Of a DNA stretch of 64,000 nt, positions 1 through 64,000 are shown in pieces. The first letter of the stretch is position 1; every line of letters begins with the position of its first letter. A program made the position numbers and the translations under genes. The stretch comes from Candidatus Gastranaerophilales bacterium (GTDB lineage Bacteria; Cyanobacteriota; Vampirovibrionia; Gastranaerophilales; Gastranaerophilaceae): NCBI GenBank assembly GCA_944322615.1, contig CALUPH010000004.1, positions 62,001 through 126,000 of the forward strand, given 5' to 3'. The notes under the pieces were generated by a model. That model was not told the origin of the DNA. It did not search any database and worked only from the letters and a program-made list of their open reading frames with translations.

Positions 1-343
1 AGATGGCGGTAAAAAATCATCATATTATTCAATTACAAAAAAAGGGCATGAAGTATTTAAGAAATTGTTTTTTAATTCGGCAAGTGAAAATCCTTCTTTA
101 TTTTATACTCAACTTCAAGCTCGTTTTGGAACAATGGGACTTTTAAGTGTTGATGACAGAAAATTATTTTTGTCTGAATTTTCTAAAAAAATAGATATAT
201 ATCAATTTGAGTTGGAAAATAAACTGAAAGACGAATTTTTGGATTTAGATTATTATCAAAGACAGCTTTTAAATAAAACTCTAACAGAATTAAAATCTTT
301 AAGAGAATATATTAAAACATTAAAGGTTGACCATGTCGGCTAA
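1..343 (+). CDS. PadR-like transcriptional regulator, C-terminal part (5' end outside window)
   Basis: The frame is open from the first bases of the window (codons start at base 2) and ends at TAA 341-343. The first visible residues contain KSSYYSITKKGHEVFKKL, which looks like the wing of a PadR-type winged helix (usual form K.YYSLT..G...L). A helical C-terminal region of about 90 residues follows, fitting the dimerisation part of this family. PadR proteins are usually cytoplasmic repressors. The DNA-recognition helix lies outside the window, so the ligand and targets cannot be judged. The 3' end overlaps the start of the DUF512 gene by 11 bases, so the two are probably cotranscribed. Confidence 0.65.
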   Translation, partial: DGGKKSSYYSITKKGHEVFKKLFFNSASENPSLFYTQLQARFGTMGLLSVDDRKLFLSEFSKKIDIYQFELENKLKDEFLDLDYYQRQLLNKTLTELKSLREYIKTLKVDHVG

Positions 344-1622
344 AATTTCATCAGTAGAGAAAGGTTCTATTGCCGAAGAATTAGGAATTATAGAAGGTTC
401 TGAATTACTTAGTGTAAACGGAATAAAACTTCGTGATTATATTGATTATCAATATGCCGTTATGACTGAAGAATTGACTTTTGAAATAAAAAGTCCGGAT
501 GGAAGCATTGAAGAATATGAAATAGAAAAAGATTTTGAAGAAGAACTCGGATTTATCTTTGAATCTGCAATCTTTGATAAAATAAAACCTTGTGCCAATA
601 ATTGTATATTCTGCTTTGTTGATCAACAACCCGATGGCTTGAGGGAGTCACTTTATATAAAAGATGACGATTACAGATTATCTTATCTTCAGGGGACTTA
701 CGTTACTTTAACGAATTTAACAAAAAAAGATAAGGAAAGAATATCTAAACTTCATTTGGGTCCTATTTATGTATCGGTACATACAACTAATCCTGAATTA
801 AGAGCAAAGATGCTTAGGAATAAAAATGCATCAAATATATTAAAGGAACTCGATTTTCTAAAAGAAAATGATATTCCGTTCCATGCACAGATAGTATTAT
901 GTCCTGATTATAACGACGCTGAAGAATTAAAAAGAAGTCTTAATGATTTATGGAAATATAAATCTGTTCTGGGTTCAATTGCAATAGTACCCGTCGGGAT
1001 TACAAAATTCAGAAAAGAAAAAATGAAACAAGTATCTAAAGAAAAGGCAATAGAGACAATCAAAATCGTTGAAGAATTCAATAAAAAAATCAAACGAAAT
1101 ATTGCTTGTGTATCTGATGAATTTTTCTTAATTGCACAAATGCCCTTGCCTGAAAAAAATTATTATAACGGATATTCTCAGTTAGAAGATGGCGTTGGCT
1201 CTTTAAGATGTTTGATTGATGATTTTAACAAAAGAATAAAGAAATCACATAAAAAAGTTAAAGAAAAAAAAGAATATACAGTAGCCTGCTCTGTAAGTGC
1301 TAAGGAGGCTTTTATTTTCTTTGCAGAAGAACTTAATAAAATAGAAAATATCAATTTGCAGGTTTTACAAATAAAAAGTGAATTTTGGGGTAAAGATGTA
1401 AATGTAGCAGGTTTGATAACAGCAAAAGATCTAATAAACCAAATAAAAAATAGAAGCTTCAAAAATGTAATTATTCCGTCCGTTATGTTAAGACCATACA
1501 CAACAGAATTTCTTGACGGATTAAATATAAAAGATGTTGAAAAACAAACAAAAACAAAAATCCATGTAATAAAAGACGTATACAGCGTAAAAGAATTGTT
1601 TAAACTGCTTTTTGATGCTTAG
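333..1622 (+). CDS. DUF512 family protein (PDZ plus radical-SAM-like FeS protein)
   Basis: A 429-residue protein. A PDZ-like N-terminus (KISSVEKGSIAEELGI) is followed by a cysteine cluster C-A-N-N-C-I-F-C (Cx3Cx2C, about residue 88) of radical-SAM type, then the family hallmark FVDQQPDGLRESLYIKDDD. This combination defines the DUF512 proteins, known mainly from Cyanobacteria and Clostridia; their reaction is not established. I chose ATG 333 because AAGG at 323-326 sits six bases upstream. The in-frame TTG at 327 has no comparable site. The gene overlaps the PadR-like gene by 11 bases. Family identity is confident; biochemical function is unknown. Confidence 0.9.
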   Translation: MSAKISSVEKGSIAEELGIIEGSELLSVNGIKLRDYIDYQYAVMTEELTFEIKSPDGSIEEYEIEKDFEEELGFIFESAIFDKIKPCANNCIFCFVDQQPDGLRESLYIKDDDYRLSYLQGTYVTLTNLTKKDKERISKLHLGPIYVSVHTTNPELRAKMLRNKNASNILKELDFLKENDIPFHAQIVLCPDYNDAEELKRSLNDLWKYKSVLGSIAIVPVGITKFRKEKMKQVSKEKAIETIKIVEEFNKKIKRNIACVSDEFFLIAQMPLPEKNYYNGYSQLEDGVGSLRCLIDDFNKRIKKSHKKVKEKKEYTVACSVSAKEAFIFFAEELNKIENINLQVLQIKSEFWGKDVNVAGLITAKDLINQIKNRSFKNVIIPSVMLRPYTTEFLDGLNIKDVEKQTKTKIHVIKDVYSVKELFKLLFDA

Positions 1623-2168
1623 TTAATAGGTAAAACTTTGATATTCTTTACTTCTTTTATCATATATAGAAATATTTAGTTGAGGTTTAGCATCTTTAGG
1701 TATAAGTGTCATTGCATTAACAGATTCTCCTGGTGTGAGTTCACTTGATAAAATTGTATTTGTATATTTTGTGCTCTCTTTTTTGGTTCTTTTATCTTTT
1801 TTATTGCCTACTATTAAAACAATAGGTGTTGCAATAATTCCTACCAGCCATCCTACTCCTAAAGAAAAAACTCCTGCAGGTCCACAAACAGCCCAAAGAA
1901 TACCTACTGATTTTCCTCCTTTTGTTGAAACCGTTGAATAAGCATTATTTCCGTCAATGCCGTTAACAATTTGTGCATTAACAATATTTATTGTACTTTT
2001 TGAGTTATTTGTAATTTTATATGAGTAACCGACGTATTCTTTTTTTAATCTTGATTTTAAAATTTGTTTTTCAGCCTTTACAGTTATATCTTCCTGTTTA
2101 ATAGCAAATACTATATTTTGTGTGCATAATACAGAAAATAAAATCAAAATGGAAATATATTTTTTCAT
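1623..2168 (-). CDS. Exported or membrane-anchored protein of unknown function
   Basis: 181 residues with a clear N-terminal signal peptide (MKKYISILILFSVLCTQ...VFA) and a second hydrophobic Gly/Ala-rich stretch near residues 95-120 (VCGPAGVFSLGVGWLVGIIA). Between them is a mixed alpha/beta segment with no catalytic motif I recognise. A Shine-Dalgarno AAGGAG lies just upstream of the ATG. It is transcribed divergently from a small XRE regulator, and a palindromic operator (2189-2202) sits in its promoter region. It is therefore probably a target of that regulator (inference). Confidence 0.7.
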   Translation of the reverse strand: MKKYISILILFSVLCTQNIVFAIKQEDITVKAEKQILKSRLKKEYVGYSYKITNNSKSTINIVNAQIVNGIDGNNAYSTVSTKGGKSVGILWAVCGPAGVFSLGVGWLVGIIATPIVLIVGNKKDKRTKKESTKYTNTILSSELTPGESVNAMTLIPKDAKPQLNISIYDKRSKEYQSFTY

Positions 2169-2188
2169 TAATAACTCCTTAACTCATT

Positions 2189-2242
2189 TTGCATACGTGC
2201 AAAATATTTTTGGATAATAACATTAAAATTGCATATATGCAA
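2189..2242. promoter_or_regulatory. Paired palindromic operator between divergent genes
   Basis: Two related palindromes, TTGCATACGTGCAA (2189-2202) and TTGCATATATGCAA (2229-2242), lie exactly 40 bp apart. The second is a perfect 14-bp palindrome and contains the ATG (2237) of the XRE gene. The first lies 20 bp upstream of the divergent exported-protein gene. The arrangement fits cooperative binding of two dimers on one DNA face and autorepression. Confidence 0.65.
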
Positions 2243-2458
2243 CAATATGAACTAATACAATTAGGTGAACGAATTAAAGCTCTTCGGCTAAAAAAAGGGT
2301 TGACGATAAGTGCTATGTGTTATAGAAATGCCCTTGAACCTTCTACGATAAGTAGAGTTGAAGCTGGTATTGTTGACGTAAAATATTTGACGCTTGTCAA
2401 AATAGCAAAAGCTTTAGAAGTTAAATTAGAGGAATTATTAAATTTTGATAAATTATAA
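2237..2458 (+). CDS. Small XRE-family HTH regulator
   Basis: 73 residues, essentially one Cro/C1-type helix-turn-helix: LGERIKALRLKKGLTISAMC, then STISRVEAGIVDVKYLTLVKIAKALEV. No ligand or peptidase domain follows. I chose ATG 2237 because the domain begins directly after it. A TTG at 2189 would add 16 residues unlike the family. ATG 2237 lies inside a perfect palindrome and has no good Shine-Dalgarno, which suggests a short leader or leaderless transcript and strong autoregulation. It probably controls itself and the divergent gene 1623-2168. The 3' end overlaps the rnhB 3' end by six bases. Confidence 0.85.
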   Translation: MQQYELIQLGERIKALRLKKGLTISAMCYRNALEPSTISRVEAGIVDVKYLTLVKIAKALEVKLEELLNFDKL

Positions 2459-3091
2459 CAATGAAAGTTGTTCTGATTTTTCAAAATGTTTTTCAAAAAA
2501 CTTTTTACGGTGCCATTTTGTAAGACCATATTTATCAACGGCATCTAAATGTGATTTTGTCATATATCCTTTATTTTCAGCCCATAAATATTGCGGATAT
2601 TCTTTATCTAGTTCTTTCATAAATCTGTCTCGTGAGACTTTTGCTAAAATACTCGCTGCTGCTATTGAAGCTGATTTAAAATCCCCCTTAACAATTGTTT
2701 CTTGATTATAATTAAAATCAGGAATTGTTTTATTCCCGTCAATTAATACCTTAACATTTTCAGAATTAATTTTTTTTATCACTTCACTGCAACATCTTTT
2801 CATTGATAAAAGAGATGTCCTTAAAATATTTAATTTCTCAATTTCTTCAACACTTCCTTGCGCAATGGAATAAACAGAATTTTGTTTTATTACTTCAAAA
2901 AGTTCTTCCCTTACTTTTTCTGATAATTGTTTGGAGTCATTTAATTTTTCCAACCGTTTATCATAAGATATAAAACATACAGCTGCCGCAAAAACAGGAC
3001 CGGCTCCGGGACCTCTTCCCGCTTCATCTGTTCCTATTAAATAATCAAACTCTTGTTTCTTTTCTTTATCAAAATTAAAACGTTTATTCAT
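2453..3091 (-). CDS. rnhB: Ribonuclease HII
   Basis: 212 residues with the type 2 RNase H signature GTDEAGRGPGAGPVFAAAV near residue 20, which supplies the first acidic metal ligands (D, E). LIDGNK and SASIAAASILAKVSRDR follow, matching the other catalytic blocks of RNase HII. It cleaves the RNA strand of RNA-DNA hybrids and nicks at ribonucleotides misincorporated in DNA. Length is normal. It overlaps the 3' end of rbgA by eight bases, a pairing common in Firmicutes and related genomes, and is probably translated coupled to it. Confidence 0.95.
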   Translation of the reverse strand: MNKRFNFDKEKKQEFDYLIGTDEAGRGPGAGPVFAAAVCFISYDKRLEKLNDSKQLSEKVREELFEVIKQNSVYSIAQGSVEEIEKLNILRTSLLSMKRCCSEVIKKINSENVKVLIDGNKTIPDFNYNQETIVKGDFKSASIAAASILAKVSRDRFMKELDKEYPQYLWAENKGYMTKSHLDAVDKYGLTKWHRKKFFEKHFEKSEQLSLL

Positions 3092-3923
3092 TTACATCCA
3101 AAGTAAGTTTACCTAATCTGCCTGTTCTGAAATCATTTAAAATATTTTGTGCACATCTTTTAGTATCAGCCCTGCCGCCTTGAACTATCCAATTCCTTCT
3201 TAATGCTATATTTGCAATATTAACTTCTTCATCCTCTAATTTATAATAGTTTTTAATTAAATCAGGATAAATTTCATTAACATTTTTAATGAAAATTTCT
3301 GCAACAGCTTCAACATCATAAGCATTTTCACCAATGGAATCTACAAATGCTAATTTGTATGCTTTTTGTTGATCTTCTTGTTTTAAGGGGATAATCCCAG
3401 GAGTGTCAAGTAAATCAACCTTTGGATTTATCCTTACCCATTGTTGATCACGCGTAACACCCGCTTTTGCACCTGTCTTTGCCTTTGTTTTTTTTATTAA
3501 TTTGTTTATTATGCTTGATTTTCCTACGTTTGGCATCCCTACAACCATAACTCTGACCGCTCGGGGTAATAATCCCTTTTTTACAAGTGCGATTATCTTT
3601 GGTTGTCCCAACTCAATAACTTTATTTAATATTTTTGATAAATCTTTGTTATCAGATGCACTTGTTGCCAAAACAGGACAGTTTGTTTTTTCTTTTATTG
3701 TTTTTAGCCATTTTTGAGTTTGTTCATTATTTGCTAAATCTGATTTATTCATTAAAATTAATCGAGGCTTATCTCTTAAAAGTTTTTCAATATCAGGATA
3801 AGTAGAACTTTCAGGTATTCTTGCATCTAAAACTTCAATTACAACATCAACAATATTAACTTGTTCTTTTAATTTTTTTTCTGCTTTCGCAATGTGCCCC
3901 GGATACCAATGAATATGTTCCAT
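3084..3923 (-). CDS. rbgA: Ribosome biogenesis GTPase RbgA (YlqF)
   Basis: 279 residues beginning HIHWYPGHIAKAEKKL, the typical YlqF/RbgA start. The GTPase motifs are circularly permuted: G4 NKSD near residue 59 comes first, then the G1 P-loop GMPNVGKSSIINKL near 128, then G3 DTPG near 172. The C-terminal domain contains the family's helical part (RADTKRCAQNILNDFRTGRLGKL). Members assist late 50S subunit assembly. It lies directly upstream of rnhB and downstream of rplS, from which it is separated by a terminator-like hairpin, so it likely has its own promoter. Confidence 0.93.
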   Translation of the reverse strand: MEHIHWYPGHIAKAEKKLKEQVNIVDVVIEVLDARIPESSTYPDIEKLLRDKPRLILMNKSDLANNEQTQKWLKTIKEKTNCPVLATSASDNKDLSKILNKVIELGQPKIIALVKKGLLPRAVRVMVVGMPNVGKSSIINKLIKKTKAKTGAKAGVTRDQQWVRINPKVDLLDTPGIIPLKQEDQQKAYKLAFVDSIGENAYDVEAVAEIFIKNVNEIYPDLIKNYYKLEDEEVNIANIALRRNWIVQGGRADTKRCAQNILNDFRTGRLGKLTLDVNE

Positions 3924-3954
3924 TTTAACCTCTTATTTAATTTATTCTGATAAT

Positions 3955-3998
3955 ATAAAAGCCATACTCAAAGTATAAACAATGACTATGGCTTTTAT
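3955..3998 (-). terminator. Terminator-like hairpin after rplS
   Basis: Perfect 12-bp inverted repeat ATAAAAGCCATA (3955-3966) and TATGGCTTTTAT (3987-3998) with a 20-base loop. On the minus strand the second arm ends in CTTTTAT. It lies 18 bases after the rplS stop, between rplS and rbgA. Confidence 0.6.
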
Positions 3999-4016
3999 GT
4001 TTTCTATATTCCTAAT

Positions 4017-4370
4017 CTATTTTTTTTCGATTTTTTCTCTAATACGAGTTGCTTTACCAGAGCGTTCTCTTAAGTAATACAACTTAGCACGTTTAACATC
4101 ACCGCGTCTTACAACAGTGATTTTTTCTACACGTGGAGAATATACAGGGAAAACACGTTCAACGCCTACGCCTTGAAAAATCTTTCTTACTGTAATAGTT
4201 TTGCCTATTCCACTTCCTCTTTTCTTAAGAATTGTACCTTCAAAAGCCTGTGTTCTTTCTTTGTTTCCTTCTACAATTCTTACAGAAACTCTAACTGTAT
4301 CTCCGGGATTTAATTCCGGTAATTCTTTATCTAAATATTTTTTTCCTAAATTTTCTACTATAGGGTTCAT
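4017..4370 (-). CDS. rplS: 50S ribosomal protein L19
   Basis: 117 residues matching bacterial L19 throughout: [28 protein letters not shown], then [31 protein letters not shown] and the basic tail [19 protein letters not shown]19 sits at the 30S-50S interface. I chose ATG 4370 (MNPIVENL) because AAAGGA lies eight bases upstream and the length then fits the family. An ATG at 4388 would add six residues and has no ribosome-binding site. It is not accompanied here by rpsP, rimM or trmD, its frequent neighbours. Confidence 0.96.
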
Positions 4371-4569
4371 GACTACATTCCTTTGCATTGTATTTATACG
4401 TTACTATATAATATTTAAAACATGTTTTTTCTTCAAGCACTTTTTTCAATTTTGCAAGAAATTAATTAACAAACTGTTAACAAATATTAATAAATACTTA
4501 CTTGTCATTAAAGTTTTGATTTTTTATCGCCGATAACAAAAACATAAGTTATTGGAGAAAAGGCAAAAA

Positions 4570-5100
4570 ATGGGATTAAATGTGGGTTCATTATATGGTG
4601 CAAATTCTGCCAGACCTATCATTGATAGTCAAGCATTAGCACGTGTTACTGAACAAATCTTAAATCCGAATAATAATCAAACAGTAGATGTTTCTAAATT
4701 AGATTTATCTAAATTTAACAGAGTAAACATTGGTACTGATTTGTATTCCGCAAGAACAAACGGAGAAGTTGCTCTCCAAGCTTCAAAAGCTGCTACTGAT
4801 TTCGGTGTTAATCTAAGTACAACATTCAATGCTAATGTTCAATATTTGAATGCACAAGCTGCACAAAGCTTATTTACTTCTAAAGAGAATAACGGTCAAG
4901 CTGCTTTTACTGTTGAAAACACACAAAAAGCACCTGAAGACCAAATAGTTTTAGCTTCTTCTCAAGTTTCTGAAACAAAAAATATGAATAAAGATAAAAG
5001 AGGCTCTAATCCGTTTTCATTTTACATGCCTGCTGAACAAAAAGCAGAGAAAGAAGAAGCTGATTCAATCTTTACAAATTCTATAAATATTTTTGCCTAA
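4570..5100 (+). CDS. Conserved-looking protein of unknown function
   Basis: 176 residues, Asn/Ala/Ser/Gln-rich, with no signal peptide or membrane segment. It opens MGLNVGSLYGANSARPIIDS and is probably a flexible cytoplasmic or exported protein. The C-terminal third (EQKAEKEEADSIF) is charged. ATG 4570 is preferred because AAAGG lies six bases upstream; a TTG at 4552 is the alternative. It is a single gene closed by a strong terminator at 5125-5153. I do not recognise a family. Composition and a non-cleavable small N-terminus are compatible with a type III export substrate, but nothing proves that. Confidence 0.75.
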   Translation: MGLNVGSLYGANSARPIIDSQALARVTEQILNPNNNQTVDVSKLDLSKFNRVNIGTDLYSARTNGEVALQASKAATDFGVNLSTTFNANVQYLNAQAAQSLFTSKENNGQAAFTVENTQKAPEDQIVLASSQVSETKNMNKDKRGSNPFSFYMPAEQKAEKEEADSIFTNSINIFA

Positions 5101-5124
5101 TATACATTGTTACTTGTTTTTCCG

Positions 5125-5153
5125 AGACGAAACGTTGATTTCGTCTTTTTTTT
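5125..5153 (+). terminator. Rho-independent terminator
   Basis: Stem AGACGAAA / TTTCGTCT (8 bp, six-base loop CGTTGA) followed by a run of T, 25 bases after the stop of the upstream plus-strand gene. Confidence 0.85.
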
Positions 5154-5176
5154 GCAATGAAAATAAATATTAAAAA

Positions 5177-5662
5177 CTATACAGTAAAATCAATACCTAT
5201 ATCTGAAAGTGGTTCCATCCCATCAAAAGAGTTACTTCTAATCGGTATTTCTTTCAATATTGCAGCAAGTGTTTGAGTCATTTTAGATGTTTTTTTAGTT
5301 AGCTTACCATTTGCTATATCATTGGCAGCTTTTATTACAGTTTCTAAATTTTCATCATAAACCATAGATCTGCTTTTTAAATCATAAGATTTATTTGTTT
5401 TAATATGATCTCTTTTCCCAATTTTGAATAATCTGTTTTTAGGATCAATGAACGCTACCATTGCTCTATCTTCACTGTTTTTTGGATCTTTGATAATTAT
5501 TGTATCAATGCCTTGATTGTCAAGTTTTTCCATACAAGCAAGATAATCGATTTGCCTTGCGATAGATTCTGCTAAATAAGATGCAGTTTCACCCATTCCT
5601 GCTTTTTCTACATATAATGCCTTGAAATTTGGTCCGTAGTTTGCGTTGGTGCTTATATTCAT
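5177..5662 (-). CDS. Unknown protein with N-terminal NFKAL motif
   Basis: 161 residues without signal peptide or membrane segment. The N-terminus reads MNISTNANYGPNFKALYVEK. The NFKAL at residues 12-16 resembles the ISFGK/INFNG peptides of three other proteins in this window. The body looks like a compact alpha/beta fold (DTIIIKDPKNSEDRAMVAFIDP, then a helical C-terminus) with no recognised catalytic motif. ATG 5662 is chosen because AGGAG lies six bases upstream; an earlier start at 5677 lacks this. It stands alone between two transcription units. Confidence 0.75.
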   Translation of the reverse strand: MNISTNANYGPNFKALYVEKAGMGETASYLAESIARQIDYLACMEKLDNQGIDTIIIKDPKNSEDRAMVAFIDPKNRLFKIGKRDHIKTNKSYDLKSRSMVYDENLETVIKAANDIANGKLTKKTSKMTQTLAAILKEIPIRSNSFDGMEPLSDIGIDFTV

Positions 5663-5750
5663 TTTTTCTCCTAACATCAGTCTTTTGTTGATATAAAACT
5701 TGAAAATATTTTTTTGAACTAAATGTAAAGAAAAATTTACTCAAAAATTA

Positions 5751-6806
5751 TTATATTTTACATACTTCTCTTAACTGTTCAATTTTTAAATCTTTTGTTC
5801 CAAGTATCTTAGATTTGATATTATTTATTTCTAAATATTCTTTTTCTTTTTGCTGTTTATCATTTTTAATTGAATATAAATTATATAACTTATAGTGGTT
5901 ACATAATGTATAGAAGGAATTTTCACCATAAATATAATTATTAATTATCAGCGATTGTTTTAAAAGCTTTAATGCTTCTTCTAATTTATTTTCTTCAATA
6001 TATATTTCCGCTAAATTTTGTTTGAAATAACTATTTAATTTACTTATTTCTATAATATATTCTGTTTTTAATTTGTTATTATCCGGAATAGGAACAAAAT
6101 CAGGCAAAGATGGAGAATTTAATAATAAATATTCTGCATATTGTTCAGCACGTTTGTATTCTCCTTTTTGTTTATACAATTGAGATAGATTATATATAAT
6201 TTTCCAGCTTATATCATTATTTTTTTCTTTATATTTAGTAATTGCTTGCTCAATAAAAACAGCAGCTTCTTTAATATTTCCCTCTTGCAGTTTCAACCTT
6301 CCTAGCTTATTTAGTTCTATCCAGTCACTAAAAGAATTTTGATTTCTAGCTTCTTGTTTTATTGCAATAGCTTTCTTATAATAACTTTCTGCTTCTTTAA
6401 ATTTGTTAAGTTTTAATTTTATATCACCCAAGTCGGAATATATTTTTGCAAGATTTTCATTATAGTTATCATAAAAAACAGATGTCCTTTTGTTTTCAAA
6501 CTTAGAGATAGGAATGAAATATTCTTCATATATTTTTTCTGATTCATTAAATAATAGTTGATTATTATAAAAATCTATTAACTTTTGAGCTGATAAAATC
6601 ATTAAATATGGTTTTTTGTTGATGGTAAATGTTTGAATATACAAATTATTTTTTAATAATTTTTCAATTTGAACATTATTACCTTGTTGGGAAAATATCT
6701 TAAATAAAAGATTAGTAGCATTTAAACTTATTATATTTATATTAATGATTAATAATATTATTATTGTTACTATGATTGGTATAATTATTTTCTTTTTGTT
6801 ATGCAT
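5751..6806 (-). CDS. Membrane-anchored TPR protein
   Basis: 351 residues. One N-terminal transmembrane helix (KKIIIPIIVTIIILLIININ, about residues 5-27) is followed by at least four tetratricopeptide repeats, for example LGDIKLKLNKFKEAESYYKK near residue 130 and LKLQEGNIKEAAVFIEQA near 175. TPRs are protein-interaction scaffolds, and the topology predicts a periplasmic repeat domain. It lies 20 bases after the membrane protein 6827-7435 on the same strand, so the two may act together. No partner or pathway can be named. Confidence 0.8.
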   Translation of the reverse strand: MHNKKKIIIPIIVTIIILLIININIISLNATNLLFKIFSQQGNNVQIEKLLKNNLYIQTFTINKKPYLMILSAQKLIDFYNNQLLFNESEKIYEEYFIPISKFENKRTSVFYDNYNENLAKIYSDLGDIKLKLNKFKEAESYYKKAIAIKQEARNQNSFSDWIELNKLGRLKLQEGNIKEAAVFIEQAITKYKEKNNDISWKIIYNLSQLYKQKGEYKRAEQYAEYLLLNSPSLPDFVPIPDNNKLKTEYIIEISKLNSYFKQNLAEIYIEENKLEEALKLLKQSLIINNYIYGENSFYTLCNHYKLYNLYSIKNDKQQKEKEYLEINNIKSKILGTKDLKIEQLREVCKI

Positions 6807-6826
6807 AATTACCTTTATTAAAATTC

Positions 6827-7435
6827 TTAACCCAAAGTAACATCAAAAATTTCATCTAAAAATATACATAGTTTTAGAAATTCGTATGTTAAATATGCTA
6901 TTCCTCCATTGTATATTATTATATACACAATTGGATGTATAAATTTAATCATAAATTTTGAGATAAAACTAAAAATAAATATACAAAAAGTTAATGCGAA
7001 AAGAAAATATAATATATGTATTTCCCCGAGCCCTTTTAAAATATCATATAACGCAGGAGGCATTAAAAACCATACTGAACTTGATGTCTTGCTAGGTGTT
7101 ACTAATATATATATTATCTTTACTATTGCAAATATGGTTAGAATTCCATATGAATATAATGTAATTTTACCTAATTCTTCTAAATTATGAGACCTTTTAT
7201 TTAAAAATGTATAAACACTCATTATAAAAAGCAATACAGGTATATATATAAAAAGAAAATATTTCTTTAAAACATAAGTATCATATGCTTGAGGTGATTT
7301 ATAAATCCCTGTTTTATCAACTTGCAAAATATTTATATCTAAAAATATACAAAGAATTGCAAATATTAATATAGTTAGTATTATTGTTATTTCGGGACTT
7401 AAAAAAGTTTTTCTTGTATTATCTTTTACAAGCAT
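6827..7435 (-). CDS. Polytopic membrane protein of unknown function
   Basis: 202 residues with about five hydrophobic segments (near residues 15-35, 55-75, 90-112, 140-162 and 165-190). No transporter or enzyme motif is recognised. It follows sucD by 27 bases on the same strand and precedes the TPR protein by 20 bases, so it could be the tail of the long minus-strand operon or a separate membrane pair with the TPR protein. Base composition is very AT-rich, like its neighbours. Confidence 0.7.
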   Translation of the reverse strand: MLVKDNTRKTFLSPEITIILTILIFAILCIFLDINILQVDKTGIYKSPQAYDTYVLKKYFLFIYIPVLLFIMSVYTFLNKRSHNLEELGKITLYSYGILTIFAIVKIIYILVTPSKTSSSVWFLMPPALYDILKGLGEIHILYFLFALTFCIFIFSFISKFMIKFIHPIVYIIIYNGGIAYLTYEFLKLCIFLDEIFDVTLG

Positions 7436-7462
7436 ATTCTTTCCTTATTTTAATATTAATAT

Positions 7463-8332
7463 TTATTTTAATATATTTTGGATACTAATACCTAAATCTG
7501 CAGGGTTTTTACAAACAGTTACGCCGCTTGAGGTTAGTGCTTCCATTTTACTTGAAGCAGTTCCTTTTCCGCCCGATATTATCGCTCCGGCATGTCCCAT
7601 TCTTTTACCCTCCGGCGCACTTAGACCTGCTATAAAACTTACAACAGGTTTTGTAACGTGATTTTTAATATAATCAGCAGCTTCTTCTTCAGCACTGCCG
7701 CCAATTTCTCCTATCATGCAAATAGCATCAGTTTGTTCATCTTTCTGAAATGCTTCAAGAACATCAATAAAACTTGTACCTATAATCGGGTCACCACCTA
7801 TACCTATACAAGTTGATTGACCAATTCCAAGTTTTGTTAATTGATAGACTGCTTCATATGTTAATGTACCGCTTCTTGATATTACTCCAACATTACCCTT
7901 TCTATGGATTTTTGATGGCATTATACCTACTTTTGCTTCGTCAGGAGATATTATCCCGGGACAATTTGGACCAATCAATCTTGCACCATTCATAGTTACA
8001 GCTTTTTTTGCGTTAATCATATCATATACCGGTATACCTTCCGTAATACATACAATTAACTTTATGCCTGCTTCAGCAGCTTCTATAATAGCATTTGCAG
8101 CAAACCTCGCCGGAACAAAAATCATACTTGTATTGGGATTTACTTCGTTAACAGCCTCTTTTACGGTATTAAATACAGGAACACCAAGAATTTCCGTTCC
8201 GCCTTTTTTCGGAGTTACTCCACCTACTAAATTTGTTCCGTATTCTTGACAGCTTTGGGCATGAAAGGAACCCTCTTTTCCTGTAATACCTTGTACTATC
8301 AACCTTGTATTTTTATTAACAAAAATAGACAT
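7463..8332 (-). CDS. sucD: Succinyl-CoA synthetase, alpha subunit
   Basis: 289 residues, the normal SucD length. It shows the CoA-binding Rossmann start ([17 protein letters not shown]), [23 protein letters not shown] and the phosphohistidine loop [14 protein letters not shown] near residue 246. With SucC it interconverts succinyl-CoA and succinate with nucleotide phosphorylation. In an anaerobe this may serve ATP formation or an incomplete, branched TCA pathway (inference). It overlaps the sucC stop by one base, so the pair is translationally coupled. Confidence 0.96.
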
Positions 8333-9462
8333 TATATTCTTTTTATTACCTCTATTGCTTCATTTAAATCATTTACTACTGTGAATTTTAATCCTGAATT
8401 ATTTAATATTTCAGCACCTTGTTCTTTGTTTGTACCTTCCATTCTGACAATTACAGGACATTCTACATTTAGTGTTTTTATTGCATTCTTTACACCTTCT
8501 GCAAGAAAATCACATCTTAAGATTCCGCCAAAAATGTTTATAAAAACAGCTTCTAAATTTTCATCGGATATTAAAAGTTTGAAGGCTTTTTCTATTTTTT
8601 CACTGCTTGCACCACCACCGACATCTAAGAAATTTGCAGCATCTTTTCCTGCAAGTTTAATAACGTCCATTGTTGCCATCGCAAGCCCTGCACCATTTAC
8701 CATGCAGCCTATAGTACCGTCTAATTTAATGTAATTTAATCCGTATTTTTGAGCTTCTAATTCATATGGATTTTCTTCTGCTTCATCTTTTAGCAATAAT
8801 ATATCTTCATGTCTGAATAATGCATTGTCATCAAAATTAATTTTGGCATCTATTGCAATAACTTCTTTTTGTTTTGTTATTACTAAAGGGTTAATTTCAA
8901 CGAGAGAGGCATCTTTTTCGATTGTAAGTCTATATAGCGATTTTACTATATCACATATTTTGTTTGTTATATTTTCGTCTAAACCAAGTTTTGATACGGT
9001 TTCATATGGATTGAAGTTAATATCTATATGTTGAGTATATATTTTATCAGGCATACATTTTGCCACTTCTTCAATATCCATTCCGCCTTCAGATGAAATA
9101 ATAAAAGTAATACATTCATTTTTTCTATCAAAGGTCAAACTTAAATATAATTCCTTATCAATATCAACACCTTGTTCAATCAGAATTTTATTTACTTTTT
9201 TTAGCCCGGCCTGTGTAGATTTTAACTCCATACCTAAAATATTATTAGCAATTACAACTGCTTCATCATATGTTTTTGCAAGTTTAACTCCGCCTGCTTT
9301 TCCTCTTGCGCCTGAATGTACTTGCGCCTTTATTACACAAGGTAAGGATATTTCTTTTATTATATTTTCAATATCTTCACGTTTTTCACACAATAGAGAA
9401 AACGGTACTTTTATTCCATATTCTTTAAATAAATTTTTTGCTTGATATTCGTGTATTTTCAT
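8332..9462 (-). CDS. sucC: Succinyl-CoA synthetase, beta subunit
   Basis: 376 residues with the ATP-grasp start [17 protein letters not shown], the nucleotide-binding segment [20 protein letters not shown], and the C-terminal ligase motifs [15 protein letters not shown] and [10 protein letters not shown]. It is slightly shorter than the roughly 388 residues usual for SucC but all motifs are present. It begins one base away from the stop of the upstream O-antigen ligase gene, so a central-metabolism enzyme is expressed from an envelope operon. Confidence 0.95.
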
Positions 9463-10830
9463 TTATTTAACCGTAGCTTCTTTCCTAATCATAACTGTTA
9501 ATATTGCTGCCATTGTCCAAAATAAATATTGTATTTGTGGTCTAAAGTATACAGTATCAAATAAACCATGTACCATAACTGCTAAAATTGATATTAATGG
9601 AACAAACAATAATATTTTGGTAATTATATCTTTTGAGTTTATAAAACATTTTACTGCTGAATATGTTAATGTGCCTATAAATAAGATATAAGCTAAAAGC
9701 GCAAAAATTCCGCTTTCTACTGCCATTTCAAGAAATATACAATAGCAGCTTAATGCATCAAAGCCTGATAACATATATAAACCGTATATTTCACGGAAAA
9801 CTTTATTTCCTACGCCAATTCCGCAAATAGGGTTATCTTGAAACATTTGAATTGCAGAGTTATATACATTCATTCTGAAAGATGTTGAAGAATCACCCCT
9901 CAGAATAAATATAGACATTAATCTGTTAAATATGCCATGGTTAAGGAACATAAATAAAACAGCCCCAATAGAACCTAATCCAATAAGGGTTTTCCATAGT
10001 TTTTTTAGTTTTTCATTATTGAAATCATAAAAAATTATCTGAAATGATGCAATAACAATACCAATGATAATTGTAAATAAAGCAAGATAAGCACCTCTAC
10101 AACCGGTTAAAAATATACAAAGAGCACTCATTAATAAGCAAATACCTGCTATTGTTGCTAATTTTATTTTCCTTTTTTCAATAAACAAACTAATTACAGC
10201 TAAAATTGATGCAATTCCTGTTATTAAATATCCGCCAAATAAATTGGGATTATATGGTTTTAAAGTTCCATATACTCTTGATAGTACATCTTCTGGATTA
10301 ACATAACTTGTATCTTGCCATGTTGAGATATTTTCTACTCCTATTGTGTTTTGTATAAGTCCTATTACGCTTTCAATACTTATTAATGAAGCAATTACAA
10401 AGAACAACATAGGAATATATTTCTTGTTATTTTTTAAAAACTGACATAAAGCAAAATAGAAAGCAAAATAAATAAGAGTTTTCATAAAACCATACAGGCT
10501 TTGAAACGGCATTGAAGATGTAAAGTTTGTTATTAAGCAAATCAAAAGGTAAACTAACAAATAAAAATTACAATGTTCAAGCTCAAGCTTTTCTCCTTTT
10601 GTAATTATTGTTTTAAAAATAACAAGTGCAGGAACAAAAAATGAAATAACACCTATCATTTCTGTATTAGCAAAAGTAGAAACAACAAATGTTGCTATTA
10701 TAAAAAACAGTATTAAATAATCAATATTAGATAATATAAAGCTGTTTCTTCTGACATTATCTGTTTTGCTTTGGATAAAAGCCAAAATGCTGTTTACAAC
10801 ATTAAAAATTCCTGATTCTAATATTCTCAT
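9463..10830 (-). CDS. O-antigen ligase/polymerase-like membrane protein
   Basis: 455 residues with about eleven hydrophobic segments. A central region contains LTGCRGAYLALFTIIIGI, the small conserved patch of the Wzy/WaaL-type O-antigen ligase domain, followed by a large periplasmic loop (FNRLMSIFILRGDSSTSFRMNVYNS...DNPICGIGVGN) as in that family. Such proteins join or polymerise undecaprenyl-linked glycans at the outer face of the inner membrane. Neighbours (heptose kinase upstream) support an LPS role. Ligase and polymerase functions cannot be separated from sequence alone. It overlaps the DUF4330-like gene by one base. Confidence 0.8.
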   Translation of the reverse strand: MRILESGIFNVVNSILAFIQSKTDNVRRNSFILSNIDYLILFFIIATFVVSTFANTEMIGVISFFVPALVIFKTIITKGEKLELEHCNFYLLVYLLICLITNFTSSMPFQSLYGFMKTLIYFAFYFALCQFLKNNKKYIPMLFFVIASLISIESVIGLIQNTIGVENISTWQDTSYVNPEDVLSRVYGTLKPYNPNLFGGYLITGIASILAVISLFIEKRKIKLATIAGICLLMSALCIFLTGCRGAYLALFTIIIGIVIASFQIIFYDFNNEKLKKLWKTLIGLGSIGAVLFMFLNHGIFNRLMSIFILRGDSSTSFRMNVYNSAIQMFQDNPICGIGVGNKVFREIYGLYMLSGFDALSCYCIFLEMAVESGIFALLAYILFIGTLTYSAVKCFINSKDIITKILLFVPLISILAVMVHGLFDTVYFRPQIQYLFWTMAAILTVMIRKEATVK

Positions 10831-11345
10831 TATTTATTTTGATTTTCTTCAACCTCATATACATTTGAAATAGTGCCTTGGTATTTGTATTTTTCGCCTT
10901 CTATAACAACCGGAATACCCATTTTAAGTTTATTTCCGCCAACAACAAATCCGTCAGGCGTTTTCTTAGCTGTATCTTCAAGTTTAACGATTAAGTCAAA
11001 CAAATTAGGCATAGCTACATCTTCTATAATTCTGAAACCTTCACTGGTATTAGCAGGGATTGTAGTCATTCTCGGACGACCATCCATTGCAACAATTTTT
11101 AATTTTGTATACGGAACATTTCTTATTGTTATAAATGCATCTTCACCGGGTTTAAAAGGACTTTCTGTTGAAGATATTGTAACCCCTCTAAAAAATACAT
11201 CAAATTGAACTTTAACTTCTTTTTCAATAGGAAGATTTGAAAAATTCTTTTTCTTAAATATAACCATTGCCCCAACTAAGATTAATATAATAACAGCGAC
11301 AATTATAATATAATCAGTTAATTTTAATTTTTTTAATATATTCAT
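10830..11345 (-). CDS. DUF4330-like membrane-anchored protein
   Basis: 171 residues. A short cytoplasmic N-terminus (MNILKKLKLTDYIII) runs into one transmembrane helix (residues 14-30), then a beta-rich extracytoplasmic domain (VQFDVFFRGVTIS...VIEGEKYKYQGTISNV). This layout resembles DUF4330 proteins, found in Cyanobacteria and Clostridia next to polysaccharide genes; the match is from memory and moderate. It sits between the heptose kinase and the O-antigen ligase with one-base or nine-base spacing, so a role in glycan export or assembly is likely but unproven. Confidence 0.6.
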   Translation of the reverse strand: MNILKKLKLTDYIIIVAVIILILVGAMVIFKKKNFSNLPIEKEVKVQFDVFFRGVTISSTESPFKPGEDAFITIRNVPYTKLKIVAMDGRPRMTTIPANTSEGFRIIEDVAMPNLFDLIVKLEDTAKKTPDGFVVGGNKLKMGIPVVIEGEKYKYQGTISNVYEVEENQNK

Positions 11346-11353
11346 AAACCCTC

Positions 11354-12388
11354 CTAAGCATTAATTTTACAGCTGTTAAAATCCATTTTTCTTAAAGTTT
11401 CTTTTAAAACAGGTATTGTAGTAGTAGCACAACCAAAATACCTTATTACAATACTTGCGGCTAAATTACCTAAAATAGCAGCATCCTTTTTACTTAATCC
11501 TGCGGCCATTGCAAGTGTATAAGTTGCAACTACGGTATCGCCAGCCCCTGTTACATCAAACACATCAGTTTTGTTGAAAACAGGTATTTTTTCAAAATTT
11601 CCGTTCTTTTCAAATAAAGCCATTCCGTCACCGCCAAGAGTTATTAATGCTGATTGAGCATTTGTTTTGGCAAGCATTTCTTCTCCGGCTTTTTTTAATG
11701 TTGTTTGGTCTTTAATAAAGAAGCCTACAAACTTTTCGCTGTCAGGTTGATTTGGAGTCATTGATGTAACACCTTGGAATCTGTCCAAATCTTTTTGAGA
11801 GTCAACAACAATGATTTTATTATATTTATGGCATAATTCAATAGCTTTATTTATAACATTTTCAGTTAAAAGACCTATATTATAATCTGATAATATAACA
11901 GCATCATGTAATGGTATTGCTTTTTCCATTTGTGCAATTACTTTTTCTTCTGCTTCTTTTGAAAGAGGATCAATTGTTTCTCTATCAATTCTTACAATTT
12001 GCTGTGTTACGGATTGAGAACAAGAACCTGAAATTCTTGTTTTAACGGTAGTTGCTCTTGTTTCATCTTCAACCATATAATCCGTATTAACATTTGCATC
12101 TTTAAATGCTTTTAATAATATAGGTGCATAATAGTCTTTTCCGTATGTTCCTATAACACTGACTTTTCCGTTATTCAATGATGCAATATTATGTGCAGCA
12201 TTAGATGCGGCACCGAGAATAACTTTTGTATTATAATGGCGTAAAATCAATACAGGAGCTTCTCTACTCATTCTGTCAGTAGTTCCGTATACCATTTCAT
12301 CAATAGCCATATCACCAATAACTAGAACAGAAGGTTTTAAAAGATTATCTATTTTTCTTAAAATCTCTTCTTTTTCAACAGTGAACAT
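11354..12388 (-). CDS. D-glycero-beta-D-manno-heptose-7-phosphate kinase (RfaE domain I type)
   Basis: 344 residues, a PfkB-family sugar kinase. Start block VLVIGDMAIDEMVYGTTDRMSREAPV, glycine pair ILGAASNAAHNIA, and the C-terminal catalytic/anion-hole motif DVTGAGDTVVATYTLA are those of HldE domain I. It phosphorylates heptose-7-phosphate on the route to ADP-heptose for LPS core. The usual second domain (adenylyltransferase) is absent, so an HldC-like enzyme should be encoded elsewhere. ATG 12388 is chosen because GGAG lies eight bases upstream. It is the first gene of the operon that continues to sucD. Confidence 0.88.
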   Translation of the reverse strand: MFTVEKEEILRKIDNLLKPSVLVIGDMAIDEMVYGTTDRMSREAPVLILRHYNTKVILGAASNAAHNIASLNNGKVSVIGTYGKDYYAPILLKAFKDANVNTDYMVEDETRATTVKTRISGSCSQSVTQQIVRIDRETIDPLSKEAEEKVIAQMEKAIPLHDAVILSDYNIGLLTENVINKAIELCHKYNKIIVVDSQKDLDRFQGVTSMTPNQPDSEKFVGFFIKDQTTLKKAGEEMLAKTNAQSALITLGGDGMALFEKNGNFEKIPVFNKTDVFDVTGAGDTVVATYTLAMAAGLSKKDAAILGNLAASIVIRYFGCATTTIPVLKETLRKMDFNSCKINA

Positions 12389-12467
12389 AACCATATCTCC
12401 GATTTAAAAAATTGTTTAAACTAATAATTTACTTTATAATAGTAGCATAAAATTATAGAATTGATTT

Positions 12468-13100
12468 ATGGATATTATAAAAGATAAAGAATCAAAGGTT
12501 TCGTTTATAGGATTATCGCTTGGCGGCTTGAGTACAACAGAGTCTGCGGTTGCTGTTTTGGATAAAAATCTGCATGTTGTTTTATTAGATAAACTATTTT
12601 CTATGAACGATGTAAAGTATTTTCTTGATAATTGGGCAGGTAAACAAAATTCTCTTATCTTAGTATCAATACCGGAAAATGAAGTAATGCTCAGTACCAA
12701 GTGGAAATATAATTCAAGAACATATGACCTTGTTAACTTTGATAAAAAGATGATAAATCGTGATAATTGGACCAGAAGATTTTCCAATAGAGGAAGTGAA
12801 TATTTTAAGGAATTATTTGAACAAGGTGTTGATATTTATAGATTTGATGTAGACAATATGAAAAAGTTTTTCGGAAACTGTTATGCTTATAGAGAACGAA
12901 CACCTATTGATTGTAAATCTTTGCAAGATACTTTAAGACTCAAATATAATATGTGGGAACTTCCTGTTAATATGCTACCTGTTGCTCAATTAGAGGCGAT
13001 TTTGGGCGCTTTCTTAGCTCAAATGATTGCAACTGATAATAAAGAGTTTGAATATAAAAGAATTGGAATATATGAAAATCTTCCTATATTGGGAATTTGA
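12468..13100 (+). CDS. Unknown protein, possibly RNase H-fold (DUF429-like)
   Basis: 210 residues, no signal peptide. It begins with a strand-rich stretch (KVSFIGLSLGGLSTTESAVAVLD) and later has LILVSIPENEV and a helical end with AQLEAILGAFLAQM. This pattern recalls the RNase H-like fold of DUF429 proteins, but the acidic residues are not clearly conserved, so the assignment is weak. It is transcribed divergently from the heptose kinase operon and meets the next minus-strand gene end to end with no gap. Confidence 0.55.
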   Translation: MDIIKDKESKVSFIGLSLGGLSTTESAVAVLDKNLHVVLLDKLFSMNDVKYFLDNWAGKQNSLILVSIPENEVMLSTKWKYNSRTYDLVNFDKKMINRDNWTRRFSNRGSEYFKELFEQGVDIYRFDVDNMKKFFGNCYAYRERTPIDCKSLQDTLRLKYNMWELPVNMLPVAQLEAILGAFLAQMIATDNKEFEYKRIGIYENLPILGI

Positions 13101-14273
13101 CTACACATTTAAAATAAGAGCATACATTTCTGTTATATTACCCATTTCATTTTTATTATTGGAATCAATATTTTCAAAATATTCTTTATGCTTATAATTT
13201 TTTTGCATAAAAGAGAAATATATCATATCTCTTACAATATTAAATTGCTCATCTATGCTCATTGATTTAAAGTCATTAATCAGTTGTAATCTTTTCTGAT
13301 GTTTTGCTTTTAATTTATTACTTAAACCTTGTTGTTTCATAAGATTACTAAACCTATATAACGGTGATTTCTGAACTTTTTGCATAAAATCAGATGAAAA
13401 ATTGTTTTCGTTAACTATTCCATCTCGAATTAATTCGACAAGCATTGCGCTTTTATAATATTGAGTTCTTTTATCATCATCTTTAGGTATAAAACTTGCT
13501 AATCTTATATTAAACTCTGCAGATTTAACAAAATCATTAGTATCATCAGTTAAATTCTTTTCAAATCTTTCTAAATCTTCAGACGAAAATTCTGCTTTTT
13601 GAAAGGCTTCATCAGCCAGATTTAGACCTTCTTCTATATAAGAAACTGATAATACTTCAGGGAGTCCTGATGCGTGTGTAGATAATACTCTTTGATTAAC
13701 AAAATCTTTAAATTGCCACCTTATAGCACCAGGATACCAAGGTTCTTTATGTTCTTTAGGATCTATTATCATAAACAAAGCGTCACAATCACTACCTGGG
13801 ATAGCCACACCTCTTCCAATAGAAGAATTTTTATCATAACCTATGAACTTAACATCAAAATCTTCTTTTTGTGCTAGAAAATGAATGGATTTTTCAATCT
13901 CACTTTCCGCTTTTTGTTTAACTTTGTCTAAATCAGGAAACCCTGTTTCTTTACAAAACAAATCTACAAATTCCTTCTTTTGACGGAGTGATAAATTATC
14001 CAGTATACTAAGCTTTCTTATGGCTTCAATATTTGGTGCTATATAAGGTCCTCTATCAGGATTAAAATATTCTTTTTCAGGATTTTCGTATTTTATATCA
14101 TTCCAAAAAGCTTGTAAATCGGTATGTTTACATAGCGAAACTGGTTGATAATAAGCACCAAAAACACTTTTGGATTGTTGTTCAGGATTATATTCAGTTT
14201 TATTTGATGAATTTTGACCATTAAAATTAATAGGTTTTATTAATTTATTATAGATACAAGAATTTATTTTCAT
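13101..14273 (-). CDS. Nucleotidyltransferase-like protein with N-terminal INFNG motif
   Basis: 390 residues, no signal peptide. The N-terminus ends in IKPINFNGQNSSN (INFNG at 15-19), similar to three other proteins here. Around residues 148-168 is SIGRGVAIPGSDCDALFMII. This fits the nucleotidyltransferase-fold pattern in which a glycine-rich turn is followed by SDxD metal ligands and a hydrophobic strand. The C-terminal 180 residues are helical and charged. Substrate is unknown: such folds include tRNA- and small-molecule-modifying enzymes and toxins. The usual GS dipeptide is replaced by GY/SS, so activity is uncertain. It lies alone, convergent with 12468-13100. Confidence 0.65.
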   Translation of the reverse strand: MKINSCIYNKLIKPINFNGQNSSNKTEYNPEQQSKSVFGAYYQPVSLCKHTDLQAFWNDIKYENPEKEYFNPDRGPYIAPNIEAIRKLSILDNLSLRQKKEFVDLFCKETGFPDLDKVKQKAESEIEKSIHFLAQKEDFDVKFIGYDKNSSIGRGVAIPGSDCDALFMIIDPKEHKEPWYPGAIRWQFKDFVNQRVLSTHASGLPEVLSVSYIEEGLNLADEAFQKAEFSSEDLERFEKNLTDDTNDFVKSAEFNIRLASFIPKDDDKRTQYYKSAMLVELIRDGIVNENNFSSDFMQKVQKSPLYRFSNLMKQQGLSNKLKAKHQKRLQLINDFKSMSIDEQFNIVRDMIYFSFMQKNYKHKEYFENIDSNNKNEMGNITEMYALILNV

Positions 14274-14311
14274 ATCTATTATAAAACTTAAGATATTTTT
14301 TTTTGCACAAA

Positions 14312-14339
14312 AAATACCGCCATTTTAATGGCGGTATTT
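14312..14339 (-). terminator. Rho-independent terminator after pfp
   Basis: Perfect 12-bp stem AAATACCGCCAT / ATGGCGGTATTT with a four-base loop. On the minus strand it runs into a T-rich tail. It lies 17 bases past the pfp stop codon. Confidence 0.85.
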
Positions 14340-14356
14340 CCTTTTATAAACTCTTA

Positions 14357-16036
14357 CTATACAGCAGTTAATTTAGCTGCATTTTCAAGTCTTAAAGTTT
14401 CAGTTGTAATGTCACATACACTAGATGGTCCAAAGTATTGAATTGAACCCGGGAATATGTATTTATCTTCCATAGCCCATTTTTCTCTGTTTTCTTCCAA
14501 TACTTTAAATACAGGTCCGTTAAGTTCAACTAAAGCTTTCTTTATAACCGGCTTGAATTGACCATGGCGTTTTTCCATATTCATCATCATTGTTAATGGT
14601 ACACCACCTGCTACCCATTCAGATGCAGGAGCTGATAAGTTTTTAACAGATGATAAATAACCTGTTAAACCAAATTTCATTAGAGCAAATGCATTATAAC
14701 CTAATGAATAGCAATAATCAGCATCAAAGTTAGAAGGGAATGCACATCTTCCTTCATAACCGAAGAAGTGACATTGTGCTGAGAATTTACCGTTAAATTC
14801 ACCTGCTTTTTTCATTTCTGATAATCTTGCACTTACCATTTCTATTAACAATTTTTCAGTTTCAATTTTAGAAACTTGAACATTACCATGAGGGTCTCTA
14901 TCCATTAATAATTGTTGTTTAATCATTACAGGTAATGATGTAAATACAGCTGCATCTTCAGAATTTAATTTGCCTTTTATAATTTCAAATTTTGTATTCT
15001 CATCAGCATTTTTATATGCTGAATCATTTTCAAGAACAGCTAAAGTATCATTTAAATTTGCAATCATTGCTTTAAATTCAGGAATAAATTCAATTAAACC
15101 TTCAGGAATTAAAGCAATACCGAAATTTTTACCTATTGCAGCTCTTCTTGCAACTATATCTGCCATGTAATCAACTATTTGTTTTAATGACATTTTCTTT
15201 TCTTCAACTTCTTCAGAAATTAAAGTAATATTAGGTTGAGTTTGAAGTGCAACTTCTAAACCAACATGAGTAGCGCTTCTTCCCATTAATTTTATAAAGT
15301 GCCAGTATTTTTTAGCAGAATTTGCATCTCTTAAAATATTTCCGATTAATTCAGCATATGTTTTTGTTGCTGTATCAAATCCGAAAGAAATTTCAATTTG
15401 ATCATTTTTTAAGTCGCCGTCAATTGTTTTAGGACATCCGATAACTTGAATGCCTGCATTATTTTTAACAAACCATTCAGCAAGCATTGCCGCATTGGTA
15501 TTAGAATCGTCTCCACCAATAATTACAACGCCTGTTATACCTAAATCTTTACAAACTTTTAAAGCTTTTTGGAATTGTTCTTCAGTTTCTAATTTTGTTC
15601 TGCCTGAACCGATAATATCAAATCCGCCTGTATTTCTGTATGCATCTATTTTTTCAGGAGTAAATTCAATATAATCGCCTTCAATAATACCTGATGGTCC
15701 GCCTAAAAAACCGTATAGTTTACTTTCAGGATTTGATTGTTTTAAAGCATCATATAAACCTGCAATTACATTGTGACCGCCAGGAGCTTGTCCGCCTGAT
15801 AGGATTACACCAATGTTTCTTTTTTCACATGCTTCTTTTGTTGAAGTTGTTTTGAAAGTTACAACAGGTTTTCCGTATGTGTTTGCAAATAATTCTTTAA
15901 TTTGTTCAGCATCTTTTACACATTCTGTTTTGCTGCCTTCAATCATAGCAAGATTATTAATACCACCAGCTAATGATGATGGAAGTTTGGGTTGGTATTT
16001 TAATCTTTCAATTTGAAGTGAAGAAAGTTCTTTCAT
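14357..16036 (-). CDS. pfp: Pyrophosphate-dependent 6-phosphofructokinase
   Basis: 559 residues, the long PfpB-like form. Recognisable blocks are [16 protein letters not shown] (phosphate-binding start), [17 protein letters not shown] (the GGDD pattern marks PPi rather than ATP use), [11 protein letters not shown] (catalytic TIDGD), and [10 protein letters not shown]. It converts fructose-6-phosphate and PPi to fructose-1,6-bisphosphate reversibly, saving ATP in fermentation. It is monocistronic with a strong terminator. Its promoter region holds a 12-bp inverted repeat (16061-16126) shared with the divergent gene. Confidence 0.95.
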
Positions 16037-16060
16037 TTAGTTCTCCATTCTTTTTGTACC

Positions 16061-16126
16061 AAATTACACAAAAATTGTAGCATAAAAATTTTTAACTATC
16101 TAAAAAATTAGCTGTTTGTGTAATTT
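16061..16126. repeat. 12-bp inverted repeat in a divergent promoter region
   Basis: AAATTACACAAA (16061-16072) and its exact reverse complement TTTGTGTAATTT (16115-16126) flank 42 bases between pfp and the small exported-protein gene. Centres are 54 bp apart, close to five helical turns. Two half-operators for one regulator, or a large cruciform, are possible. Confidence 0.55.
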
Positions 16127-16170
16127 ATATGCTCTTTATTTCCCTAATAATAAATTCAAAGAGGTGGACT

Positions 16171-16521
16171 ATGAAAAATATAAAATATTGGATTCTTATT
16201 TTTGCATTGAATTTTAACTCTGTTCTTGCTTTTAATTACAATGAAACAGACAAAGAAATGTTTTATGATGCATTTTTAGATGGCTATTTTACAGAAATAA
16301 CCAAAAGTGTTAATAAAATGGATATTGAACAGTCAAAAAAAGATAAGCTGGTTGAAACAATAAAAAAACAAACAAATAAACAAGAATTAATAAATTCTTC
16401 TTGGGCTTGTATTCAGAAATATCCTATTCAACAAATAGTCCCGGCTTCTGTTATTTGCACTTCGACTTGGACTCAAAAACAAGCTTTAGAAAATAAAAAA
16501 ATCTTTGATTCCATTAAATAA
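16171..16521 (+). CDS. Small exported protein of unknown function
   Basis: 116 residues. A signal peptide (KYWILIFALNFNSVLA) precedes a mature domain of about 95 residues containing two cysteines near its C-terminus (SSWACIQKYP and ASVICTS), possibly forming a disulphide in the periplasm. ATG 16171 is chosen because GAGGTGG lies five to ten bases upstream and the signal peptide begins there. Its last eight bases overlap the 3' end of the convergent glycosyltransferase gene. Confidence 0.75.
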   Translation: MKNIKYWILIFALNFNSVLAFNYNETDKEMFYDAFLDGYFTEITKSVNKMDIEQSKKDKLVETIKKQTNKQELINSSWACIQKYPIQQIVPASVICTSTWTQKQALENKKIFDSIK

Positions 16522-17506
16522 AAAATGATTTTATTAATCCCTTGAAAAATCTTTTATCAAAAGATAAAAATATTCTTTTGTATATTAAAATCAAATTTGT
16601 TTTATTGAATTTTTCTCTGAAATATTCCTTATTCGCAGATATAAATTTGAACATTTGACTTCTTATTTTTTTATTATTTCTAAAATAATTATTTTGAGTC
16701 TTTTCCTTTAAATACTTTTTATTGCCCATAACAGGATTTGCCAGTGAATAATTAGATGAATGCCTTCTATATGCATATAAGACTTTATAAATAATCGCAC
16801 TCGACCCTATAAGATGACAAAAAGAAAACATAAATTTGTCAGCCGTTATTTTCAACTGTCTTGTTTTTTCTAAAAGTAATAACATATCACATACAGATTT
16901 TCTCATCATTGCTGAAGTTGTAGGTCCCCAATGCCATGTTGCAAAGCTGTATTTATCATTATCCAAAACTTTGACTTCTCCGTTCTCGTTATTGATACCT
17001 TCAGCATGTCTGTATTCTAAAAATTCTTCATATGATTTATTCTCTACTTGAATTTTATTTTCTTTTTTTCTGGGACTATCTATTGAACTTAAAGTATGAA
17101 TAATATTATTTTCATCAATTTCAGCTTGCTGGCATGTTGTTAAGGCTACCGAGACTTTCATGTGTGTTTCAATATGAACAGCACAGAACTCCGGGAATAA
17201 AATATCATCACCATCTATAGCACATATAAATTGTCCTGTTGCAAGTCTTAAACCTTCAAGAAAAGAAGCTAACTGCCCAATATTTTTTTCATTTTGTATG
17301 AATTTGACAGCGAGTTCAACATTACTATTTATAAACTCTTGTATTTTCTCTCTTGTTAAATCTTTAGAAACATCATCAACAATAATAATTTCATAATTTT
17401 TATACGTTTGATTTTTTATACTCATTAAGCAATCACACACAAAGTTTTCAAAATTGTGTGTGATTACTATAAATGATACTTTTGGTAAATTTAAGAAATC
17501 TTCCAT
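16514..17506 (-). CDS. Family 2 glycosyltransferase
   Basis: 330 residues with a GT-A start KVSFIVITHNFENFVCDCLMSIKNQTY, the nucleotide-binding acidic strand IIIVDDVSKD, and a metal-binding DGDD (CAIDGDDILFPEF) near residue 100. GT2 enzymes transfer a sugar from a nucleotide-sugar to a lipid or glycan acceptor. The C-terminal half contains helical basic segments but no clear membrane helix. It lies two bases downstream of gltX on the same strand, so it is probably cotranscribed with it. Specific sugar and acceptor cannot be deduced; LPS or other surface glycan is likely. Confidence 0.85.
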   Translation of the reverse strand: MEDFLNLPKVSFIVITHNFENFVCDCLMSIKNQTYKNYEIIIVDDVSKDLTREKIQEFINSNVELAVKFIQNEKNIGQLASFLEGLRLATGQFICAIDGDDILFPEFCAVHIETHMKVSVALTTCQQAEIDENNIIHTLSSIDSPRKKENKIQVENKSYEEFLEYRHAEGINNENGEVKVLDNDKYSFATWHWGPTTSAMMRKSVCDMLLLLEKTRQLKITADKFMFSFCHLIGSSAIIYKVLYAYRRHSSNYSLANPVMGNKKYLKEKTQNNYFRNNKKIRSQMFKFISANKEYFREKFNKTNLILIYKRIFLSFDKRFFKGLIKSFFI

Positions 17507-17508
17507 AT

Positions 17509-18975
17509 TTATACAATAGCTTTTTCTATACGATATTTTACCTTATCTTTACCTAATACTTCAAGTATTACTCCCATATCAGCACCATGAGTTCTACCTG
17601 TTAAAGCTGCTCTAACAGTCCACATAGTAACTTTTGGCTTTATTCCTTGTTCTTTGAAGTATGCTCTGAAATCAGCTAATTGTTCATGAAGTTTTTCTTC
17701 ATTGTCAAAATCATAACTATCAAGCTGTGAATCAAAGTATTTCAATATTGTTTGCGCTTGTTCCGTATCAATATTGGCTTCTTTAACACCTTCTTCATAT
17801 ACAATATCTTTACCAAAGAAATATGCAACATCATTTGTCAAATCAGAAAGAACTGTAATTGGTTCTCTTGTTGCTGCAATAACTTTTTCTAATTGTTCTT
17901 CGGTTAATTCAGATAAATCATATTTTGCAAGAAATGGTTTAGCTAACTTTGTTAGAGCTTTTATATCCATTTTCTTTATATATTGGCCATTCATCCAATT
18001 TAACTTGTCATATTCAAATATTGAATTAGAAGAAGAAACTTCATGAATTCTAAAATCTTGAGCTATTTCGTCTAAAGATTTAATTTCATTAGAATCAGAA
18101 GGTGACCAACCAAGTAAAGCAACAAAGTTGATTAAAGCTTCTGTTAAATAACCTTTTTCAACGAACTCAGATACGGCAGTTGCACCATGTCTTTTTGAAA
18201 GTTTACTTCTGTCAGGAGCTAAAATCATACCCAAATGACCGAATTTTGGAACTTCAGCACCTAATGCTTCATAAATAAGTATTTGTTTGAATGTATTTGA
18301 TATATGGTCTTCGCCACGTATAATGTGTGATATTTTCATTAACATATCATCAATTACTACCGCAAAATTATATGTAGGAGCCCCATTTGATTTCATAATT
18401 ACAAAGTCTCCGATTAGACTTGTATCCTGGTGAAGATCACCTTTAACCAAATCTTCAAAATGAATAATTGGTGAATCATGAAAAGCTTTTTGTGCTTTTG
18501 AAACAGAAAAACGAATTGCAGGTTTTCTGCCTTCTGCCCTTAATTTTTCTTTTTCTGCTTCTGTAAGGTTTTCACATTTTTTAGAATATACATATGCTTG
18601 TTTATTTTTAGTAGCTTCTTCTTTTTCTGCTTCTAATTCTTCAGGAGTACAAAAACATTCATAAGCAAATCCTTTATCCAAGAGTTCTTGAACATACTTA
18701 GGATAAATATCAAATCTTTCAGATTGAGTATATGGACCATAAGGACCGCCAACATCAGGACCTTCATCCCAATTTAAACCTAAAGCTTTTAAACTATCAA
18801 ATATATTATCAATATATGCTTGACTTGTACGCTCAGCATCTGTATCTTCAATTCTTAAAACGAATTTACCGTTGTTCTTTTTTGCAAATAAATAGTTAAA
18901 CAATGCAGTCCTAGCTGTACCCACATGTAAATTACCGCTTGGTGAAGGGGCAATTCTAACCCTGATTTCTTCCAT
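17509..18975 (-). CDS. gltX: Glutamyl-tRNA synthetase
   Basis: 488 residues, class I synthetase. The HIGH-type motif occurs in RIAPSPSGNLHVGTARTALFN, the catalytic KLSKRHGA near residue 245, and IRGEDHISNT between them. The C-terminal anticodon-binding helical domain is complete. It charges tRNA-Glu; whether it also charges tRNA-Gln cannot be told. ATG 18975 (MEEIRVRIAPSP) is preferred over TTG 18987 because GGAG lies six bases upstream. Confidence 0.96.
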   Translation of the reverse strand: MEEIRVRIAPSPSGNLHVGTARTALFNYLFAKKNNGKFVLRIEDTDAERTSQAYIDNIFDSLKALGLNWDEGPDVGGPYGPYTQSERFDIYPKYVQELLDKGFAYECFCTPEELEAEKEEATKNKQAYVYSKKCENLTEAEKEKLRAEGRKPAIRFSVSKAQKAFHDSPIIHFEDLVKGDLHQDTSLIGDFVIMKSNGAPTYNFAVVIDDMLMKISHIIRGEDHISNTFKQILIYEALGAEVPKFGHLGMILAPDRSKLSKRHGATAVSEFVEKGYLTEALINFVALLGWSPSDSNEIKSLDEIAQDFRIHEVSSSNSIFEYDKLNWMNGQYIKKMDIKALTKLAKPFLAKYDLSELTEEQLEKVIAATREPITVLSDLTNDVAYFFGKDIVYEEGVKEANIDTEQAQTILKYFDSQLDSYDFDNEEKLHEQLADFRAYFKEQGIKPKVTMWTVRAALTGRTHGADMGVILEVLGKDKVKYRIEKAIV

Positions 18976-19119
18976 CTTTTTCTCCAATCAAAACTAGTTT
19001 TTCTATAATTTATATTCTATTACAAACATAAAAATGAGATTAACTTATATCTATCAATTATTTAACATATAGACAATTTAAACTCAAAAAAGTACCATAA
19101 AAGAAAAAGGAGAATAGTT

Positions 19120-20205
19120 ATGGCTTTATACTTATTAAAATATCCGTATCGTAAAATTTTACTACCGCTTGCGAAAAAAATGAAGTTTATAGATCCTGAT
19201 ATTCTTGGATATTTAGCTACATTTGTCGCTTTGGTGACAGCTTTTTGTTATTTATATGCCTCTGATAAACCTCAATTATTATTGATTTCTATCATATTAA
19301 CTCTTTTTAGAATGACCTTAAACACTATTGATGGGGTTATTGCTATAGAAAGAGGAAATTTAAGGTTAAAAGGCGAAATAGTAAATGCACTACCTGACAG
19401 ATACTCAGATATTTTTGTTTTAATTGGTATAGCAATGTCTCCCTTATGTAATCCATTTTTAGGAATAATTGGTATGGCATCAATGTTTTTAGTAAGTTAC
19501 ACAGGTATGCTATCAAAAGCCATCGGTGCTTCTTGGCAGCACCACGGTCCTTTAGGGAAAGTTGAACGTCTTATTTTTATTATGATTTTTTCAGTATTGG
19601 AATACTTACAACTTACAGGGAAAATCTCAAAAATCGGAGAATATACATATTTTGAATGGTTAATGATTTTATTTGTAGTTTTAGGACAAATTACAGTATT
19701 TAACAGACTTAAAGCCCAATTAAGGGAATGTAGAAAATTAGATTGGATAAAATATCGTAACATTAATAAGAAAGCAATTGTTATTTTTGACTCACAAACG
19801 GGAAATACAGAAAGTGTAGCGAAAGAAGCAGCAGATGCTCTTTGTTGTGAACTAGTTAATGTGAGAAATGTAAAAGATAGTGATTTATCAACTTATGACA
19901 TAGTATTTTTAGCAACACCTCATTTGGGCAGAAAAATTATGACTTCTGAAATGATTAATTTCTTGGAAGATAACCATAACATAAAAAACTATGCTCTGTT
20001 AATGACATCAGGAATGCCAATAAAACGTTGGTTTTCAAATCAAAAATGTATTAAATATTTTAAAACTAAACTAAATAAAAATCCAATTGGCTCAATAAAT
20101 ATAAAAGGATATCACTCTATTGCAAAGACTTACAAAAACAGACCAAATGAAAATGACTTGCTTGATGCTTACTTATTCGCAGCCAAAATATATGAAAGGG
20201 TTTAA
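19120..20205 (+). CDS. CDP-alcohol phosphatidyltransferase fused to a flavodoxin-like domain
   Basis: 361 residues. Residues 1-205 form a polytopic CDP-alcohol phosphatidyltransferase. The signature aligns exactly in spacing but reads N68-x2-D71-G-x2-A75-I76-x8-G85-x3-N89-x3-D93, so two of the four metal-binding Asp are Asn and the Arg is Ile. From memory, E. coli YnbA has the same N/D/N/D pattern. Residues 217-361 are a flavodoxin-like domain: AIVIFDSQTGNTESVAKEAA carries the FMN phosphate loop. It is the first gene of a ynbABC-like operon with a methyltransferase, CdsA and PlsC. The fusion is unusual; the phospholipid product and the redox role are unknown. Confidence 0.85.
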   Translation: MALYLLKYPYRKILLPLAKKMKFIDPDILGYLATFVALVTAFCYLYASDKPQLLLISIILTLFRMTLNTIDGVIAIERGNLRLKGEIVNALPDRYSDIFVLIGIAMSPLCNPFLGIIGMASMFLVSYTGMLSKAIGASWQHHGPLGKVERLIFIMIFSVLEYLQLTGKISKIGEYTYFEWLMILFVVLGQITVFNRLKAQLRECRKLDWIKYRNINKKAIVIFDSQTGNTESVAKEAADALCCELVNVRNVKDSDLSTYDIVFLATPHLGRKIMTSEMINFLEDNHNIKNYALLMTSGMPIKRWFSNQKCIKYFKTKLNKNPIGSINIKGYHSIAKTYKNRPNENDLLDAYLFAAKIYERV

Positions 20206-20208
20206 TTA

Positions 20209-21015
20209 ATGAATAAGTTTATTGAAAACGTAGAAATTTCTATTTTAAAAATTGTTGTAGATACATTAGGGCAATTAAGTAACGGTATATGTCTTGCATC
20301 TAAAGAAGGTTTTACCTCTGGTAAAATGCTTGACTATATATATAAAAATGAACCTACCGGAAAGCTTGGAATAGGAAAGTTGATTGATAAAATTTATCTT
20401 AACCACCCCGGATGGCAAGATGTTAGAACAAGAAAGCAGAATTTAGTTGCAAATTTAAAAGAAGCTGTTGATTTAACTTTACAAGCAAAAGGTTCAGCCA
20501 GAATTTGTGATGTAGCCTCAGGTCCTGCTCGTTATATTATTGAAACATTAGAAAGTTACAAAGATAAAGCTGTAACAGCAGAATTGCGTGACATTGATAT
20601 AAGGTGGTTGTTAGAAGCCAAAGAAGCAGCAGAGTCTCGCGGTATTAATATTGAATACAAAACTGCAAATGCTTTAGAAGATAATGATTTTAATTTTGAA
20701 AAACAACCTGATATTATGGTTGCATCCGGTTTTTATGATTGGTTTGATGATAAAGAAATAATAAAAAAATCTATGAGTTTAATTTACAAAGCTTTACCTC
20801 AAAACGGATACTTTGTATTTTCAATACAGGCAGGTCATGTTGCATTAAGTCTTACAAATAAAATTTTCAAAGACTTTAATAATCACCAATTGAAAATGGT
20901 TACTTGGGATATGGATATTATTAATTCTATTCTTAAAGAAATCGGATTTGCTGTTATATTAACAAGATCCGATGATAAGGGACATTATCCTGTCTTATTA
21001 GCCAAGAAAGTATAA
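20209..21015 (+). CDS. Class I SAM-dependent methyltransferase-like protein
   Basis: 268 residues, soluble. A SAM-binding motif I RICDVASGPARYIIETL lies near residue 100. An acidic motif II region (TAELRDIDIRWL) and a strand preceding MVASGFYDWFDD follow, the latter typical of class I methyltransferases. It resembles the methyltransferase half of E. coli YnbC (recalled). It starts three bases after the phosphatidyltransferase-flavodoxin gene and is followed 17 bases later by a CdsA homologue, so it probably modifies a lipid or lipid precursor of that pathway (inference). Confidence 0.75.
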   Translation: MNKFIENVEISILKIVVDTLGQLSNGICLASKEGFTSGKMLDYIYKNEPTGKLGIGKLIDKIYLNHPGWQDVRTRKQNLVANLKEAVDLTLQAKGSARICDVASGPARYIIETLESYKDKAVTAELRDIDIRWLLEAKEAAESRGINIEYKTANALEDNDFNFEKQPDIMVASGFYDWFDDKEIIKKSMSLIYKALPQNGYFVFSIQAGHVALSLTNKIFKDFNNHQLKMVTWDMDIINSILKEIGFAVILTRSDDKGHYPVLLAKKV

Positions 21016-21032
21016 CATAAAAAGGAATTATA

Positions 21033-21983
21033 ATGGAACAAATTCTTTTAACAAATAATGTAAAACTATGCATTATTATTTTATATATTGTCTTATTTCT
21101 TATTACTCTTTATGCATACATTATGAGTAAAGTAAAAGAAAACTCATCAAATTTATTCACAAGAATGAAATCATTCTGGATAATTGTTATTCTTTTTACT
21201 ATTGCTTTTATGTTTAATAAATTAACCGCAGTATTTTTTATAATGTTGATAAGTTATTTAGCTTTAAAAGAATTCTTTTCAATGATTCCTACAAGACGCT
21301 CTGACAGAAGAGTTCTGTTATGGGCTTATTTATCTATTCCTATTCAATTTTATTTTATATATACTAATTGGATTGTAATGTTCTATTTATTTATACCATT
21401 ATATTTATTTATTCTAATCCCCTTAAGGATGGTAATGGTAGGAGATACGGAAGGTTTCTTGAAATCTTGCGGAATAATTCACTGGGCATTAATGACTTGT
21501 GTATATGCTATAGGTTATTTTGCAGTATATTTTTCTATACCAAATGAAATAAATCCGCAAGGCGGAGCATTAGGATTACTACTTTTCATATTGATAATAA
21601 CAATATCAAATGATTTTATGCAGTATGTATTTGGGAAATCAATGGGCAAAAACAAAATCACTCCGAATGTCAGTCCTAATAAAACCTGGGAAGGTTTTAT
21701 TGGTGGAGCTATTTCAACCGCTGTCCTTTCTATGTTAATAGCACCAATTTTAACACCATTGAGCATTATACAAGCAGGTATTGTTGGTCTAATTATTGCA
21801 ATAGCCGGATTTTTTGGTGATATTACAATGTCTGCAATTAAACGTGATATTGGTGTAAAAGATACAGGAGCACTACTTCCCGGGCACGGCGGAATTTTGG
21901 ATAGACTCGACAGTATGATTTTTACAGTACCATTATTTTTCCACTACATTGCATATACTAATAATATAGGAATTTTGCATTAA
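21033..21983 (+). CDS. Phosphatidate cytidylyltransferase family protein (CdsA/YnbB-like)
   Basis: 316 residues with about eight transmembrane helices. The C-terminus carries the CdsA signature SAIKRDIGVKDTGALLPGHGGILDRLDS, with its KD and D-R-x-D ligands. NVSPNKTWEGFIGG lies upstream, also typical. The reaction is CTP plus phosphatidate to CDP-diacylglycerol, in the inner membrane. In this operon it would feed the phosphatidyltransferase encoded two genes upstream. It may be a second, specialised copy rather than the housekeeping CdsA, as in the ynb cluster. Confidence 0.9.
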   Translation: MEQILLTNNVKLCIIILYIVLFLITLYAYIMSKVKENSSNLFTRMKSFWIIVILFTIAFMFNKLTAVFFIMLISYLALKEFFSMIPTRRSDRRVLLWAYLSIPIQFYFIYTNWIVMFYLFIPLYLFILIPLRMVMVGDTEGFLKSCGIIHWALMTCVYAIGYFAVYFSIPNEINPQGGALGLLLFILIITISNDFMQYVFGKSMGKNKITPNVSPNKTWEGFIGGAISTAVLSMLIAPILTPLSIIQAGIVGLIIAIAGFFGDITMSAIKRDIGVKDTGALLPGHGGILDRLDSMIFTVPLFFHYIAYTNNIGILH

Positions 21984-21985
21984 AA

Positions 21986-22648
21986 ATGTGTAATATAAAT
22001 AAAAATAATTTTATAAAATTCTTTTTTTTCCTATTTATTGTAAAACCATTTATATTATGGGCTTTAGGAATTAATGTTCGTGGAATGGAAAAACTGCCTA
22101 AAAACGGTCCGGCTATTATTGTAGCCAACCATAACAGTCATATTGATACATTAATTATAATGAGTTTATTTCCATGCAGTACTATATTAAATATACATCC
22201 TATTGCTGCAGAAGATTATTTTTGCAATACAAAATTCAAAGAATTTCTTTTTAAAACCTTAATTGGAATAATACCTATTAAACGAAAAGTTGTAAGACTT
22301 CCCAAAAGGGAAATATTTAAAGAAATAAATACTGCGTTAGAAAATAATGAAATTATTATTCTTTATCCTGAAGGAACAAGAGGAGAAGATAATAAATTAA
22401 ATGATTTTAAAACCGGTATAGCCCATATTGCAGCTATGAACCCAAATGTTCCGATTATTCCATTATATATAAACGGACCTGATAAAATTCTCCCAAAAAT
22501 TGACGCTATTTTGGTCCCTTTTATATCTGATATTTATATTGCTGATTCAATATATTATGATAATTCTGCAACAAAGATATTTACAGAAAAAATAAGAAAT
22601 ATAATTGAAGATCTTATGCTAACCCACAAAAGAAAAGAAACACTATAA
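21986..22648 (+). CDS. PlsC-type 1-acylglycerol-3-phosphate acyltransferase
   Basis: 220 residues. It shows the acyltransferase HX4D motif in IIVANHNSHIDTLII near residue 45 and the glycerophosphate-binding YPEGTRGEDNKL near residue 128. A hydrophobic N-terminal segment (FFFFLFIVKPFILWALG) likely anchors it in the membrane. It transfers an acyl chain to lysophosphatidate, making phosphatidate, which is the substrate of the CdsA homologue three bases upstream. It is the last gene of the lipid operon. Whether it has special acceptors is unknown. Confidence 0.9.
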   Translation: MCNINKNNFIKFFFFLFIVKPFILWALGINVRGMEKLPKNGPAIIVANHNSHIDTLIIMSLFPCSTILNIHPIAAEDYFCNTKFKEFLFKTLIGIIPIKRKVVRLPKREIFKEINTALENNEIIILYPEGTRGEDNKLNDFKTGIAHIAAMNPNVPIIPLYINGPDKILPKIDAILVPFISDIYIADSIYYDNSATKIFTEKIRNIIEDLMLTHKRKETL

Positions 22649-22719
22649 TTATCAAGTTTCAGTCAAAAATATATATTACATTTGCTAATATAATATGTTT
22701 AAACTAAAATATAATAATC

Positions 22720-23781
22720 ATGATAGAAACTGAAACATTAAAAGCTCAAGAAAATGAGCAAGAAATAAAGGAATTGCCTAAAATAGAGGTAAAAGATAAT
22801 AATTCACCAATATTGGGTATATTATTTTGTGCGGTTTTTGCACTGTTTTCATATTTTACTTGTAAACTTGATTTTTTTGTAAAATACAATCTTAATTCAT
22901 TAACTTTTGCAATTATAATCGGGATGTTAATAGGAAATTTTTTAAACAAATTTATTCCTGAAAAATTTAAAGAAGGCATCACCTTTTCAAGTAAAAGGAT
23001 TTTAAGATTTGCAATTATTTTATATGGTTTCAGGATAACATTCGGACAAATTGCACAAGTTGGTATGACTGGTTTTGTTGCCGATGTAATTATGCTAACA
23101 ACTACTTATTTACTCGGATATTATATTGGTACAAGATTATTCAAACTTGATAAAGATCTTTGTATGCTAACTGCAATAGGTTCATCAGTATGCGGAGCTG
23201 CAGCTGTTTTAGGTACTGATTCAATATTAAAGGCAAAATCTCATAAGGTTTCTTTAGCAGTTGCAACGGTTGTTTTGTTTGGTACTATTTCAATGTTTTT
23301 ATATCCCTTTATATATCAGCTTGGCTTTTTAGATGCTAGTGCTTTTGGTATATATATTGGTTCTTCAGTACATGAAGTTGCACAAGTTGTTGCGGCAGGT
23401 AGTGCAGTTTCTAAATCTGCAATGGATACTGCCGTTATTGTTAAACTAACAAGAGTTATGATGCTTGTTCCTTATTTATTCTTGTTAAGTATGTATTTAG
23501 CAAAAAAAGCAGGAACAAAAATGAGCAAGGTTCAAATACCTTGGTTCGCTATTTTATTTGTAGTTGCTTGCGGTATTAACTCAATCGGATTTATTCCTCA
23601 AAATGTAACAAGTGCAATTGTTGAATTTGATGTTTTCTTATTGACCCTTGCAATGTTCGCTCTTGGAGTTGAAACAAACTTTAAAAAGATTCAGGGGTTG
23701 GGTTTAAAACCAATTCTTCTTGCATTGATTATGTTTATTTGGCTGGTATTTACAGGTTTCACAGTTGCTAAGATATTATGA
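22720..23781 (+). CDS. YeiH/UPF0324 family membrane transporter
   Basis: 353 residues with about ten membrane helices after a charged N-terminus. Family hallmarks include IGSSVCGAAAVLGTDSILKAK near residue 150 and GIYIGSSVHEVAQVVAAGS near 210. Members are putative sulfate or related anion exporters, although the substrate has not been firmly shown. A TATAAT-like sequence lies about 30 bases upstream, suggesting its own promoter. It overlaps the GNAT gene by four bases (ATGA), so the two are translationally coupled. Confidence 0.88.
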   Translation: MIETETLKAQENEQEIKELPKIEVKDNNSPILGILFCAVFALFSYFTCKLDFFVKYNLNSLTFAIIIGMLIGNFLNKFIPEKFKEGITFSSKRILRFAIILYGFRITFGQIAQVGMTGFVADVIMLTTTYLLGYYIGTRLFKLDKDLCMLTAIGSSVCGAAAVLGTDSILKAKSHKVSLAVATVVLFGTISMFLYPFIYQLGFLDASAFGIYIGSSVHEVAQVVAAGSAVSKSAMDTAVIVKLTRVMMLVPYLFLLSMYLAKKAGTKMSKVQIPWFAILFVVACGINSIGFIPQNVTSAIVEFDVFLLTLAMFALGVETNFKKIQGLGLKPILLALIMFIWLVFTGFTVAKIL

Positions 23782-24347
23782 TTTTAGTTGAAAATAAATA
23801 CGATATTACCAAAATATACAATGATATGCTAACTCAGTTCCCGACAAATGAACTGAAATCTTTTGAGCAATTTGAATTTCTTAGTAAAAAAGATGAATAT
23901 ATAATTTATGATGCAATTGAGAACAATCAAAACATTGGTTATATAATCATTATTGATGATAAAAACTCCAAAAATATATGGATTGATTATATTGCAATAT
24001 TTAAACAATTCCAGTCAAAAGGATATGGACATAAGGTTTTAGAAAAATTAAAAGAATTATACTCTCATTATAACGGTTGTTTTTTAGAAGTTGAAAAAGA
24101 AAATAATAAAAACTACAACACTATAAGAAGAGTAAATTTCTATAAATCTCAAGGGGCAATAAAACTTCCCATAGAATATTATTATCCTGATTATAAAGAA
24201 GCTTTGCCTATGGATTTATTTTATTTCCCATATCAAAATGCAAAAAATGAAAATACTTTTAATGTAATCAAAACAGTATTTAGTATATTGCATACAGATG
24301 TAAAAAATTTAAGTGAAATATATAATAAGATTAAACTTGTTGAGTAG
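23778..24347 (+). CDS. GNAT-family acetyltransferase
   Basis: 189 residues. The acetyl-CoA loop is in FKQFQSKGYGHKVLEKLKELY (QxxGxG-type, about residue 75), preceded by IWIDYIAIF. A conserved YKSQGAIKL strand-turn (usual YxxxGF) follows near 125. It acetylates an unknown small molecule or protein amine. It is coupled to the YeiH-like transporter upstream through an ATGA overlap. Its last 17 bases overlap the 3' end of the convergent nrdG. Confidence 0.8.
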   Translation: MILVENKYDITKIYNDMLTQFPTNELKSFEQFEFLSKKDEYIIYDAIENNQNIGYIIIIDDKNSKNIWIDYIAIFKQFQSKGYGHKVLEKLKELYSHYNGCFLEVEKENNKNYNTIRRVNFYKSQGAIKLPIEYYYPDYKEALPMDLFYFPYQNAKNENTFNVIKTVFSILHTDVKNLSEIYNKIKLVE

Positions 24348-24846
24348 GATTGCTATTGTCGTAATGCAAAACTATTTCACCCTTTTGCAGAGTTTTTTGC
24401 ACATCAATAATTCTTTGATTAGAACTTCCGACCCAACAAAGATTATTATCTTTTAAAGCTTTAACAAATCTTCCATCAACAAGAACATCAATATATTTCA
24501 TTTTGGGATGTTGTTCAAAATCTTCCCATCTAAAACCGGTATAAACCCAAACAGTTTTATCAGGATATTGTTCTTTAACTTTTCTCATTAAACGAAAAGT
24601 TTCACCACGATTAAATGGATGCAAAGGATCACCGCCGGAGAATGTAATACCTGAAATGTGCGGTTTTGCTAAAGCTTCAAAAAGTTCATTTTCTGCAGCT
24701 TCATCAAACGGAATACCACCTGTAATATCCCAAGTTATAGGATTTTGGCAGTCCTCACACTGGTGATTGCAGCCCGCAACCCACAAAACAACCCTCAACC
24801 CATCGCCATTTAGCATGTCGTCTTTTGTAATATTATGATAATTCAT
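24331..24846 (-). CDS. nrdG: Anaerobic ribonucleotide reductase activating protein
   Basis: 171 residues, small radical-SAM protein. The cluster Cx3Cx2C is seen in VAGCNHQCEDCQNPITWD near residue 26, followed by GITFSGGDPLHPFNRGET (GGDP motif). It uses S-adenosylmethionine and a reduced 4Fe-4S cluster to place the glycyl radical on NrdD. It follows nrdD by two bases, as is usual. Length is normal. Confidence 0.96.
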   Translation of the reverse strand: MNYHNITKDDMLNGDGLRVVLWVAGCNHQCEDCQNPITWDITGGIPFDEAAENELFEALAKPHISGITFSGGDPLHPFNRGETFRLMRKVKEQYPDKTVWVYTGFRWEDFEQHPKMKYIDVLVDGRFVKALKDNNLCWVGSSNQRIIDVQKTLQKGEIVLHYDNSNPTQQV

Positions 24847-24848
24847 GA

Positions 24849-26990
24849 TTACATACTTTTTCTATCTCTAATCTCTTCCATTTTAGCTTCGTTAAGACGA
24901 GTATCACCTTTTACTCTTGAATAAGAGAGATAACCGTTCATCCTATCGATTTTTGTTAAATTTCGGCTTCCGCATTTAGGACAAACATCCATATTCAACT
25001 CTTGGTGACCGCAATCGTCACAATATGAAAGTGATAAGTTTACTCCTTCGTAGAATCCCATATCCATTGCTCTTTCTATTAAGGTTCTAATTGCCTCTTT
25101 ATTGTAAGAGATTGGATATTTAACATATTGAATTTTTCCGCCATTCATCAAATTCCAAAATCTGTTTTCCAAATCTTGTTTTTGAATTGGGCTTATATCT
25201 TCAGAAACGTGACAGTGGAAGCTGTTTGAAACATATCCTCTGTCTGATACGTTTGCTATAACACCATATTTTTCGCGGAATTGTTTTACCTGTAATCCGC
25301 AAAGATTTTCAGCAGGTGTTCCGTATAAAGCATATAAATTACCGTCTTCTTCTTTAAACTCATTTACACGCTTATTAATGTATTCCATAACTTCAATTGC
25401 AAATTGACCATCTTCAACAAGTGATTTTCCGTTATGAATTTGTTGTAATTCATTTAATGCTGTAATACCAAATGAAGCAGTGGCAGCCTTTAATAAAGGT
25501 TTAATTTTATCGTGGAAACCTAAATGACCGCCGTAGAAACCACCCTCGCAATATGCAAGAGGATTTGTTGAAGCCTTCATTTCACCAAGATAATCATAAG
25601 TTCTGATGTGCAATTTTCTGATTAATTGTAAATAGTAATCAAGTACTTCATAGAAATCTTTGCTTTCTTTTTTCGCCTTTGCATATATCATTGGTAAATG
25701 TAAACTGATAGCACCAATATTAAATCTTCCGACAAATACAGGTACATCGTTTTCATCAGCAGGTTTCATACCGCCTCTTTCAAACCAAGGGGATAAGAAA
25801 GCTCTGCAACCCATAGGTGAAATGACTTTTTTATATTTTTTATAAATACTTGCAACGTATCCTTCACCTGTTAATGAAAGCCAATCAGGGTACATTGATT
25901 TTTGTGAACATTCGATACCTGCTTCAAAAACATCTTCAAGTTCACAGCCTTTTCCGTGCAAATCTTTATCATATAAAAATACAATTTTAGGGAATAATAC
26001 AGGTTTTTTGCATTCTTTCTTGCCTTGACCATTTTTTCTGGTTTCTAAAGCAATAATAGAAGCCATTTTTTCATATTCGCCTGTACCTAAACCAAGAGTA
26101 ATTGTAATGAACGGATAATCACCTCTTGAAGAAGCAACAGTATTAAATTTGTATTCCCAACCTTGGAAGCCTTGTTCAAAATCAACTTTTACATCATTTA
26201 AAGCTTCTTTTCTGGCTTGTTCAAAGCTCAAGCCCATAGAAATATAACGAGAATATTGTTTTTGATATGTTTTTTCAGCATATGGGGCTAGTAGTTTATC
26301 TACTTCAGCAACTGTAAAACCGCCATATTGTTGGCTTGCAGCAGCCATAACGATATCGCCTATAACGTCAAACGCAACAGCCAAAGATTTTGGTTCATTG
26401 TACCAAAGGTTGCCCATTTCAAAACCGCCTTTAAGTACAGAAGCAACATCGAATAAACAACAGTTCATAGTATCACGTCTTGCAGACATATCATGAATGT
26501 ATATGTAACCGTCACGAATAGCTTGTAAATCTTCTACTGTTAGGAAGAATTTTTTGTATAATTCTTTGTTTAACTGATTAAATATTAAAGAACGTTTAGT
26601 AGAAACTAAAGCGGAGTCGGAATTTGAATTTTCCTTATCTCCGATGTACATGATTTTTTGGCTTTCCTGATAAACTTTATCAAGCATTCTAACGAAATCT
26701 TGCTTGTAGTTTCTGTAATTTCTATAGCTTTGACCTACTTTAGAGTTAACATTTTCAAGTGCATCTTCAACAATGTTGTGCATTTCTTGAATATAAACTT
26801 CATTTTTTCCACTGTCTTTAACTTCTTTTTCAACAATAGAGCAAATTTTATCTATTTGTTCGGGGGTAAAATCAATCAACACTCGAAGAGCAGATTTTTT
26901 AACTGCATTAACCACTTTATTTATATCAAACTTTTCTTTAGTTCCATCTTTTTTAATAACAAAAAGTTCTTTTAATTCACTATTTTCCAT
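24849..26990 (-). CDS. nrdD: Class III (anaerobic) ribonucleoside-triphosphate reductase
   Basis: 713 residues. It starts with an ATP-cone regulatory domain (FVIKKDGTKEKFDINKVVNAVKKSAL). The 10-stranded barrel follows, then a C-terminal zinc ribbon (YCDDCGHQ and VCPKCGSRN) and the glycyl-radical loop DRMNGYLSYSRV, where the G carries the radical. It reduces ribonucleotides to deoxyribonucleotides without oxygen and depends on NrdG. ATG 26990 is chosen because the ATP cone starts there and GGGGTAGG lies just upstream. A TTG at 27083 would add 31 residues unlike the family and is less likely. Confidence 0.96.
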   Translation of the reverse strand: MENSELKELFVIKKDGTKEKFDINKVVNAVKKSALRVLIDFTPEQIDKICSIVEKEVKDSGKNEVYIQEMHNIVEDALENVNSKVGQSYRNYRNYKQDFVRMLDKVYQESQKIMYIGDKENSNSDSALVSTKRSLIFNQLNKELYKKFFLTVEDLQAIRDGYIYIHDMSARRDTMNCCLFDVASVLKGGFEMGNLWYNEPKSLAVAFDVIGDIVMAAASQQYGGFTVAEVDKLLAPYAEKTYQKQYSRYISMGLSFEQARKEALNDVKVDFEQGFQGWEYKFNTVASSRGDYPFITITLGLGTGEYEKMASIIALETRKNGQGKKECKKPVLFPKIVFLYDKDLHGKGCELEDVFEAGIECSQKSMYPDWLSLTGEGYVASIYKKYKKVISPMGCRAFLSPWFERGGMKPADENDVPVFVGRFNIGAISLHLPMIYAKAKKESKDFYEVLDYYLQLIRKLHIRTYDYLGEMKASTNPLAYCEGGFYGGHLGFHDKIKPLLKAATASFGITALNELQQIHNGKSLVEDGQFAIEVMEYINKRVNEFKEEDGNLYALYGTPAENLCGLQVKQFREKYGVIANVSDRGYVSNSFHCHVSEDISPIQKQDLENRFWNLMNGGKIQYVKYPISYNKEAIRTLIERAMDMGFYEGVNLSLSYCDDCGHQELNMDVCPKCGSRNLTKIDRMNGYLSYSRVKGDTRLNEAKMEEIRDRKSM

Positions 26991-27246
26991 GCCTACCCCA
27001 GCTATATTATTTGCATACCCTAAAACACGTTTAAACAACGCATTTTTAAATGATATTTTTCCCAAATCTCGAATTTGTAACAATATTATTTTACATCAAA
27101 ATTGCATGCCTGTAAATAGATAAAAAACATTTTGATAATAGTTATCATTTTCAAAATATATAAAGATAATCAATTTTAAGGGCTGTTCAATAATATAATT
27201 TGATTTTAAAACTTAGAAAGTAAATTGGAATTAGGATTAATCATAA

Positions 27247-27465
27247 TTAATTCATTTCAAAATTTTGTTCCAATTTAATAAATTCACTTTGTAAGTTATT
27301 AAAATTTTCCTTTAGTATATCAATTATGTTTTCTATATCAGTTTTATAATATGTGTCTTTTTCATAAATAAATTCATCAAGGATTTTCATAATAGTATTC
27401 ATTTTGCTGATAATAAACATAATGTCACTAATTTTATCTTTAGTTTGGTTGTGAATATTCTCCAT
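27247..27465 (-). CDS. Small helical protein divergent from an XRE regulator
   Basis: 72 residues, predicted to be almost entirely helical and probably coiled coil (MNTIMKILDEFIYEK, later ILKENFNNLQSEFIKLEQNF). No family is recognised. AAAGGA lies about seven bases upstream of its ATG. It is divergent from the XRE gene at 27552, and the tandem 23-bp repeat operator lies between them. It is therefore likely a target of that regulator. A toxin-antitoxin role is conceivable but there is no direct support. Confidence 0.65.
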   Translation of the reverse strand: MENIHNQTKDKISDIMFIISKMNTIMKILDEFIYEKDTYYKTDIENIIDILKENFNNLQSEFIKLEQNFEMN

Positions 27466-27489
27466 AAGTTTTCCTTTCTTGGATATTAC

Positions 27490-27535
27490 CCAGTAGGATT
27501 ATGTTAACATATCCAGTAAAAATATGTTAGAATAT
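27490..27535. promoter_or_regulatory. Tandem 23-bp repeat operator
   Basis: Two adjacent 23-base units (27490-27512 and 27513-27535) share CCAGTA, then TATGTTA and ATAT at equal spacing and differ at five positions. The first contains the perfect palindrome TATGTTAACATA. They fill the gap between a small minus-strand gene and the XRE gene, as expected for an autoregulatory operator. Confidence 0.65.
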
Positions 27536-27551
27536 CCCATAAAATTTTTAA

Positions 27552-27770
27552 ATGAGTTTTGAAAATTTTTATAAAAATTTAGGGAAAAGAATAAAACAGC
27601 TAAGAGAAGAAAGACATCTTACGCAAGAGAAACTTGCAGAATTAGCAGGCATAAGTTTAGATTATTTAGGTAAGATAGAGATAAGTATAAACAGACCCGG
27701 GTTAATTACATTGTTGAAAATAGCAAAAGCCCTTGATATTTCTATGGAAGAATTATTTAAAACATTATAA
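27552..27770 (+). CDS. Small XRE-family HTH regulator
   Basis: 72 residues, one Cro/C1-type HTH: LGKRIKQLREERHLTQEKLAELAGISLDYLGKIE, then PGLITLLKIAKALDISMEELF. No additional domain. ATG 27552 lies 17 bases after the second unit of a tandem repeat operator, which would let the protein repress itself. It likely also controls the divergent small gene 27247-27465. A structured RNA gene follows about 90 bases downstream on the same strand. Confidence 0.88.
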   Translation: MSFENFYKNLGKRIKQLREERHLTQEKLAELAGISLDYLGKIEISINRPGLITLLKIAKALDISMEELFKTL

Positions 27771-27824
27771 TTCTGATTTTAATTTTTTTGATTTTCTCTT
27801 AATTTAAAATATGTTGAATGAGAA

Positions 27825-27853
27825 TTGAAATGAACTTTGAAATGAGTTATAAT
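27825..27853 (+). promoter_or_regulatory. Sigma70-type promoter of the structured RNA
   Basis: TTGAAA (27825-27830), a 17-base spacer, and a consensus TATAAT (27848-27853). The expected start is G27861, exactly where the first stem of the RNA begins. Confidence 0.75.
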
Positions 27854-27860
27854 TAATATT

Positions 27861-27965
27861 GAAACAGTTGAATGAAATGCAGAAATAATATAGCACCTAC
27901 TGCGGTTTGGTATTCACCATTCGATGATGAGGAGCTGTTCATCCATTCAACTGTTTTTTCTGTTT
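27861..27965 (+). ncRNA. Compact structured small RNA, family not recognised
   Basis: A roughly 100-nt RNA is predicted between a consensus promoter and a T-rich end. P1 is a perfect 13-bp stem (AAACAGTTGAATG 27862-27874 with CATTCAACTGTTT 27944-27956), followed by TTTTCTGTTTTT, so P1 also serves as terminator. Inside are three small hairpins: P2 27878-27882/27900-27904, P3 TGGT-ATTC-ACCA 27908-27919, and P4 GATGA/TCATC (27926-27930/27939-27943) with loop GGAGCTGT. The P2 loop segment AGCACCT could pair six of seven positions with AGGAGCT around the P4 loop, a possible kissing contact. It lacks the conserved SRP RNA loop and is too short for 6S RNA. No coding frame fits. Confidence 0.65.
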
Positions 27966-28089
27966 TTATCATTTACAGCTCCTATAATTTCATCTTACGG
28001 AATTAAAAATGAATATGTTATAATGAATAAAGAAATTCAAGAAGATTTCAAATCAAAATATGATTTTGCAAAGGTAAATATAAATCAAA
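27966..28089. other. Gene-free stretch after the structured RNA
   Basis: Contains ACAGCTCC (27975-27982), the exact complement of the RNA's P4 loop, and a TATAAT at 28019-28024 with a weak -35 (TTACGG). An open frame of 24 codons (28023-28097) reaches the next gene in an ATGAATGA overlap but has no ribosome-binding site and starts inside the -10 box, so I do not call it. Confidence 0.4.
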
Positions 28090-28284
28090 ATGAATGATAA
28101 AAATGCTTTAGATTTATTAAATATGTATATAACAGCTGCTCAAATTGCCAAATCAAAAAATAAATATGAGTATCATCTTAATATGCAAGAAGCTGTTTTT
28201 ATTGAGCTTTTTAAAAAAGCTTTCCCTAATATGAAAGACAATATAAATACTGCTAATATTGCTAAAAATATTTTAAACAGTTAA
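28090..28284 (+). CDS. Small protein of unknown function
   Basis: 64 residues, predicted helical (LDLLNMYITAAQIAKSKNK, then MQEAVFIELFKKAF). No family recognised. A TATAAT at 28019-28024 could be its promoter. The nearest purine-rich site (AAAGG, about 15 bases upstream) is too far for a good Shine-Dalgarno, so translation may depend on an overlapping upstream 24-codon frame. It stands alone between the structured RNA and the permease operon. Confidence 0.5.
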   Translation: MNDKNALDLLNMYITAAQIAKSKNKYEYHLNMQEAVFIELFKKAFPNMKDNINTANIAKNILNS

Positions 28285-28370
28285 TTTATAAATTATAGTT
28301 AAATCTTGCTAAAATTAACAACTCTACACGACCAATTGCCAAAAATGTACAGATATTCTAAAATTAGCGT

Positions 28371-29339
28371 ATGAATTTAGCAGGCTATATAATTAAAAGA
28401 ATTTTTCAAACGATACCGTTATTATTTTTGGTATCCATAATAAGTTTTTTTCTTATTCGGCTTGCTCCTGTTGACCCTTTAGCCGAGCTTAGGTTAAATC
28501 CTTCTATTACTCAAGAAACTTTAGACTACGAAGTCCAAAGATTAGGGTTAGATAAGCCTGTTATTGTTCAATATGGGTTATGGCTTAAAAGTTTTGTTAA
28601 AGGTGATATGGGCTATTGCACCACAGGTGAAAGAGTTGCCGATAAGTTAATGGAAAGAATTCCTAATACTCTTTTACTAACGGGTTTTGTAATTTTCTTT
28701 ACCTGGGCGGTTGGTATACCATTGGGAATTGTTGCCGCTTTACATTGGCGAAAGCCTATTGATAGGTTGCTTACTATTTTATCTAGTATTGGTATGGCAA
28801 TACCTTCATTTTTCTTTGCACTTTTGTTACTTATATTTGCAGTAAAAACAGGCTGGTTTCCTACGGGCGGGCTTACAAGTTATAATCATTCGGAAATGAC
28901 AATTTGGGGCAAAATAGTTGATGTTTTGCATCATTTAGTTTTACCTGTTGTTGTTTTATTTACTATTTCTTTATCAGGTTTACAAAGGCAGATGAGGGGT
29001 AATCTGCTTGATGTTTTGCAATCTGATTATGTTAAATTTGCCCGTGCAAAAGGTTTAAGTGAAACTAAAGTTATATATAAACATGCATTGCGTAATGCAA
29101 TAAACCCGATGGTTACATTATTAGGTTTTGAGTTTGCTTCTTTATTAAGCGGTGCCGCTTTAACAGAATATGTTTTTCAATACCCCGGGTTAGGTCGTTT
29201 AATTCTTGAAGCTGTTATGAAATCTGACATAAATCTTGTTATGGCTTCATTAATGATTGGTACAATAATGCTTGTTTTAGGTAATTTGATTGCCGATATT
29301 CTTTTAAAACTTGTTGACCCGAGAGTGGAGGCAGTTTAA
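28371..29339 (+). CDS. Peptide/nickel-type ABC transporter permease (DppB/OppB)
   Basis: 322 residues with six transmembrane helices. It has the DppB N-terminus (MNLAGYIIKRIFQTIPLLFL), the periplasmic block LAPVDPLAELRLNP, and the EAA-type coupling motif VKFARAKGLSETKVIYKHALRNA near residue 220. It imports oligopeptides or similar solutes as a heterodimer with the next gene, which it overlaps by one base. No solute-binding protein or ATPase is adjacent, so these must be encoded elsewhere. The start has no evident ribosome-binding site. Confidence 0.92.
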   Translation: MNLAGYIIKRIFQTIPLLFLVSIISFFLIRLAPVDPLAELRLNPSITQETLDYEVQRLGLDKPVIVQYGLWLKSFVKGDMGYCTTGERVADKLMERIPNTLLLTGFVIFFTWAVGIPLGIVAALHWRKPIDRLLTILSSIGMAIPSFFFALLLLIFAVKTGWFPTGGLTSYNHSEMTIWGKIVDVLHHLVLPVVVLFTISLSGLQRQMRGNLLDVLQSDYVKFARAKGLSETKVIYKHALRNAINPMVTLLGFEFASLLSGAALTEYVFQYPGLGRLILEAVMKSDINLVMASLMIGTIMLVLGNLIADILLKLVDPRVEAV

Positions 29340-30436
29340 TGGCTAAGCTTCCTGATATAAACGGTTTCAAAAGTGAAAATCTTTTAAAGAGTATTCTTAA
29401 AGATAAATTTGCACGTGTTGCGTTCATTATATTATGTATTCTTTATTTATCCGTATTTTTAGCTTCTTTTATAAGTCCTTATTTTAAAGATTATTCAAAC
29501 AGAAATAAATCATACTGCCCGCCATCTAAAATATACATAATTAATGAAAAAGGGAAACTATCAAAACCATATACTTATAACTATATCAGATATTTTGACA
29601 AAGAAAATTTTGACACAAAATATATAGAAGACAGAACAAAAAAATATCAAGTAAAATATTTCGCAAAAGGTGAAAAATACAAGCTTTTTGGCTTTATTCC
29701 TTTTGACAGGCATTTTTATGATGTCGAAAAAGGCGGAGAACTCTATTTGTTAGGAACGGATATTAACGGAAGAGATAATTTTTCACGTTTGCTATATGGC
29801 GGTCAAATATCGCTTACCATTGGGTTTCTTGCTTTGCTCGTTTCATTCCCGTTAGGAATGCTGTATGGCGGGTTATCAGGCTATTTGGGCGGAAAAACAG
29901 ACTTTATTATGATGAGAATATCAGAAGCAATTATGTCTATACCAAGTTTTTACCTTTTAATTATATTAGCTTCGATTTTACCTGCGAATATGACAAGTGT
30001 GCAAAGGTTTACCCTTATTGTACTTATATTAGCATTAATAGGTTGGGCAGGATTCTCAAGAGTAGTAAGAGGTATGGTGCTTTCAATAAAGAAAAAAGAA
30101 TTTGTAATTGCATCTGAAGCATTAGGAGCTTCAAACTTAAGAACAATAATTCATCATATTTTGCCTCAAACAATAAGCTATGTAATCATAGCAATGACAT
30201 TGAGCGTACCATCTTATATATTATCGGAATCAGGTTTAAGTTTTCTTGGTTTAGGTATTCAACAACCTGATGCAAGTTGGGGAAATATGCTTAAAGAAGC
30301 TCAAGAATTCGTGAATATCATATCAAGACCTTGGCTGTTGACTCCCGGTTTCTTAATTTTTGTTGCGGTTTTATCTTTTAACGTGATTGGTGATACAATT
30401 AGAGATGTATTGGATCCAAACAGCAGAGAAAGATAA
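29339..30436 (+). CDS. Peptide/nickel-type ABC transporter permease (DppC/OppC), long form
   Basis: 365 residues, longer than the usual roughly 290-300. After the first helix (residues 28-48) there is an extra extracytoplasmic segment of about 80 residues (YCPPSKIYIINEKG to KYKLFGFIPFDRH). The conserved GTDINGRDNFSRLLYGGQISLTIG, the remaining helices and the EAA motif VIASEALGASNLRTIIHHILP follow. It partners with the DppB-like permease. Such inserts occur in some DppC subfamilies; function unknown. Confidence 0.92.
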   Translation: MAKLPDINGFKSENLLKSILKDKFARVAFIILCILYLSVFLASFISPYFKDYSNRNKSYCPPSKIYIINEKGKLSKPYTYNYIRYFDKENFDTKYIEDRTKKYQVKYFAKGEKYKLFGFIPFDRHFYDVEKGGELYLLGTDINGRDNFSRLLYGGQISLTIGFLALLVSFPLGMLYGGLSGYLGGKTDFIMMRISEAIMSIPSFYLLIILASILPANMTSVQRFTLIVLILALIGWAGFSRVVRGMVLSIKKKEFVIASEALGASNLRTIIHHILPQTISYVIIAMTLSVPSYILSESGLSFLGLGIQQPDASWGNMLKEAQEFVNIISRPWLLTPGFLIFVAVLSFNVIGDTIRDVLDPNSRER

Positions 30437-30439
30437 AGA

Positions 30440-31153
30440 ATGCAAGATATATTACACTACATTCAAATTGAAAACGCAGATATTTTATTAAGAATAATTT
30501 TTTCAATCATTTTAGGTTCAATAATAGGGCTTGAAAGAGAATTAACAAATAAATCCGCAGGGTTGAGAACTCAAATAATGGTTTGCTTGGGTTCTTGCCT
30601 TTTTACAATACTTTCAATATACGGATTTTCTACCGCAGTAACCTTGTATCCATTGGGTGATCCATCAAGAGTTGCAGCCCAAATTATTACCGGTATAGGT
30701 TTCATCGGCGCAGGAACTGTATTAAGACAAGGACTTACCGTTACAGGGTTAACTACCGCCTCTACATTATGGATTGTTGCAGCAATCGGTATGGCTTGTG
30801 GCTGCGGAAAGTTAAATATAGCCGTCGTTTCAACCATTCTTGCAGTTGCTATACTCGTTTTAATAAGAATGTTTGAAATGAAAATTATGCCTAAAAATTT
30901 AAAGCATATGCGTAAAATCAAAATTTCTTTCATATGCAAATATGATGAATATAATGAAGTTTATAAAAAATTAGTTGATTTATTTCCTGAAATTATTGAT
31001 TATAACCATAAAACAGTTGACGAAGACGGAGATATGCTGAAAATCAATGCTAAAGTTTTTTCAACCGAGAAAAGTCCTGTTATTCATATATATAGGAAGC
31101 TTGAAGATATGAAAAATTTACAATCCGTAAGCGTTAAGGAAATTTTTGATTAA
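30440..31153 (+). CDS. MgtC/SapB family membrane protein
   Basis: 237 residues. The N-terminal MgtC core has about five helices with IIGLERELTNKSAGLRTQIMV near residue 30 and QIITGIGFIGAGTVLRQG near residue 80, both diagnostic. A C-terminal cytoplasmic ACT-like domain follows (KISFICKYDEYNEVYKKLVDL). MgtC proteins are linked to magnesium and membrane-potential homeostasis; the transported ion, if any, is unsettled. It begins three bases after the permease pair and may be cotranscribed. Confidence 0.9.
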   Translation: MQDILHYIQIENADILLRIIFSIILGSIIGLERELTNKSAGLRTQIMVCLGSCLFTILSIYGFSTAVTLYPLGDPSRVAAQIITGIGFIGAGTVLRQGLTVTGLTTASTLWIVAAIGMACGCGKLNIAVVSTILAVAILVLIRMFEMKIMPKNLKHMRKIKISFICKYDEYNEVYKKLVDLFPEIIDYNHKTVDEDGDMLKINAKVFSTEKSPVIHIYRKLEDMKNLQSVSVKEIFD

Positions 31154-31198
31154 AAAATCAAAAAAAGTGATATAATCTAAATTGTTCAGGGATTAAGT

Positions 31199-32029
31199 AT
31201 GCAAAAGACAGAAAAATTATATTCGGATATTCCTCCGACAAGGTTAAGGAACAGAAAAGAAAAATTTAGAAAAGCTCAAAATTTGCCGTTTTGGACTTGG
31301 CTCGCCGACAGAATTTTATTCAGAATGTTAAGTCATAGATTTTATGCACTTCGAATAAAAAATTTAGAAGCTTTCAATGAACGAAGAGATAAAAGATTTC
31401 CATCAATAATATATGCTCCGCATAATAACTGGTGGGATGGTATTGTTGGCTACAACTTGATGAGACGTGCTTTTAAAGTCAGAACAAGAATGATGATAGA
31501 AGAAATGAACAGATTTCCTTTGTTCGCTTTAATTGGCGCTTTTCCTGTTAATAAAGCATCTGCACAGGAAGCTATGATTTCACTTAAATATATAGTTGAT
31601 GATTTAAAAGACCCGGATATGGGGTTTTGGATATTTCCTCAAGGTATTGTTAGACCGCCAAATTATAGACCGATAGAGTTCCAAACAGGTTTGGCTTATA
31701 TCGCTCAAAATGTTGCAAAAAAACATGGCGGTGTGAATTTAATTCCCGTAGCTGTTAACTATACCTTTTTGCGTGAAGATAGACCTGAATGTCTTGCAGA
31801 AGTTGGTGAACCGATTGTAATAACCGCTGAAAACTGCAAATTTGACAGGCATGAATTTACAAAGAAACTTCAAACAGAATTTGAAGCCCTTTGTAATGCC
31901 CAACTTCAAACATTTTCCAAAGGTGAAGTTACCGGTTATGAATATGTTTTCCGTCAAGATTTACCTTGGAATAGAAAAATTGAGAAAAAATTAAAGAATA
32001 TTGCTCTTGAAAATATTCAAGAAGAATAA
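31199..32029 (+). CDS. Lysophospholipid acyltransferase family protein
   Basis: 276 residues. HX4D is present as HNNWWD in IYAPHNNWWDGIVGYNL near residue 80, and the second block is WIFPQGIVRPPNYRPIEF near residue 145, equivalent to EGTR but with QGIV. A TATAAT at 31171-31176 suggests an independent promoter and AGGGA lies six bases upstream of the ATG. It likely acylates a glycerolipid or glycolipid. The P-Q-G variant of the second motif sets it apart from classical PlsC, so the substrate may differ. Confidence 0.85.
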   Translation: MQKTEKLYSDIPPTRLRNRKEKFRKAQNLPFWTWLADRILFRMLSHRFYALRIKNLEAFNERRDKRFPSIIYAPHNNWWDGIVGYNLMRRAFKVRTRMMIEEMNRFPLFALIGAFPVNKASAQEAMISLKYIVDDLKDPDMGFWIFPQGIVRPPNYRPIEFQTGLAYIAQNVAKKHGGVNLIPVAVNYTFLREDRPECLAEVGEPIVITAENCKFDRHEFTKKLQTEFEALCNAQLQTFSKGEVTGYEYVFRQDLPWNRKIEKKLKNIALENIQEE

Positions 32030-32121
32030 TTGGTAACTTTTGTAACAATTAATTAATTTTATGAAATTTCCAAAATTGAACTGAACTTTATATAAATATA
32101 TCAGTTTATTTTGGATTGATT

Positions 32122-32314
32122 ATGGAGTTATATTCTGATTTAGACTTAGATAATGATATCAAATATGTAAAAACAGCAATTAATAAATATGCGGATTTTT
32201 ATAAAAAAATCGAGCAGAGTGTCCACTGTGCAAATAAAGTTTTTGCTTCAAGATTCTGCTTTATTTGCTTTCAATTCAGAAACATATTTGATAGAAGTTT
32301 GTGGCTATGATTAA
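32122..32314 (+). pseudogene. Small gene with a probable frameshift in an A7 run
   Basis: From ATG 32122 the frame reads MELYSDLDLDNDIKYVKTAI...YADFYKK and then meets seven A (32203-32209). Continuing in the same frame gives an unlikely Cys/Phe-rich tail to TGA 32308-32310. Removing one A gives SSRVSTVQIKFLLQDSALFAFNSE and ends at TAA 32312-32314, which looks like normal protein. The intact product would be about 62-64 residues of unknown function. Sequencing error, mutation and programmed slippage are all possible. Confidence 0.45.
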
Positions 32315-32856
32315 TTTGGGAAATATCCTATATAAGGAAGATTTCTATAATATCCTTTATAGTCTAAGCCATAGCCGACAACAAATTTGTCGTCAATTTC
32401 AAATCCGTATAAATCGGGTTCGATATCTATTTGTCTTGCACACTTTTTATTTAAAAGAGCAGTAAATACAAGTTTCTTTGGATGATGTTTTATTTTAAAC
32501 AAATCTGTTAAAAATCTTGCGGTTAAACCTGTATCAATAATATCTTCAACAATTAAAACATTTTTTTCATGAAGATTTGGCAATGTTAAATCTATTGCTT
32601 GTAAGTTGTTTGTTGATTTTGACTCGTGTCCGTAACTCGATATTCTTATGAATTCCATTTGAATAGGATGCTTGAAGTGTTTAACTAAATCCGTACAAAA
32701 CATAACAGAACCTTTTAAAACACAAATCACATATATTTCTTCATCAGCGGGAAATGTTTTTTCGATATTTTCAGCCAGCGTTATTAATTTTTCTTTGATT
32801 TCTTCTTCAGAAATTAGAACTTTTAGTTCTTCAATTTTCTTGTCTAATATTACCAT
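32311..32856 (-). CDS. hpt: Hypoxanthine phosphoribosyltransferase
   Basis: 181 residues, normal length. The PRPP-binding loop is VLIVEDIIDTGLTARFL near residue 100. The PPi loop VLKGSVMFCTDL near 48 and the purine-contact region KFVVGYGLDYKGYYRNLPYIG at the C-terminus are typical of HPRT. It salvages hypoxanthine and guanine to IMP and GMP. It overlaps the tilS 3' end by 26 bases; tilS-hpt is a common bacterial pair. Confidence 0.95.
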   Translation of the reverse strand: MVILDKKIEELKVLISEEEIKEKLITLAENIEKTFPADEEIYVICVLKGSVMFCTDLVKHFKHPIQMEFIRISSYGHESKSTNNLQAIDLTLPNLHEKNVLIVEDIIDTGLTARFLTDLFKIKHHPKKLVFTALLNKKCARQIDIEPDLYGFEIDDKFVVGYGLDYKGYYRNLPYIGYFPN

Positions 32857-34210
32857 TTTTCAGACTCTCCATTTTTAATTTATGTGTCGGCTTATCTTTT
32901 GTTCTCAATTTTTCACTAAGTCCGATTCCAACTGCCCACAAAACTTCATTTCCTTTACATAAAAGAACAATTTTGTCGCGATCATGTTCAGGGATATTTT
33001 TATTGATAAAATATTTTTTTAACTTCATTTTCCCTTGCATTCCAAAGGGTTGAATAATATCTCCGTTCCTTCTTGTTCTTATTGTGAGAGGGAAACCTAT
33101 ATTAGTTAAATCTACATATGCAGAATTACTTATTGCCTTTGGAAATTTGGTAACTTTTTCTGTTGTTTCTTCTATTGATATTTTATACTCTTGGGCAAGT
33201 TCATAGATTCCTGCTTTATCTATATTTATTTCTTCTTCTATCTTTTTATAATGCTCAGAATGAATGAAATATGTATATTTGTGTGAAACAAAAAGCCATT
33301 TATCGTTAGCGATGGAAAGTGTTTTTCCTGTTTTGGATTTTTGATTTTCCACTATAAAATTTATTAATTCCTGAATTTTAGAAAAACTTGGTTCTATTTC
33401 ATTATTTACTAATAATTTATATACAAAATGCTGCTTGATTGCAGAATTTAAAATAAGAAAATTTTGAGTCAGCCATTTATTTCCGATTGTAATCTGATTT
33501 TCAATATTCTGCATTAATTCATTTATGATTTTATTGTTGCCTGTTGCAATATCTGCAAGCGTAATTAATGAATTTTCTATATTCGGATTAATTAACTTTA
33601 TTGCAGGCATAATATTGTGTCTGATATTATTTCTTGCATATTTTGTATTGGCATTGCTTGAATCGTTATTTGGATATAATTCATTTTTTATACAATATTC
33701 TTCAATATCTTTTCTTGAAAAATTTAATATCGGACGAATAACCTTAAATCCGCCTAAGTCACGAAGTTCTCTAATCCCTTCAAGACCATTTAAACCTGTT
33801 CCTTTTATAATACGATATAAAATTGTTTCTGCATTATCGCTTTTTGTATGCGCTGTTAAAATAGCATCAGCTTCAAATTCTTCTGCACATCGTTTGAAAA
33901 AATCATAACGCATTTCTCTTGCTACAAGTTCCGATGCTTTTGTGCCTTCAGCCAATGTATCTGATATAAATGTAATATCATTTTCTTCGCAAAATGCGAG
34001 ACAGCGTTCCTTTTCAGCTTCTGACTCTTTACCTCTCCAATTATGGTTTAAATGTGCAGCTACAAGCAAAAAACCATATTCTTTTGATAGTTTATTCATT
34101 ATGTCTAAAAGACACATAGAGTCCCAACCGCCCGAAAAACCAACTATAAAAGTTGTTTCACAGGAAATATCCACGTATTTCTTTAATATGTTCCTGACAG
34201 TTTCTTTCAT
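32831..34210 (-). CDS. tilS: tRNA(Ile)-lysidine synthase
   Basis: 459 residues. The PP-loop ATP pyrophosphatase motif is SGGWDS at residues 26-31. AHLNHNWRGKESEAEKERC follows, then ILTAHTKSDNAETILYRIIKGTGLNGL, all TilS hallmarks. The C-terminal substrate-binding domain includes IRTRRNGDIIQPFGMQGKMKLKKYFI. It converts the wobble cytidine of the AUA-reading tRNA-Ile to lysidine, an essential step. Trp replaces the usual Val in SGGxDS. It is coupled to hpt. Confidence 0.95.
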   Translation of the reverse strand: MKETVRNILKKYVDISCETTFIVGFSGGWDSMCLLDIMNKLSKEYGFLLVAAHLNHNWRGKESEAEKERCLAFCEENDITFISDTLAEGTKASELVAREMRYDFFKRCAEEFEADAILTAHTKSDNAETILYRIIKGTGLNGLEGIRELRDLGGFKVIRPILNFSRKDIEEYCIKNELYPNNDSSNANTKYARNNIRHNIMPAIKLINPNIENSLITLADIATGNNKIINELMQNIENQITIGNKWLTQNFLILNSAIKQHFVYKLLVNNEIEPSFSKIQELINFIVENQKSKTGKTLSIANDKWLFVSHKYTYFIHSEHYKKIEEEINIDKAGIYELAQEYKISIEETTEKVTKFPKAISNSAYVDLTNIGFPLTIRTRRNGDIIQPFGMQGKMKLKKYFINKNIPEHDRDKIVLLCKGNEVLWAVGIGLSEKLRTKDKPTHKLKMESLKNGNIRQEN

Positions 34211-34240
34211 CTCTTATATTATAACAGATTTCTTTCTATT

Positions 34241-35122
34241 TTACCTGTCTGTTTTTATTTTATTTTCCTTATTATATTTATCAAGTTCTTTAGCACATTC
34301 AGTTAAGTCCCAATAATCATTTTTTATATCAATTGCTGTCCCGAACGGAATTGCCATTTTTTTATCGGAAATTACATATAATCTGTTTCTGAAAGTGCCG
34401 TTACCAGGATCTTGCGGTTTATCATACGAAAGCAATAATGTTTTTTGTTTATATTCTTTTGAAAATAATATACTTGTAGCAGGGAATATTCCGTGCCATA
34501 TGTAACGTCTTAATTCCTTATTGTGAAATCCTGAAATTTCTTCGTGCTCTGATGGTATATAAAGTAATTCTTTATAGTTCTGCAATTCGTTTTGCATATA
34601 TTCTATATTCTTGTTCCAATAATATGTATTAACCATTTGCCATCCGGTCTGAAAAATACAACAAATTAAAGCAATACATAGAAAATTTATATATCGGTTT
34701 TCATTTATCCTATCTGATACCATATCTTTTATAAGAAGAATTGCAAATAACAATGGTAAAAACCAGCAAGGAATTGTTCTTAAATGACCTTCCCACATCG
34801 GATAAATTGATGTTAAAGGTGTGTTTAGTAAATATATTAAGGCTATTGTATATATAATAACAACTAAACTTATTAATATTTTTGATATTTGTTCCTTTCT
34901 AAAGGCAATCAATATCAAGATGATAATTGTGATTATTGAAAATAAAGTATTTAATTCAAATAAATGGGGAAAATAATCTACCGCTTCCCCAAGAAAACGG
35001 ATGATTTCTCCTTTTTCACCATTTGTTTTTAACATAAAGATTATGTTATATATACTTGCAACTAAAGAACCTACCCCAATTAATGTTTTTACACATTGAT
35101 TCTTAAAATCTTTTTCCTGCAT
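34241..35122 (-). CDS. Membrane protein, probably 3' part of a frameshifted gene
   Basis: 293 residues with about six hydrophobic segments and a C-terminal extracytoplasmic domain (EYKQKTLLLSYDKPQDPGNGTFRNRL). It has no good start of its own. Its first codons overlap the end of the upstream membrane-protein fragment by 34 bases in another frame. Adding one A in the AGGAAAAAG run on the minus strand (near 35110) would join the fragments as ...LCRKKDFKNQCVKTL..., giving one protein of roughly 495 residues resembling multi-spanning glycan-related membrane proteins. Family not recognised. Confidence 0.6.
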   Translation of the reverse strand: MQEKDFKNQCVKTLIGVGSLVASIYNIIFMLKTNGEKGEIIRFLGEAVDYFPHLFELNTLFSIITIIILILIAFRKEQISKILISLVVIIYTIALIYLLNTPLTSIYPMWEGHLRTIPCWFLPLLFAILLIKDMVSDRINENRYINFLCIALICCIFQTGWQMVNTYYWNKNIEYMQNELQNYKELLYIPSEHEEISGFHNKELRRYIWHGIFPATSILFSKEYKQKTLLLSYDKPQDPGNGTFRNRLYVISDKKMAIPFGTAIDIKNDYWDLTECAKELDKYNKENKIKTDR

Positions 35123-35727
35123 AACATAATGAAAATGTGCAAAGAAAATATAATACCCAGAAATGCAACATATTCATATGTACCAAACATCATTGTTAAT
35201 AAAAATAATATAAAAATAATATCTGTTTTTTTATAATCTATCTTTGAACAAAGATAATTCCACAGAATAAAATGAAGTGAGAATCCGATAATAGATTCAA
35301 CTACAGAAAAAATCATAAACGGGCAAATAATTGCTCCATATGTAAAAACGTTCCAAAATAGAACATCAATACGCTTTGTCCTTTTTGTAAGAATAAAATT
35401 CAATGATAAAAATATTACAGGAAGTGAAAATTGTATAAAAGAATATATTCCCATTAATACAAACTTGCTTTTAATATTAAATAGAAAATGGGCTATTATT
35501 GCAGGAAATTGCATTAAAAAAGACATCATAAATCTGGGATGTTCCATATCTAAAGACAGCTTATAACTGTTAGAAGAAAAACTATTCAATTGATCTATCA
35601 TATAAAATGCACCGTCACAATACATTCCGCGCATTGTAATCGTTGCATATATGATATGGACAATTGATATTAATATAAAAACTATAAAAAGAAGTTTAAG
35701 CTGTTTATTATTTTCTGATTCTTCCAT
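35089..35727 (-). CDS. Membrane protein, probably 5' part of a frameshifted gene
   Basis: 212 residues with about six transmembrane helices, ending abruptly in CRKKILRINV at a stop inside the next frame's N-terminus. The N-terminus has KLLFIVFILISIVHIIYATI as first helix and a periplasmic loop (GMYCDGAFYMIDQLNSFSSN). The loop contains an acidic residue after the first helix, as in some GT-C-type glycosyltransferases, which is only suggestive. It most likely forms one gene with 34241-35122, broken by a one-base loss. Confidence 0.6.
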   Translation of the reverse strand: MEESENNKQLKLLFIVFILISIVHIIYATITMRGMYCDGAFYMIDQLNSFSSNSYKLSLDMEHPRFMMSFLMQFPAIIAHFLFNIKSKFVLMGIYSFIQFSLPVIFLSLNFILTKRTKRIDVLFWNVFTYGAIICPFMIFSVVESIIGFSLHFILWNYLCSKIDYKKTDIIFILFLLTMMFGTYEYVAFLGIIFSLHIFIMLCRKKILRINV

Positions 35728-35861
35728 TTTAATCCTCCGAAAATATTATATACAATTTATAGTTTTGAACGCAAAATTTTTGCTAATAAAGCAATAAACA
35801 ATTAGGGAATAAATTTTTTTAATACATAATTTAAACTCTAAATAAAATGAAAGGGGAATCT

Positions 35862-36230
35862 ATGTTCTATAAAATTTTTGAGATAGAAGATTTGATTGAT
35901 GATAAAGAATCAAAACGTGAAATCATTGATTTAATGGAAAATAATGGTGCTCATTTAAAATTAATTTCACTAAAAAAACATGAAGAGATAGAAGCTCATA
36001 TGTCACATTGTGATGCTTGTATTTATGTAAATGATGGAGAAATAGAATTGACTTTTGATCATAATGATAATTGTACTTGTCAAGCCTGCGGATGTGAAAT
36101 ATCAAGCGAAGATAAAAAAGAAAGTAAGAAATATAAAATAAAAAAAGGTCAAATTTTCTTTTTTGCTAAAAATACCACACACTCTGTAAAAGCCTTAAAA
36201 GATTCTGTTTTTCTGTTAATAAAAATTTAA
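35862..36230 (+). CDS. Cupin-like protein with a cysteine-rich insertion
   Basis: 122 residues, soluble. The two halves of a small cupin barrel are visible: HLKLISLKKHEEIEAHMSHCDACIYVNDGEIELTF (near residue 40) and KIKKGQIFFFAKNTTHSVKAL (near residue 100). Between them is an insertion with four close cysteines (CTCQACGC), a possible metal site. ATG 35862 is chosen because AAGGGG lies about six bases upstream; an ATG at 35847 is less likely. Function is unknown, perhaps metal or redox sensing. A terminator-like hairpin follows directly. Confidence 0.7.
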   Translation: MFYKIFEIEDLIDDKESKREIIDLMENNGAHLKLISLKKHEEIEAHMSHCDACIYVNDGEIELTFDHNDNCTCQACGCEISSEDKKESKKYKIKKGQIFFFAKNTTHSVKALKDSVFLLIKI

Positions 36231-36250
36231 AAGCTGCAAATGCAGCTTTT
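36229..36250 (+). terminator. Terminator-like hairpin
   Basis: AAAAGCTGCA (36229-36238) and TGCAGCTTTT (36241-36250) form a 10-bp perfect repeat with a very short loop, ending in TTTT, directly at the stop of the cupin gene. Confidence 0.7.
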
Positions 36251-36308
36251 AAATTTGAATGAAAAAAATAATTCGTTTATAATAAAAAAGTAGAGAGTTG
36301 GAATTATT

Positions 36309-37007
36309 ATGAAACGAATTATTATACTGGTTGCTTTGTTATTTATATCTCCCTGTTTAAATGTTTATGCAGAAGAAACAACACAAAGTTGTTTTACAAA
36401 TGATATACAAATACAAAAAAGAATAAGCGATATAGGTTATCGTATATTAAATGCCAATAAAATTGATGTAAGGATGATTTTTGTATATCAGGATAAAGAA
36501 AAATTTGTAAAAGTTGAGCCCGGGCTTATGAAGAGGCAAATTATAATATATGATAAAACAATGCAATTTGCTTCTTCGGATGATGAAATAGCAGCTTATT
36601 TGGCAAGAGAAATATGTAAAAGTGCAGAATCTTATGCCGGTGTATTTAAAGGTTTTGTTTCATCTGCTCAAATTAAAATGGCACCAAAAAAATATGAGTT
36701 ATTTTTTGATAAAAGAGCAGTAGATTTTATGGTTATGTCAGGATATAATCCTCTTGCTTTTATAACTTTTATACATAAATCTCAACCGCAAAAAAGATAT
36801 GATAAAGTTTCAAGACATAATTTGACTTCAAAACGATTAGCTTATATTTATGAATATATATATACAAAATATCCATATTTTCTTGTAAATAATAAATATT
36901 TGGATAATGAAACTTATCAACATTTTCTTTTATCTTCTATAGAAAATAGAAAGAAGTTAAATGAAAAAATAAAATCAGGTTCAAAGGAAGCAGCTAATTA
37001 TGAATAA
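36309..37007 (+). CDS. Exported M48-like protein lacking the zinc-binding histidines
   Basis: 232 residues with a signal peptide (IIILVALLFISPCLNVYA). The middle matches M48 periplasmic metalloproteases in layout: DDEIAAYLAREICKSAE stands where family members have an HExxH helix, here R100-E-I-C-K104. YELFFDKRAVDFMVMSGYNPLAFITF corresponds to the downstream ExxxD block before the AGYDP-like motif. Both zinc-binding histidines are lost, so it is probably an inactive family member with a binding or chaperone role (inference). It overlaps the next exported protein by eight bases. Confidence 0.65.
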   Translation: MKRIIILVALLFISPCLNVYAEETTQSCFTNDIQIQKRISDIGYRILNANKIDVRMIFVYQDKEKFVKVEPGLMKRQIIIYDKTMQFASSDDEIAAYLAREICKSAESYAGVFKGFVSSAQIKMAPKKYELFFDKRAVDFMVMSGYNPLAFITFIHKSQPQKRYDKVSRHNLTSKRLAYIYEYIYTKYPYFLVNNKYLDNETYQHFLLSSIENRKKLNEKIKSGSKEAANYE

Positions 37008-37590
37008 ATTGCTTTGTAAACTGTTTTTTGTCTTTTTTGTTTTTCTTCTTATTGCGAGTACGACAGTAAGTGCTATAGAAGATGATGATATTACAAAAGA
37101 ATTATTAAAACATGCAAATATAACTAATCCTCAAACAAATTTAAATTATAATTATGAATCATTTGAAAGAGTTCCTATAAAATTAGAAATAGTAAAACCA
37201 ATCTCAACAAAGAAAGGATGCATAACAGAAGGTCAAGTTATAGATTTTATCGTAAAAGAAGATGTAATATATGACTCAAAAGTAATTATAAAAAAAGGTA
37301 CAAAAGTCACTGCTAAAGTTCAAACAGCAATGGATAGAGGAATGAATGGAGTTCCTGCTACTCTAATAATTGATGATTTTAATATAGAAGGAATAGATAA
37401 AAACAAGTTAAAAGCTACTTATATAAAAAGAGGTCAAAATAGGACCCTAATTGTTTTGCCAATAAAATGGGCATTAACATTAATCCCATTTGTAGGGTAT
37501 GTTTCTAACCTTATAATAGGCGGACATGCAAATATCAAAAAGAAAAATACGATAGTTTTATTTTATTACCCTAATTGGGGTAAACAATAA
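37000..37590 (+). CDS. Exported protein of unknown function
   Basis: 196 residues. A signal peptide (LLCKLFFVFFVFLLIASTTV) is followed by a beta-rich domain (ESFERVPIKLEIVKPI, then VIIKKGTKVTAKVQTAMDRG), and a hydrophobic stretch near residues 145-165 (IKWALTLIPFVGYVSNLIIGG) that could insert in the membrane. No family is recognised. It is translationally coupled to the M48-like protein upstream, so the two probably act together in the periplasm or envelope. Confidence 0.7.
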   Translation: MNKLLCKLFFVFFVFLLIASTTVSAIEDDDITKELLKHANITNPQTNLNYNYESFERVPIKLEIVKPISTKKGCITEGQVIDFIVKEDVIYDSKVIIKKGTKVTAKVQTAMDRGMNGVPATLIIDDFNIEGIDKNKLKATYIKRGQNRTLIVLPIKWALTLIPFVGYVSNLIIGGHANIKKKNTIVLFYYPNWGKQ

Positions 37591-37656
37591 GATAATTGAT
37601 ATTGACATTAACCCTTGTTAATAAGTAAATTAATATGTTATTAAGGGAGTAAAATT

Positions 37657-38508
37657 GTGGACGAAATAATAAAACAAATTATCTTTAAAAATGCAGCAAA
37701 AATTGATTTGTTTCTAATAGGTAAAACTCTTATTGAAATAGTTCTTTTTATAATAATTTTAAGAATAGTAAATAAGACATTACACTTGTTTTTTGATAAA
37801 CTCTTATCGAAAATTTCTGATACAGAAACAAAAAAACATTATCAAACATTAAAACAATTAGGTACATATATAATAGATGCAATTATAATATTATTTTTTG
37901 CAACTAATATTTTGGGCAATTTTGGCATTGATATGAAACCAATATTGGCAACAGCAGGTATACTTGGTGTTGCTGTAGGTTTTGGAGGAAAGAAATTTGT
38001 TGAAGATTTATTTACCGGTCTTTCAATAATTTTAACCGGTCAATTACGTGTCGGAGACTATGTTACGGTTAACAATTCAACCGGAACTGTTGAAAAAGTA
38101 ACACTTACAATGATTGTTATTAGAGCATTTAATGGCGATGTTCACTATCTTAGAAATGGACAAATTGATACTATAATTAACCAGACAAAAAACTTTTCAT
38201 TTCCTATATTTAATATTAGTGTTGCATATAAAACAGATGTTACACATGCAATGAAAGTTTTAAGAGAATTGGGACAGGAACTAAGACAAAACCCGACTTA
38301 TTCCAGATTTGTTCTTTCCGATATTGAAGTATTAGGTTTAAATGAATTCCAAGATTCCGCTATAATAATTCAATGCAGAATAAAAACAACCCCGCAAGAA
38401 CAATGGATGGTCAAACGTAAATTTAATCAAATGGTTAAAGAAAGATTTGAAAAAGAAGGAATAGAAATTCCATTCCCTCAAGTTGTAGTAAATAAAGCAG
38501 AAGGATAA
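37657..38508 (+). CDS. MscS-family small-conductance mechanosensitive channel
   Basis: 283 residues. Two or three helices precede the pore helix region PILATAGILGVAVGFGGKKFVEDLFTGLSII (near residue 98), rich in Gly/Ala as in MscS TM3. The cytoplasmic beta domain begins at LRVGDYVTVNNSTGTVEKV. Channels of this family open under membrane tension to release solutes. The start is GTG 37657 with AAGGGAG seven bases upstream. It is four bases upstream of galE and likely cotranscribed. Confidence 0.92.
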   Translation: MDEIIKQIIFKNAAKIDLFLIGKTLIEIVLFIIILRIVNKTLHLFFDKLLSKISDTETKKHYQTLKQLGTYIIDAIIILFFATNILGNFGIDMKPILATAGILGVAVGFGGKKFVEDLFTGLSIILTGQLRVGDYVTVNNSTGTVEKVTLTMIVIRAFNGDVHYLRNGQIDTIINQTKNFSFPIFNISVAYKTDVTHAMKVLRELGQELRQNPTYSRFVLSDIEVLGLNEFQDSAIIIQCRIKTTPQEQWMVKRKFNQMVKERFEKEGIEIPFPQVVVNKAEG

Positions 38509-38512
38509 ATGT

Positions 38513-39496
38513 ATGATTTTAGTCACAGGAGGCGCCGGTTACATTGGTAGTCATACAGTCCTGAATTTTCTGAATAAAGGTTATGAAATAGTTGTTATTG
38601 ATAATCTTGAAAATGGTCATATTGAAACAATTAATACATTAAAGCAAATAGGGAATATTCATTTTGTCAAAGGTGATTTGAGGAATTTAGACGATGTTGA
38701 AGCTGTTTTTTCAAATTACCAAATTGATACTGTTATTCATTTTGCTGGGTTTATTCAAGTTGAAGAAAGCGTAAGAAATCCTGAGAAATACTATAAAAAT
38801 AATGTATTAGCCTCAATTAATCTTTTTAATACAATGGTACAACATAATGTTCAAAAAATTGTATTCTCATCATCAGCTGCAGTATATGGAGAACCTGTTT
38901 ATACGCCTATAGACGAGAAACATCCTAAAAAGCCATTAAATCCTTATGGGGAAAATAAATCTAAAGTGGAAGAAATCCTTAAAGACTATGATGCTAAATA
39001 TAACTTAAAATCAATCTGTTTAAGATATTTTAATGTTGCAGGAGCTGACTCACTTTCAAGAATAGGTGAATGGCATGAACCTGAAACACATCTTATTCCA
39101 AATATATTAAAATCAATATTTGAAAAAGATAAAACATTTAAAATTTTTGGGACAGACTATGATACATTTGATGGAACCTGTATAAGAGATTATGTTAATG
39201 TTGAAGATTTAGCAGAAGCACATTATTTAGCATATTTGTATCTTAAAGATAATAAGAAATCTGAAATATTTAATCTTGGTACGGAAAATGGCAGCAGCGT
39301 AAAGGAAGTCTTTGAAACAGTCGAAGAAATAACCGGAAAAAAAATTAATGTAGAAATAAAACCAAGAAGATTAGGAGATGCTGCTATACTTTTGGCAAAC
39401 TCATCAAAAGCTAAAGAAATTCTAAAATGGATACCGAAACATAATCTTGAAGATAGTATCAAAACTGCTTATTTATGGGAGAAAAATAAACATTAA
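38513..39496 (+). CDS. galE: UDP-glucose 4-epimerase
   Basis: 327 residues of the extended short-chain dehydrogenase family. The NAD-binding ILVTGGAGYIGSHTVLNFL is at the N-terminus, the catalytic SSSAAVYG then YGENKSKVE (Y-x3-K) near residue 145, and RYFNVAGAD after it. It interconverts UDP-glucose and UDP-galactose, supplying sugar nucleotides for surface glycans. A strong bidirectional terminator follows. Confidence 0.93.
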   Translation: MILVTGGAGYIGSHTVLNFLNKGYEIVVIDNLENGHIETINTLKQIGNIHFVKGDLRNLDDVEAVFSNYQIDTVIHFAGFIQVEESVRNPEKYYKNNVLASINLFNTMVQHNVQKIVFSSSAAVYGEPVYTPIDEKHPKKPLNPYGENKSKVEEILKDYDAKYNLKSICLRYFNVAGADSLSRIGEWHEPETHLIPNILKSIFEKDKTFKIFGTDYDTFDGTCIRDYVNVEDLAEAHYLAYLYLKDNKKSEIFNLGTENGSSVKEVFETVEEITGKKINVEIKPRRLGDAAILLANSSKAKEILKWIPKHNLEDSIKTAYLWEKNKH

Positions 39497-39527
39497 AAAA
39501 AGAACCACTTAATGTGGTTCTTTTTTT
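39494..39527. terminator. Bidirectional rho-independent terminator
   Basis: AGAACCAC (39501-39508) and GTGGTTCT (39514-39521) with a five-base loop, flanked by A and T runs on both sides. It separates galE from the convergent acyltransferase gene. Confidence 0.9.
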
Positions 39528-39532
39528 ATGAT

Positions 39533-40645
39533 TTATACTCCAATAAAACTTCTTGTGTTTTCTATTTTAAGTTTCTTTAATATTGTTTTAATTATAAATA
39601 ATGTTATAAAACTTGCAAACAGAACAAATAAATATCTTAAGCAAACTATTAGTGTCGCAACATAAAATTCTGTTGAGTTATTTACTGGTATTACAGGCTG
39701 TTGAGAAAAAATTTGATTAAATGCAAATACAAAATACCAGTGAATAAAGAATAATCCAAAACTGTATTTTGCTGTAACATCAAGCCAGTGATTTAATTTT
39801 TCGTGTGATTTTATTAACTCATCATAATGCTTCAAATATCCTAATACAATAACTGTTAAGAATATTTTTGAAACAGTTCCGTTAAAAAACATTCCACTAT
39901 GGTTAAAATAAATATCAGCTATGGAAGTTATTATCATAAGAAAAATAAAAAAGTATCTTTTATCATAAAAAACGTCAATTCTATCTTTATATTTTGAAAG
40001 ATACATTCCAAATACATACATAGATGTAAAATGTATAAATCCGCTTAAGACATATTTTAAATAGGCAATATATTTATGAAGATAATCCATATTTACAACA
40101 TATGATGGTTCTATATCCATACGCGGTAAGAAAATTGTTATTAAGAACAATAAAGGTAAAAGTTTGTATAACCAATTTTTCTTTTCTAAGTACAAAAGTA
40201 AGTAACTTAGTATAAAGAAAATAACAATCATTGGAATAAACCAAGTCGGAACATTGTGAACTCTTCCTGTTGTAAGGAATACTCCTATTTGTGCTAATGG
40301 GTTTAAGCCATCAAAAGGATTACCATAAGCTAAAGGCATACAAAAGCATAGGATTATACCGGGGATTGCTGTTAAAATATAAGGTATAATTACATTTTTC
40401 CATTTTTTTTGGAGATAATTTTTATACTCAAATTTTGAAGAAAGATGTTGGAATAAAAATCCCGAAATAAATATGAAAAGAGCAGTTCCACCTGCCCATA
40501 CTTCAAAAGAAATACTTTTTAATAAACTTCCGTTTGTACCTATTTGCATTGTATGACCGGCTAAAATTAAAAGAATTGCTAATCCTCTAAAAACATTGAT
40601 ATAGTTTAACATTTCTCTTTTGGGTTTTACTATATTTTCACTCAT
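39533..40645 (-). CDS. Acyltransferase family 3 (OafA-like) membrane protein
   Basis: 370 residues with about ten helices. The family start is YINVFRGLAILLILAGHTMQ, containing the conserved RG-A...H motif (here RGLAILLILAGH, with the catalytic-type His). Members O-acetylate or otherwise acylate surface glycans and lipids at the inner membrane. ATG 40645 is preferred because GGAGG lies seven bases upstream; an upstream start at 40663 lacks it. Neighbouring galE suggests a glycan target. Confidence 0.85.
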   Translation of the reverse strand: MSENIVKPKREMLNYINVFRGLAILLILAGHTMQIGTNGSLLKSISFEVWAGGTALFIFISGFLFQHLSSKFEYKNYLQKKWKNVIIPYILTAIPGIILCFCMPLAYGNPFDGLNPLAQIGVFLTTGRVHNVPTWFIPMIVIFFILSYLLLYLEKKNWLYKLLPLLFLITIFLPRMDIEPSYVVNMDYLHKYIAYLKYVLSGFIHFTSMYVFGMYLSKYKDRIDVFYDKRYFFIFLMIITSIADIYFNHSGMFFNGTVSKIFLTVIVLGYLKHYDELIKSHEKLNHWLDVTAKYSFGLFFIHWYFVFAFNQIFSQQPVIPVNNSTEFYVATLIVCLRYLFVLFASFITLFIIKTILKKLKIENTRSFIGV

Positions 40646-40756
40646 TATTTTTCCTCCGAACAAGACTATAATAACAACTAAAAAAAAAAATACAAATTAG
40701 CAAATTATGCTTTCATAAGTTTTTACAGAAGTAAAAAAGAGAAAGTATTTATAAAA

Positions 40757-41341
40757 ATGAATAATATTGCAATATCTTTCGGTAAAAGAATTCCCAAAAT
40801 GCAATTTCAAATACAGAAAAAAGATACTAAGGAGTATGTTCCGGCTGTTTTTTCTGAAGTTGATTGTAAAGATGAAGATGACTATAATGAAGTAAAAAAT
40901 CTTGATAGAAAGTGGACATTTAGAAATCATATAGCACAAGCTATAGAAGAAAAAGATGTGGTACAAAGATTTTTTAAACAAAAAAGTAATAAATCAATAT
41001 ATGAAATGCATGATGAACAAGGACAACTTATAGGTATTGCTCAAACACAAACGAGAAATGGTATATGCAACATAGAATATATTGAAACAAAACCTAACAA
41101 TGAATATAAATATGTAGGACAGGCAATGGTTACAGCGATAGGATGCGAAACAATTGCCAGAAATGGTTATACTTTAACTGTCCTTACTCCAATTGATGAA
41201 GCTATTCCTTTTTATACTAATGCTTGTGGGTTTAAAGTATTTGGTGATTTTTTCTTAAGAATGAATCAAAGTCAAATTTTGGAATTAATAAAAAGAACAG
41301 AACAAAAAACAAATGCTTCTATTATTGATTTGAAAGGTTGA
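40757..41341 (+). CDS. GNAT-like protein with N-terminal ISFGK motif, copy 1
   Basis: 194 residues, soluble. It begins with AISFGKRIPKMQFQIQKK (ISFGK at 6-10). The second half looks like a GNAT core: NEYKYVGQAMVTAIGCETIARNGYTLTVLTP (acetyl-CoA helix, although the Q/RxxGxG loop is weak), then FYTNACGFKVF (YxxxGF). It is a paralogue of the next gene, which it overlaps by four bases. Possible role in acetylation of an unknown target. The N-terminal peptide recurs in unrelated proteins of this window. Confidence 0.7.
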   Translation: MNNIAISFGKRIPKMQFQIQKKDTKEYVPAVFSEVDCKDEDDYNEVKNLDRKWTFRNHIAQAIEEKDVVQRFFKQKSNKSIYEMHDEQGQLIGIAQTQTRNGICNIEYIETKPNNEYKYVGQAMVTAIGCETIARNGYTLTVLTPIDEAIPFYTNACGFKVFGDFFLRMNQSQILELIKRTEQKTNASIIDLKG

Positions 41342-41910
41342 AAATGAATATATCTTTTGGAAAAAAAATACCATTAATGCAATGTCAGATTGTAAATTCA
41401 AAAACAAATGAATTTGTTCCTGCTACTATCTTTGAATATGATTGTAATGATAAAAAAGATGCTGATGATATAAACGAAATAGACGGATATTGGATGTTTA
41501 AAAGTGAAATTTTATTCAATGCCAAAGATAAATTTCAATTACCTCAAAAATATAAAAATCTTAGAATATTTTCACTTGAAAATAATAAAGGAAAAACTAT
41601 AGGTCTGATGCAATGTAAAGAAAGCGATAATCAATTTGACATAAGTCTACTGGAAAAAAGATTTCTTGATAAACACAAATATGTTGGTTCAGTATTATTG
41701 GCAACTGCTGCAAAAGAAACACTAAAATCGAAATCGAATAAATTGACGGTAAGCTTTCCGCTTCCGGAAGCAAGAGATTTTTATATAAATGGATGTGGTT
41801 TTAAAACAACATCAACAAAAATTTTGGAAATGGATCAGGAACAAATAAAAAAATTCATAAAACAAACAGAACAAAAAACAAATTCTCAACTTATTAATAT
41901 ACAAGGTTAA
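41338..41910 (+). CDS. GNAT-like protein with N-terminal ISFGK motif, copy 2
   Basis: 190 residues, paralogous to the preceding gene along its whole length. It shares MNISFGKKIPLMQCQI at the start, HKYVGSVLLATAAKETLK in the core, FYINGCGFKTT and the C-terminal IKQTEQKTNSQLINIQG (copy 1: IKRTEQKTNASIIDLKG). The two genes overlap by ATGA, so they arose by tandem duplication and are translated together. Divergence is large outside these blocks, which suggests they act on different targets or as a heterodimer. Confidence 0.7.
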   Translation: MKMNISFGKKIPLMQCQIVNSKTNEFVPATIFEYDCNDKKDADDINEIDGYWMFKSEILFNAKDKFQLPQKYKNLRIFSLENNKGKTIGLMQCKESDNQFDISLLEKRFLDKHKYVGSVLLATAAKETLKSKSNKLTVSFPLPEARDFYINGCGFKTTSTKILEMDQEQIKKFIKQTEQKTNSQLINIQG

Positions 41911-41965
41911 TAACCCTATATCTATATATTATTTAAAAGATTATGCATATTGATAATGAAAAAAT

Positions 41966-42008
41966 AAAAAAGCCCCAAGTACCGTTAATTGATATTTGAG
42001 ACTTTTTT
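41966..42008 (-). terminator. Terminator after accC
   Basis: On the minus strand AAAAAAGTCTCAA (42008-41996) pairs with TTGGGGCTTTTTT (41978-41966), with two G-U pairs and a T-rich end. It lies 25 bases past the accC stop. The plus-strand version has mismatches, so it works in one direction. Confidence 0.75.
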
Positions 42009-42032
42009 GTTTATAGAATAAAATTTTAATGA

Positions 42033-43382
42033 TTATTCTTTATTATTTTGTTTATATGTATTCATAAAACCTGTATCAAAAACACCGCTTATGAAGACTT
42101 CGTCCTCAATTAGTTCTTGATAAAACGGCAGAGTTGTTTTAACTCCGGTTATAACATATTCTTTCAATGCTCTATACATTCTTCTTCTTGCTTCTTCTCT
42201 GGTTGGAGCCCAACACATTAATTTGCTTATTAAAGAATCATAATAAGGCGGAATTTTATAACCTGAATATACATGTGAATCAACTCTTACTCCAAATCCG
42301 CCGGGAGTAATGTAACCATTTATTTCTCCTGGAGCCGGTAAGAAGTTTCTGTCTGGATCCTCAGCATTTATACGACATTCTATAGCGTGTCCGTATAATT
42401 TTATGTCTTCTTGCTTGAATGATAATGGATTACCTGCAGCAATGTTTATTTGTTCTCTAACTATATCAACATTTGATATCATTTCTGTAATACCATGTTC
42501 AACCTGAAGACGTGTATTCATTTCCATAAAATAGAAATTTTTATCTTTATCAAGTAAAAACTCAATAGTACCGACACCTTCATAATTAGCAGCTTTAGCA
42601 GCTCTAACAGCAGCTTCTCCAAGCTTTCTTCTTATTTCTTCGCTTACAGCAGGAGATGGAGCTTCTTCAACTAATTTTTGATGTCTTCTTTGTATAGAAC
42701 AATCTCTTTCACCCAAGTGAACAACATTTCCGAATTTATCAGCAATAACCTGAACTTCAATGTGTCTTGGATTTACTAAATATTTTTCCATATATACATC
42801 AGGATTACCAAAGAATTTCTCAGCTTCCTGACGGCAAAGTGTAATATTTTGCTCAAGCTCAGCATCGTTATTAGCAACACGCATACCTTTTCCGCCACCG
42901 CCTGCAGTTGCCTTAACTATTACGGGATATCCGAATTTTTTAGCTGCAGCTTTTGCTTCTTCGATATCTGTTATAATTCCTATACCCGGAGTAATCGGAA
43001 CATTTTTCGACATCATTGTTTTTCTTGCAGTGGCTTTATCTCCCATTAATTGCATTGATTCAGGAGAAGGACCGATAAATTTTATATTATGTTCAGCGCA
43101 TATTTCAGCAAAATCAGCTCTTTCAGACATAAATCCATATCCAGGATGAATCGCATCTGCACCTGAAATTAATGCTGCTGATATTATTGCCGGTATATTC
43201 AAATAACTTTTTGAGCTTTCATTTGGTCCGATACAATATGCTTCTGTAGCTAAACTAACATGTAAAGAATTTGCATCAGCTTGAGAATACACTGCAACAG
43301 TAGGAATTCCTATTTCTCTGCAAGCTCTTATGATTCTGACGGCAACTTCGCCTCTATTTGCTATTAATACTTTCTTAAACAT
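42033..43382 (-). CDS. accC: Acetyl-CoA carboxylase, biotin carboxylase subunit
   Basis: 449 residues, normal length. ATP-grasp enzyme with KVLIANRGEVAVRIIRACRE at the start, the glycine loop KATAGGGGKGMRVA near residue 160, EKYLVNPRHIEVQVIADK and the catalytic region FYFMEMNTRLQVEHGITE. It carboxylates the biotin of AccB using bicarbonate and ATP, the first step of fatty acid synthesis. It lies 13 bases downstream of accB. The carboxyltransferase subunits are not in the window. Confidence 0.96.
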   Translation of the reverse strand: MFKKVLIANRGEVAVRIIRACREIGIPTVAVYSQADANSLHVSLATEAYCIGPNESSKSYLNIPAIISAALISGADAIHPGYGFMSERADFAEICAEHNIKFIGPSPESMQLMGDKATARKTMMSKNVPITPGIGIITDIEEAKAAAKKFGYPVIVKATAGGGGKGMRVANNDAELEQNITLCRQEAEKFFGNPDVYMEKYLVNPRHIEVQVIADKFGNVVHLGERDCSIQRRHQKLVEEAPSPAVSEEIRRKLGEAAVRAAKAANYEGVGTIEFLLDKDKNFYFMEMNTRLQVEHGITEMISNVDIVREQINIAAGNPLSFKQEDIKLYGHAIECRINAEDPDRNFLPAPGEINGYITPGGFGVRVDSHVYSGYKIPPYYDSLISKLMCWAPTREEARRRMYRALKEYVITGVKTTLPFYQELIEDEVFISGVFDTGFMNTYKQNNKE

Positions 43383-43395
43383 ATCCCTTATACCA

Positions 43396-43848
43396 CTACT
43401 CTTGCTCTACATACATAATTACTTGACCATATTCTACAGGTTTGCCGTCTTCAATACAAATTTCAGCAATTTTTCCTGATACTTCGGACGTAATTTTATT
43501 CATTAATTTAATTGTTTCTATTATACAAACAGTTTGACCGGCTTTTATCTCATCTCCAACACTTACAAAAGGTTTTTCATTTGGTGATGGTTTTGAGAAG
43601 TATAGACCTATCATATTAGAAATAATCGGAACAAGATTTTTCTTTGTTTCTTGTTGTTCTATTTCTTTTTCTTCTTGTATTGAAGTTTGAACTTCAGCTT
43701 CAACAACTTTTTCTTTTATTACAGGTTTAAACCCGTTTCCTTTTATGATTAATGACTTATCTGAATCTTCCAATGTTATTTCTGTAAGTTCATTGTTTTT
43801 CATTATGTCAATTAATTTTTCAATATAATCTGTTTCAAATTCTTTCAT
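43396..43848 (-). CDS. accB: Biotin carboxyl carrier protein
   Basis: 150 residues. N-terminal leader, then a linker (QTSIQEEKEIEQQETKK), then the biotinyl domain from about residue 75. The biotin-accepting lysine is K114 in CIIETIKLMNKI. The family usually has an A/S-M-K-L/M-M context; here Thr-Ile precede the Lys instead of Ala-Met. The following region (SGKIAEICIEDGKPVEYGQVIMYVE) is normal. It carries the carboxyl group between AccC and the carboxyltransferase. It is cotranscribed with accC. Confidence 0.93.
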   Translation of the reverse strand: MKEFETDYIEKLIDIMKNNELTEITLEDSDKSLIIKGNGFKPVIKEKVVEAEVQTSIQEEKEIEQQETKKNLVPIISNMIGLYFSKPSPNEKPFVSVGDEIKAGQTVCIIETIKLMNKITSEVSGKIAEICIEDGKPVEYGQVIMYVEQE

Positions 43849-44022
43849 ACTATCCCTTTTAATATTAAAGACTTTATTTATTTTATCCCCTACATATTAC
43901 AGAGTCAAGAAAATACACATACAACGTTAAGTAAAAACAATTTAAGTCAACTTATTATATGATGAAAGATTTACTTTTTTTTTATATAATCACTTTGTAT
44001 TATAAGGAATAGAAGGCGAGAA

Positions 44023-44280
44023 ATGCTTCCAATAGTAACTCAAGAACAATCTACATTATGTTTTGCGGAAATCTTTCAAGACGTTCATTCTTGGCGAAAG
44101 AAGATGATTCATTATATTAAAGATGAAAACCCTGAAATAAACTCAGCTATAATAGAAGCTGCTCAAAATACTGATCTTGACCCGAAGGCTGTTGCTCTCG
44201 GCGCTTATATGACATATATTCTTCTTGAAACTGCAATGAAAGAAGAGTCAGGGCAACAAGTATTTACAATTGATGAATAG
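44023..44280 (+). CDS. Small protein of unknown function
   Basis: 85 residues, soluble and mostly helical, acidic (NPEINSAIIEAAQNTDLDPKAVALGAYMTYILLETAM). No recognised domain. AAGG lies about six bases upstream of the ATG. A TATAAT-like element lies roughly 40 bases upstream, so it is probably a monocistronic gene. It is convergent with the minus-strand gene that follows. Confidence 0.65.
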   Translation: MLPIVTQEQSTLCFAEIFQDVHSWRKKMIHYIKDENPEINSAIIEAAQNTDLDPKAVALGAYMTYILLETAMKEESGQQVFTIDE

Positions 44281-44283
44281 TTA

Positions 44284-44634
44284 TTACAGAAATTTAATTT
44301 TATAGTTTTGTATTTGCTCTTGTTTAATCAATTTCTTTTGGTTTTCAAGAGTATTTTTTACGGCAAAAGTCCAACCGTGTTTTGAATTAACAAAAAGAAA
44401 AAATGCTGCTTCACTTTCTATAATTCTTGAAGCATTATCAATTAATAATTCACCTTTATCTGATAATTCAAATACTGTAAAAGATAAGGGTGACGATATT
44501 GTACTGTCTATATATGCATCATATTTTACTTTACTCAATCTGGTTGTATCTTTTACTAAAGAAGAACCCTTGAATGATGTAATATGCTTATATAAGAATG
44601 TTATAATATCTTCAAGATTATTGTATTGCCTCAT
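44284..44634 (-). CDS. Small protein of unknown function, coupled to a GGDEF protein
   Basis: 116 residues, soluble alpha/beta (SFTVFELSDKGELLIDNASRIIES, then AFFLFVNSKHGWTFAVKNTLEN). The beginning of the gene overlaps the end of the GGDEF/HD-GYP gene by 17 bases on the same strand, so it is translationally coupled to it and may be a partner or regulator of that signalling protein (inference). No family recognised. Confidence 0.65.
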   Translation of the reverse strand: MRQYNNLEDIITFLYKHITSFKGSSLVKDTTRLSKVKYDAYIDSTISSPLSFTVFELSDKGELLIDNASRIIESEAAFFLFVNSKHGWTFAVKNTLENQKKLIKQEQIQNYKIKFL

Positions 44635-46528
44635 TTTTTACCACATAAATAAAATCTTCAACCAATTTTTCGTTCCACTGTTTTCCGGATTCACTTTTTA
44701 TTATTTCAACAATTTCATCTATGTCATAGGCTTGTCTATATGGTCTATCCTGCGTCATAGCATAAAACGCATCGACTAATAAAACAATTTGTGATGTAAC
44801 AGGAATTTCTATTCCTGATTTTTGACCTGGATATCCTTCTCCGTTCCAATTCTCGTGGTGACTTTCTATTATAGGAATAATATCTTGAATATTTGAAATT
44901 GGTTTTAATATTTCTCTTGCTGCAATAACAGGATGCTGTTTAATAAGATTTTTTTCTTCATCTGTTAACGGTTCTTTTTTATTAAAAATCTCTTCCGGAA
45001 TCATAATATTACCAATATCATATAATAATATTGCAAGCTTTAATTTATCAATTTCATCTTTTGGCAAATCCAGTTTTTTCGCAACCATAACAGCCAATAT
45101 AATCTTTGATTTAGTTGTACCTGTTTTATACATTTGATTATATGTTTGAGAAATAGTATCCACTATAGAATACAAAACATCTTTAGAGTTAACATCTTCT
45201 GATTTAATTTTTTGTAACTTTTGATTTAGTATCTTTGCCGTTTCATCGTCAACCGGAATTCGTTTTTTTGTAAGAATATCCATAAACGTTTCTACAGCAA
45301 CTTTTTGCCAATTTATTTCATTTTGTTTTTGAGCTATTTGGACTTGGTTTCTTCCGTTAAGTTTTGCTTTATACATAGCCTGGTCAGCAAGTTCCATTAA
45401 CTCATCTATTCTGTCTGAATGTTCTAAAAATGTAGCAACTCCAACACTTGCGGTAATACCGCCAATTGTATCTAATGCTTGATTTTCAATTGATTTTCGT
45501 ATTCTTTCTGCCGCAATTGCAGCACCTTTTGAATCAACGCCCGGTAAAAGAAGATTAAATTCTTCTCCTCCTATTCTTGCCGGAATATCAATTGAACGAG
45601 CTTCTCTTTTTAATACATTCGCTATTGTTTTTATTGCTAAATCACCAAATTGATGACCATAGGTATCATTAATTTTCTTTAAATAATCTAAGTCCATAGA
45701 AATTAAAGAAAACGGTTGTTTTAATCTTAATGAACGTTCTGCTTCTTTTAAAATATTGTCTTCAAAATATCTTCGGTTGAATATTCCTGTTAACGGATCT
45801 GTAATAGCTTGTTTCTTAACTTCTTCAAATAGACCTGCAACTGTAATTGCTAATTCGATTTGATTTGCAAATAGTGCTAAGAAGTTAGTTTCTGTATCGG
45901 TTACTCCGTCTCTATCTGATGAAACAATTACACATCCGAAATCTTCTTTCCCATTATGTAGAGGAACGATTGTACAAGTTTTAGAATTCATCTCTCTCAT
46001 TACATCATTAAGTTGCTCATCTGAAAAAGAGGGGAAAAACATTTTTATTATTCCCTTTAAATCAGGAGTAGAAAATATCTTTCTTTCGGAAATAGATTTT
46101 ACGACAATTGAATTGCTTATATACGGCAATTTATAAGTTTCCGGTGACTCATTCATCATTTCATATAGTTTATCAATACCTTTATTTGATGAAGATGATT
46201 TAACGGAAAAATATGTATTATTATTTTCATCATATTCTATTTTTAATATGCCTGCATAATGATAATTCATATCTTCATGCAAAATGCTCACAATTTTATC
46301 AAGCATACTTGAAAGCGGTTGAGAAGAATTCATCATATCCCAAACACTATTTAAAGTAAGAATTGTTTGATTAGCTTGTTCCAATTCTTTAGTGCGGGCT
46401 GCAATTTCTTCTTCCAATGCTATGTTTTTTGCATAGACATCCGCAAAGTCCTTGCCTTTGAGGTATATGGACCCATCAATCTTATTAATTTGTCCCAGTA
46501 AATCTTTAAAACCGGAAAATATATTCAC
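44618..46528 (-). CDS. GAF-GGDEF protein with degenerate HD-GYP domain
   Basis: 636 residues. A short coiled coil (35-60) precedes a GAF-like domain (60-235), then a GGDEF domain (240-400) with an intact active site ARIGGEEF near residue 318 and an inhibitory site RSID five residues before it. An HD-GYP domain follows (410-636), where the HD motif reads LYDIGN (near 501) instead of LHDIGK, while HHENWNGEGYP (near 553) is kept. It should make cyclic-di-GMP; hydrolysis is doubtful because the metal-binding His of the HD pair is Tyr. It is probably cytoplasmic, sensing a ligand through GAF. Confidence 0.9.
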   Translation of the reverse strand: MNIFSGFKDLLGQINKIDGSIYLKGKDFADVYAKNIALEEEIAARTKELEQANQTILTLNSVWDMMNSSQPLSSMLDKIVSILHEDMNYHYAGILKIEYDENNNTYFSVKSSSSNKGIDKLYEMMNESPETYKLPYISNSIVVKSISERKIFSTPDLKGIIKMFFPSFSDEQLNDVMREMNSKTCTIVPLHNGKEDFGCVIVSSDRDGVTDTETNFLALFANQIELAITVAGLFEEVKKQAITDPLTGIFNRRYFEDNILKEAERSLRLKQPFSLISMDLDYLKKINDTYGHQFGDLAIKTIANVLKREARSIDIPARIGGEEFNLLLPGVDSKGAAIAAERIRKSIENQALDTIGGITASVGVATFLEHSDRIDELMELADQAMYKAKLNGRNQVQIAQKQNEINWQKVAVETFMDILTKKRIPVDDETAKILNQKLQKIKSEDVNSKDVLYSIVDTISQTYNQMYKTGTTKSKIILAVMVAKKLDLPKDEIDKLKLAILLYDIGNIMIPEEIFNKKEPLTDEEKNLIKQHPVIAAREILKPISNIQDIIPIIESHHENWNGEGYPGQKSGIEIPVTSQIVLLVDAFYAMTQDRPYRQAYDIDEIVEIIKSESGKQWNEKLVEDFIYVVKNEAIQ

Positions 46529-46582
46529 AATTATGTTCCAAGATATTTAGTTTAGTATATGTATTATATACCCTTTTTCAGA

Positions 46583-47644
46583 TTATTGTAATACCTTTTT
46601 TACAATATTTATAATTTTTTCTGAGAAATTTTCTTGTGTACACTCATTTTTATTGGTTTTTAGGCGGCAATGTTTTTTCATACACGGCGAACATAAAGAT
46701 TTTGATTGTATAGAATAATATTTATCTCCATATGGTGCTGTTCTGTTTGCACTTGTAGCAAAAAATAGTGTTATTATTTTGGGATGTGCCGTTGCCCAAG
46801 CTATATGAGCTGTGCCTGAATCAGGACTTATAACCAAATCGACATTTTTACATATGTATACAACATCTGCAATTGTTGTCATTCCTGTTAAGTTAATTAT
46901 ATTTTTTCCTGAAACTTTTTCTAATATTTTATTCGTAAGATTTTTATCTTTTTCGGTTGCGGTTATGATTATATTGTAAGAGTCTTTAAACGCCTTTATT
47001 ACATTAACCCAGCCATCAATAGTCCAATGCTTGTTCTCCCAAGTGGTTGCAGGAGCTATTAGTATTGTTTTCTTTGAACCATCAATATTTTTTATTATAT
47101 CTGTTATGTTTTCAGAGTATTCTTTACTTAAATCAGGTATCACAAATTCCGGGTTTATATCATTACAATCAAGATATTGTGCTATTTCTAAATTTCTTTT
47201 GACTACGTGATAATTTATATCAAATTGTTTTCTGTTTGTTTTAATTATTTCATTTGCAAAAAGCCAAGAAAATTCTCTGCCACCATCAAGTGCAATCTTT
47301 CTTTTTCCTCCAGATAACCCCATAATAATGGAACTCTTCAAAAGTTGTTGGGTATCAATTACAATATCATAATTTTCAGAACGTATCTTTTTTATAATTG
47401 AAAAAAATTCTTTCCAGACATTATACAAGTTCATTTTTTTCCATTTTTTACGTTCCAGAACATAAACATTATTTAAAAGCGGATTATTCAATATAAATTT
47501 TTCTGCTTTATCTTCAACAATCCAATCCAATTGAACATTCGGATATCTTTTTCTTAAAGCATTAGCTAAAGGAATAGTATGAATAGCATCCCCTAAAGCA
47601 CTCAGTCTTATTATTAATATTTTTTTTATATTATTGTTTTCCAA
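46583..47644 (-). CDS. Heptosyltransferase-type glycosyltransferase (GT9)
   Basis: 353 residues. The GT9 start is KKILIIRLSALGDAIHTIPLANALRKRYP, and the conserved donor-binding region is LVISPDSGTAHIAWATAHPKIITLF near residue 275. Enzymes of this type transfer heptose from ADP-heptose to the LPS inner core. I chose TTG 47644 because AAGG lies eight bases upstream and the family start follows directly; an earlier TTG at 47674 would add ten residues. Two Cys-rich segments (SLCSPCMKKHC) at the C-terminus are typical of WaaF/WaaQ-like members. Confidence 0.88.
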   Translation of the reverse strand: MENNNIKKILIIRLSALGDAIHTIPLANALRKRYPNVQLDWIVEDKAEKFILNNPLLNNVYVLERKKWKKMNLYNVWKEFFSIIKKIRSENYDIVIDTQQLLKSSIIMGLSGGKRKIALDGGREFSWLFANEIIKTNRKQFDINYHVVKRNLEIAQYLDCNDINPEFVIPDLSKEYSENITDIIKNIDGSKKTILIAPATTWENKHWTIDGWVNVIKAFKDSYNIIITATEKDKNLTNKILEKVSGKNIINLTGMTTIADVVYICKNVDLVISPDSGTAHIAWATAHPKIITLFFATSANRTAPYGDKYYSIQSKSLCSPCMKKHCRLKTNKNECTQENFSEKIINIVKKVLQ

Positions 47645-47848
47645 TTTCTCAACCTTTTTTACTAAGTATAGCAAAGATTACATATAAATAGCTGAATTTA
47701 ATATAAAAAAAATACTATAAAAGTTTACATTAGTTTTATTTTTTTAAACTTTTTGGGGGAATGAATTTATAGAAAATTTTATTATTATTAATTTGTTAGA
47801 AAGCAATGGTTAATATCTGCATAAAAAGACAATTAGGACACTTTATAT

Positions 47849-48094
47849 ATGAATAGAAACAAAGAAAAAGAAATAAAAAATTCTATAAGAATGTGTAAGT
47901 TAAGACTACAGACAATACAACCTCATCTAACAGATGAAAAACCGATTTTAAATGAATCTTTTAACAGACTTTTAATAGAAAAAGCTATCTTAAGAGATAA
48001 ATTGATGCATAAAGAACCCTCTTTCCTATCAAAATTGGCAAGAAAAATTAGGACTTATAATAAAAAAGAATTAATTTGTGACTATTTTAAATAA
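47849..48094 (+). CDS. Small basic protein of unknown function
   Basis: 81 residues, helical and basic (LARKIRTYNKKELICDYFK at the C-terminus). No signal peptide or recognised domain. AGGA lies about eleven bases upstream of the ATG, a weak site. It is monocistronic, convergent with fliR. The upstream 175 bases to the heptosyltransferase gene are AT-rich with no structure I can defend. It could be a DNA- or RNA-binding protein by charge alone. Confidence 0.5.
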   Translation: MNRNKEKEIKNSIRMCKLRLQTIQPHLTDEKPILNESFNRLLIEKAILRDKLMHKEPSFLSKLARKIRTYNKKELICDYFK

Positions 48095-48169
48095 ATAGCA
48101 GATTATAATTTCTTATATATATTTATGATTTTGAGTTTTTTTAACTTCAAATTTAAAATTATTTTTCTC

Positions 48170-48952
48170 TTAGAATATGTTAGCAAATGACATAAAGAAG
48201 TCACTTATAACATTAAGTAAAGAAGGCATTATTACAACTAAAATTGCAGCCCCCATACAAGGTTTGAATAAGAAACTCATTTGGAAAACATTAACCTGTG
48301 GAGCTGTTTTTGAAATGATTCCAAGAATTATATCCTGTCCTAATGTTGCAAGTAAAACAGGTGATGCAATTTGCAAACCTATATATAAAACATTTGAAGT
48401 TATTTTTACTAAATATGGCATATTTACAATTTGGTCCAAAGGAACAAATGAACTATAAACAGGAAATATTTCAAAACTTCTTATAAATGCATTAAAAGTC
48501 CAATATGCTCCGCCTATTTCTAAGAATATAATTAAACCAAGAAGGCTGAAGATTCTTCCCATAATAGAAATTTGAGAAGACGTTGTTGGATCCATAATTG
48601 TAGCTGAAGATACACCTTGCTGCATATTAATCATATCGCCGCCGCTTTCAATGGCTTTGACTATACAGTTTACGATGAATCCAATTAAAGCACCGCATAA
48701 GAAATTAATTATAACTGAATATATTATGGAGACTCCTTGAGGTGGTGTTTCCGGTCTTATTAACATAGAAAGCGTAATTGTAAAAATAAGAGCAAATCCG
48801 ACTTTCGCAATCATTGGAATTTCACTTCTTTGTAAAAATGGTGCAGTTCTTATTAGACCTGCGACTCTTGCAAAAATAGGAATTCCGCCTGCAAGTATAT
48901 TATTTACTTCAGGAAAAATTTTTGGAAATTCATTTATGATAAGGTCTAACAT
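48170..48952 (-). CDS. fliR: Type III export apparatus protein FliR
   Basis: 260 residues with six hydrophobic segments. FliR features: IFARVAGLIRTAPFLQRSEIPMIAKVGFA near residue 25, VKAIESGGDMINMQQGVSSATIMDPTT near residue 103, and ASPVLLATLGQDIILGIISKTAPQVNVFQM near 195. With FliP and FliQ it forms the export gate in the inner membrane. It overlaps the secretin-N-like gene by one base and is the last gene of the operon; flhB and flhA do not follow. Confidence 0.93.
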   Translation of the reverse strand: MLDLIINEFPKIFPEVNNILAGGIPIFARVAGLIRTAPFLQRSEIPMIAKVGFALIFTITLSMLIRPETPPQGVSIIYSVIINFLCGALIGFIVNCIVKAIESGGDMINMQQGVSSATIMDPTTSSQISIMGRIFSLLGLIIFLEIGGAYWTFNAFIRSFEIFPVYSSFVPLDQIVNMPYLVKITSNVLYIGLQIASPVLLATLGQDIILGIISKTAPQVNVFQMSFLFKPCMGAAILVVIMPSLLNVISDFFMSFANIF

Positions 48953-49323
48953 TATTTACTTGCTCTTTCATATTTTATAGGTAAGTCTATTTCTGTTAGT
49001 CCTACTTTATTATCCTGAAATTTAGGACCTGAAATAAATCTTATTTGATATGCGTCTAAATCAGTTGTTAAAACAACATCACAAACACCATCTTTGTTTG
49101 TTTCTATGAACAATTGTTTTTTTTCATTATCAACAGATGTTATAGGAGTTAAATTTACTATATCTTTATTAGAAATATTTATATTTTTTACTGAAGAATC
49201 AATATCTAAGATATACATACTGTCAGACTTCAAATTAAAAATATTTATATCATTATTAACTAATGCACATTCTCCAATTTGTGAAGATATAATAATCAAC
49301 AATAATAGTACTATTTTTTTCAT
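48952..49323 (-). CDS. Exported small protein resembling the secretin/pilus N-terminal domain
   Basis: 123 residues. A signal peptide (MKKIVLLLLIIISSQIGECA) is followed by a single beta-rich domain: SDSMYILDIDSSVKNINISN, then IVNLTPITSVDNEKKQLFIETNKDGVCDVVLTTDL. The order resembles the small domain at the N-terminus of pilus CpaC/secretin proteins (short strand, D..iv.., linker, i.tn..G...v). It sits between fliQ and fliR, with a four-base overlap with fliQ and a one-base overlap with fliR, so it is an operon member. A periplasmic role next to the export gate is likely. The family assignment is from pattern only. Confidence 0.6.
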   Translation of the reverse strand: MKKIVLLLLIIISSQIGECALVNNDINIFNLKSDSMYILDIDSSVKNINISNKDIVNLTPITSVDNEKKQLFIETNKDGVCDVVLTTDLDAYQIRFISGPKFQDNKVGLTEIDLPIKYERASK

Positions 49324-49817
49324 CTTTGATTTTCCATAATTTTCTTTCTTTCAGCAAGATTTGGAGTCGGAACATTTTTGGCTCCGTTTCTCAAAAAGTT
49401 AAATCTATCTTTTTGTGCAGTGTTTTGTGGTGCAACTGCATTGTTTAAAATATGTGACATAGGTGTCATATCTTTTTTTACATCTGTTTTCATTTCATCA
49501 ATAAATGGTTTTGTATAATTGTAATAGTCAGAAGGTAAAACATAACTATCTGATTTTGGAACTACATCAAAAGCTATAACTGCTCCTTCATTAAATAAAT
49601 TTGTTAGTAACTTTAAATAACCGGTTCCTAAAATGATGATTACAAGAAAAACCGTGAATATTTTTGGAGCGGCAGCTATTGTTTGCTCTTGTACCTGTGT
49701 TACCGCTTGCAAAATACCTACAATCAAACCGATAATAGCTGCCGTCAATACACAAGGCATTGCTATCATCAACATTGTTATTAATCCTTTTGCAAAATAT
49801 TCTATTAATATTTCCAT
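49320..49817 (-). CDS. fliQ: Type III export apparatus protein FliQ with long C-terminal tail
   Basis: 165 residues. Residues 1-85 are a normal FliQ: two helices around LTAAIIGLIVGILQAVTQVQEQTIAAAPKIFTVFLVIIILG, with the conserved QEQT. A further roughly 75 residues (KPFIDEMKTDVKKDM to NLAERKKIMENQR) have no counterpart in the usual 89-residue FliQ. The tail is polar and presumably on the side where FliQ's C-terminus ends. It assembles with FliP and FliR. It overlaps the next gene by four bases. Confidence 0.9.
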   Translation of the reverse strand: MEILIEYFAKGLITMLMIAMPCVLTAAIIGLIVGILQAVTQVQEQTIAAAPKIFTVFLVIIILGTGYLKLLTNLFNEGAVIAFDVVPKSDSYVLPSDYYNYTKPFIDEMKTDVKKDMTPMSHILNNAVAPQNTAQKDRFNFLRNGAKNVPTPNLAERKKIMENQR

Positions 49818-49826
49818 TTTAAATCC

Positions 49827-50468
49827 TTAGTTGAAACTTCCTACCAAACCGTTAACAATCAAACTCCAACCGTCAACAGCAATAAATATAAGTAACTTAA
49901 ACGGCAAAGATATAATCGTAGGCGATAACATAAACATACCCAGTGCCAGTAATACGTTAGCAATTACTAAGTCTAAGACAATGAATGGTACAAAGATTAT
50001 AAAACTTATTTCAAAAGCCGTCTTTAATTCACTTAGAATATATGCCGGAGCCACCTCCCATATTGTAACTTCTTCAACTGAAGCAGGGGCTTCTTTTCTT
50101 GTTAGTTGAACAAAAAAGGCTAAGTCTTTTTCTCTTGTTTGTTTTAACATAAATTCTTTCAATGGTTTTGAACCTTCACTTATTGCAAGTACAATTGAAC
50201 CATTCTTTTCATATGGCTTTGAACCGACTTCATACATCTGTTGAAAAACCGGTCCCATTGTGTAGAACGTTAATATTATTGAAAGACCTACTAATACAAT
50301 TGCCGGCGGTATTTGCTGTGCACCTAAGGCTTGTTTCAAAAAACCGAAAACTATTGCATATCTTAAAAAGCTTGTCATACAAACAAACATGAAAGGTAAA
50401 AACGAAAATATCGCCATTACCATCAATAATTGTAATACAGGACTTAAGTCTTTTAATATTGTATCCAT
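49827..50468 (-). CDS. fliP: Type III export apparatus protein FliP
   Basis: 213 residues. Signature regions are SFLPFMFVCMTSFLRYAIVFGFLKQALGAQQIPPAIVLVGLSIILTF (near residue 30) and ILSELKTAFEISFIIFVPFIVLDLVIANVLLALGM (near 145). It forms the pentameric core of the export gate. There is no long cleavable signal sequence, unlike enterobacterial FliP. It lies nine bases upstream of fliQ and one base downstream of fliO. Confidence 0.95.
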   Translation of the reverse strand: MDTILKDLSPVLQLLMVMAIFSFLPFMFVCMTSFLRYAIVFGFLKQALGAQQIPPAIVLVGLSIILTFYTMGPVFQQMYEVGSKPYEKNGSIVLAISEGSKPLKEFMLKQTREKDLAFFVQLTRKEAPASVEEVTIWEVAPAYILSELKTAFEISFIIFVPFIVLDLVIANVLLALGMFMLSPTIISLPFKLLIFIAVDGWSLIVNGLVGSFN

Positions 50469-50469
50469 T

Positions 50470-50820
50470 TTAACCTCTGTTTATTCTTTGTGCGAGTTTT
50501 TTCATTGTTGAAAACTCTGTAATTTTTTCGTTATTTTGATTTTCGTTTATTATATTTTCAATGTTTAAATTGTTATTTAATTTCGCAAGCATTGTAGTAT
50601 TTGCCGGATCTCCTGCTATTAAAAATTTTTCTGTTCCTGCCTTTAGAACATAAACTGTTTTTGTTGCTGATAGACGAAGTGAATTTTCTACTTGTAAAAA
50701 TTCTTTGTTTTGTCCTCTTGAATTAATATTAATTGATTTTTTATATACAAATAAAGCCATTACAATAAAACCAATCATTGCAAGAGTATATATGGCAAAA
50801 TTAATTAAGTAACTATTCAT
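50470..50820 (-). CDS. fliO: FliO-like export assembly protein
   Basis: 116 residues. One N-terminal transmembrane helix (INFAIYTLAMIGFIVMALFVYK) is followed by a small cytoplasmic domain with NSLRLSATKTVYVLKAGTEKFLIAGDPANTTMLAKL, matching the FliO pattern (L.LS..K..YV...G...LIG......LL..L). FliO assists FliP assembly in flagellar systems and is usually absent from injectisomes. This favours a flagellar origin for the cluster. It sits between the C-ring-like gene and fliP. Confidence 0.85.
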   Translation of the reverse strand: MNSYLINFAIYTLAMIGFIVMALFVYKKSININSRGQNKEFLQVENSLRLSATKTVYVLKAGTEKFLIAGDPANTTMLAKLNNNLNIENIINENQNNEKITEFSTMKKLAQRINRG

Positions 50821-50828
50821 ATTTACCT

Positions 50829-52112
50829 CTAAATACTTTCATCTTCAATTTCAAAGTCACTATAGTCAAAGTTTTCGTTTCCGTCTGACTGTTGTGCCAC
50901 TGCTTGAGCCGGTGCATTTGGCCTTACAGGTCTTCTGGATGGTGGTGCAGGTCTTTTGGCTGCACTTGCCGGCATTGGTCTTGGTGCCGGTTTTTTTGCT
51001 TCAGGTGCTGCTGCAGTAGGAGCCGCATTTTCTGTTTTGACTTCTTTTGCTTTTGCAGCTACGGGTTGTTTTGCCGCTTCTTCTTTTGTCTTCTTGACGT
51101 TATCTATTCTTACTCCATAGCGGTCATTTAATATTACAAGTTCGCCTGTCGCTACTATTTGATTTTCAACTCTTAATTTGATTTTGTTGTCATATACAGA
51201 ACCAACATCAATAACAAGTCCTTCTGAAATTTGTTTTAGTTCGCCCAATGTAAGTTTTACATTATCAAATTCCGCAATGACATCTACAAGAATTGAATCC
51301 CACATATTTTGAGGTTTTACATTTGTTTCTTCTTCCATCTCATTGTCTCCATTATTATCTATACTTATTATCAATGATGGATTAGGGTTTATTCTGAATT
51401 TGATTTCATTATTGTCCCATAATACCGACATCTTATTAATATCACTGTTTTCCAGTACTATAATGTCCCCATCTTCAATTTCTTTAATATCATTTAATGC
51501 TAATTTTGTTGATCCGACACTTATTGTTAAAGCAACTATAGTTCCTTTAAAATCAGAAATGTCGAATCTTTCCGGAATTTTCTCGGGTTCGATTTTAGGC
51601 AGCATATACTCAGGGATTGTTAATATTATCTTTCCTGTATGGTTGTTTTTAAATCTTACAAAGAAAGTAAAATTATAATCTTTTGCTGCTTCTGTTATTT
51701 TTCTGTTTACTTCTGTTTTGTTAAGATAATCTTCAATATTTTTATATACAAAAACCGTAAATGATTTTATTAATCCGGCTTCTATTTCTGTAAGTTTTTT
51801 TAATTCAAATTTTGTTTCACTTGCACCTAATGAATTATCTAATAGTGAAGATACCAAGTTTGAAGAAACTCTCATCATAATTGATGATGTTTTATTTACT
51901 GGTAGTTTATTTACAAAATATTCATCTCCGTAGAAGAATATATTTTCTTTATAGGATATTCCCATAAATCTTAGTTTAAAATCTTTTTGGAAAAATTCAT
52001 AAACAGATTTTTGTACTTTTGAATATATATTAGAGTAAAACCAAGAGTAATTTTCAGCCAAATTGCTCTTTAACTTTTTATCCTGATTGTTTTCTGTTTT
52101 TAAAACTGTCAT
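50829..52112 (-). CDS. C-ring protein with two SpoA domains (FliM/FliN or SctQ-like)
   Basis: 427 residues. N-terminal 180 residues are FliM/SctQ-like. Two SpoA domains follow: about residues 190-245 (GTIVALTISVGSTKLALNDIKEIEDGDIIVLEN) and 270-340 (ILVDVIAEFDNVKLTLGELKQISEGLVIDVG). A Pro/Ala-rich tail from about 345 to the end (APTAAAPEAKKPAPRPMP) closes with an acidic end (DFEIEDESI). Two SpoA domains in one chain are typical of injectisome SctQ, but the downstream fliO argues for a flagellum. It likely forms the cytoplasmic ring that recruits export substrates. It is the first gene of the operon. Confidence 0.82.
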   Translation of the reverse strand: MTVLKTENNQDKKLKSNLAENYSWFYSNIYSKVQKSVYEFFQKDFKLRFMGISYKENIFFYGDEYFVNKLPVNKTSSIMMRVSSNLVSSLLDNSLGASETKFELKKLTEIEAGLIKSFTVFVYKNIEDYLNKTEVNRKITEAAKDYNFTFFVRFKNNHTGKIILTIPEYMLPKIEPEKIPERFDISDFKGTIVALTISVGSTKLALNDIKEIEDGDIIVLENSDINKMSVLWDNNEIKFRINPNPSLIISIDNNGDNEMEEETNVKPQNMWDSILVDVIAEFDNVKLTLGELKQISEGLVIDVGSVYDNKIKLRVENQIVATGELVILNDRYGVRIDNVKKTKEEAAKQPVAAKAKEVKTENAAPTAAAPEAKKPAPRPMPASAAKRPAPPSRRPVRPNAPAQAVAQQSDGNENFDYSDFEIEDESI

Positions 52113-52340
52113 TATTTACCCTAATCTTTATCCCTGTAAAATACGATATATTTTTTTATACAATGAGACATCATTTATATGTTGTATTTTTTACTGTTAA
52201 AAAATATCCCGAATTATATATATATTAAGGTTTTTAATAAAAAATTCAAATAATCTGCTTAAATCATTAATTTATATGATACGTAAATATTTAATTTTTC
52301 ATATACTAAACAAATAAATATAGTAATGATTTGGGGAATT
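52113..52340. other. Divergent promoter region, AT-rich
   Basis: 228 bases between the export operon and the DNA methyltransferase gene. Very AT-rich with no inverted repeat or consensus promoter that I can defend. It probably carries promoters in both directions. Confidence 0.35.
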
Positions 52341-53216
52341 ATGGTAAAAGCAAGTAATACGAAGAAAGTTAGAATTCAAGAGCAAAAGCCTGATTTAAGA
52401 ATTGTTAAAGAGGTTAAGACAAAACCATATAGCGATATCGATTTAAATAATTGGAAAGACTATTCGCATATTAAAACAGATACTTGGTGGGAATTTGCTT
52501 CAAGAGATAAATCTAACGGCCATTCAAACGAATATCATGGCAATTATATTCCGCAAATTGCTCAACAATTGTATGAAAGATTTACCAAAAAAGGAGATAT
52601 TGTACTTGATATGTTCTTAGGTTCAGGAACAAGTGCAATTGAAGCCTTACATATGGGTAGAAGATGTATTGGTGTTGAGTTAAAGCCTGAACAGGTGGAT
52701 ATTGTCAGCAATAAATTTTCGCCAAAAGAACTTGTAACTGACATAAATCTAATATGTTCAGATAGTGCAAATGAAGAAGTAAAAGAAAAAATTCAAGCAA
52801 GACTTGATGTAATGAGAAGAGATAAAGCTCAATTTTTGGTGCTTCATCCGCCATATGATGACATAATTAAGTTTTCAGATAAAAAAGAAGATCTATCTAA
52901 TTGTGCAAATACAGAAGAATTTTATAATCTGTTCAAAAAAGTAGCTCAAAATGGTTATGATATGCTTGAAAAAGGCAGATTTGCCGCTTTAATAATCGGT
53001 GATAAATATGCAAATGGCGAGATAGTTCCATTAGGGGCTGATTGCGCTAATAAAATGCGAGAAATAGGCTTTAAGATGAAAGCTGTTATTGTTAAAAATA
53101 TGGAAGGTAACGAAAGAGCAAAAGGTAAAACTGCTAATTTATGGAGATATCGTGCATTAAATGGCGGTTTCTATATCTTTAAACATGAGTATATATATGT
53201 CTTCCAAAAAGTTTAG
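52341..53216 (+). CDS. Orphan DNA methyltransferase (N4/N6, HPPY type)
   Basis: 291 residues. The SAM-binding motif I is VLDMFLGSGTSAIEALHMGRRCIGVEL near residue 88. The catalytic motif IV reads VLHPPYDDIIKFSDK near 170, with H instead of the D/S/N usual before PPY. It ends in VIVKNMEGNERAKGKTANLW. Such HPPY enzymes are known among phage-like and bacterial orphan methylases. No restriction enzyme is nearby, so it may act in regulation or as protection. ATG 52341 is preferred because GGGG lies five bases upstream; ATG 52326 is an alternative. It overlaps the next small gene by 20 bases. Confidence 0.88.
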   Translation: MVKASNTKKVRIQEQKPDLRIVKEVKTKPYSDIDLNNWKDYSHIKTDTWWEFASRDKSNGHSNEYHGNYIPQIAQQLYERFTKKGDIVLDMFLGSGTSAIEALHMGRRCIGVELKPEQVDIVSNKFSPKELVTDINLICSDSANEEVKEKIQARLDVMRRDKAQFLVLHPPYDDIIKFSDKKEDLSNCANTEEFYNLFKKVAQNGYDMLEKGRFAALIIGDKYANGEIVPLGADCANKMREIGFKMKAVIVKNMEGNERAKGKTANLWRYRALNGGFYIFKHEYIYVFQKV

Positions 53217-53382
53217 AAATATAAAAAATCAAAATATATATGAATTAATTCGTGATGACGTTATTAATGCTACGAACTCAAATGACGGACAAGTTATGGT
53301 TCTTTATAAAAGTGAAAAATATCCTGATAAAATTTTTGTTCGTGAAAAATCTGAATTCTACATTAAGTTTGAAGAAATTTAA
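53197..53382 (+). CDS. Small DUF1653-like protein coupled to the methyltransferase
   Basis: 61 residues, beginning MSSKKFRNIKNQNIYEL. The C-terminal half (GQVMVLYKSEKYPDKIFVREKSEFYIKFEEI) follows the DUF1653 pattern of a short strand, VVY, a turn and W/FVRP..F. Its start overlaps the last 20 bases of the methyltransferase gene in another frame, suggesting coupled translation. An ATG at 53161 is possible but would lie deeper in the methyltransferase gene. Function unknown; possibly a partner of the methyltransferase. Confidence 0.6.
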   Translation: MSSKKFRNIKNQNIYELIRDDVINATNSNDGQVMVLYKSEKYPDKIFVREKSEFYIKFEEI

Positions 53383-53964
53383 TTACCATTTATGAACATA
53401 TTCTTGTGGTTTATATGTTTCAATGTAGCTGAAAATATCGTTAACAGAGTTTGCTACATAGTATAAAGACTTCATTTCTTCTTTCGCAAATTTTTCTTTA
53501 TAAACGATATCAAACATTTTAAGCATATAATCGTAATATCCGTCCAGATTTAAAAATATAATAGGCTTACTATGATAACCCAGTTGTTTTGCTACAAGTA
53601 TTTCAAATACTTCTTCGAAAGTTCCGAATCCGCCCGGAGCACATATAAAGATATCTGCGTATTTTTCCATTGTAGCTTTTCTTTCACGCATATCTTTTGT
53701 AATCACAACTTTTGCCAAAGCAGGGTGTTTTAGTCCGAATGAAGCTATACGCTCGGGTATTACGCCTATAACTTCGGCACCGTTTTTTATTGCATTATTT
53801 GCGATAACGCCCATCATTCCTACGGTTGTTCCGCCATAGACCATGTTATATCCGTTTTGCCCGATTTTTTCTCCTAACTCCTTTGAACAAATATAAAATT
53901 TTTCATCTAAATTATTACTGGATGAACAATATACACATATAGTTTTTTTATTGTCAGAAAACAT
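53383..53964 (-). CDS. LOG-family nucleoside phosphate phosphoribohydrolase
   Basis: 193 residues, normal length for the family. The substrate motif GGTTVGMMGVIANNA (near residue 45) and PGGFGTFEEVFE (near 105) are diagnostic of TIGR00730/LOG proteins, which hydrolyse nucleoside 5'-monophosphates to base and ribose-5-phosphate, including cytokinin-type purines. ATG 53964 is chosen because AGGG lies five bases upstream and the conserved CVYCSSSN follows soon after. An in-frame start at 54009 is less likely. It is convergent with the small gene before it. Confidence 0.88.
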   Translation of the reverse strand: MFSDNKKTICVYCSSSNNLDEKFYICSKELGEKIGQNGYNMVYGGTTVGMMGVIANNAIKNGAEVIGVIPERIASFGLKHPALAKVVITKDMRERKATMEKYADIFICAPGGFGTFEEVFEILVAKQLGYHSKPIIFLNLDGYYDYMLKMFDIVYKEKFAKEEMKSLYYVANSVNDIFSYIETYKPQEYVHKW

Positions 53965-54063
53965 ATTACCCTCTTCTTTAAAGCTAATACTTGTATTATA
54001 CTCATCCAAATATTTTCTGTCATTTTATTAATAAAATTTGCTTTATTAATTCGTAATTAATTA

Positions 54064-54708
54064 CTATTTTTTTAAATGTTTAAAAGCTTTCACAACCACT
54101 TGCGTTCTATCTTCTACTCCAAGCTTTTGAATAATACTGCTAACGTGAACTTTAACAGTATTAACGCTTACATCTAATATTTTTGATATTTCGCCGTTAT
54201 TTAATCCTTCGCATATATAGTCAAGCACTTCTTTTTCTCTATCTGTAAGATTATAATCTTCGTCAAAATCATATGATTGTTTTTTTGATTCTGACGATAA
54301 TGCATTCAGAACAAAATCTGAAATTTTAGGATCAAACCAAATAGCACCTTCAATTACAGATAATACTGTGTCTGCTAATCTATCCGGGTTTATGTCTTTT
54401 GAACAATAAGCGTTTGCACCTGCTTTTATTGAATCTAATACTTCTTCTTCTGAATTATGTGAGGTTAATATAATTACTTTTATTTTGTTATTTATTGTTT
54501 TTATTTCTTTTGTTGCCTCAATACCGTTCATTGAAGGCAATCCTAAATCCATTATTACAGCATCAATATTATGATTTTTTATCATATTAATTGCTTCTTC
54601 TCCTGTTGAAGCTTCATAAATTTCATTTATAAAATTTTTAGATTCAAATGCTGTCTTCAATCCAAATCTTATTAATGCATGGTCTTCTACAATTAATACG
54701 TTATACAT
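54064..54708 (-). CDS. NarL/FixJ-type response regulator
   Basis: 214 residues. Receiver domain: VLIVEDHALIRFGLKTAF at the start, phosphoacceptor Asp in DAVIMDLGLPSMNGIEAT (near residue 54), and VIILTSHNSEEE. The C-terminal LuxR-type HTH is LTDREKEVLDYICEGLNNGEISKILDVSVNTVKVHVSSI. It binds DNA after phosphorylation. Its gene starts twelve bases downstream of the TPR-GAF-HD-GYP gene, which is unusual because no histidine kinase is present. Confidence 0.92.
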   Translation of the reverse strand: MYNVLIVEDHALIRFGLKTAFESKNFINEIYEASTGEEAINMIKNHNIDAVIMDLGLPSMNGIEATKEIKTINNKIKVIILTSHNSEEEVLDSIKAGANAYCSKDINPDRLADTVLSVIEGAIWFDPKISDFVLNALSSESKKQSYDFDEDYNLTDREKEVLDYICEGLNNGEISKILDVSVNTVKVHVSSIIQKLGVEDRTQVVVKAFKHLKK

Positions 54709-54720
54709 AAATATGAATCC

Positions 54721-56619
54721 TTATAATACAATATCTGAATTCTGTCTAATGTAATATGAGTTAAAAATATCAATAATCTTCTTTTCTTTATGATTTAGAG
54801 ACTCTTTTTTTAGTATATTTGCAAATTGATTTAAATTAATTGAAGAAAGAATTTTTCTGTCATTTTCTTTTAGTATCATTTTATATTCACTTATAAGAAC
54901 ATCTGTTATTAAGTCACATTGAATACTTAAAAAAGCATCAATAATTTTGCCGTCGAAATGTTTGTTCTTACCTTCTATCATAATATCTAAAGCATCTGTC
55001 ATAGGCATTCTGTCACGATAATGACGAACTGATGTAATAGCATCGAAAACATCACTAACAGCAAGAATTCTTCCTCCAAACGGAATTTCTTCACCTTTTA
55101 ACCCTCTAAAATAGCCGGTTCCATCGTATTTTTCGTGGTGAGATGCAGCAATTTCTGCTATCTCGGAAAATGAAGAATTCATATTTGTTTTACGTAAAAT
55201 ATCATATGTTATTTTTACGTGTTCTTTTATATGTTCATATTCTTCTTTTGTTAATGCACCTTTTTTTTGCAAAACGGCATCTTTTATTCCTATTTTCCCT
55301 ATATCGTGCAGCATTGCCGCTTTTGATATAATTTCTGTTACATCTTTATTCAAACCAATTTGTTTAGCAATTAATTCTGAATATAGTTTAACTCTGTTTG
55401 AATGACCTAATGTAATCTTGTCACGAGCATCAATTGAAGCTGCCAATGTATCAATAAAACCTGCAAATAATTTTTGCTGCTCTTCAAGCATTTTTTGCTG
55501 AATACTGAAAAGAAGATTGTTCTCAATTGCTATACCGGCATTTGTTCCGATGGCTAAAAGTATATCTTCATCTGCATCTGTAAAATCACCATCTTTTTTA
55601 TTTAACACCTGAAAAACGCCGATTATTTCAAATTTGATGTTTCTCATTGGCATACATAATAAATTGTATGTTTTATATCCTGTATGCTTATCAATTTCTT
55701 TGTTAAAACGGCTGTCATTATATGCATCTTTTATTTTTATTGTCTCACCTGTTTTGACAACATATCCGGCAAAACCTTTATCGGCTGAAAATCGTATTTC
55801 TTCACTTTCCATTCCAAGGGCAACTTTTGACCATAATTCATTTTTATCTTTGTCATATAGGAAAACAGTACATCTATCCGCATTAAGAACAAGTCTGGTT
55901 TGTTCTGCTATTGTGATTAAAAGTTTATCCAAATTGGCTTCTGCATTTACCGTTCTTGCAATTTTTGATAATGCTAACAGGAGTGTAGTATTTTGTTCTG
56001 AATCTTTATTTTTTATTTCTTTTGATTTGAACGAAGTGTCTATGCCTGAATTTGTATTTATAAAATTTTCTGATATTTCGTTTAATCTGGCATAAAGATT
56101 CTTATACCCAAAAGAATGAGCAAGATGTATTGCTTTTTCCAGATAATCGTATGCCATTTTTGTATTTTGTAATCTGATATATGTTAATGCTAATAATTCA
56201 TATGCTTTAACTTTTAACATAGGGAATTCATCTATTGAGTCAGATGAATACGTTAAATAAAAAAGAGCTTCATTAAATTTATTCTCGATGAAATATATTT
56301 GTCCGAAAGCAAATTTATTAATAGCCAAAATGTTTTTTTTATTTGTACTTTCAGCTAAAAATTTTGAATCTTCAAGTAATAATAAAGATTTATAATAACC
56401 TTCTTCTTTATTTATATATTTGATTAGTCCCATTAAAGACAAGCAGACAGATACTTTTGCTATATCTTTATGAGCTAAAAATATTTTATGAGCTATTGAT
56501 AAATTTTCAACAGCAGTTTTATAATTTTCTGCAACATAAGATTCAATTGCCTCTTTCAATAAGCAATCTGCATTTTCTATCGTTTCACTAAACAAACTAC
56601 CATTATGCTTTTGGGGCAT
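54721..56619 (-). CDS. TPR-GAF-HD-GYP signalling protein
   Basis: 632 residues, cytoplasmic. Residues 1-200 contain TPR-like helices (for example AIESYVAENYKTAVENLSIAHK). A GAF domain occupies about 220-385 (VLNADRCTVFLYDKDKNELW). The HD-GYP domain from about 400 carries an intact HD motif (MLHDIGKIGI, near 437) and HHEKYDGTGY, with F after GY where P is usual. Such domains hydrolyse cyclic-di-GMP or cGAMP. ATG 56619 is chosen because AAGG lies six bases upstream. The next gene on the strand is a response regulator, so the pair probably forms one signalling unit. Confidence 0.9.
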   Translation of the reverse strand: MPQKHNGSLFSETIENADCLLKEAIESYVAENYKTAVENLSIAHKIFLAHKDIAKVSVCLSLMGLIKYINKEEGYYKSLLLLEDSKFLAESTNKKNILAINKFAFGQIYFIENKFNEALFYLTYSSDSIDEFPMLKVKAYELLALTYIRLQNTKMAYDYLEKAIHLAHSFGYKNLYARLNEISENFINTNSGIDTSFKSKEIKNKDSEQNTTLLLALSKIARTVNAEANLDKLLITIAEQTRLVLNADRCTVFLYDKDKNELWSKVALGMESEEIRFSADKGFAGYVVKTGETIKIKDAYNDSRFNKEIDKHTGYKTYNLLCMPMRNIKFEIIGVFQVLNKKDGDFTDADEDILLAIGTNAGIAIENNLLFSIQQKMLEEQQKLFAGFIDTLAASIDARDKITLGHSNRVKLYSELIAKQIGLNKDVTEIISKAAMLHDIGKIGIKDAVLQKKGALTKEEYEHIKEHVKITYDILRKTNMNSSFSEIAEIAASHHEKYDGTGYFRGLKGEEIPFGGRILAVSDVFDAITSVRHYRDRMPMTDALDIMIEGKNKHFDGKIIDAFLSIQCDLITDVLISEYKMILKENDRKILSSINLNQFANILKKESLNHKEKKIIDIFNSYYIRQNSDIVL

Positions 56620-56692
56620 ATACATCCTTAACAAACTTCTTGTTTCATTATACAATATATTTTATAGATTTTATACAAGAGATTAAAAAAAT

Positions 56693-57385
56693 ATGAAAAA
56701 AGTTAGTATTATTATTCCCGTTTTTAATGAAAAAAACACAATTAAATTACTTTTAGAAAAAGTACAAAATGCAAATTTTTCCGGTTTGGAAAAAGAAATA
56801 ATAATGGTAGATGATTGTTCCACAGATGGAACAACAGAAATCTTAAAAGAATTAAGCAAGCAATATAAAGTATTCTTCCATGAAAAAAACCAGGGAAAAG
56901 GAGCTGCAATAAGAACAGCAATTAAAGAAGCTACAGGTGATTTTGTGGTAATCCAAGATGCAGATTTGGAATATTTACCTGATGATTATGATAAACTTTT
57001 GCCTTTTTTAATAAATGATGAGGCTGATGTTGTCTATGGTTCAAGATTTAAGAATCAAGAAAATTCAAAAAATTTTATATTAAAAAATAAAATCGCAAAT
57101 AAGTTCCTGACACTGTTAACAAATATATTATACGGAGCTGAAATAACAGATATGGAAACTTGTTATAAAGCATTCAAACGAGAGTTAATTCAAAGTATTA
57201 CAATAAAATCAAATCGTTTTGATTTTGAGCCTGAAATAACTGCTAAAATTATGAAAAGGAAGGCAAGATTAAAAGAAGTTCCAATTTCTTATTTTGGCAG
57301 AGGACACGATGAAGGTAAGAAAATAAACTGGAAGGATGGTATTCACGCCATTCTGACTTTAATAAAATTTCGTTTTATTGATTAG
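56693..57385 (+). CDS. Family 2 glycosyltransferase (dolichol-phosphate mannosyltransferase-like)
   Basis: 230 residues. GT2 start KKVSIIIPVFNEKNTIKLLLEKV, acidic strand IIMVDDCSTDGTTEILKEL and the metal-binding QDADLEY near residue 92, plus a GKGAAIRTAI loop as in DPM1-like enzymes. No C-terminal membrane helices, so it is the short soluble form. It likely transfers a sugar from UDP or GDP to a polyprenyl phosphate. It is transcribed divergently from the signalling gene; no strong ribosome-binding site is seen. Confidence 0.88.
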   Translation: MKKVSIIIPVFNEKNTIKLLLEKVQNANFSGLEKEIIMVDDCSTDGTTEILKELSKQYKVFFHEKNQGKGAAIRTAIKEATGDFVVIQDADLEYLPDDYDKLLPFLINDEADVVYGSRFKNQENSKNFILKNKIANKFLTLLTNILYGAEITDMETCYKAFKRELIQSITIKSNRFDFEPEITAKIMKRKARLKEVPISYFGRGHDEGKKINWKDGIHAILTLIKFRFID

Positions 57386-57458
57386 TAAATGTAAAAAAAA
57401 ATTAGCAATTCTCTAAACAAAAGCAACAAAAAAATTCAGGAGATTTAAAATAATTGCT

Positions 57459-57995
57459 ATGCGAGTAGGAATGCCTAAAGTTAATCAATATATTGCAACT
57501 TCAGTAGAAAAATTTTCTCAAAAAGGCGGAGAAAAAGTTTCTAACTATGTTAATGCGGCAGGGAAGGCTATTATTGCACCTCTTGTTATTATGCATAATC
57601 CGTTTACTAAAGAAAATGAAGATAACAGGAAATGGGCGGCAGTAAAACAGCCTGTTGAAGCGGTTATAACAATTGCCATGCAGTTAGCAAGTTTAGCGCT
57701 TTTATATAAAGGAGTTGATTCCTTAATAAAAAAAGGAAAAATAAATTTCAAATATGTTGAAAACGCTACTAAAGATATATCTAAAATACCAAAAAAAATT
57801 TTAGAAGCTTGTAATAATGATTATGATAAAGCAATAACAATGTATCGAGAACAGTATAATGAAATATTTAAAGATAGAGTTGGTGCAGTTGTTTCATCTA
57901 TAGCATATTTGCCTGTGCTTGCTTTATCAAATAAAGTTTATCCTAAGATAGCTCAGAAGTTGGTAAATAAAAATGAAAACAAATCTTCTAAATAG
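57459..57995 (+). CDS. Unknown protein with hydrophobic middle, pair member 1
   Basis: 178 residues. A short amphipathic N-terminus (MPKVNQYIATSVEKFSQKGG) precedes a hydrophobic segment near residues 65-90 (VITIAMQLASLALLYKGVD) and a second one near residue 150 (VVSSIAYLPVLALSNK). No family is recognised. AGGAG lies rather far upstream (17 bases), so the start is not certain. It overlaps the next gene by 23 bases in another frame, so the two are an operon. Confidence 0.6.
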   Translation: MRVGMPKVNQYIATSVEKFSQKGGEKVSNYVNAAGKAIIAPLVIMHNPFTKENEDNRKWAAVKQPVEAVITIAMQLASLALLYKGVDSLIKKGKINFKYVENATKDISKIPKKILEACNNDYDKAITMYREQYNEIFKDRVGAVVSSIAYLPVLALSNKVYPKIAQKLVNKNENKSSK

Positions 57996-58518
57996 AATTA
58001 CCAATTCTGAATTGGTAAATAAACATATTAATAAAGCAATAAAAGACGATACTTTTGCGGCTAAAACTTTGGTAACTTTAAATGTTGCAAAAGACGTATT
58101 TGCTTATGGTGCAAGATTTGCTACTACAATGCAGAATAAAGAAATACCTGAAGAACAACGTCCTTTTGTTGCTTCAATGGATTTGATGTCAGGTGTTGTC
58201 ACTGCAGCAATGCAGATTGGGGTTGGTTATAGTTTGGCAAACCCTAAAATACAAAATAAGATATGGGATAAGTTTTTCCAAAATTGTAAATTTGATAATA
58301 TAGTGGCTGCAAAAAAAGGATTTAGTCAGATTCTGGCTTTAATTGGTTCTACAATACTTGCTGAAAGGATTTTAGTTCCATTAATAGCAACTCCTGCCGC
58401 TGAAAAATTTGAAAAAAAGTTTTTTCATCATAATACTAAAACAGAACAGCAACGTTCATTAAGTCAAATTACATTTGCAGATTTTGAAAAAGATATAGCA
58501 AATGGTATTGATGCCTAA
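57973..58518 (+). CDS. Unknown protein with hydrophobic segments, pair member 2
   Basis: 181 residues. The middle has hydrophobic stretches (GVVTAAMQIGVGYSLAN, near residue 75; ILALIGSTILAERILVPLIATPAAEKF, near 120). These resemble the pair partner in their Ala-rich helices, and AAMQIGVGYSL parallels IAMQLASLALLY of member 1. The two may therefore be distant paralogues. It is coupled to member 1 by a 23-base overlap. Function is unknown; membrane association is likely. Confidence 0.6.
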   Translation: MKTNLLNRITNSELVNKHINKAIKDDTFAAKTLVTLNVAKDVFAYGARFATTMQNKEIPEEQRPFVASMDLMSGVVTAAMQIGVGYSLANPKIQNKIWDKFFQNCKFDNIVAAKKGFSQILALIGSTILAERILVPLIATPAAEKFEKKFFHHNTKTEQQRSLSQITFADFEKDIANGIDA

Positions 58519-58529
58519 ATATATAATTT

Positions 58530-60134
58530 TTAATCTTTGTTTAAACTTGATTTTGCTTTTTCTATAGCTTCAATTTCAGAGAAGAAAATGCAATCTTCTC
58601 CTATTTGTGAAATGATATTATGTTCTTTCAATTGTTTTAATACATCTTGATTATCAATTACCATAAAGATTTTTATATCTTGTGATTGAAGTCTTATTAT
58701 AATGTCTTCAAGCGCAAATATAGCAGAGATATCCAAAAGTGCTCCTGATGAATAGTCTAAAATTAAGTACTTAGTACCCCATAATTCCTCAAATTGTGAA
58801 ACTAATTGAGTAGCTGAACCAAAGAAAAATTGACCGTCTATATGAACAATACGGATTTTATGCTTATAGGTTTTATCAATATTTTTTTCCAGTTCGATGA
58901 TCTTTTCATCTTGCAATGTTTTATGGACAAGTTTTGTATTATCCGCCATTTTCTTTGCATATAAGACAGCTGCACCTGTTATACCTGCGCCTACTGCAAC
59001 AATCAAATTATAGAATACAGTAAGAATGAATACTAGCCACAATACATACAAATCATCTTTAGGCGCATATCTTAATACTTTCAATAATTTCACATCAATT
59101 ATGTCATAGCCTATTTTAATTAATATTGCCGCCAAAACAGGTAATGGAATTTCTGCAACAAAACCTGATAATTTAAATAAAAGAATAATTAATATGATAG
59201 GACTGATTATTGCAGAAATTTTTGTAGTTGCACCTGAATTAATTGCGGCAACTGTTCTCATTGTAGCAGCTGATCCTGGCAAAGAACCCGTCATAGCGCA
59301 AAACATATTCCCTACACCTTGACCTATCAGCATTCTTTTTAGTGATGTTTTGTTTTTTGTTAAAGAATCCGAAACTAAAACGGTTAGTAAACTTTCTGCA
59401 GAAAAAACTATTGCAAAGATTATTGCATAGTGCATATATGTAATAATATCGTGAAGATTATATTCTGGAATACTCAAACTTGGTAAAGAAACTGAAATGT
59501 GAGATATTTTTTCTACATTAAGCCCAAGTTTTATAGATATAAATGTTCCTATTACAAGTGCAATTGCTTGAGATGGAATTATTTTATTAAACTTTTTAGG
59601 GACAGCAAATACAATTAAAAGAGTTAATAATCCTAAGCAAAAGGCATCATAATTTATAGAATTAATATTTTTGAATAAAGCTGAAATGCTTGTAATAGTA
59701 TTAGACATAATAGGACAGCCTATTAATGGGTTTAGTTGCATAATTATAATAATTATTCCTATGCCATTCAAAAAACCGGAAATAACAGGATACGGAATAT
59801 ATTTAATTACAGAAGGAAAAGCTGTAAGAGAAAGCAGAACTTGAATAACGCCTGCCAGTAATATAATCATAAGTACAGATGGAATATCAAAGTTTAAAGC
59901 GTGCATAACAGAAGCTACAACTATTGCTACAGGACCGGTTATCCCTGATATTAAAGGTGCTCTTCCTCCGATTATTGCAGAGATAAAACATAAAATAATT
60001 GCGCCCCATAACCCTGCTAAAGCACCGACTCCTGTGGCTACACCGAATGCTAATGCCTGTGGCAATGCAATAATAGAAGCATTCAAACCACCTAAAAAGT
60101 CTCCAAATAAAACTTTTAAATTATTTATTTTCAT
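58530..60134 (-). CDS. SulP-family anion transporter with STAS domain
   Basis: 534 residues with ten to twelve membrane helices. The SulP start is NLKVLFGDFLGGLNASIIALPQALAFGVATGVG, followed by ISGITGPVAIVVASVM (typical GPTGP-like region). The C-terminal STAS domain (IRIVHIDGQFFFGSA to SSGALLDISAIFALEDI) spans about residues 415-525. SulP proteins carry sulfate, bicarbonate or dicarboxylates; the substrate cannot be fixed from sequence alone. A STAS serine/aspartate switch region is present but not canonical. Confidence 0.88.
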   Translation of the reverse strand: MKINNLKVLFGDFLGGLNASIIALPQALAFGVATGVGALAGLWGAIILCFISAIIGGRAPLISGITGPVAIVVASVMHALNFDIPSVLMIILLAGVIQVLLSLTAFPSVIKYIPYPVISGFLNGIGIIIIIMQLNPLIGCPIMSNTITSISALFKNINSINYDAFCLGLLTLLIVFAVPKKFNKIIPSQAIALVIGTFISIKLGLNVEKISHISVSLPSLSIPEYNLHDIITYMHYAIIFAIVFSAESLLTVLVSDSLTKNKTSLKRMLIGQGVGNMFCAMTGSLPGSAATMRTVAAINSGATTKISAIISPIILIILLFKLSGFVAEIPLPVLAAILIKIGYDIIDVKLLKVLRYAPKDDLYVLWLVFILTVFYNLIVAVGAGITGAAVLYAKKMADNTKLVHKTLQDEKIIELEKNIDKTYKHKIRIVHIDGQFFFGSATQLVSQFEELWGTKYLILDYSSGALLDISAIFALEDIIIRLQSQDIKIFMVIDNQDVLKQLKEHNIISQIGEDCIFFSEIEAIEKAKSSLNKD

Positions 60135-60239
60135 AAAAAAATATTAGCACAAGAAGTTATTTCAAAAAAGATTCGTTTTTTTAGAATTAAAATAATACTG
60201 ATTTTTGTTCCCCGATGGGCTACATACAATTATTAACCT

Positions 60240-60479
60240 ATGCTTCAAAATGATAATATGATTAGTGAAGAAGATAAATTACAAAAGTTTGGCAAAAACA
60301 TAGCAAAATATAGAAAAATGAAGCATTTATCACAAAATCAGCTTGCTGAGATGCTTGATATTTCTCGTGAACATCTTGCTAAAATTGAAACGGCAAAAAG
60401 AGGAGTAAGTTTTAGTCTCCTTTTCAAGTTATGTGATACATTGGATATTTTAGAGAAAGATTTATTTGATTTTCAATAA
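60240..60479 (+). CDS. Small XRE-family HTH regulator
   Basis: 79 residues. HTH core: FGKNIAKYRKMKHLSQNQLAEMLDISREHLAKIETAKRGVSFSLLFKLCDTLDI. It is the third solitary XRE protein of the window; the others have operator-like repeats over their starts. I found no such repeat here; the only notable upstream element is TTCCCCGATGGGC near 60207. A strong bidirectional terminator follows. Confidence 0.85.
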   Translation: MLQNDNMISEEDKLQKFGKNIAKYRKMKHLSQNQLAEMLDISREHLAKIETAKRGVSFSLLFKLCDTLDILEKDLFDFQ

Positions 60480-60521
60480 TTTATAATGTTTTTGATTTTC
60501 ATAAATATAAGTAGTTATAAT

Positions 60522-60553
60522 AAAAAGCTCTGAATTGTTTTTCAGAGCTTTTT
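60522..60553. terminator. Bidirectional rho-independent terminator
   Basis: Perfect 13-bp stem AAAAAGCTCTGAA / TTCAGAGCTTTTT with a six-base loop, between the XRE gene and the convergent repeat-rich exported protein. Confidence 0.9.
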
Positions 60554-60585
60554 AGATTTATAATTCAAAACTTCATAATAAATAT

Positions 60586-61242
60586 TTATTTTTTAGTTTT
60601 TTTCGTTTTTTTGGTTTTAGTTGTGTTTGTTATTCCTGTAGAATCTTTAGATTCTGTCATTTCTGTTGTTGAATCCATAGCTTTTTCTTCCTGTAGAATG
60701 TTTTCATCAGGTTGAGCCATTTCGTTTTCTACCTTTGTTGTTGGAATGGATTGATCTAATGTTTTTTGTTCATTATTTGTAGTTGGTGCAACTGTTTCAT
60801 TATTAATCTGTTGCATTTGAGCTTCTGATTCAATAGGCTGTGTTGTTTTGTTTTCTAATGTTGTAGTTGGTATTGGTTGATCTAATGTTTGGGTTTCATT
60901 ATTAATTTGTTTCATTTGAGCTTCTGATTCAACCTGTTGTGTCGGTTTTTTGTCTAACGTTGTAGTTGGTATTGGTTGTTCTAATGTTTTTGTATCCATA
61001 GTTGTTGTATCAGGAGAAACTTTTTCAATTGCCTGTGTTTCTTCCATTACAGGAGATGTTGTTTCATTTTTTACAGGTGTCATTGCTTCTTCTGTATTTG
61101 CTGTTGGTGCTTGTTCTTGCATTGTTTGTTGAACTTCTGTTTCTCTTGCTGTTTCAATTAAATCAGAAAGTTCCATTCCTGCTGCAAAGCAATAATTAGC
61201 AGTGAACATACAAATTGATAAGATTGTAAATAATTTCCTCAT
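60586..61242 (-). CDS. Exported low-complexity protein with 33-residue tandem repeats
   Basis: 218 residues. A signal peptide (LFTILSICMFTANYCFAA) is followed by a Thr/Glu/Gln-rich region with tandem repeats of 33 residues beginning TLEQPIPTTTLDKKPTQQ and TLDQPIPTTTLENKTTQP, then a partial third after a nine-residue insertion. It ends in the basic TKKTKKTKK. No fold is recognised; disordered and probably periplasmic or surface-associated. Repeat number may vary between strains. It lies alone between a terminator and nagZ. Confidence 0.7.
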   Translation of the reverse strand: MRKLFTILSICMFTANYCFAAGMELSDLIETARETEVQQTMQEQAPTANTEEAMTPVKNETTSPVMEETQAIEKVSPDTTTMDTKTLEQPIPTTTLDKKPTQQVESEAQMKQINNETQTLDQPIPTTTLENKTTQPIESEAQMQQINNETVAPTTNNEQKTLDQSIPTTKVENEMAQPDENILQEEKAMDSTTEMTESKDSTGITNTTKTKKTKKTKK

Positions 61243-61317
61243 TGTTCCTCCTTTTCGTATTATTCTTATTGTTTTCCTATTACTTATTATTAAAAAAGTA
61301 AAAAAATCTGTATACTC

Positions 61318-62328
61318 CTATTGGATAATTCCATATTGGTGTTTTAAATTAATAATTTTATTAATTGATTCATCTATTTTATTTTGTTTTATAGATCCTT
61401 CTTTTACTGCTTTTTCAATGTCATCTATTAAATTAATAATTTCTTTTGTTGTATCTCTGAAAATAAACATATTTACACCAGCATTTATTGCTTTAGTACA
61501 AGCTTCAATTCTTGAAAGTCCTTTTATACCGTTCATTTCCATATCATCTGTAATTATCACTCCATTAAATCCGAGTTCTTTAATTAATAGGTCAGTTATA
61601 ATTTTTTTTGATACAGATGCCGGTGTCATTTCATCTTCAAGTGCGGGATATAAAACATGTGCTGCCATTATTGCGGGTATACCTATTTTAATGGCTTCTT
61701 TAAACGGTCTTATATGATTTTCTTCTAAATCTTTGATGTGTAAATCTATTATTGGCAGAGTCTTATGTGAATCTGCACTTGCAGCACCATGTCCCGGAAA
61801 GTGTTTGCCTACTGTTATAATTTTATATTTTTCATATTCCTTTATAACAACTTTGGCTGCTGCAATTACTTCATCTGGATTGTTTGAAAATGCTCTTTCT
61901 CCAATAACCGGATTATCATTATTTGTATTTACATCAAGAACCGGAGCAAAATTCATATTAATTCCGTAGCTTTTGAGTTCAAGAGCTATTTCTTTTGTTT
62001 GATTTTGTAAATAGGAAAGCCCCATTTCATATGCAGGTCTTGCACTTAGATATTTTTTCCCTTTATGGATTTTTTCCGTTCTTTCAACTCTTCCGCCTTC
62101 TTGGTCAATGCTGTAAAACATTGGTATTGTTGCATTTTTTGTAAGGTCTGAAATTAAATCTTTAAATTGTTTTTCACTTTCAATATTGTGAGAGAAAAAT
62201 ATAACTCCGCCGAGCCCTTGTGTAAGAAGCTCTGTAAATTGTTTATTCGAGGTATAACTTTTTCCTGTGAAACCTGTAATAAACATTTGTGATATTTTTT
62301 GTTTTAGAGTTAAGTTATTTATATCCAT
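61318..62328 (-). CDS. nagZ: Beta-N-acetylhexosaminidase (GH3, NagZ-like)
   Basis: 336 residues. GH3 signature KHFPGHGAASADSHKTLPIID near residue 173, whose His serves as acid/base, and the nucleophile Asp in VIITDDMEMNGI near 255. The N-terminal segment FITGFTGKSYTSNKQFTELL and SIDQEGGRVERT are also family-typical. NagZ removes N-acetylglucosamine from cell-wall muropeptides during recycling. No signal peptide is visible, as for cytoplasmic NagZ. It starts two bases after the GH13-like gene ends, so the two are an operon. Confidence 0.93.
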   Translation of the reverse strand: MDINNLTLKQKISQMFITGFTGKSYTSNKQFTELLTQGLGGVIFFSHNIESEKQFKDLISDLTKNATIPMFYSIDQEGGRVERTEKIHKGKKYLSARPAYEMGLSYLQNQTKEIALELKSYGINMNFAPVLDVNTNNDNPVIGERAFSNNPDEVIAAAKVVIKEYEKYKIITVGKHFPGHGAASADSHKTLPIIDLHIKDLEENHIRPFKEAIKIGIPAIMAAHVLYPALEDEMTPASVSKKIITDLLIKELGFNGVIITDDMEMNGIKGLSRIEACTKAINAGVNMFIFRDTTKEIINLIDDIEKAVKEGSIKQNKIDESINKIINLKHQYGIIQ

Positions 62329-62330
62329 TT

Positions 62331-64000
62331 TTATCTCTTGATTTTATATATTCTGAATTCAGAAGGCTCAAGTTTATCTATCTCAATTGTTTTTATATTA
62401 TCTGAATTGTAATGCTCGATAAAATCTTGTTTATCTTCTTCATATATGAATTCAGAAGCAAGAACAAAATCACCCGGAATTTCAATTTTTTTGTTTTCAA
62501 TTGCATTATTTGTTTTTATTGAGTACTCCATAATTCCTTCTGAATTCTGTTTTAATATTTTTTCATTTGATGGAAGATAATTTGCCGCTATTATGAAACA
62601 TTCTTTAACTGTTTCTTTTGATATCATCCAGCTTATGAATCCATTTTTATTTTGATTGATAATTTGAGCTTCACCATCAACAGTCAGCTCATTATTAATG
62701 GCTAATCTTCTTATTGCATCAAATTTATGATAAAAGTCTTCATCGTGTTCACGTATTAAAGATACTTCTTCTTGTATAGTTGCTTCAATTCCGTCTTTTG
62801 AAAAAGACTCATCACCATCAACGTACATAACAGGACGTTTTGCTAGTTTACCTCCGGGAAGAAACTTAAACTTAAACCATTTAAATAAAGCTTCTTCTTT
62901 ATCCATTAAACCTAGATATCTGTTGACAGTTCTAAATTCACCATCTTGATTATTATATGTTTTTATTATGGATAAAAGAGAATTTTTTGTTACTGTAGCA
63001 TTATAATCTTGAAGTTCTCGATTGTTGTTAATTACTTCAGTTGGAATTTTTTCATAATCTGTTTTTGTATCATTCCCCCAAAGCAGGTCGAAATTCATAT
63101 CCTGATGATATTCTTTAAAGTAAGAGTTCCACAATCTATACTCTGCAATTGTTGCAAAGTATGGTGTTTCTTTTTTCATTATTTCGTTGATTTTTTTGAG
63201 TAAGAATCTTGGTGCTCTATAACTTATAGGTCTTAAATCTTTTTCACTCATTTCGTCAACAACGAAATCTGTATGTGATATTCTGAACCCGTCAAAGTTG
63301 TAATCTTGTTGTAATTTTTGTAATTGTTCCAAATAAAAATTAATTACAGGAAGATTATAGTCTCCGTTTTCAAGATATACAAAATAAAAAGGAGTCTGAC
63401 AGTCTGATTCTGCAAACTTGGAAACATCATCACCTTTTTGATTATAATGTCTAAACATTGGGTAAGAACCACATTCTGCCATTCTTTCAAAAACGGGTAT
63501 TCCGCTTGAACACCAAGCTCCGTCAGGAAGCGTCCAAAGACCTTCTTCTATTAAGGCATTAATAATCTCACCACGTTTAGTTATATCTTTATCTTTTTTT
63601 AGTTTATTAGGTTTTACACCTTCAATTTTGGCTACTATATTTGTTACTCTTTTTTGAAGCTTTTTTTGTTCTTCTTTTTTTGTCATAAAGTTTGAAAGTT
63701 CTTTACGTTTAGACTCAAGTTCTTCGGTAAATCGTTTATAAATCGGCATAAATTCCGGTGCCAAATCTACTGAACCGCTTTTAAGAGTTGTTTTATAAAT
63801 GTTTCTTACAATAGTTACATCATCTTCATCAAATTCTTGTGATAATTTTATTGCTACAAAGTTTAATGCTTTTGAAATTTCTTCAGTTAAAAATTTAACA
63901 TCGACCCATCTTGCAATTTCAGGGTGAACCATAACTGTTTTAGAATATCTTCCGCATTGTGGAAATACATCATATATAACAGGGTGTCCTGCCAGCTGTG
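62331..64000 (-). CDS. GH13-like alpha-amylase family protein (5' end outside window)
   Basis: The frame is open to the window edge: upstream of ATG 63932 it still reads GHPVIYDVFPQCGRYSKTV, so the true start lies outside. Visible length is about 555 residues. GH13-like parts: DFVVDE after NFDGFRIS (usual GFRxD; here Ser stands at the nucleophile position), FATIAEYRLW (possible acid/base Glu), and the sugar-binding-like region SGIPVFERM. The C-terminus is a beta-rich domain. The family match is fair and the missing Asp makes activity uncertain. It precedes nagZ by two bases. Confidence 0.55.
   Translation of the reverse strand, partial: QLAGHPVIYDVFPQCGRYSKTVMVHPEIARWVDVKFLTEEISKALNFVAIKLSQEFDEDDVTIVRNIYKTTLKSGSVDLAPEFMPIYKRFTEELESKRKELSNFMTKKEEQKKLQKRVTNIVAKIEGVKPNKLKKDKDITKRGEIINALIEEGLWTLPDGAWCSSGIPVFERMAECGSYPMFRHYNQKGDDVSKFAESDCQTPFYFVYLENGDYNLPVINFYLEQLQKLQQDYNFDGFRISHTDFVVDEMSEKDLRPISYRAPRFLLKKINEIMKKETPYFATIAEYRLWNSYFKEYHQDMNFDLLWGNDTKTDYEKIPTEVINNNRELQDYNATVTKNSLLSIIKTYNNQDGEFRTVNRYLGLMDKEEALFKWFKFKFLPGGKLAKRPVMYVDGDESFSKDGIEATIQEEVSLIREHDEDFYHKFDAIRRLAINNELTVDGEAQIINQNKNGFISWMISKETVKECFIIAANYLPSNEKILKQNSEGIMEYSIKTNNAIENKKIEIPGDFVLASEFIYEEDKQDFIEHYNSDNIKTIEIDKLEPSEFRIYKIKR

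Follow-up and report, generated by a model that had tools for sequence, protein, structure and literature searches.

A small structured RNA gene with covarying helices in Gastranaerophilales chromosomes and on a phage contig

Introduction

Free-standing structured RNAs of phages and mobile elements, such as GOLLD, ROOL and HEARO RNA, have been found by comparative genomics, and their function is unknown or linked to a protein. Phage RNAs that stand alone and are conserved with a folded core usually have a specific partner molecule. RNA genes can also be paired with a protein gene, as in txpA/RatA, a convergent type I toxin-antitoxin pair with a long antisense region. RNA anti-CRISPRs (Racrs) mimic CRISPR repeats (PMC10651486), and type II CRISPR systems, including Cas9d (PMC9755519), have tracrRNAs or single-guide-like RNAs.

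Here we describe an RNA gene in the window, the whole stretch of 64,000 nucleotides of Gastranaerophilales DNA that was analysed. An earlier note, made from the sequence alone, had proposed a lineage-specific small RNA of no recognised family at this site. Like the Racrs, it is a small non-coding RNA gene of the kind carried by phages and mobile elements (PMC10651486). The family it belongs to is compact and has no Rfam entry; it shows strong covariation, may contain a pseudoknot, and is found both on a phage and in bacterial chromosomes, those of an uncultured gut order.

Results

Promoter, extent and fold of the RNA gene

The gene and its parts in the window are as follows.

27825..27853, + strand: sigma-70 type promoter of the RNA gene, TTGAAA-17-TATAAT (-35 TTGAAA at 27825-27830, 17-nt spacer, -10 TATAAT at 27848-27853)
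27861..27960, + strand: structured RNA; 5' end placed by P1 and the -10 box, 3' end by the U-run
27861..27874, + strand: 5' strand of P1, partner 27944-27957; both-sided changes in 9 of 14 pairs over 4 sequences
27944..27957, + strand: 3' strand of P1, pairing with 27861-27874
27954-27959, + strand: U-run at the end of P1
27879..27903, + strand: P2, 27879-27882 with 27900-27903 (GCAG/CUGC), with a large loop; nearly invariant
27890..27894, + strand: P2 loop, strand of a likely pseudoknot; proposed partner in the P4 loop, 27934-27938 (AUAGC with GCUGU)
27908..27919, + strand: P3, 27908-27911 with 27916-27919; both-sided changes in 3 of 4 pairs
27926..27943, + strand: P4, 27926-27930 with 27939-27943; both-sided changes in 3 of 5 pairs; its loop is the other pseudoknot strand

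The promoter claimed by the earlier note was found and agrees with the consensus at 11 of 12 positions, although a lone match of such quality is not above shuffled sequences (mean 3.5). The predicted RNA has a length of about 100 nt and G27861 as its first base. The folding energy of 27861-27970 was -28.7 kcal/mol, as compared to -19.8 ± 3.1 for shuffled sequences (z -2.9; 2 of 200 as good). The anatomy described earlier, with a closing stem, three inner hairpins and a terminal T-run, was borne out, and P1 consists of 14 pairs (13 Watson-Crick and one G-U) that enclose the three small hairpins. P1 together with the U-run is probably a terminator stem.

Relatives of the RNA and covariation of its helices

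BLAST within the genus gave an identical sequence at the same locus in two genomes (G006 and G018) and an 81% relative at a different locus in a third (G019). Identity among the window genome (G000), G006 and G018 is uninformative, because their nearby flanks differ by few bases. With the window sequence as its sole input, a covariance model gave the G019 copy 80 bits. When IMG/VR was searched with a DNA pattern for the conserved core, a single true copy turned up, on the phage contig 3300012983_002049 (L174), which scored 95.7 bits with a two-sequence model; other patterns gave only chance matches or none in IMG/VR beyond this contig (L177-L180 and L182-L184 were inspected), and BLAST against phage and plasmid collections gave short chance matches or none. 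The core pattern was present in 4 of 383 genomes of the family. A three-sequence model added a copy in a second genus of the family (G153; 48.7 bits, E 3e-8), which the two-sequence model had missed. Since the genome searches used a coarse first look and G153 surfaced only with the better model, these copy counts are lower bounds. Within the reach of the searches, most genomes of the genus and of the family lack the RNA. Model matches of 18-29 bits (L170-L173, L136, L137), most with broken helices, were not counted, and those that were read lay in apparent coding regions.

Covariation was determined on four diverged sequences, those of the window, G019, G153 and the phage contig. In their alignment 96.9% of the paired cells were paired, as compared to 30-52% when the partner strand was slid by 1-3 columns, and none of 500 shuffles matched the paired percentage or the covariation score. 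Both-sided changes were detected in 15 of 32 pairs (9 in P1, 3 in P3 and 3 in P4), so that these three helices show the helix-keeping compensatory changes by which a structured non-coding RNA is generally recognised. The P1 strands have been rewritten between the copies, yet pair in each of them (CAGUUGAAUG/CAUUCAACUG, AACUGAAAUG/CAUUUCAGUU, UCAUUAAAUCG/CGAUUUAAUGA, AUAAGUUAGAUUG/CAAUCUAACUUAU). Because the alignment was made to fit the P1-P4 model, it is somewhat biased towards that structure; this bias is unlikely to be the cause of the result, as the slid controls collapse and each of the four sequences, folded independently, again formed P1. Based on these relatives, rather than on the folding energy, we regard it as settled that the fold is real and not due to chance. 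The earlier note had looked to relatives for conserved copies and for compensatory changes in P1 and P4, and both were found: diverged copies occur in G019, in G153 and on the phage contig, and changes of this type are present in 9 of the 14 P1 pairs and 3 of the 5 P4 pairs.

About 45 inner bases are conserved (GCAGAAA..CAG..CUGC.GU..GAUG..GGA.GCUGU). As P2 (GCAG/CUGC) hardly varies, it is not independently supported, and an alternative P2 (CAGU/ACUG) competes with this pairing. Separate folds of the G019 and G153 copies have a competing small hairpin in the P2 region. For the pseudoknot between the P2 and P4 loops, 19 of 20 cells are paired across the four sequences, with one-sided changes only (e.g. 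G-C to G-U), and we consider it likely from the alignment. Directly upstream of the G153 copy TTGAAA-17-TATAAT is found as well, TATAAT stands upstream of the G019 and phage copies, and a U-run follows P1 in every copy. On the minus strand of the G019 locus (L004) the predicted transcript would have an extra 5' hairpin (GTTTTTAGATGC...ATCTAAAAAC) between TATAAT and P1, ahead of the RNA core; it is reminiscent of a repeat:anti-repeat helix.

The statement that the region has no coding frame did not hold literally. An ATG frame of 57 codons (27924-28097) spans the 3' half of the RNA and runs into the gene remnant behind it, but the conservation of its peptide does not exceed that imposed by the RNA core. 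Each of the four copies has an ATG frame across its 3' half, as expected if the gene were the mRNA of a small peptide (e.g. MMRSCSS...). However, the residues shared are only those dictated by the RNA core, the peptides diverge through P1, and the changes in P1 keep the pairing instead of the residues, which makes a peptide mRNA highly improbable.

Comparison with known RNA families

Rfam 15 gave no match at the gathering cut-off in the window and the three loci with relatives, in line with the earlier statement that the family is not recognised and is neither SRP nor 6S RNA. Below this threshold (up to E 10) the window matched, with E 2-8, a CRISPR repeat model and models of eukaryotic miRNAs and snoRNAs, nothing sensible among them, and no tRNA or tmRNA was detected with ARAGORN. 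An integron attC site was considered, as GTTGAAT/ATTCAAC resembles its core sites, and was rejected: the order of the sites is inverted and they are not kept in the relatives. A literature search, which was not exhaustive, found no description of the RNA. By all tests applied here the RNA family is new, whereas its general kind, that of phage and mobile-element structured RNAs, is a known one.

The site where close relatives carry a Cas9d locus

Three further features flank the RNA gene.

27552..27770, + strand: small XRE/Cro-type HTH gene (PF01381, E 4.6e-16), upstream of the RNA gene
27785..27815, + strand: truncated CRISPR repeat, 31 of 36 nt, with the 5' G replaced by T; array remnant
27978..28097, + strand: 3' remnant of a zeta-toxin-like gene, 5' part missing; junction directly downstream of the RNA gene

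The six closest genomes fall into two groups at this site. G001, G320 and G011 carry a Cas9d locus with a CRISPR array of 36-nt repeats, cas2, cas1 and Cas9, whereas the window genome, G006 and G018 have the XRE gene, 31 nt of the first repeat, the RNA gene and the zeta 3' end, with array and cas genes absent. The G001 Cas9 scored 1098.6 bits with the NCBIfam Cas9d model, and its counterparts in G011 and G320 share 99% identity with it. In the stretches read, the repeat (GTTTTGATTTTCTCTTAATTTAAAATATGTTATAAT) occurred 8 times in G001, 13 times in G320 and 5 times in G011. In G001, which retains the locus, the same XRE gene adjoins the array. Homology of the window to G320 and G011 starts at 27978; G320 has an intact zeta-toxin-like gene of 202 aa (PF06414), and that of G011 is full length with an in-frame stop where read. 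In the window genome, G006 and G018 no close match to Cas9d was found; the only match was weak and local, covering about 62 residues at a different locus. By comparison with these genomes, the RNA gene occupies the joint of a deletion or replacement.

We also observed a 45-bp stretch just upstream of oppB (28329-28373) that recurs upstream of the zeta-toxin-like gene of G320 (L064), as a duplicated promoter region. In G023 (L070, ~5600-6420) two diverged matches to the XRE-gene region of the window adjoin each other, close to the nrdD end of the variable region. The Cas9d-linked repeats end in TATAAT (L065, G001:C8, ~1904-2400; also L064 and L066). In Neisseria, CRISPR repeats each carry a -10 box and start their own crRNA, and by analogy each Cas9d-linked repeat may do the same.

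The position directly behind the truncated first repeat, where the other three genomes have array, cas2, cas1 and cas9d, together with the occurrence of the RNA on a phage, raises the question of a CRISPR-related RNA: a remnant tracrRNA, a crRNA-like regulator or an RNA anti-CRISPR acting on the local Cas9d. The RNA does not resemble the Cas9d repeat, however. In this test, which covered the local Cas9d repeat among the CRISPR types, shuffles equalled or beat the best alignment in 499 of 500 cases on the same strand and in 456 of 500 on the complement. A repeat-mimicking anti-CRISPR is therefore disfavoured. Resemblance to the tracr region was not clear either (34 of 500 shuffles as good), no anti-repeat was seen in the RNA, and in the window genome, G006 and G018 no cas9 is adjacent. 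Moreover, the genomes with Cas9d lack the RNA, except for G019, and the phage and G153 copies do not adjoin cas genes in the stretches read. A CRISPR-related RNA is thus rather improbable.

The neighbourhoods of the chromosomal copies differ: the XRE gene and zeta remnant in the window, a Bro-N-like remnant and an orphan 150-aa gene at G019, and a U32 peptidase gene and proB at another. The 150-aa gene belongs to no family found, has no viral relative found, and within the genus occurs only in G019. These surroundings bear on a cis-acting element, be it a riboswitch, an attenuator or a mere terminator for the downstream gene. Such an element would account for the terminator-like P1 and U-run at the RNA end and for the compact conserved core with a possible pseudoknot, as in many aptamers. 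What argues against it is that the copies are followed by unrelated or broken genes (zeta remnant, orphan 150-aa gene, a convergent LPD13-domain gene); in addition, the RNA's own promoter directly before P1 leaves no leader for switching. We consider a cis element very unlikely.

The phage copy and its LPD13 neighbour

The phage contig encodes a terminase, a portal, a MuF-type head morphogenesis protein and a head protease. The RNA gene lies on the strand opposite to the late operon, between an LPD13-domain frame that follows the portal and a head gene. Portals 45-48% identical to that of the contig occur in genomes of the Gastranaerophilales family, and in a related prophage (G058) this slot lacks the RNA and contains another small frame. 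Compared with this prophage, the one phage copy has the marks of a phage moron: its own promoter and terminator, an intergenic insertion, and absence from the slot of the relative. Spacers of three arrays did not match the phage contig. An in-frame TGA in the phage LPD13 frame (L174 4847-5331) corresponds to a Trp codon in the related G058 prophage gene, and is either a nonsense change or a case of read-through. A separate record inspected here, Dulem virus 31 (L181; PP511318.1), is filed under Microviridae, but its 35.8 kb encode a terminase, portal, tail sheath and tail tube, so its taxonomy looks wrong.

The LPD domains were defined within large proteins of phages and plasmids, of which they form part, and their precise functions are elusive (PMC5512222). 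Two copies of the RNA gene, those of the phage and G153, are tail-to-tail with an LPD13 frame (PF18825; E 2e-18 and 1.8e-5, respectively), whose stop codon falls within the P1 3' strand. As the LPD13 fragment of G153 is arranged in the same way, the G153 copy looks like a phage remnant. LPD13 was not found in annotated phages, and no LPD13 homology was found beside the window and G019 copies.

With this arrangement the RNA could be the partner of the LPD13-domain gene, as an antitoxin or as an antisense or termination device convergent with the phage gene. Opposite-strand frames also end within P1 in the window and in G019. The overlap is only about 10-13 nt, however, and falls where the RNA is least conserved; in G153 the frame is fragmentary while its RNA is intact; and the related prophage has a similar gene start after the portal without the RNA. 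Type I and III toxin-antitoxin systems have the toxin beside every copy, LPD13 stands at 2 of 4 copies, and it is not known as a toxin. Because LPD13 is absent beside two copies, an obligatory two-gene toxin-antitoxin unit is disfavoured, and we regard an LPD13 partnership of any of these kinds as unlikely.

Discussion

We found a promoter consensus, a covarying fold, a patchy distribution in differing neighbourhoods and one phage location. The description as lineage-specific, given in the earlier note, had to be abandoned: the RNA is patchy in the genus and family, stands in unrelated neighbourhoods and is present on a phage, so that mobile and phage-borne would fit it better.

Our preferred reading, held tentatively and with a little less than even confidence, is a mobile, phage-derived RNA gene that acts in trans through its conserved core as phage cargo. 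Its transcription, route of transfer, binding partner and benefit are what we infer. The gene would be free-standing, with its own promoter, a transcript of about 100 nt, and P1 with the U-run as terminator. The family would travel with Gastranaerophilales phages and be left behind in host chromosomes. The RNA would present a folded core, a four-way junction that is probably locked by the pseudoknot between the P2 and P4 loops. As P1 is free to change if it stays paired and about 45 inner bases are fixed, the RNA is probably not an antisense regulator acting through the P1 sequence, and the same pattern suggests a folded molecule that is recognised by something. As the product of a small cargo gene (moron), this core may act in trans; most likely it would bind and occupy a protein of the host or of a competing phage. 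From moron biology, the likeliest benefit would be anti-defence or superinfection control.

The phage-cargo reading has to be weighed against the sample of four independent sequences, with one phage copy known. Bacterial contigs carry three of the four copies, and the retention of intact copies next to decayed genes could also point to a chromosomal role. More specifically, and with low confidence, the gene might be an RNA-only anti-defence or immunity factor of phage origin that inactivates a host defence protein and was kept after decay of the phage where the Cas9d locus was lost. The RNA is small enough to be made, probed and used directly as bait.

Among the described systems, Racrs mimic repeats, whereas the RNA described here is unlike the local Cas9d repeat and not clearly like its tracr region. 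With type II tracrRNAs and single-guide-like RNAs (Cas9d: PMC9755519) it shares a structured RNA ending in a hairpin and U-run, and it sits where the Cas9d array and tracr region stood, but it has no anti-repeat, no adjacent cas genes in the stretches read, and a closed four-way junction. Its tail-to-tail position with a small frame in 2 of 4 copies recalls txpA/RatA, from which it differs in an overlap of about 10 nt, in LPD13 as the partner domain and in two copies without LPD13. Although it is only about 100 nt long and matches no Rfam model, the RNA resembles GOLLD, ROOL and HEARO RNA in its conserved fold and mobile-element context.
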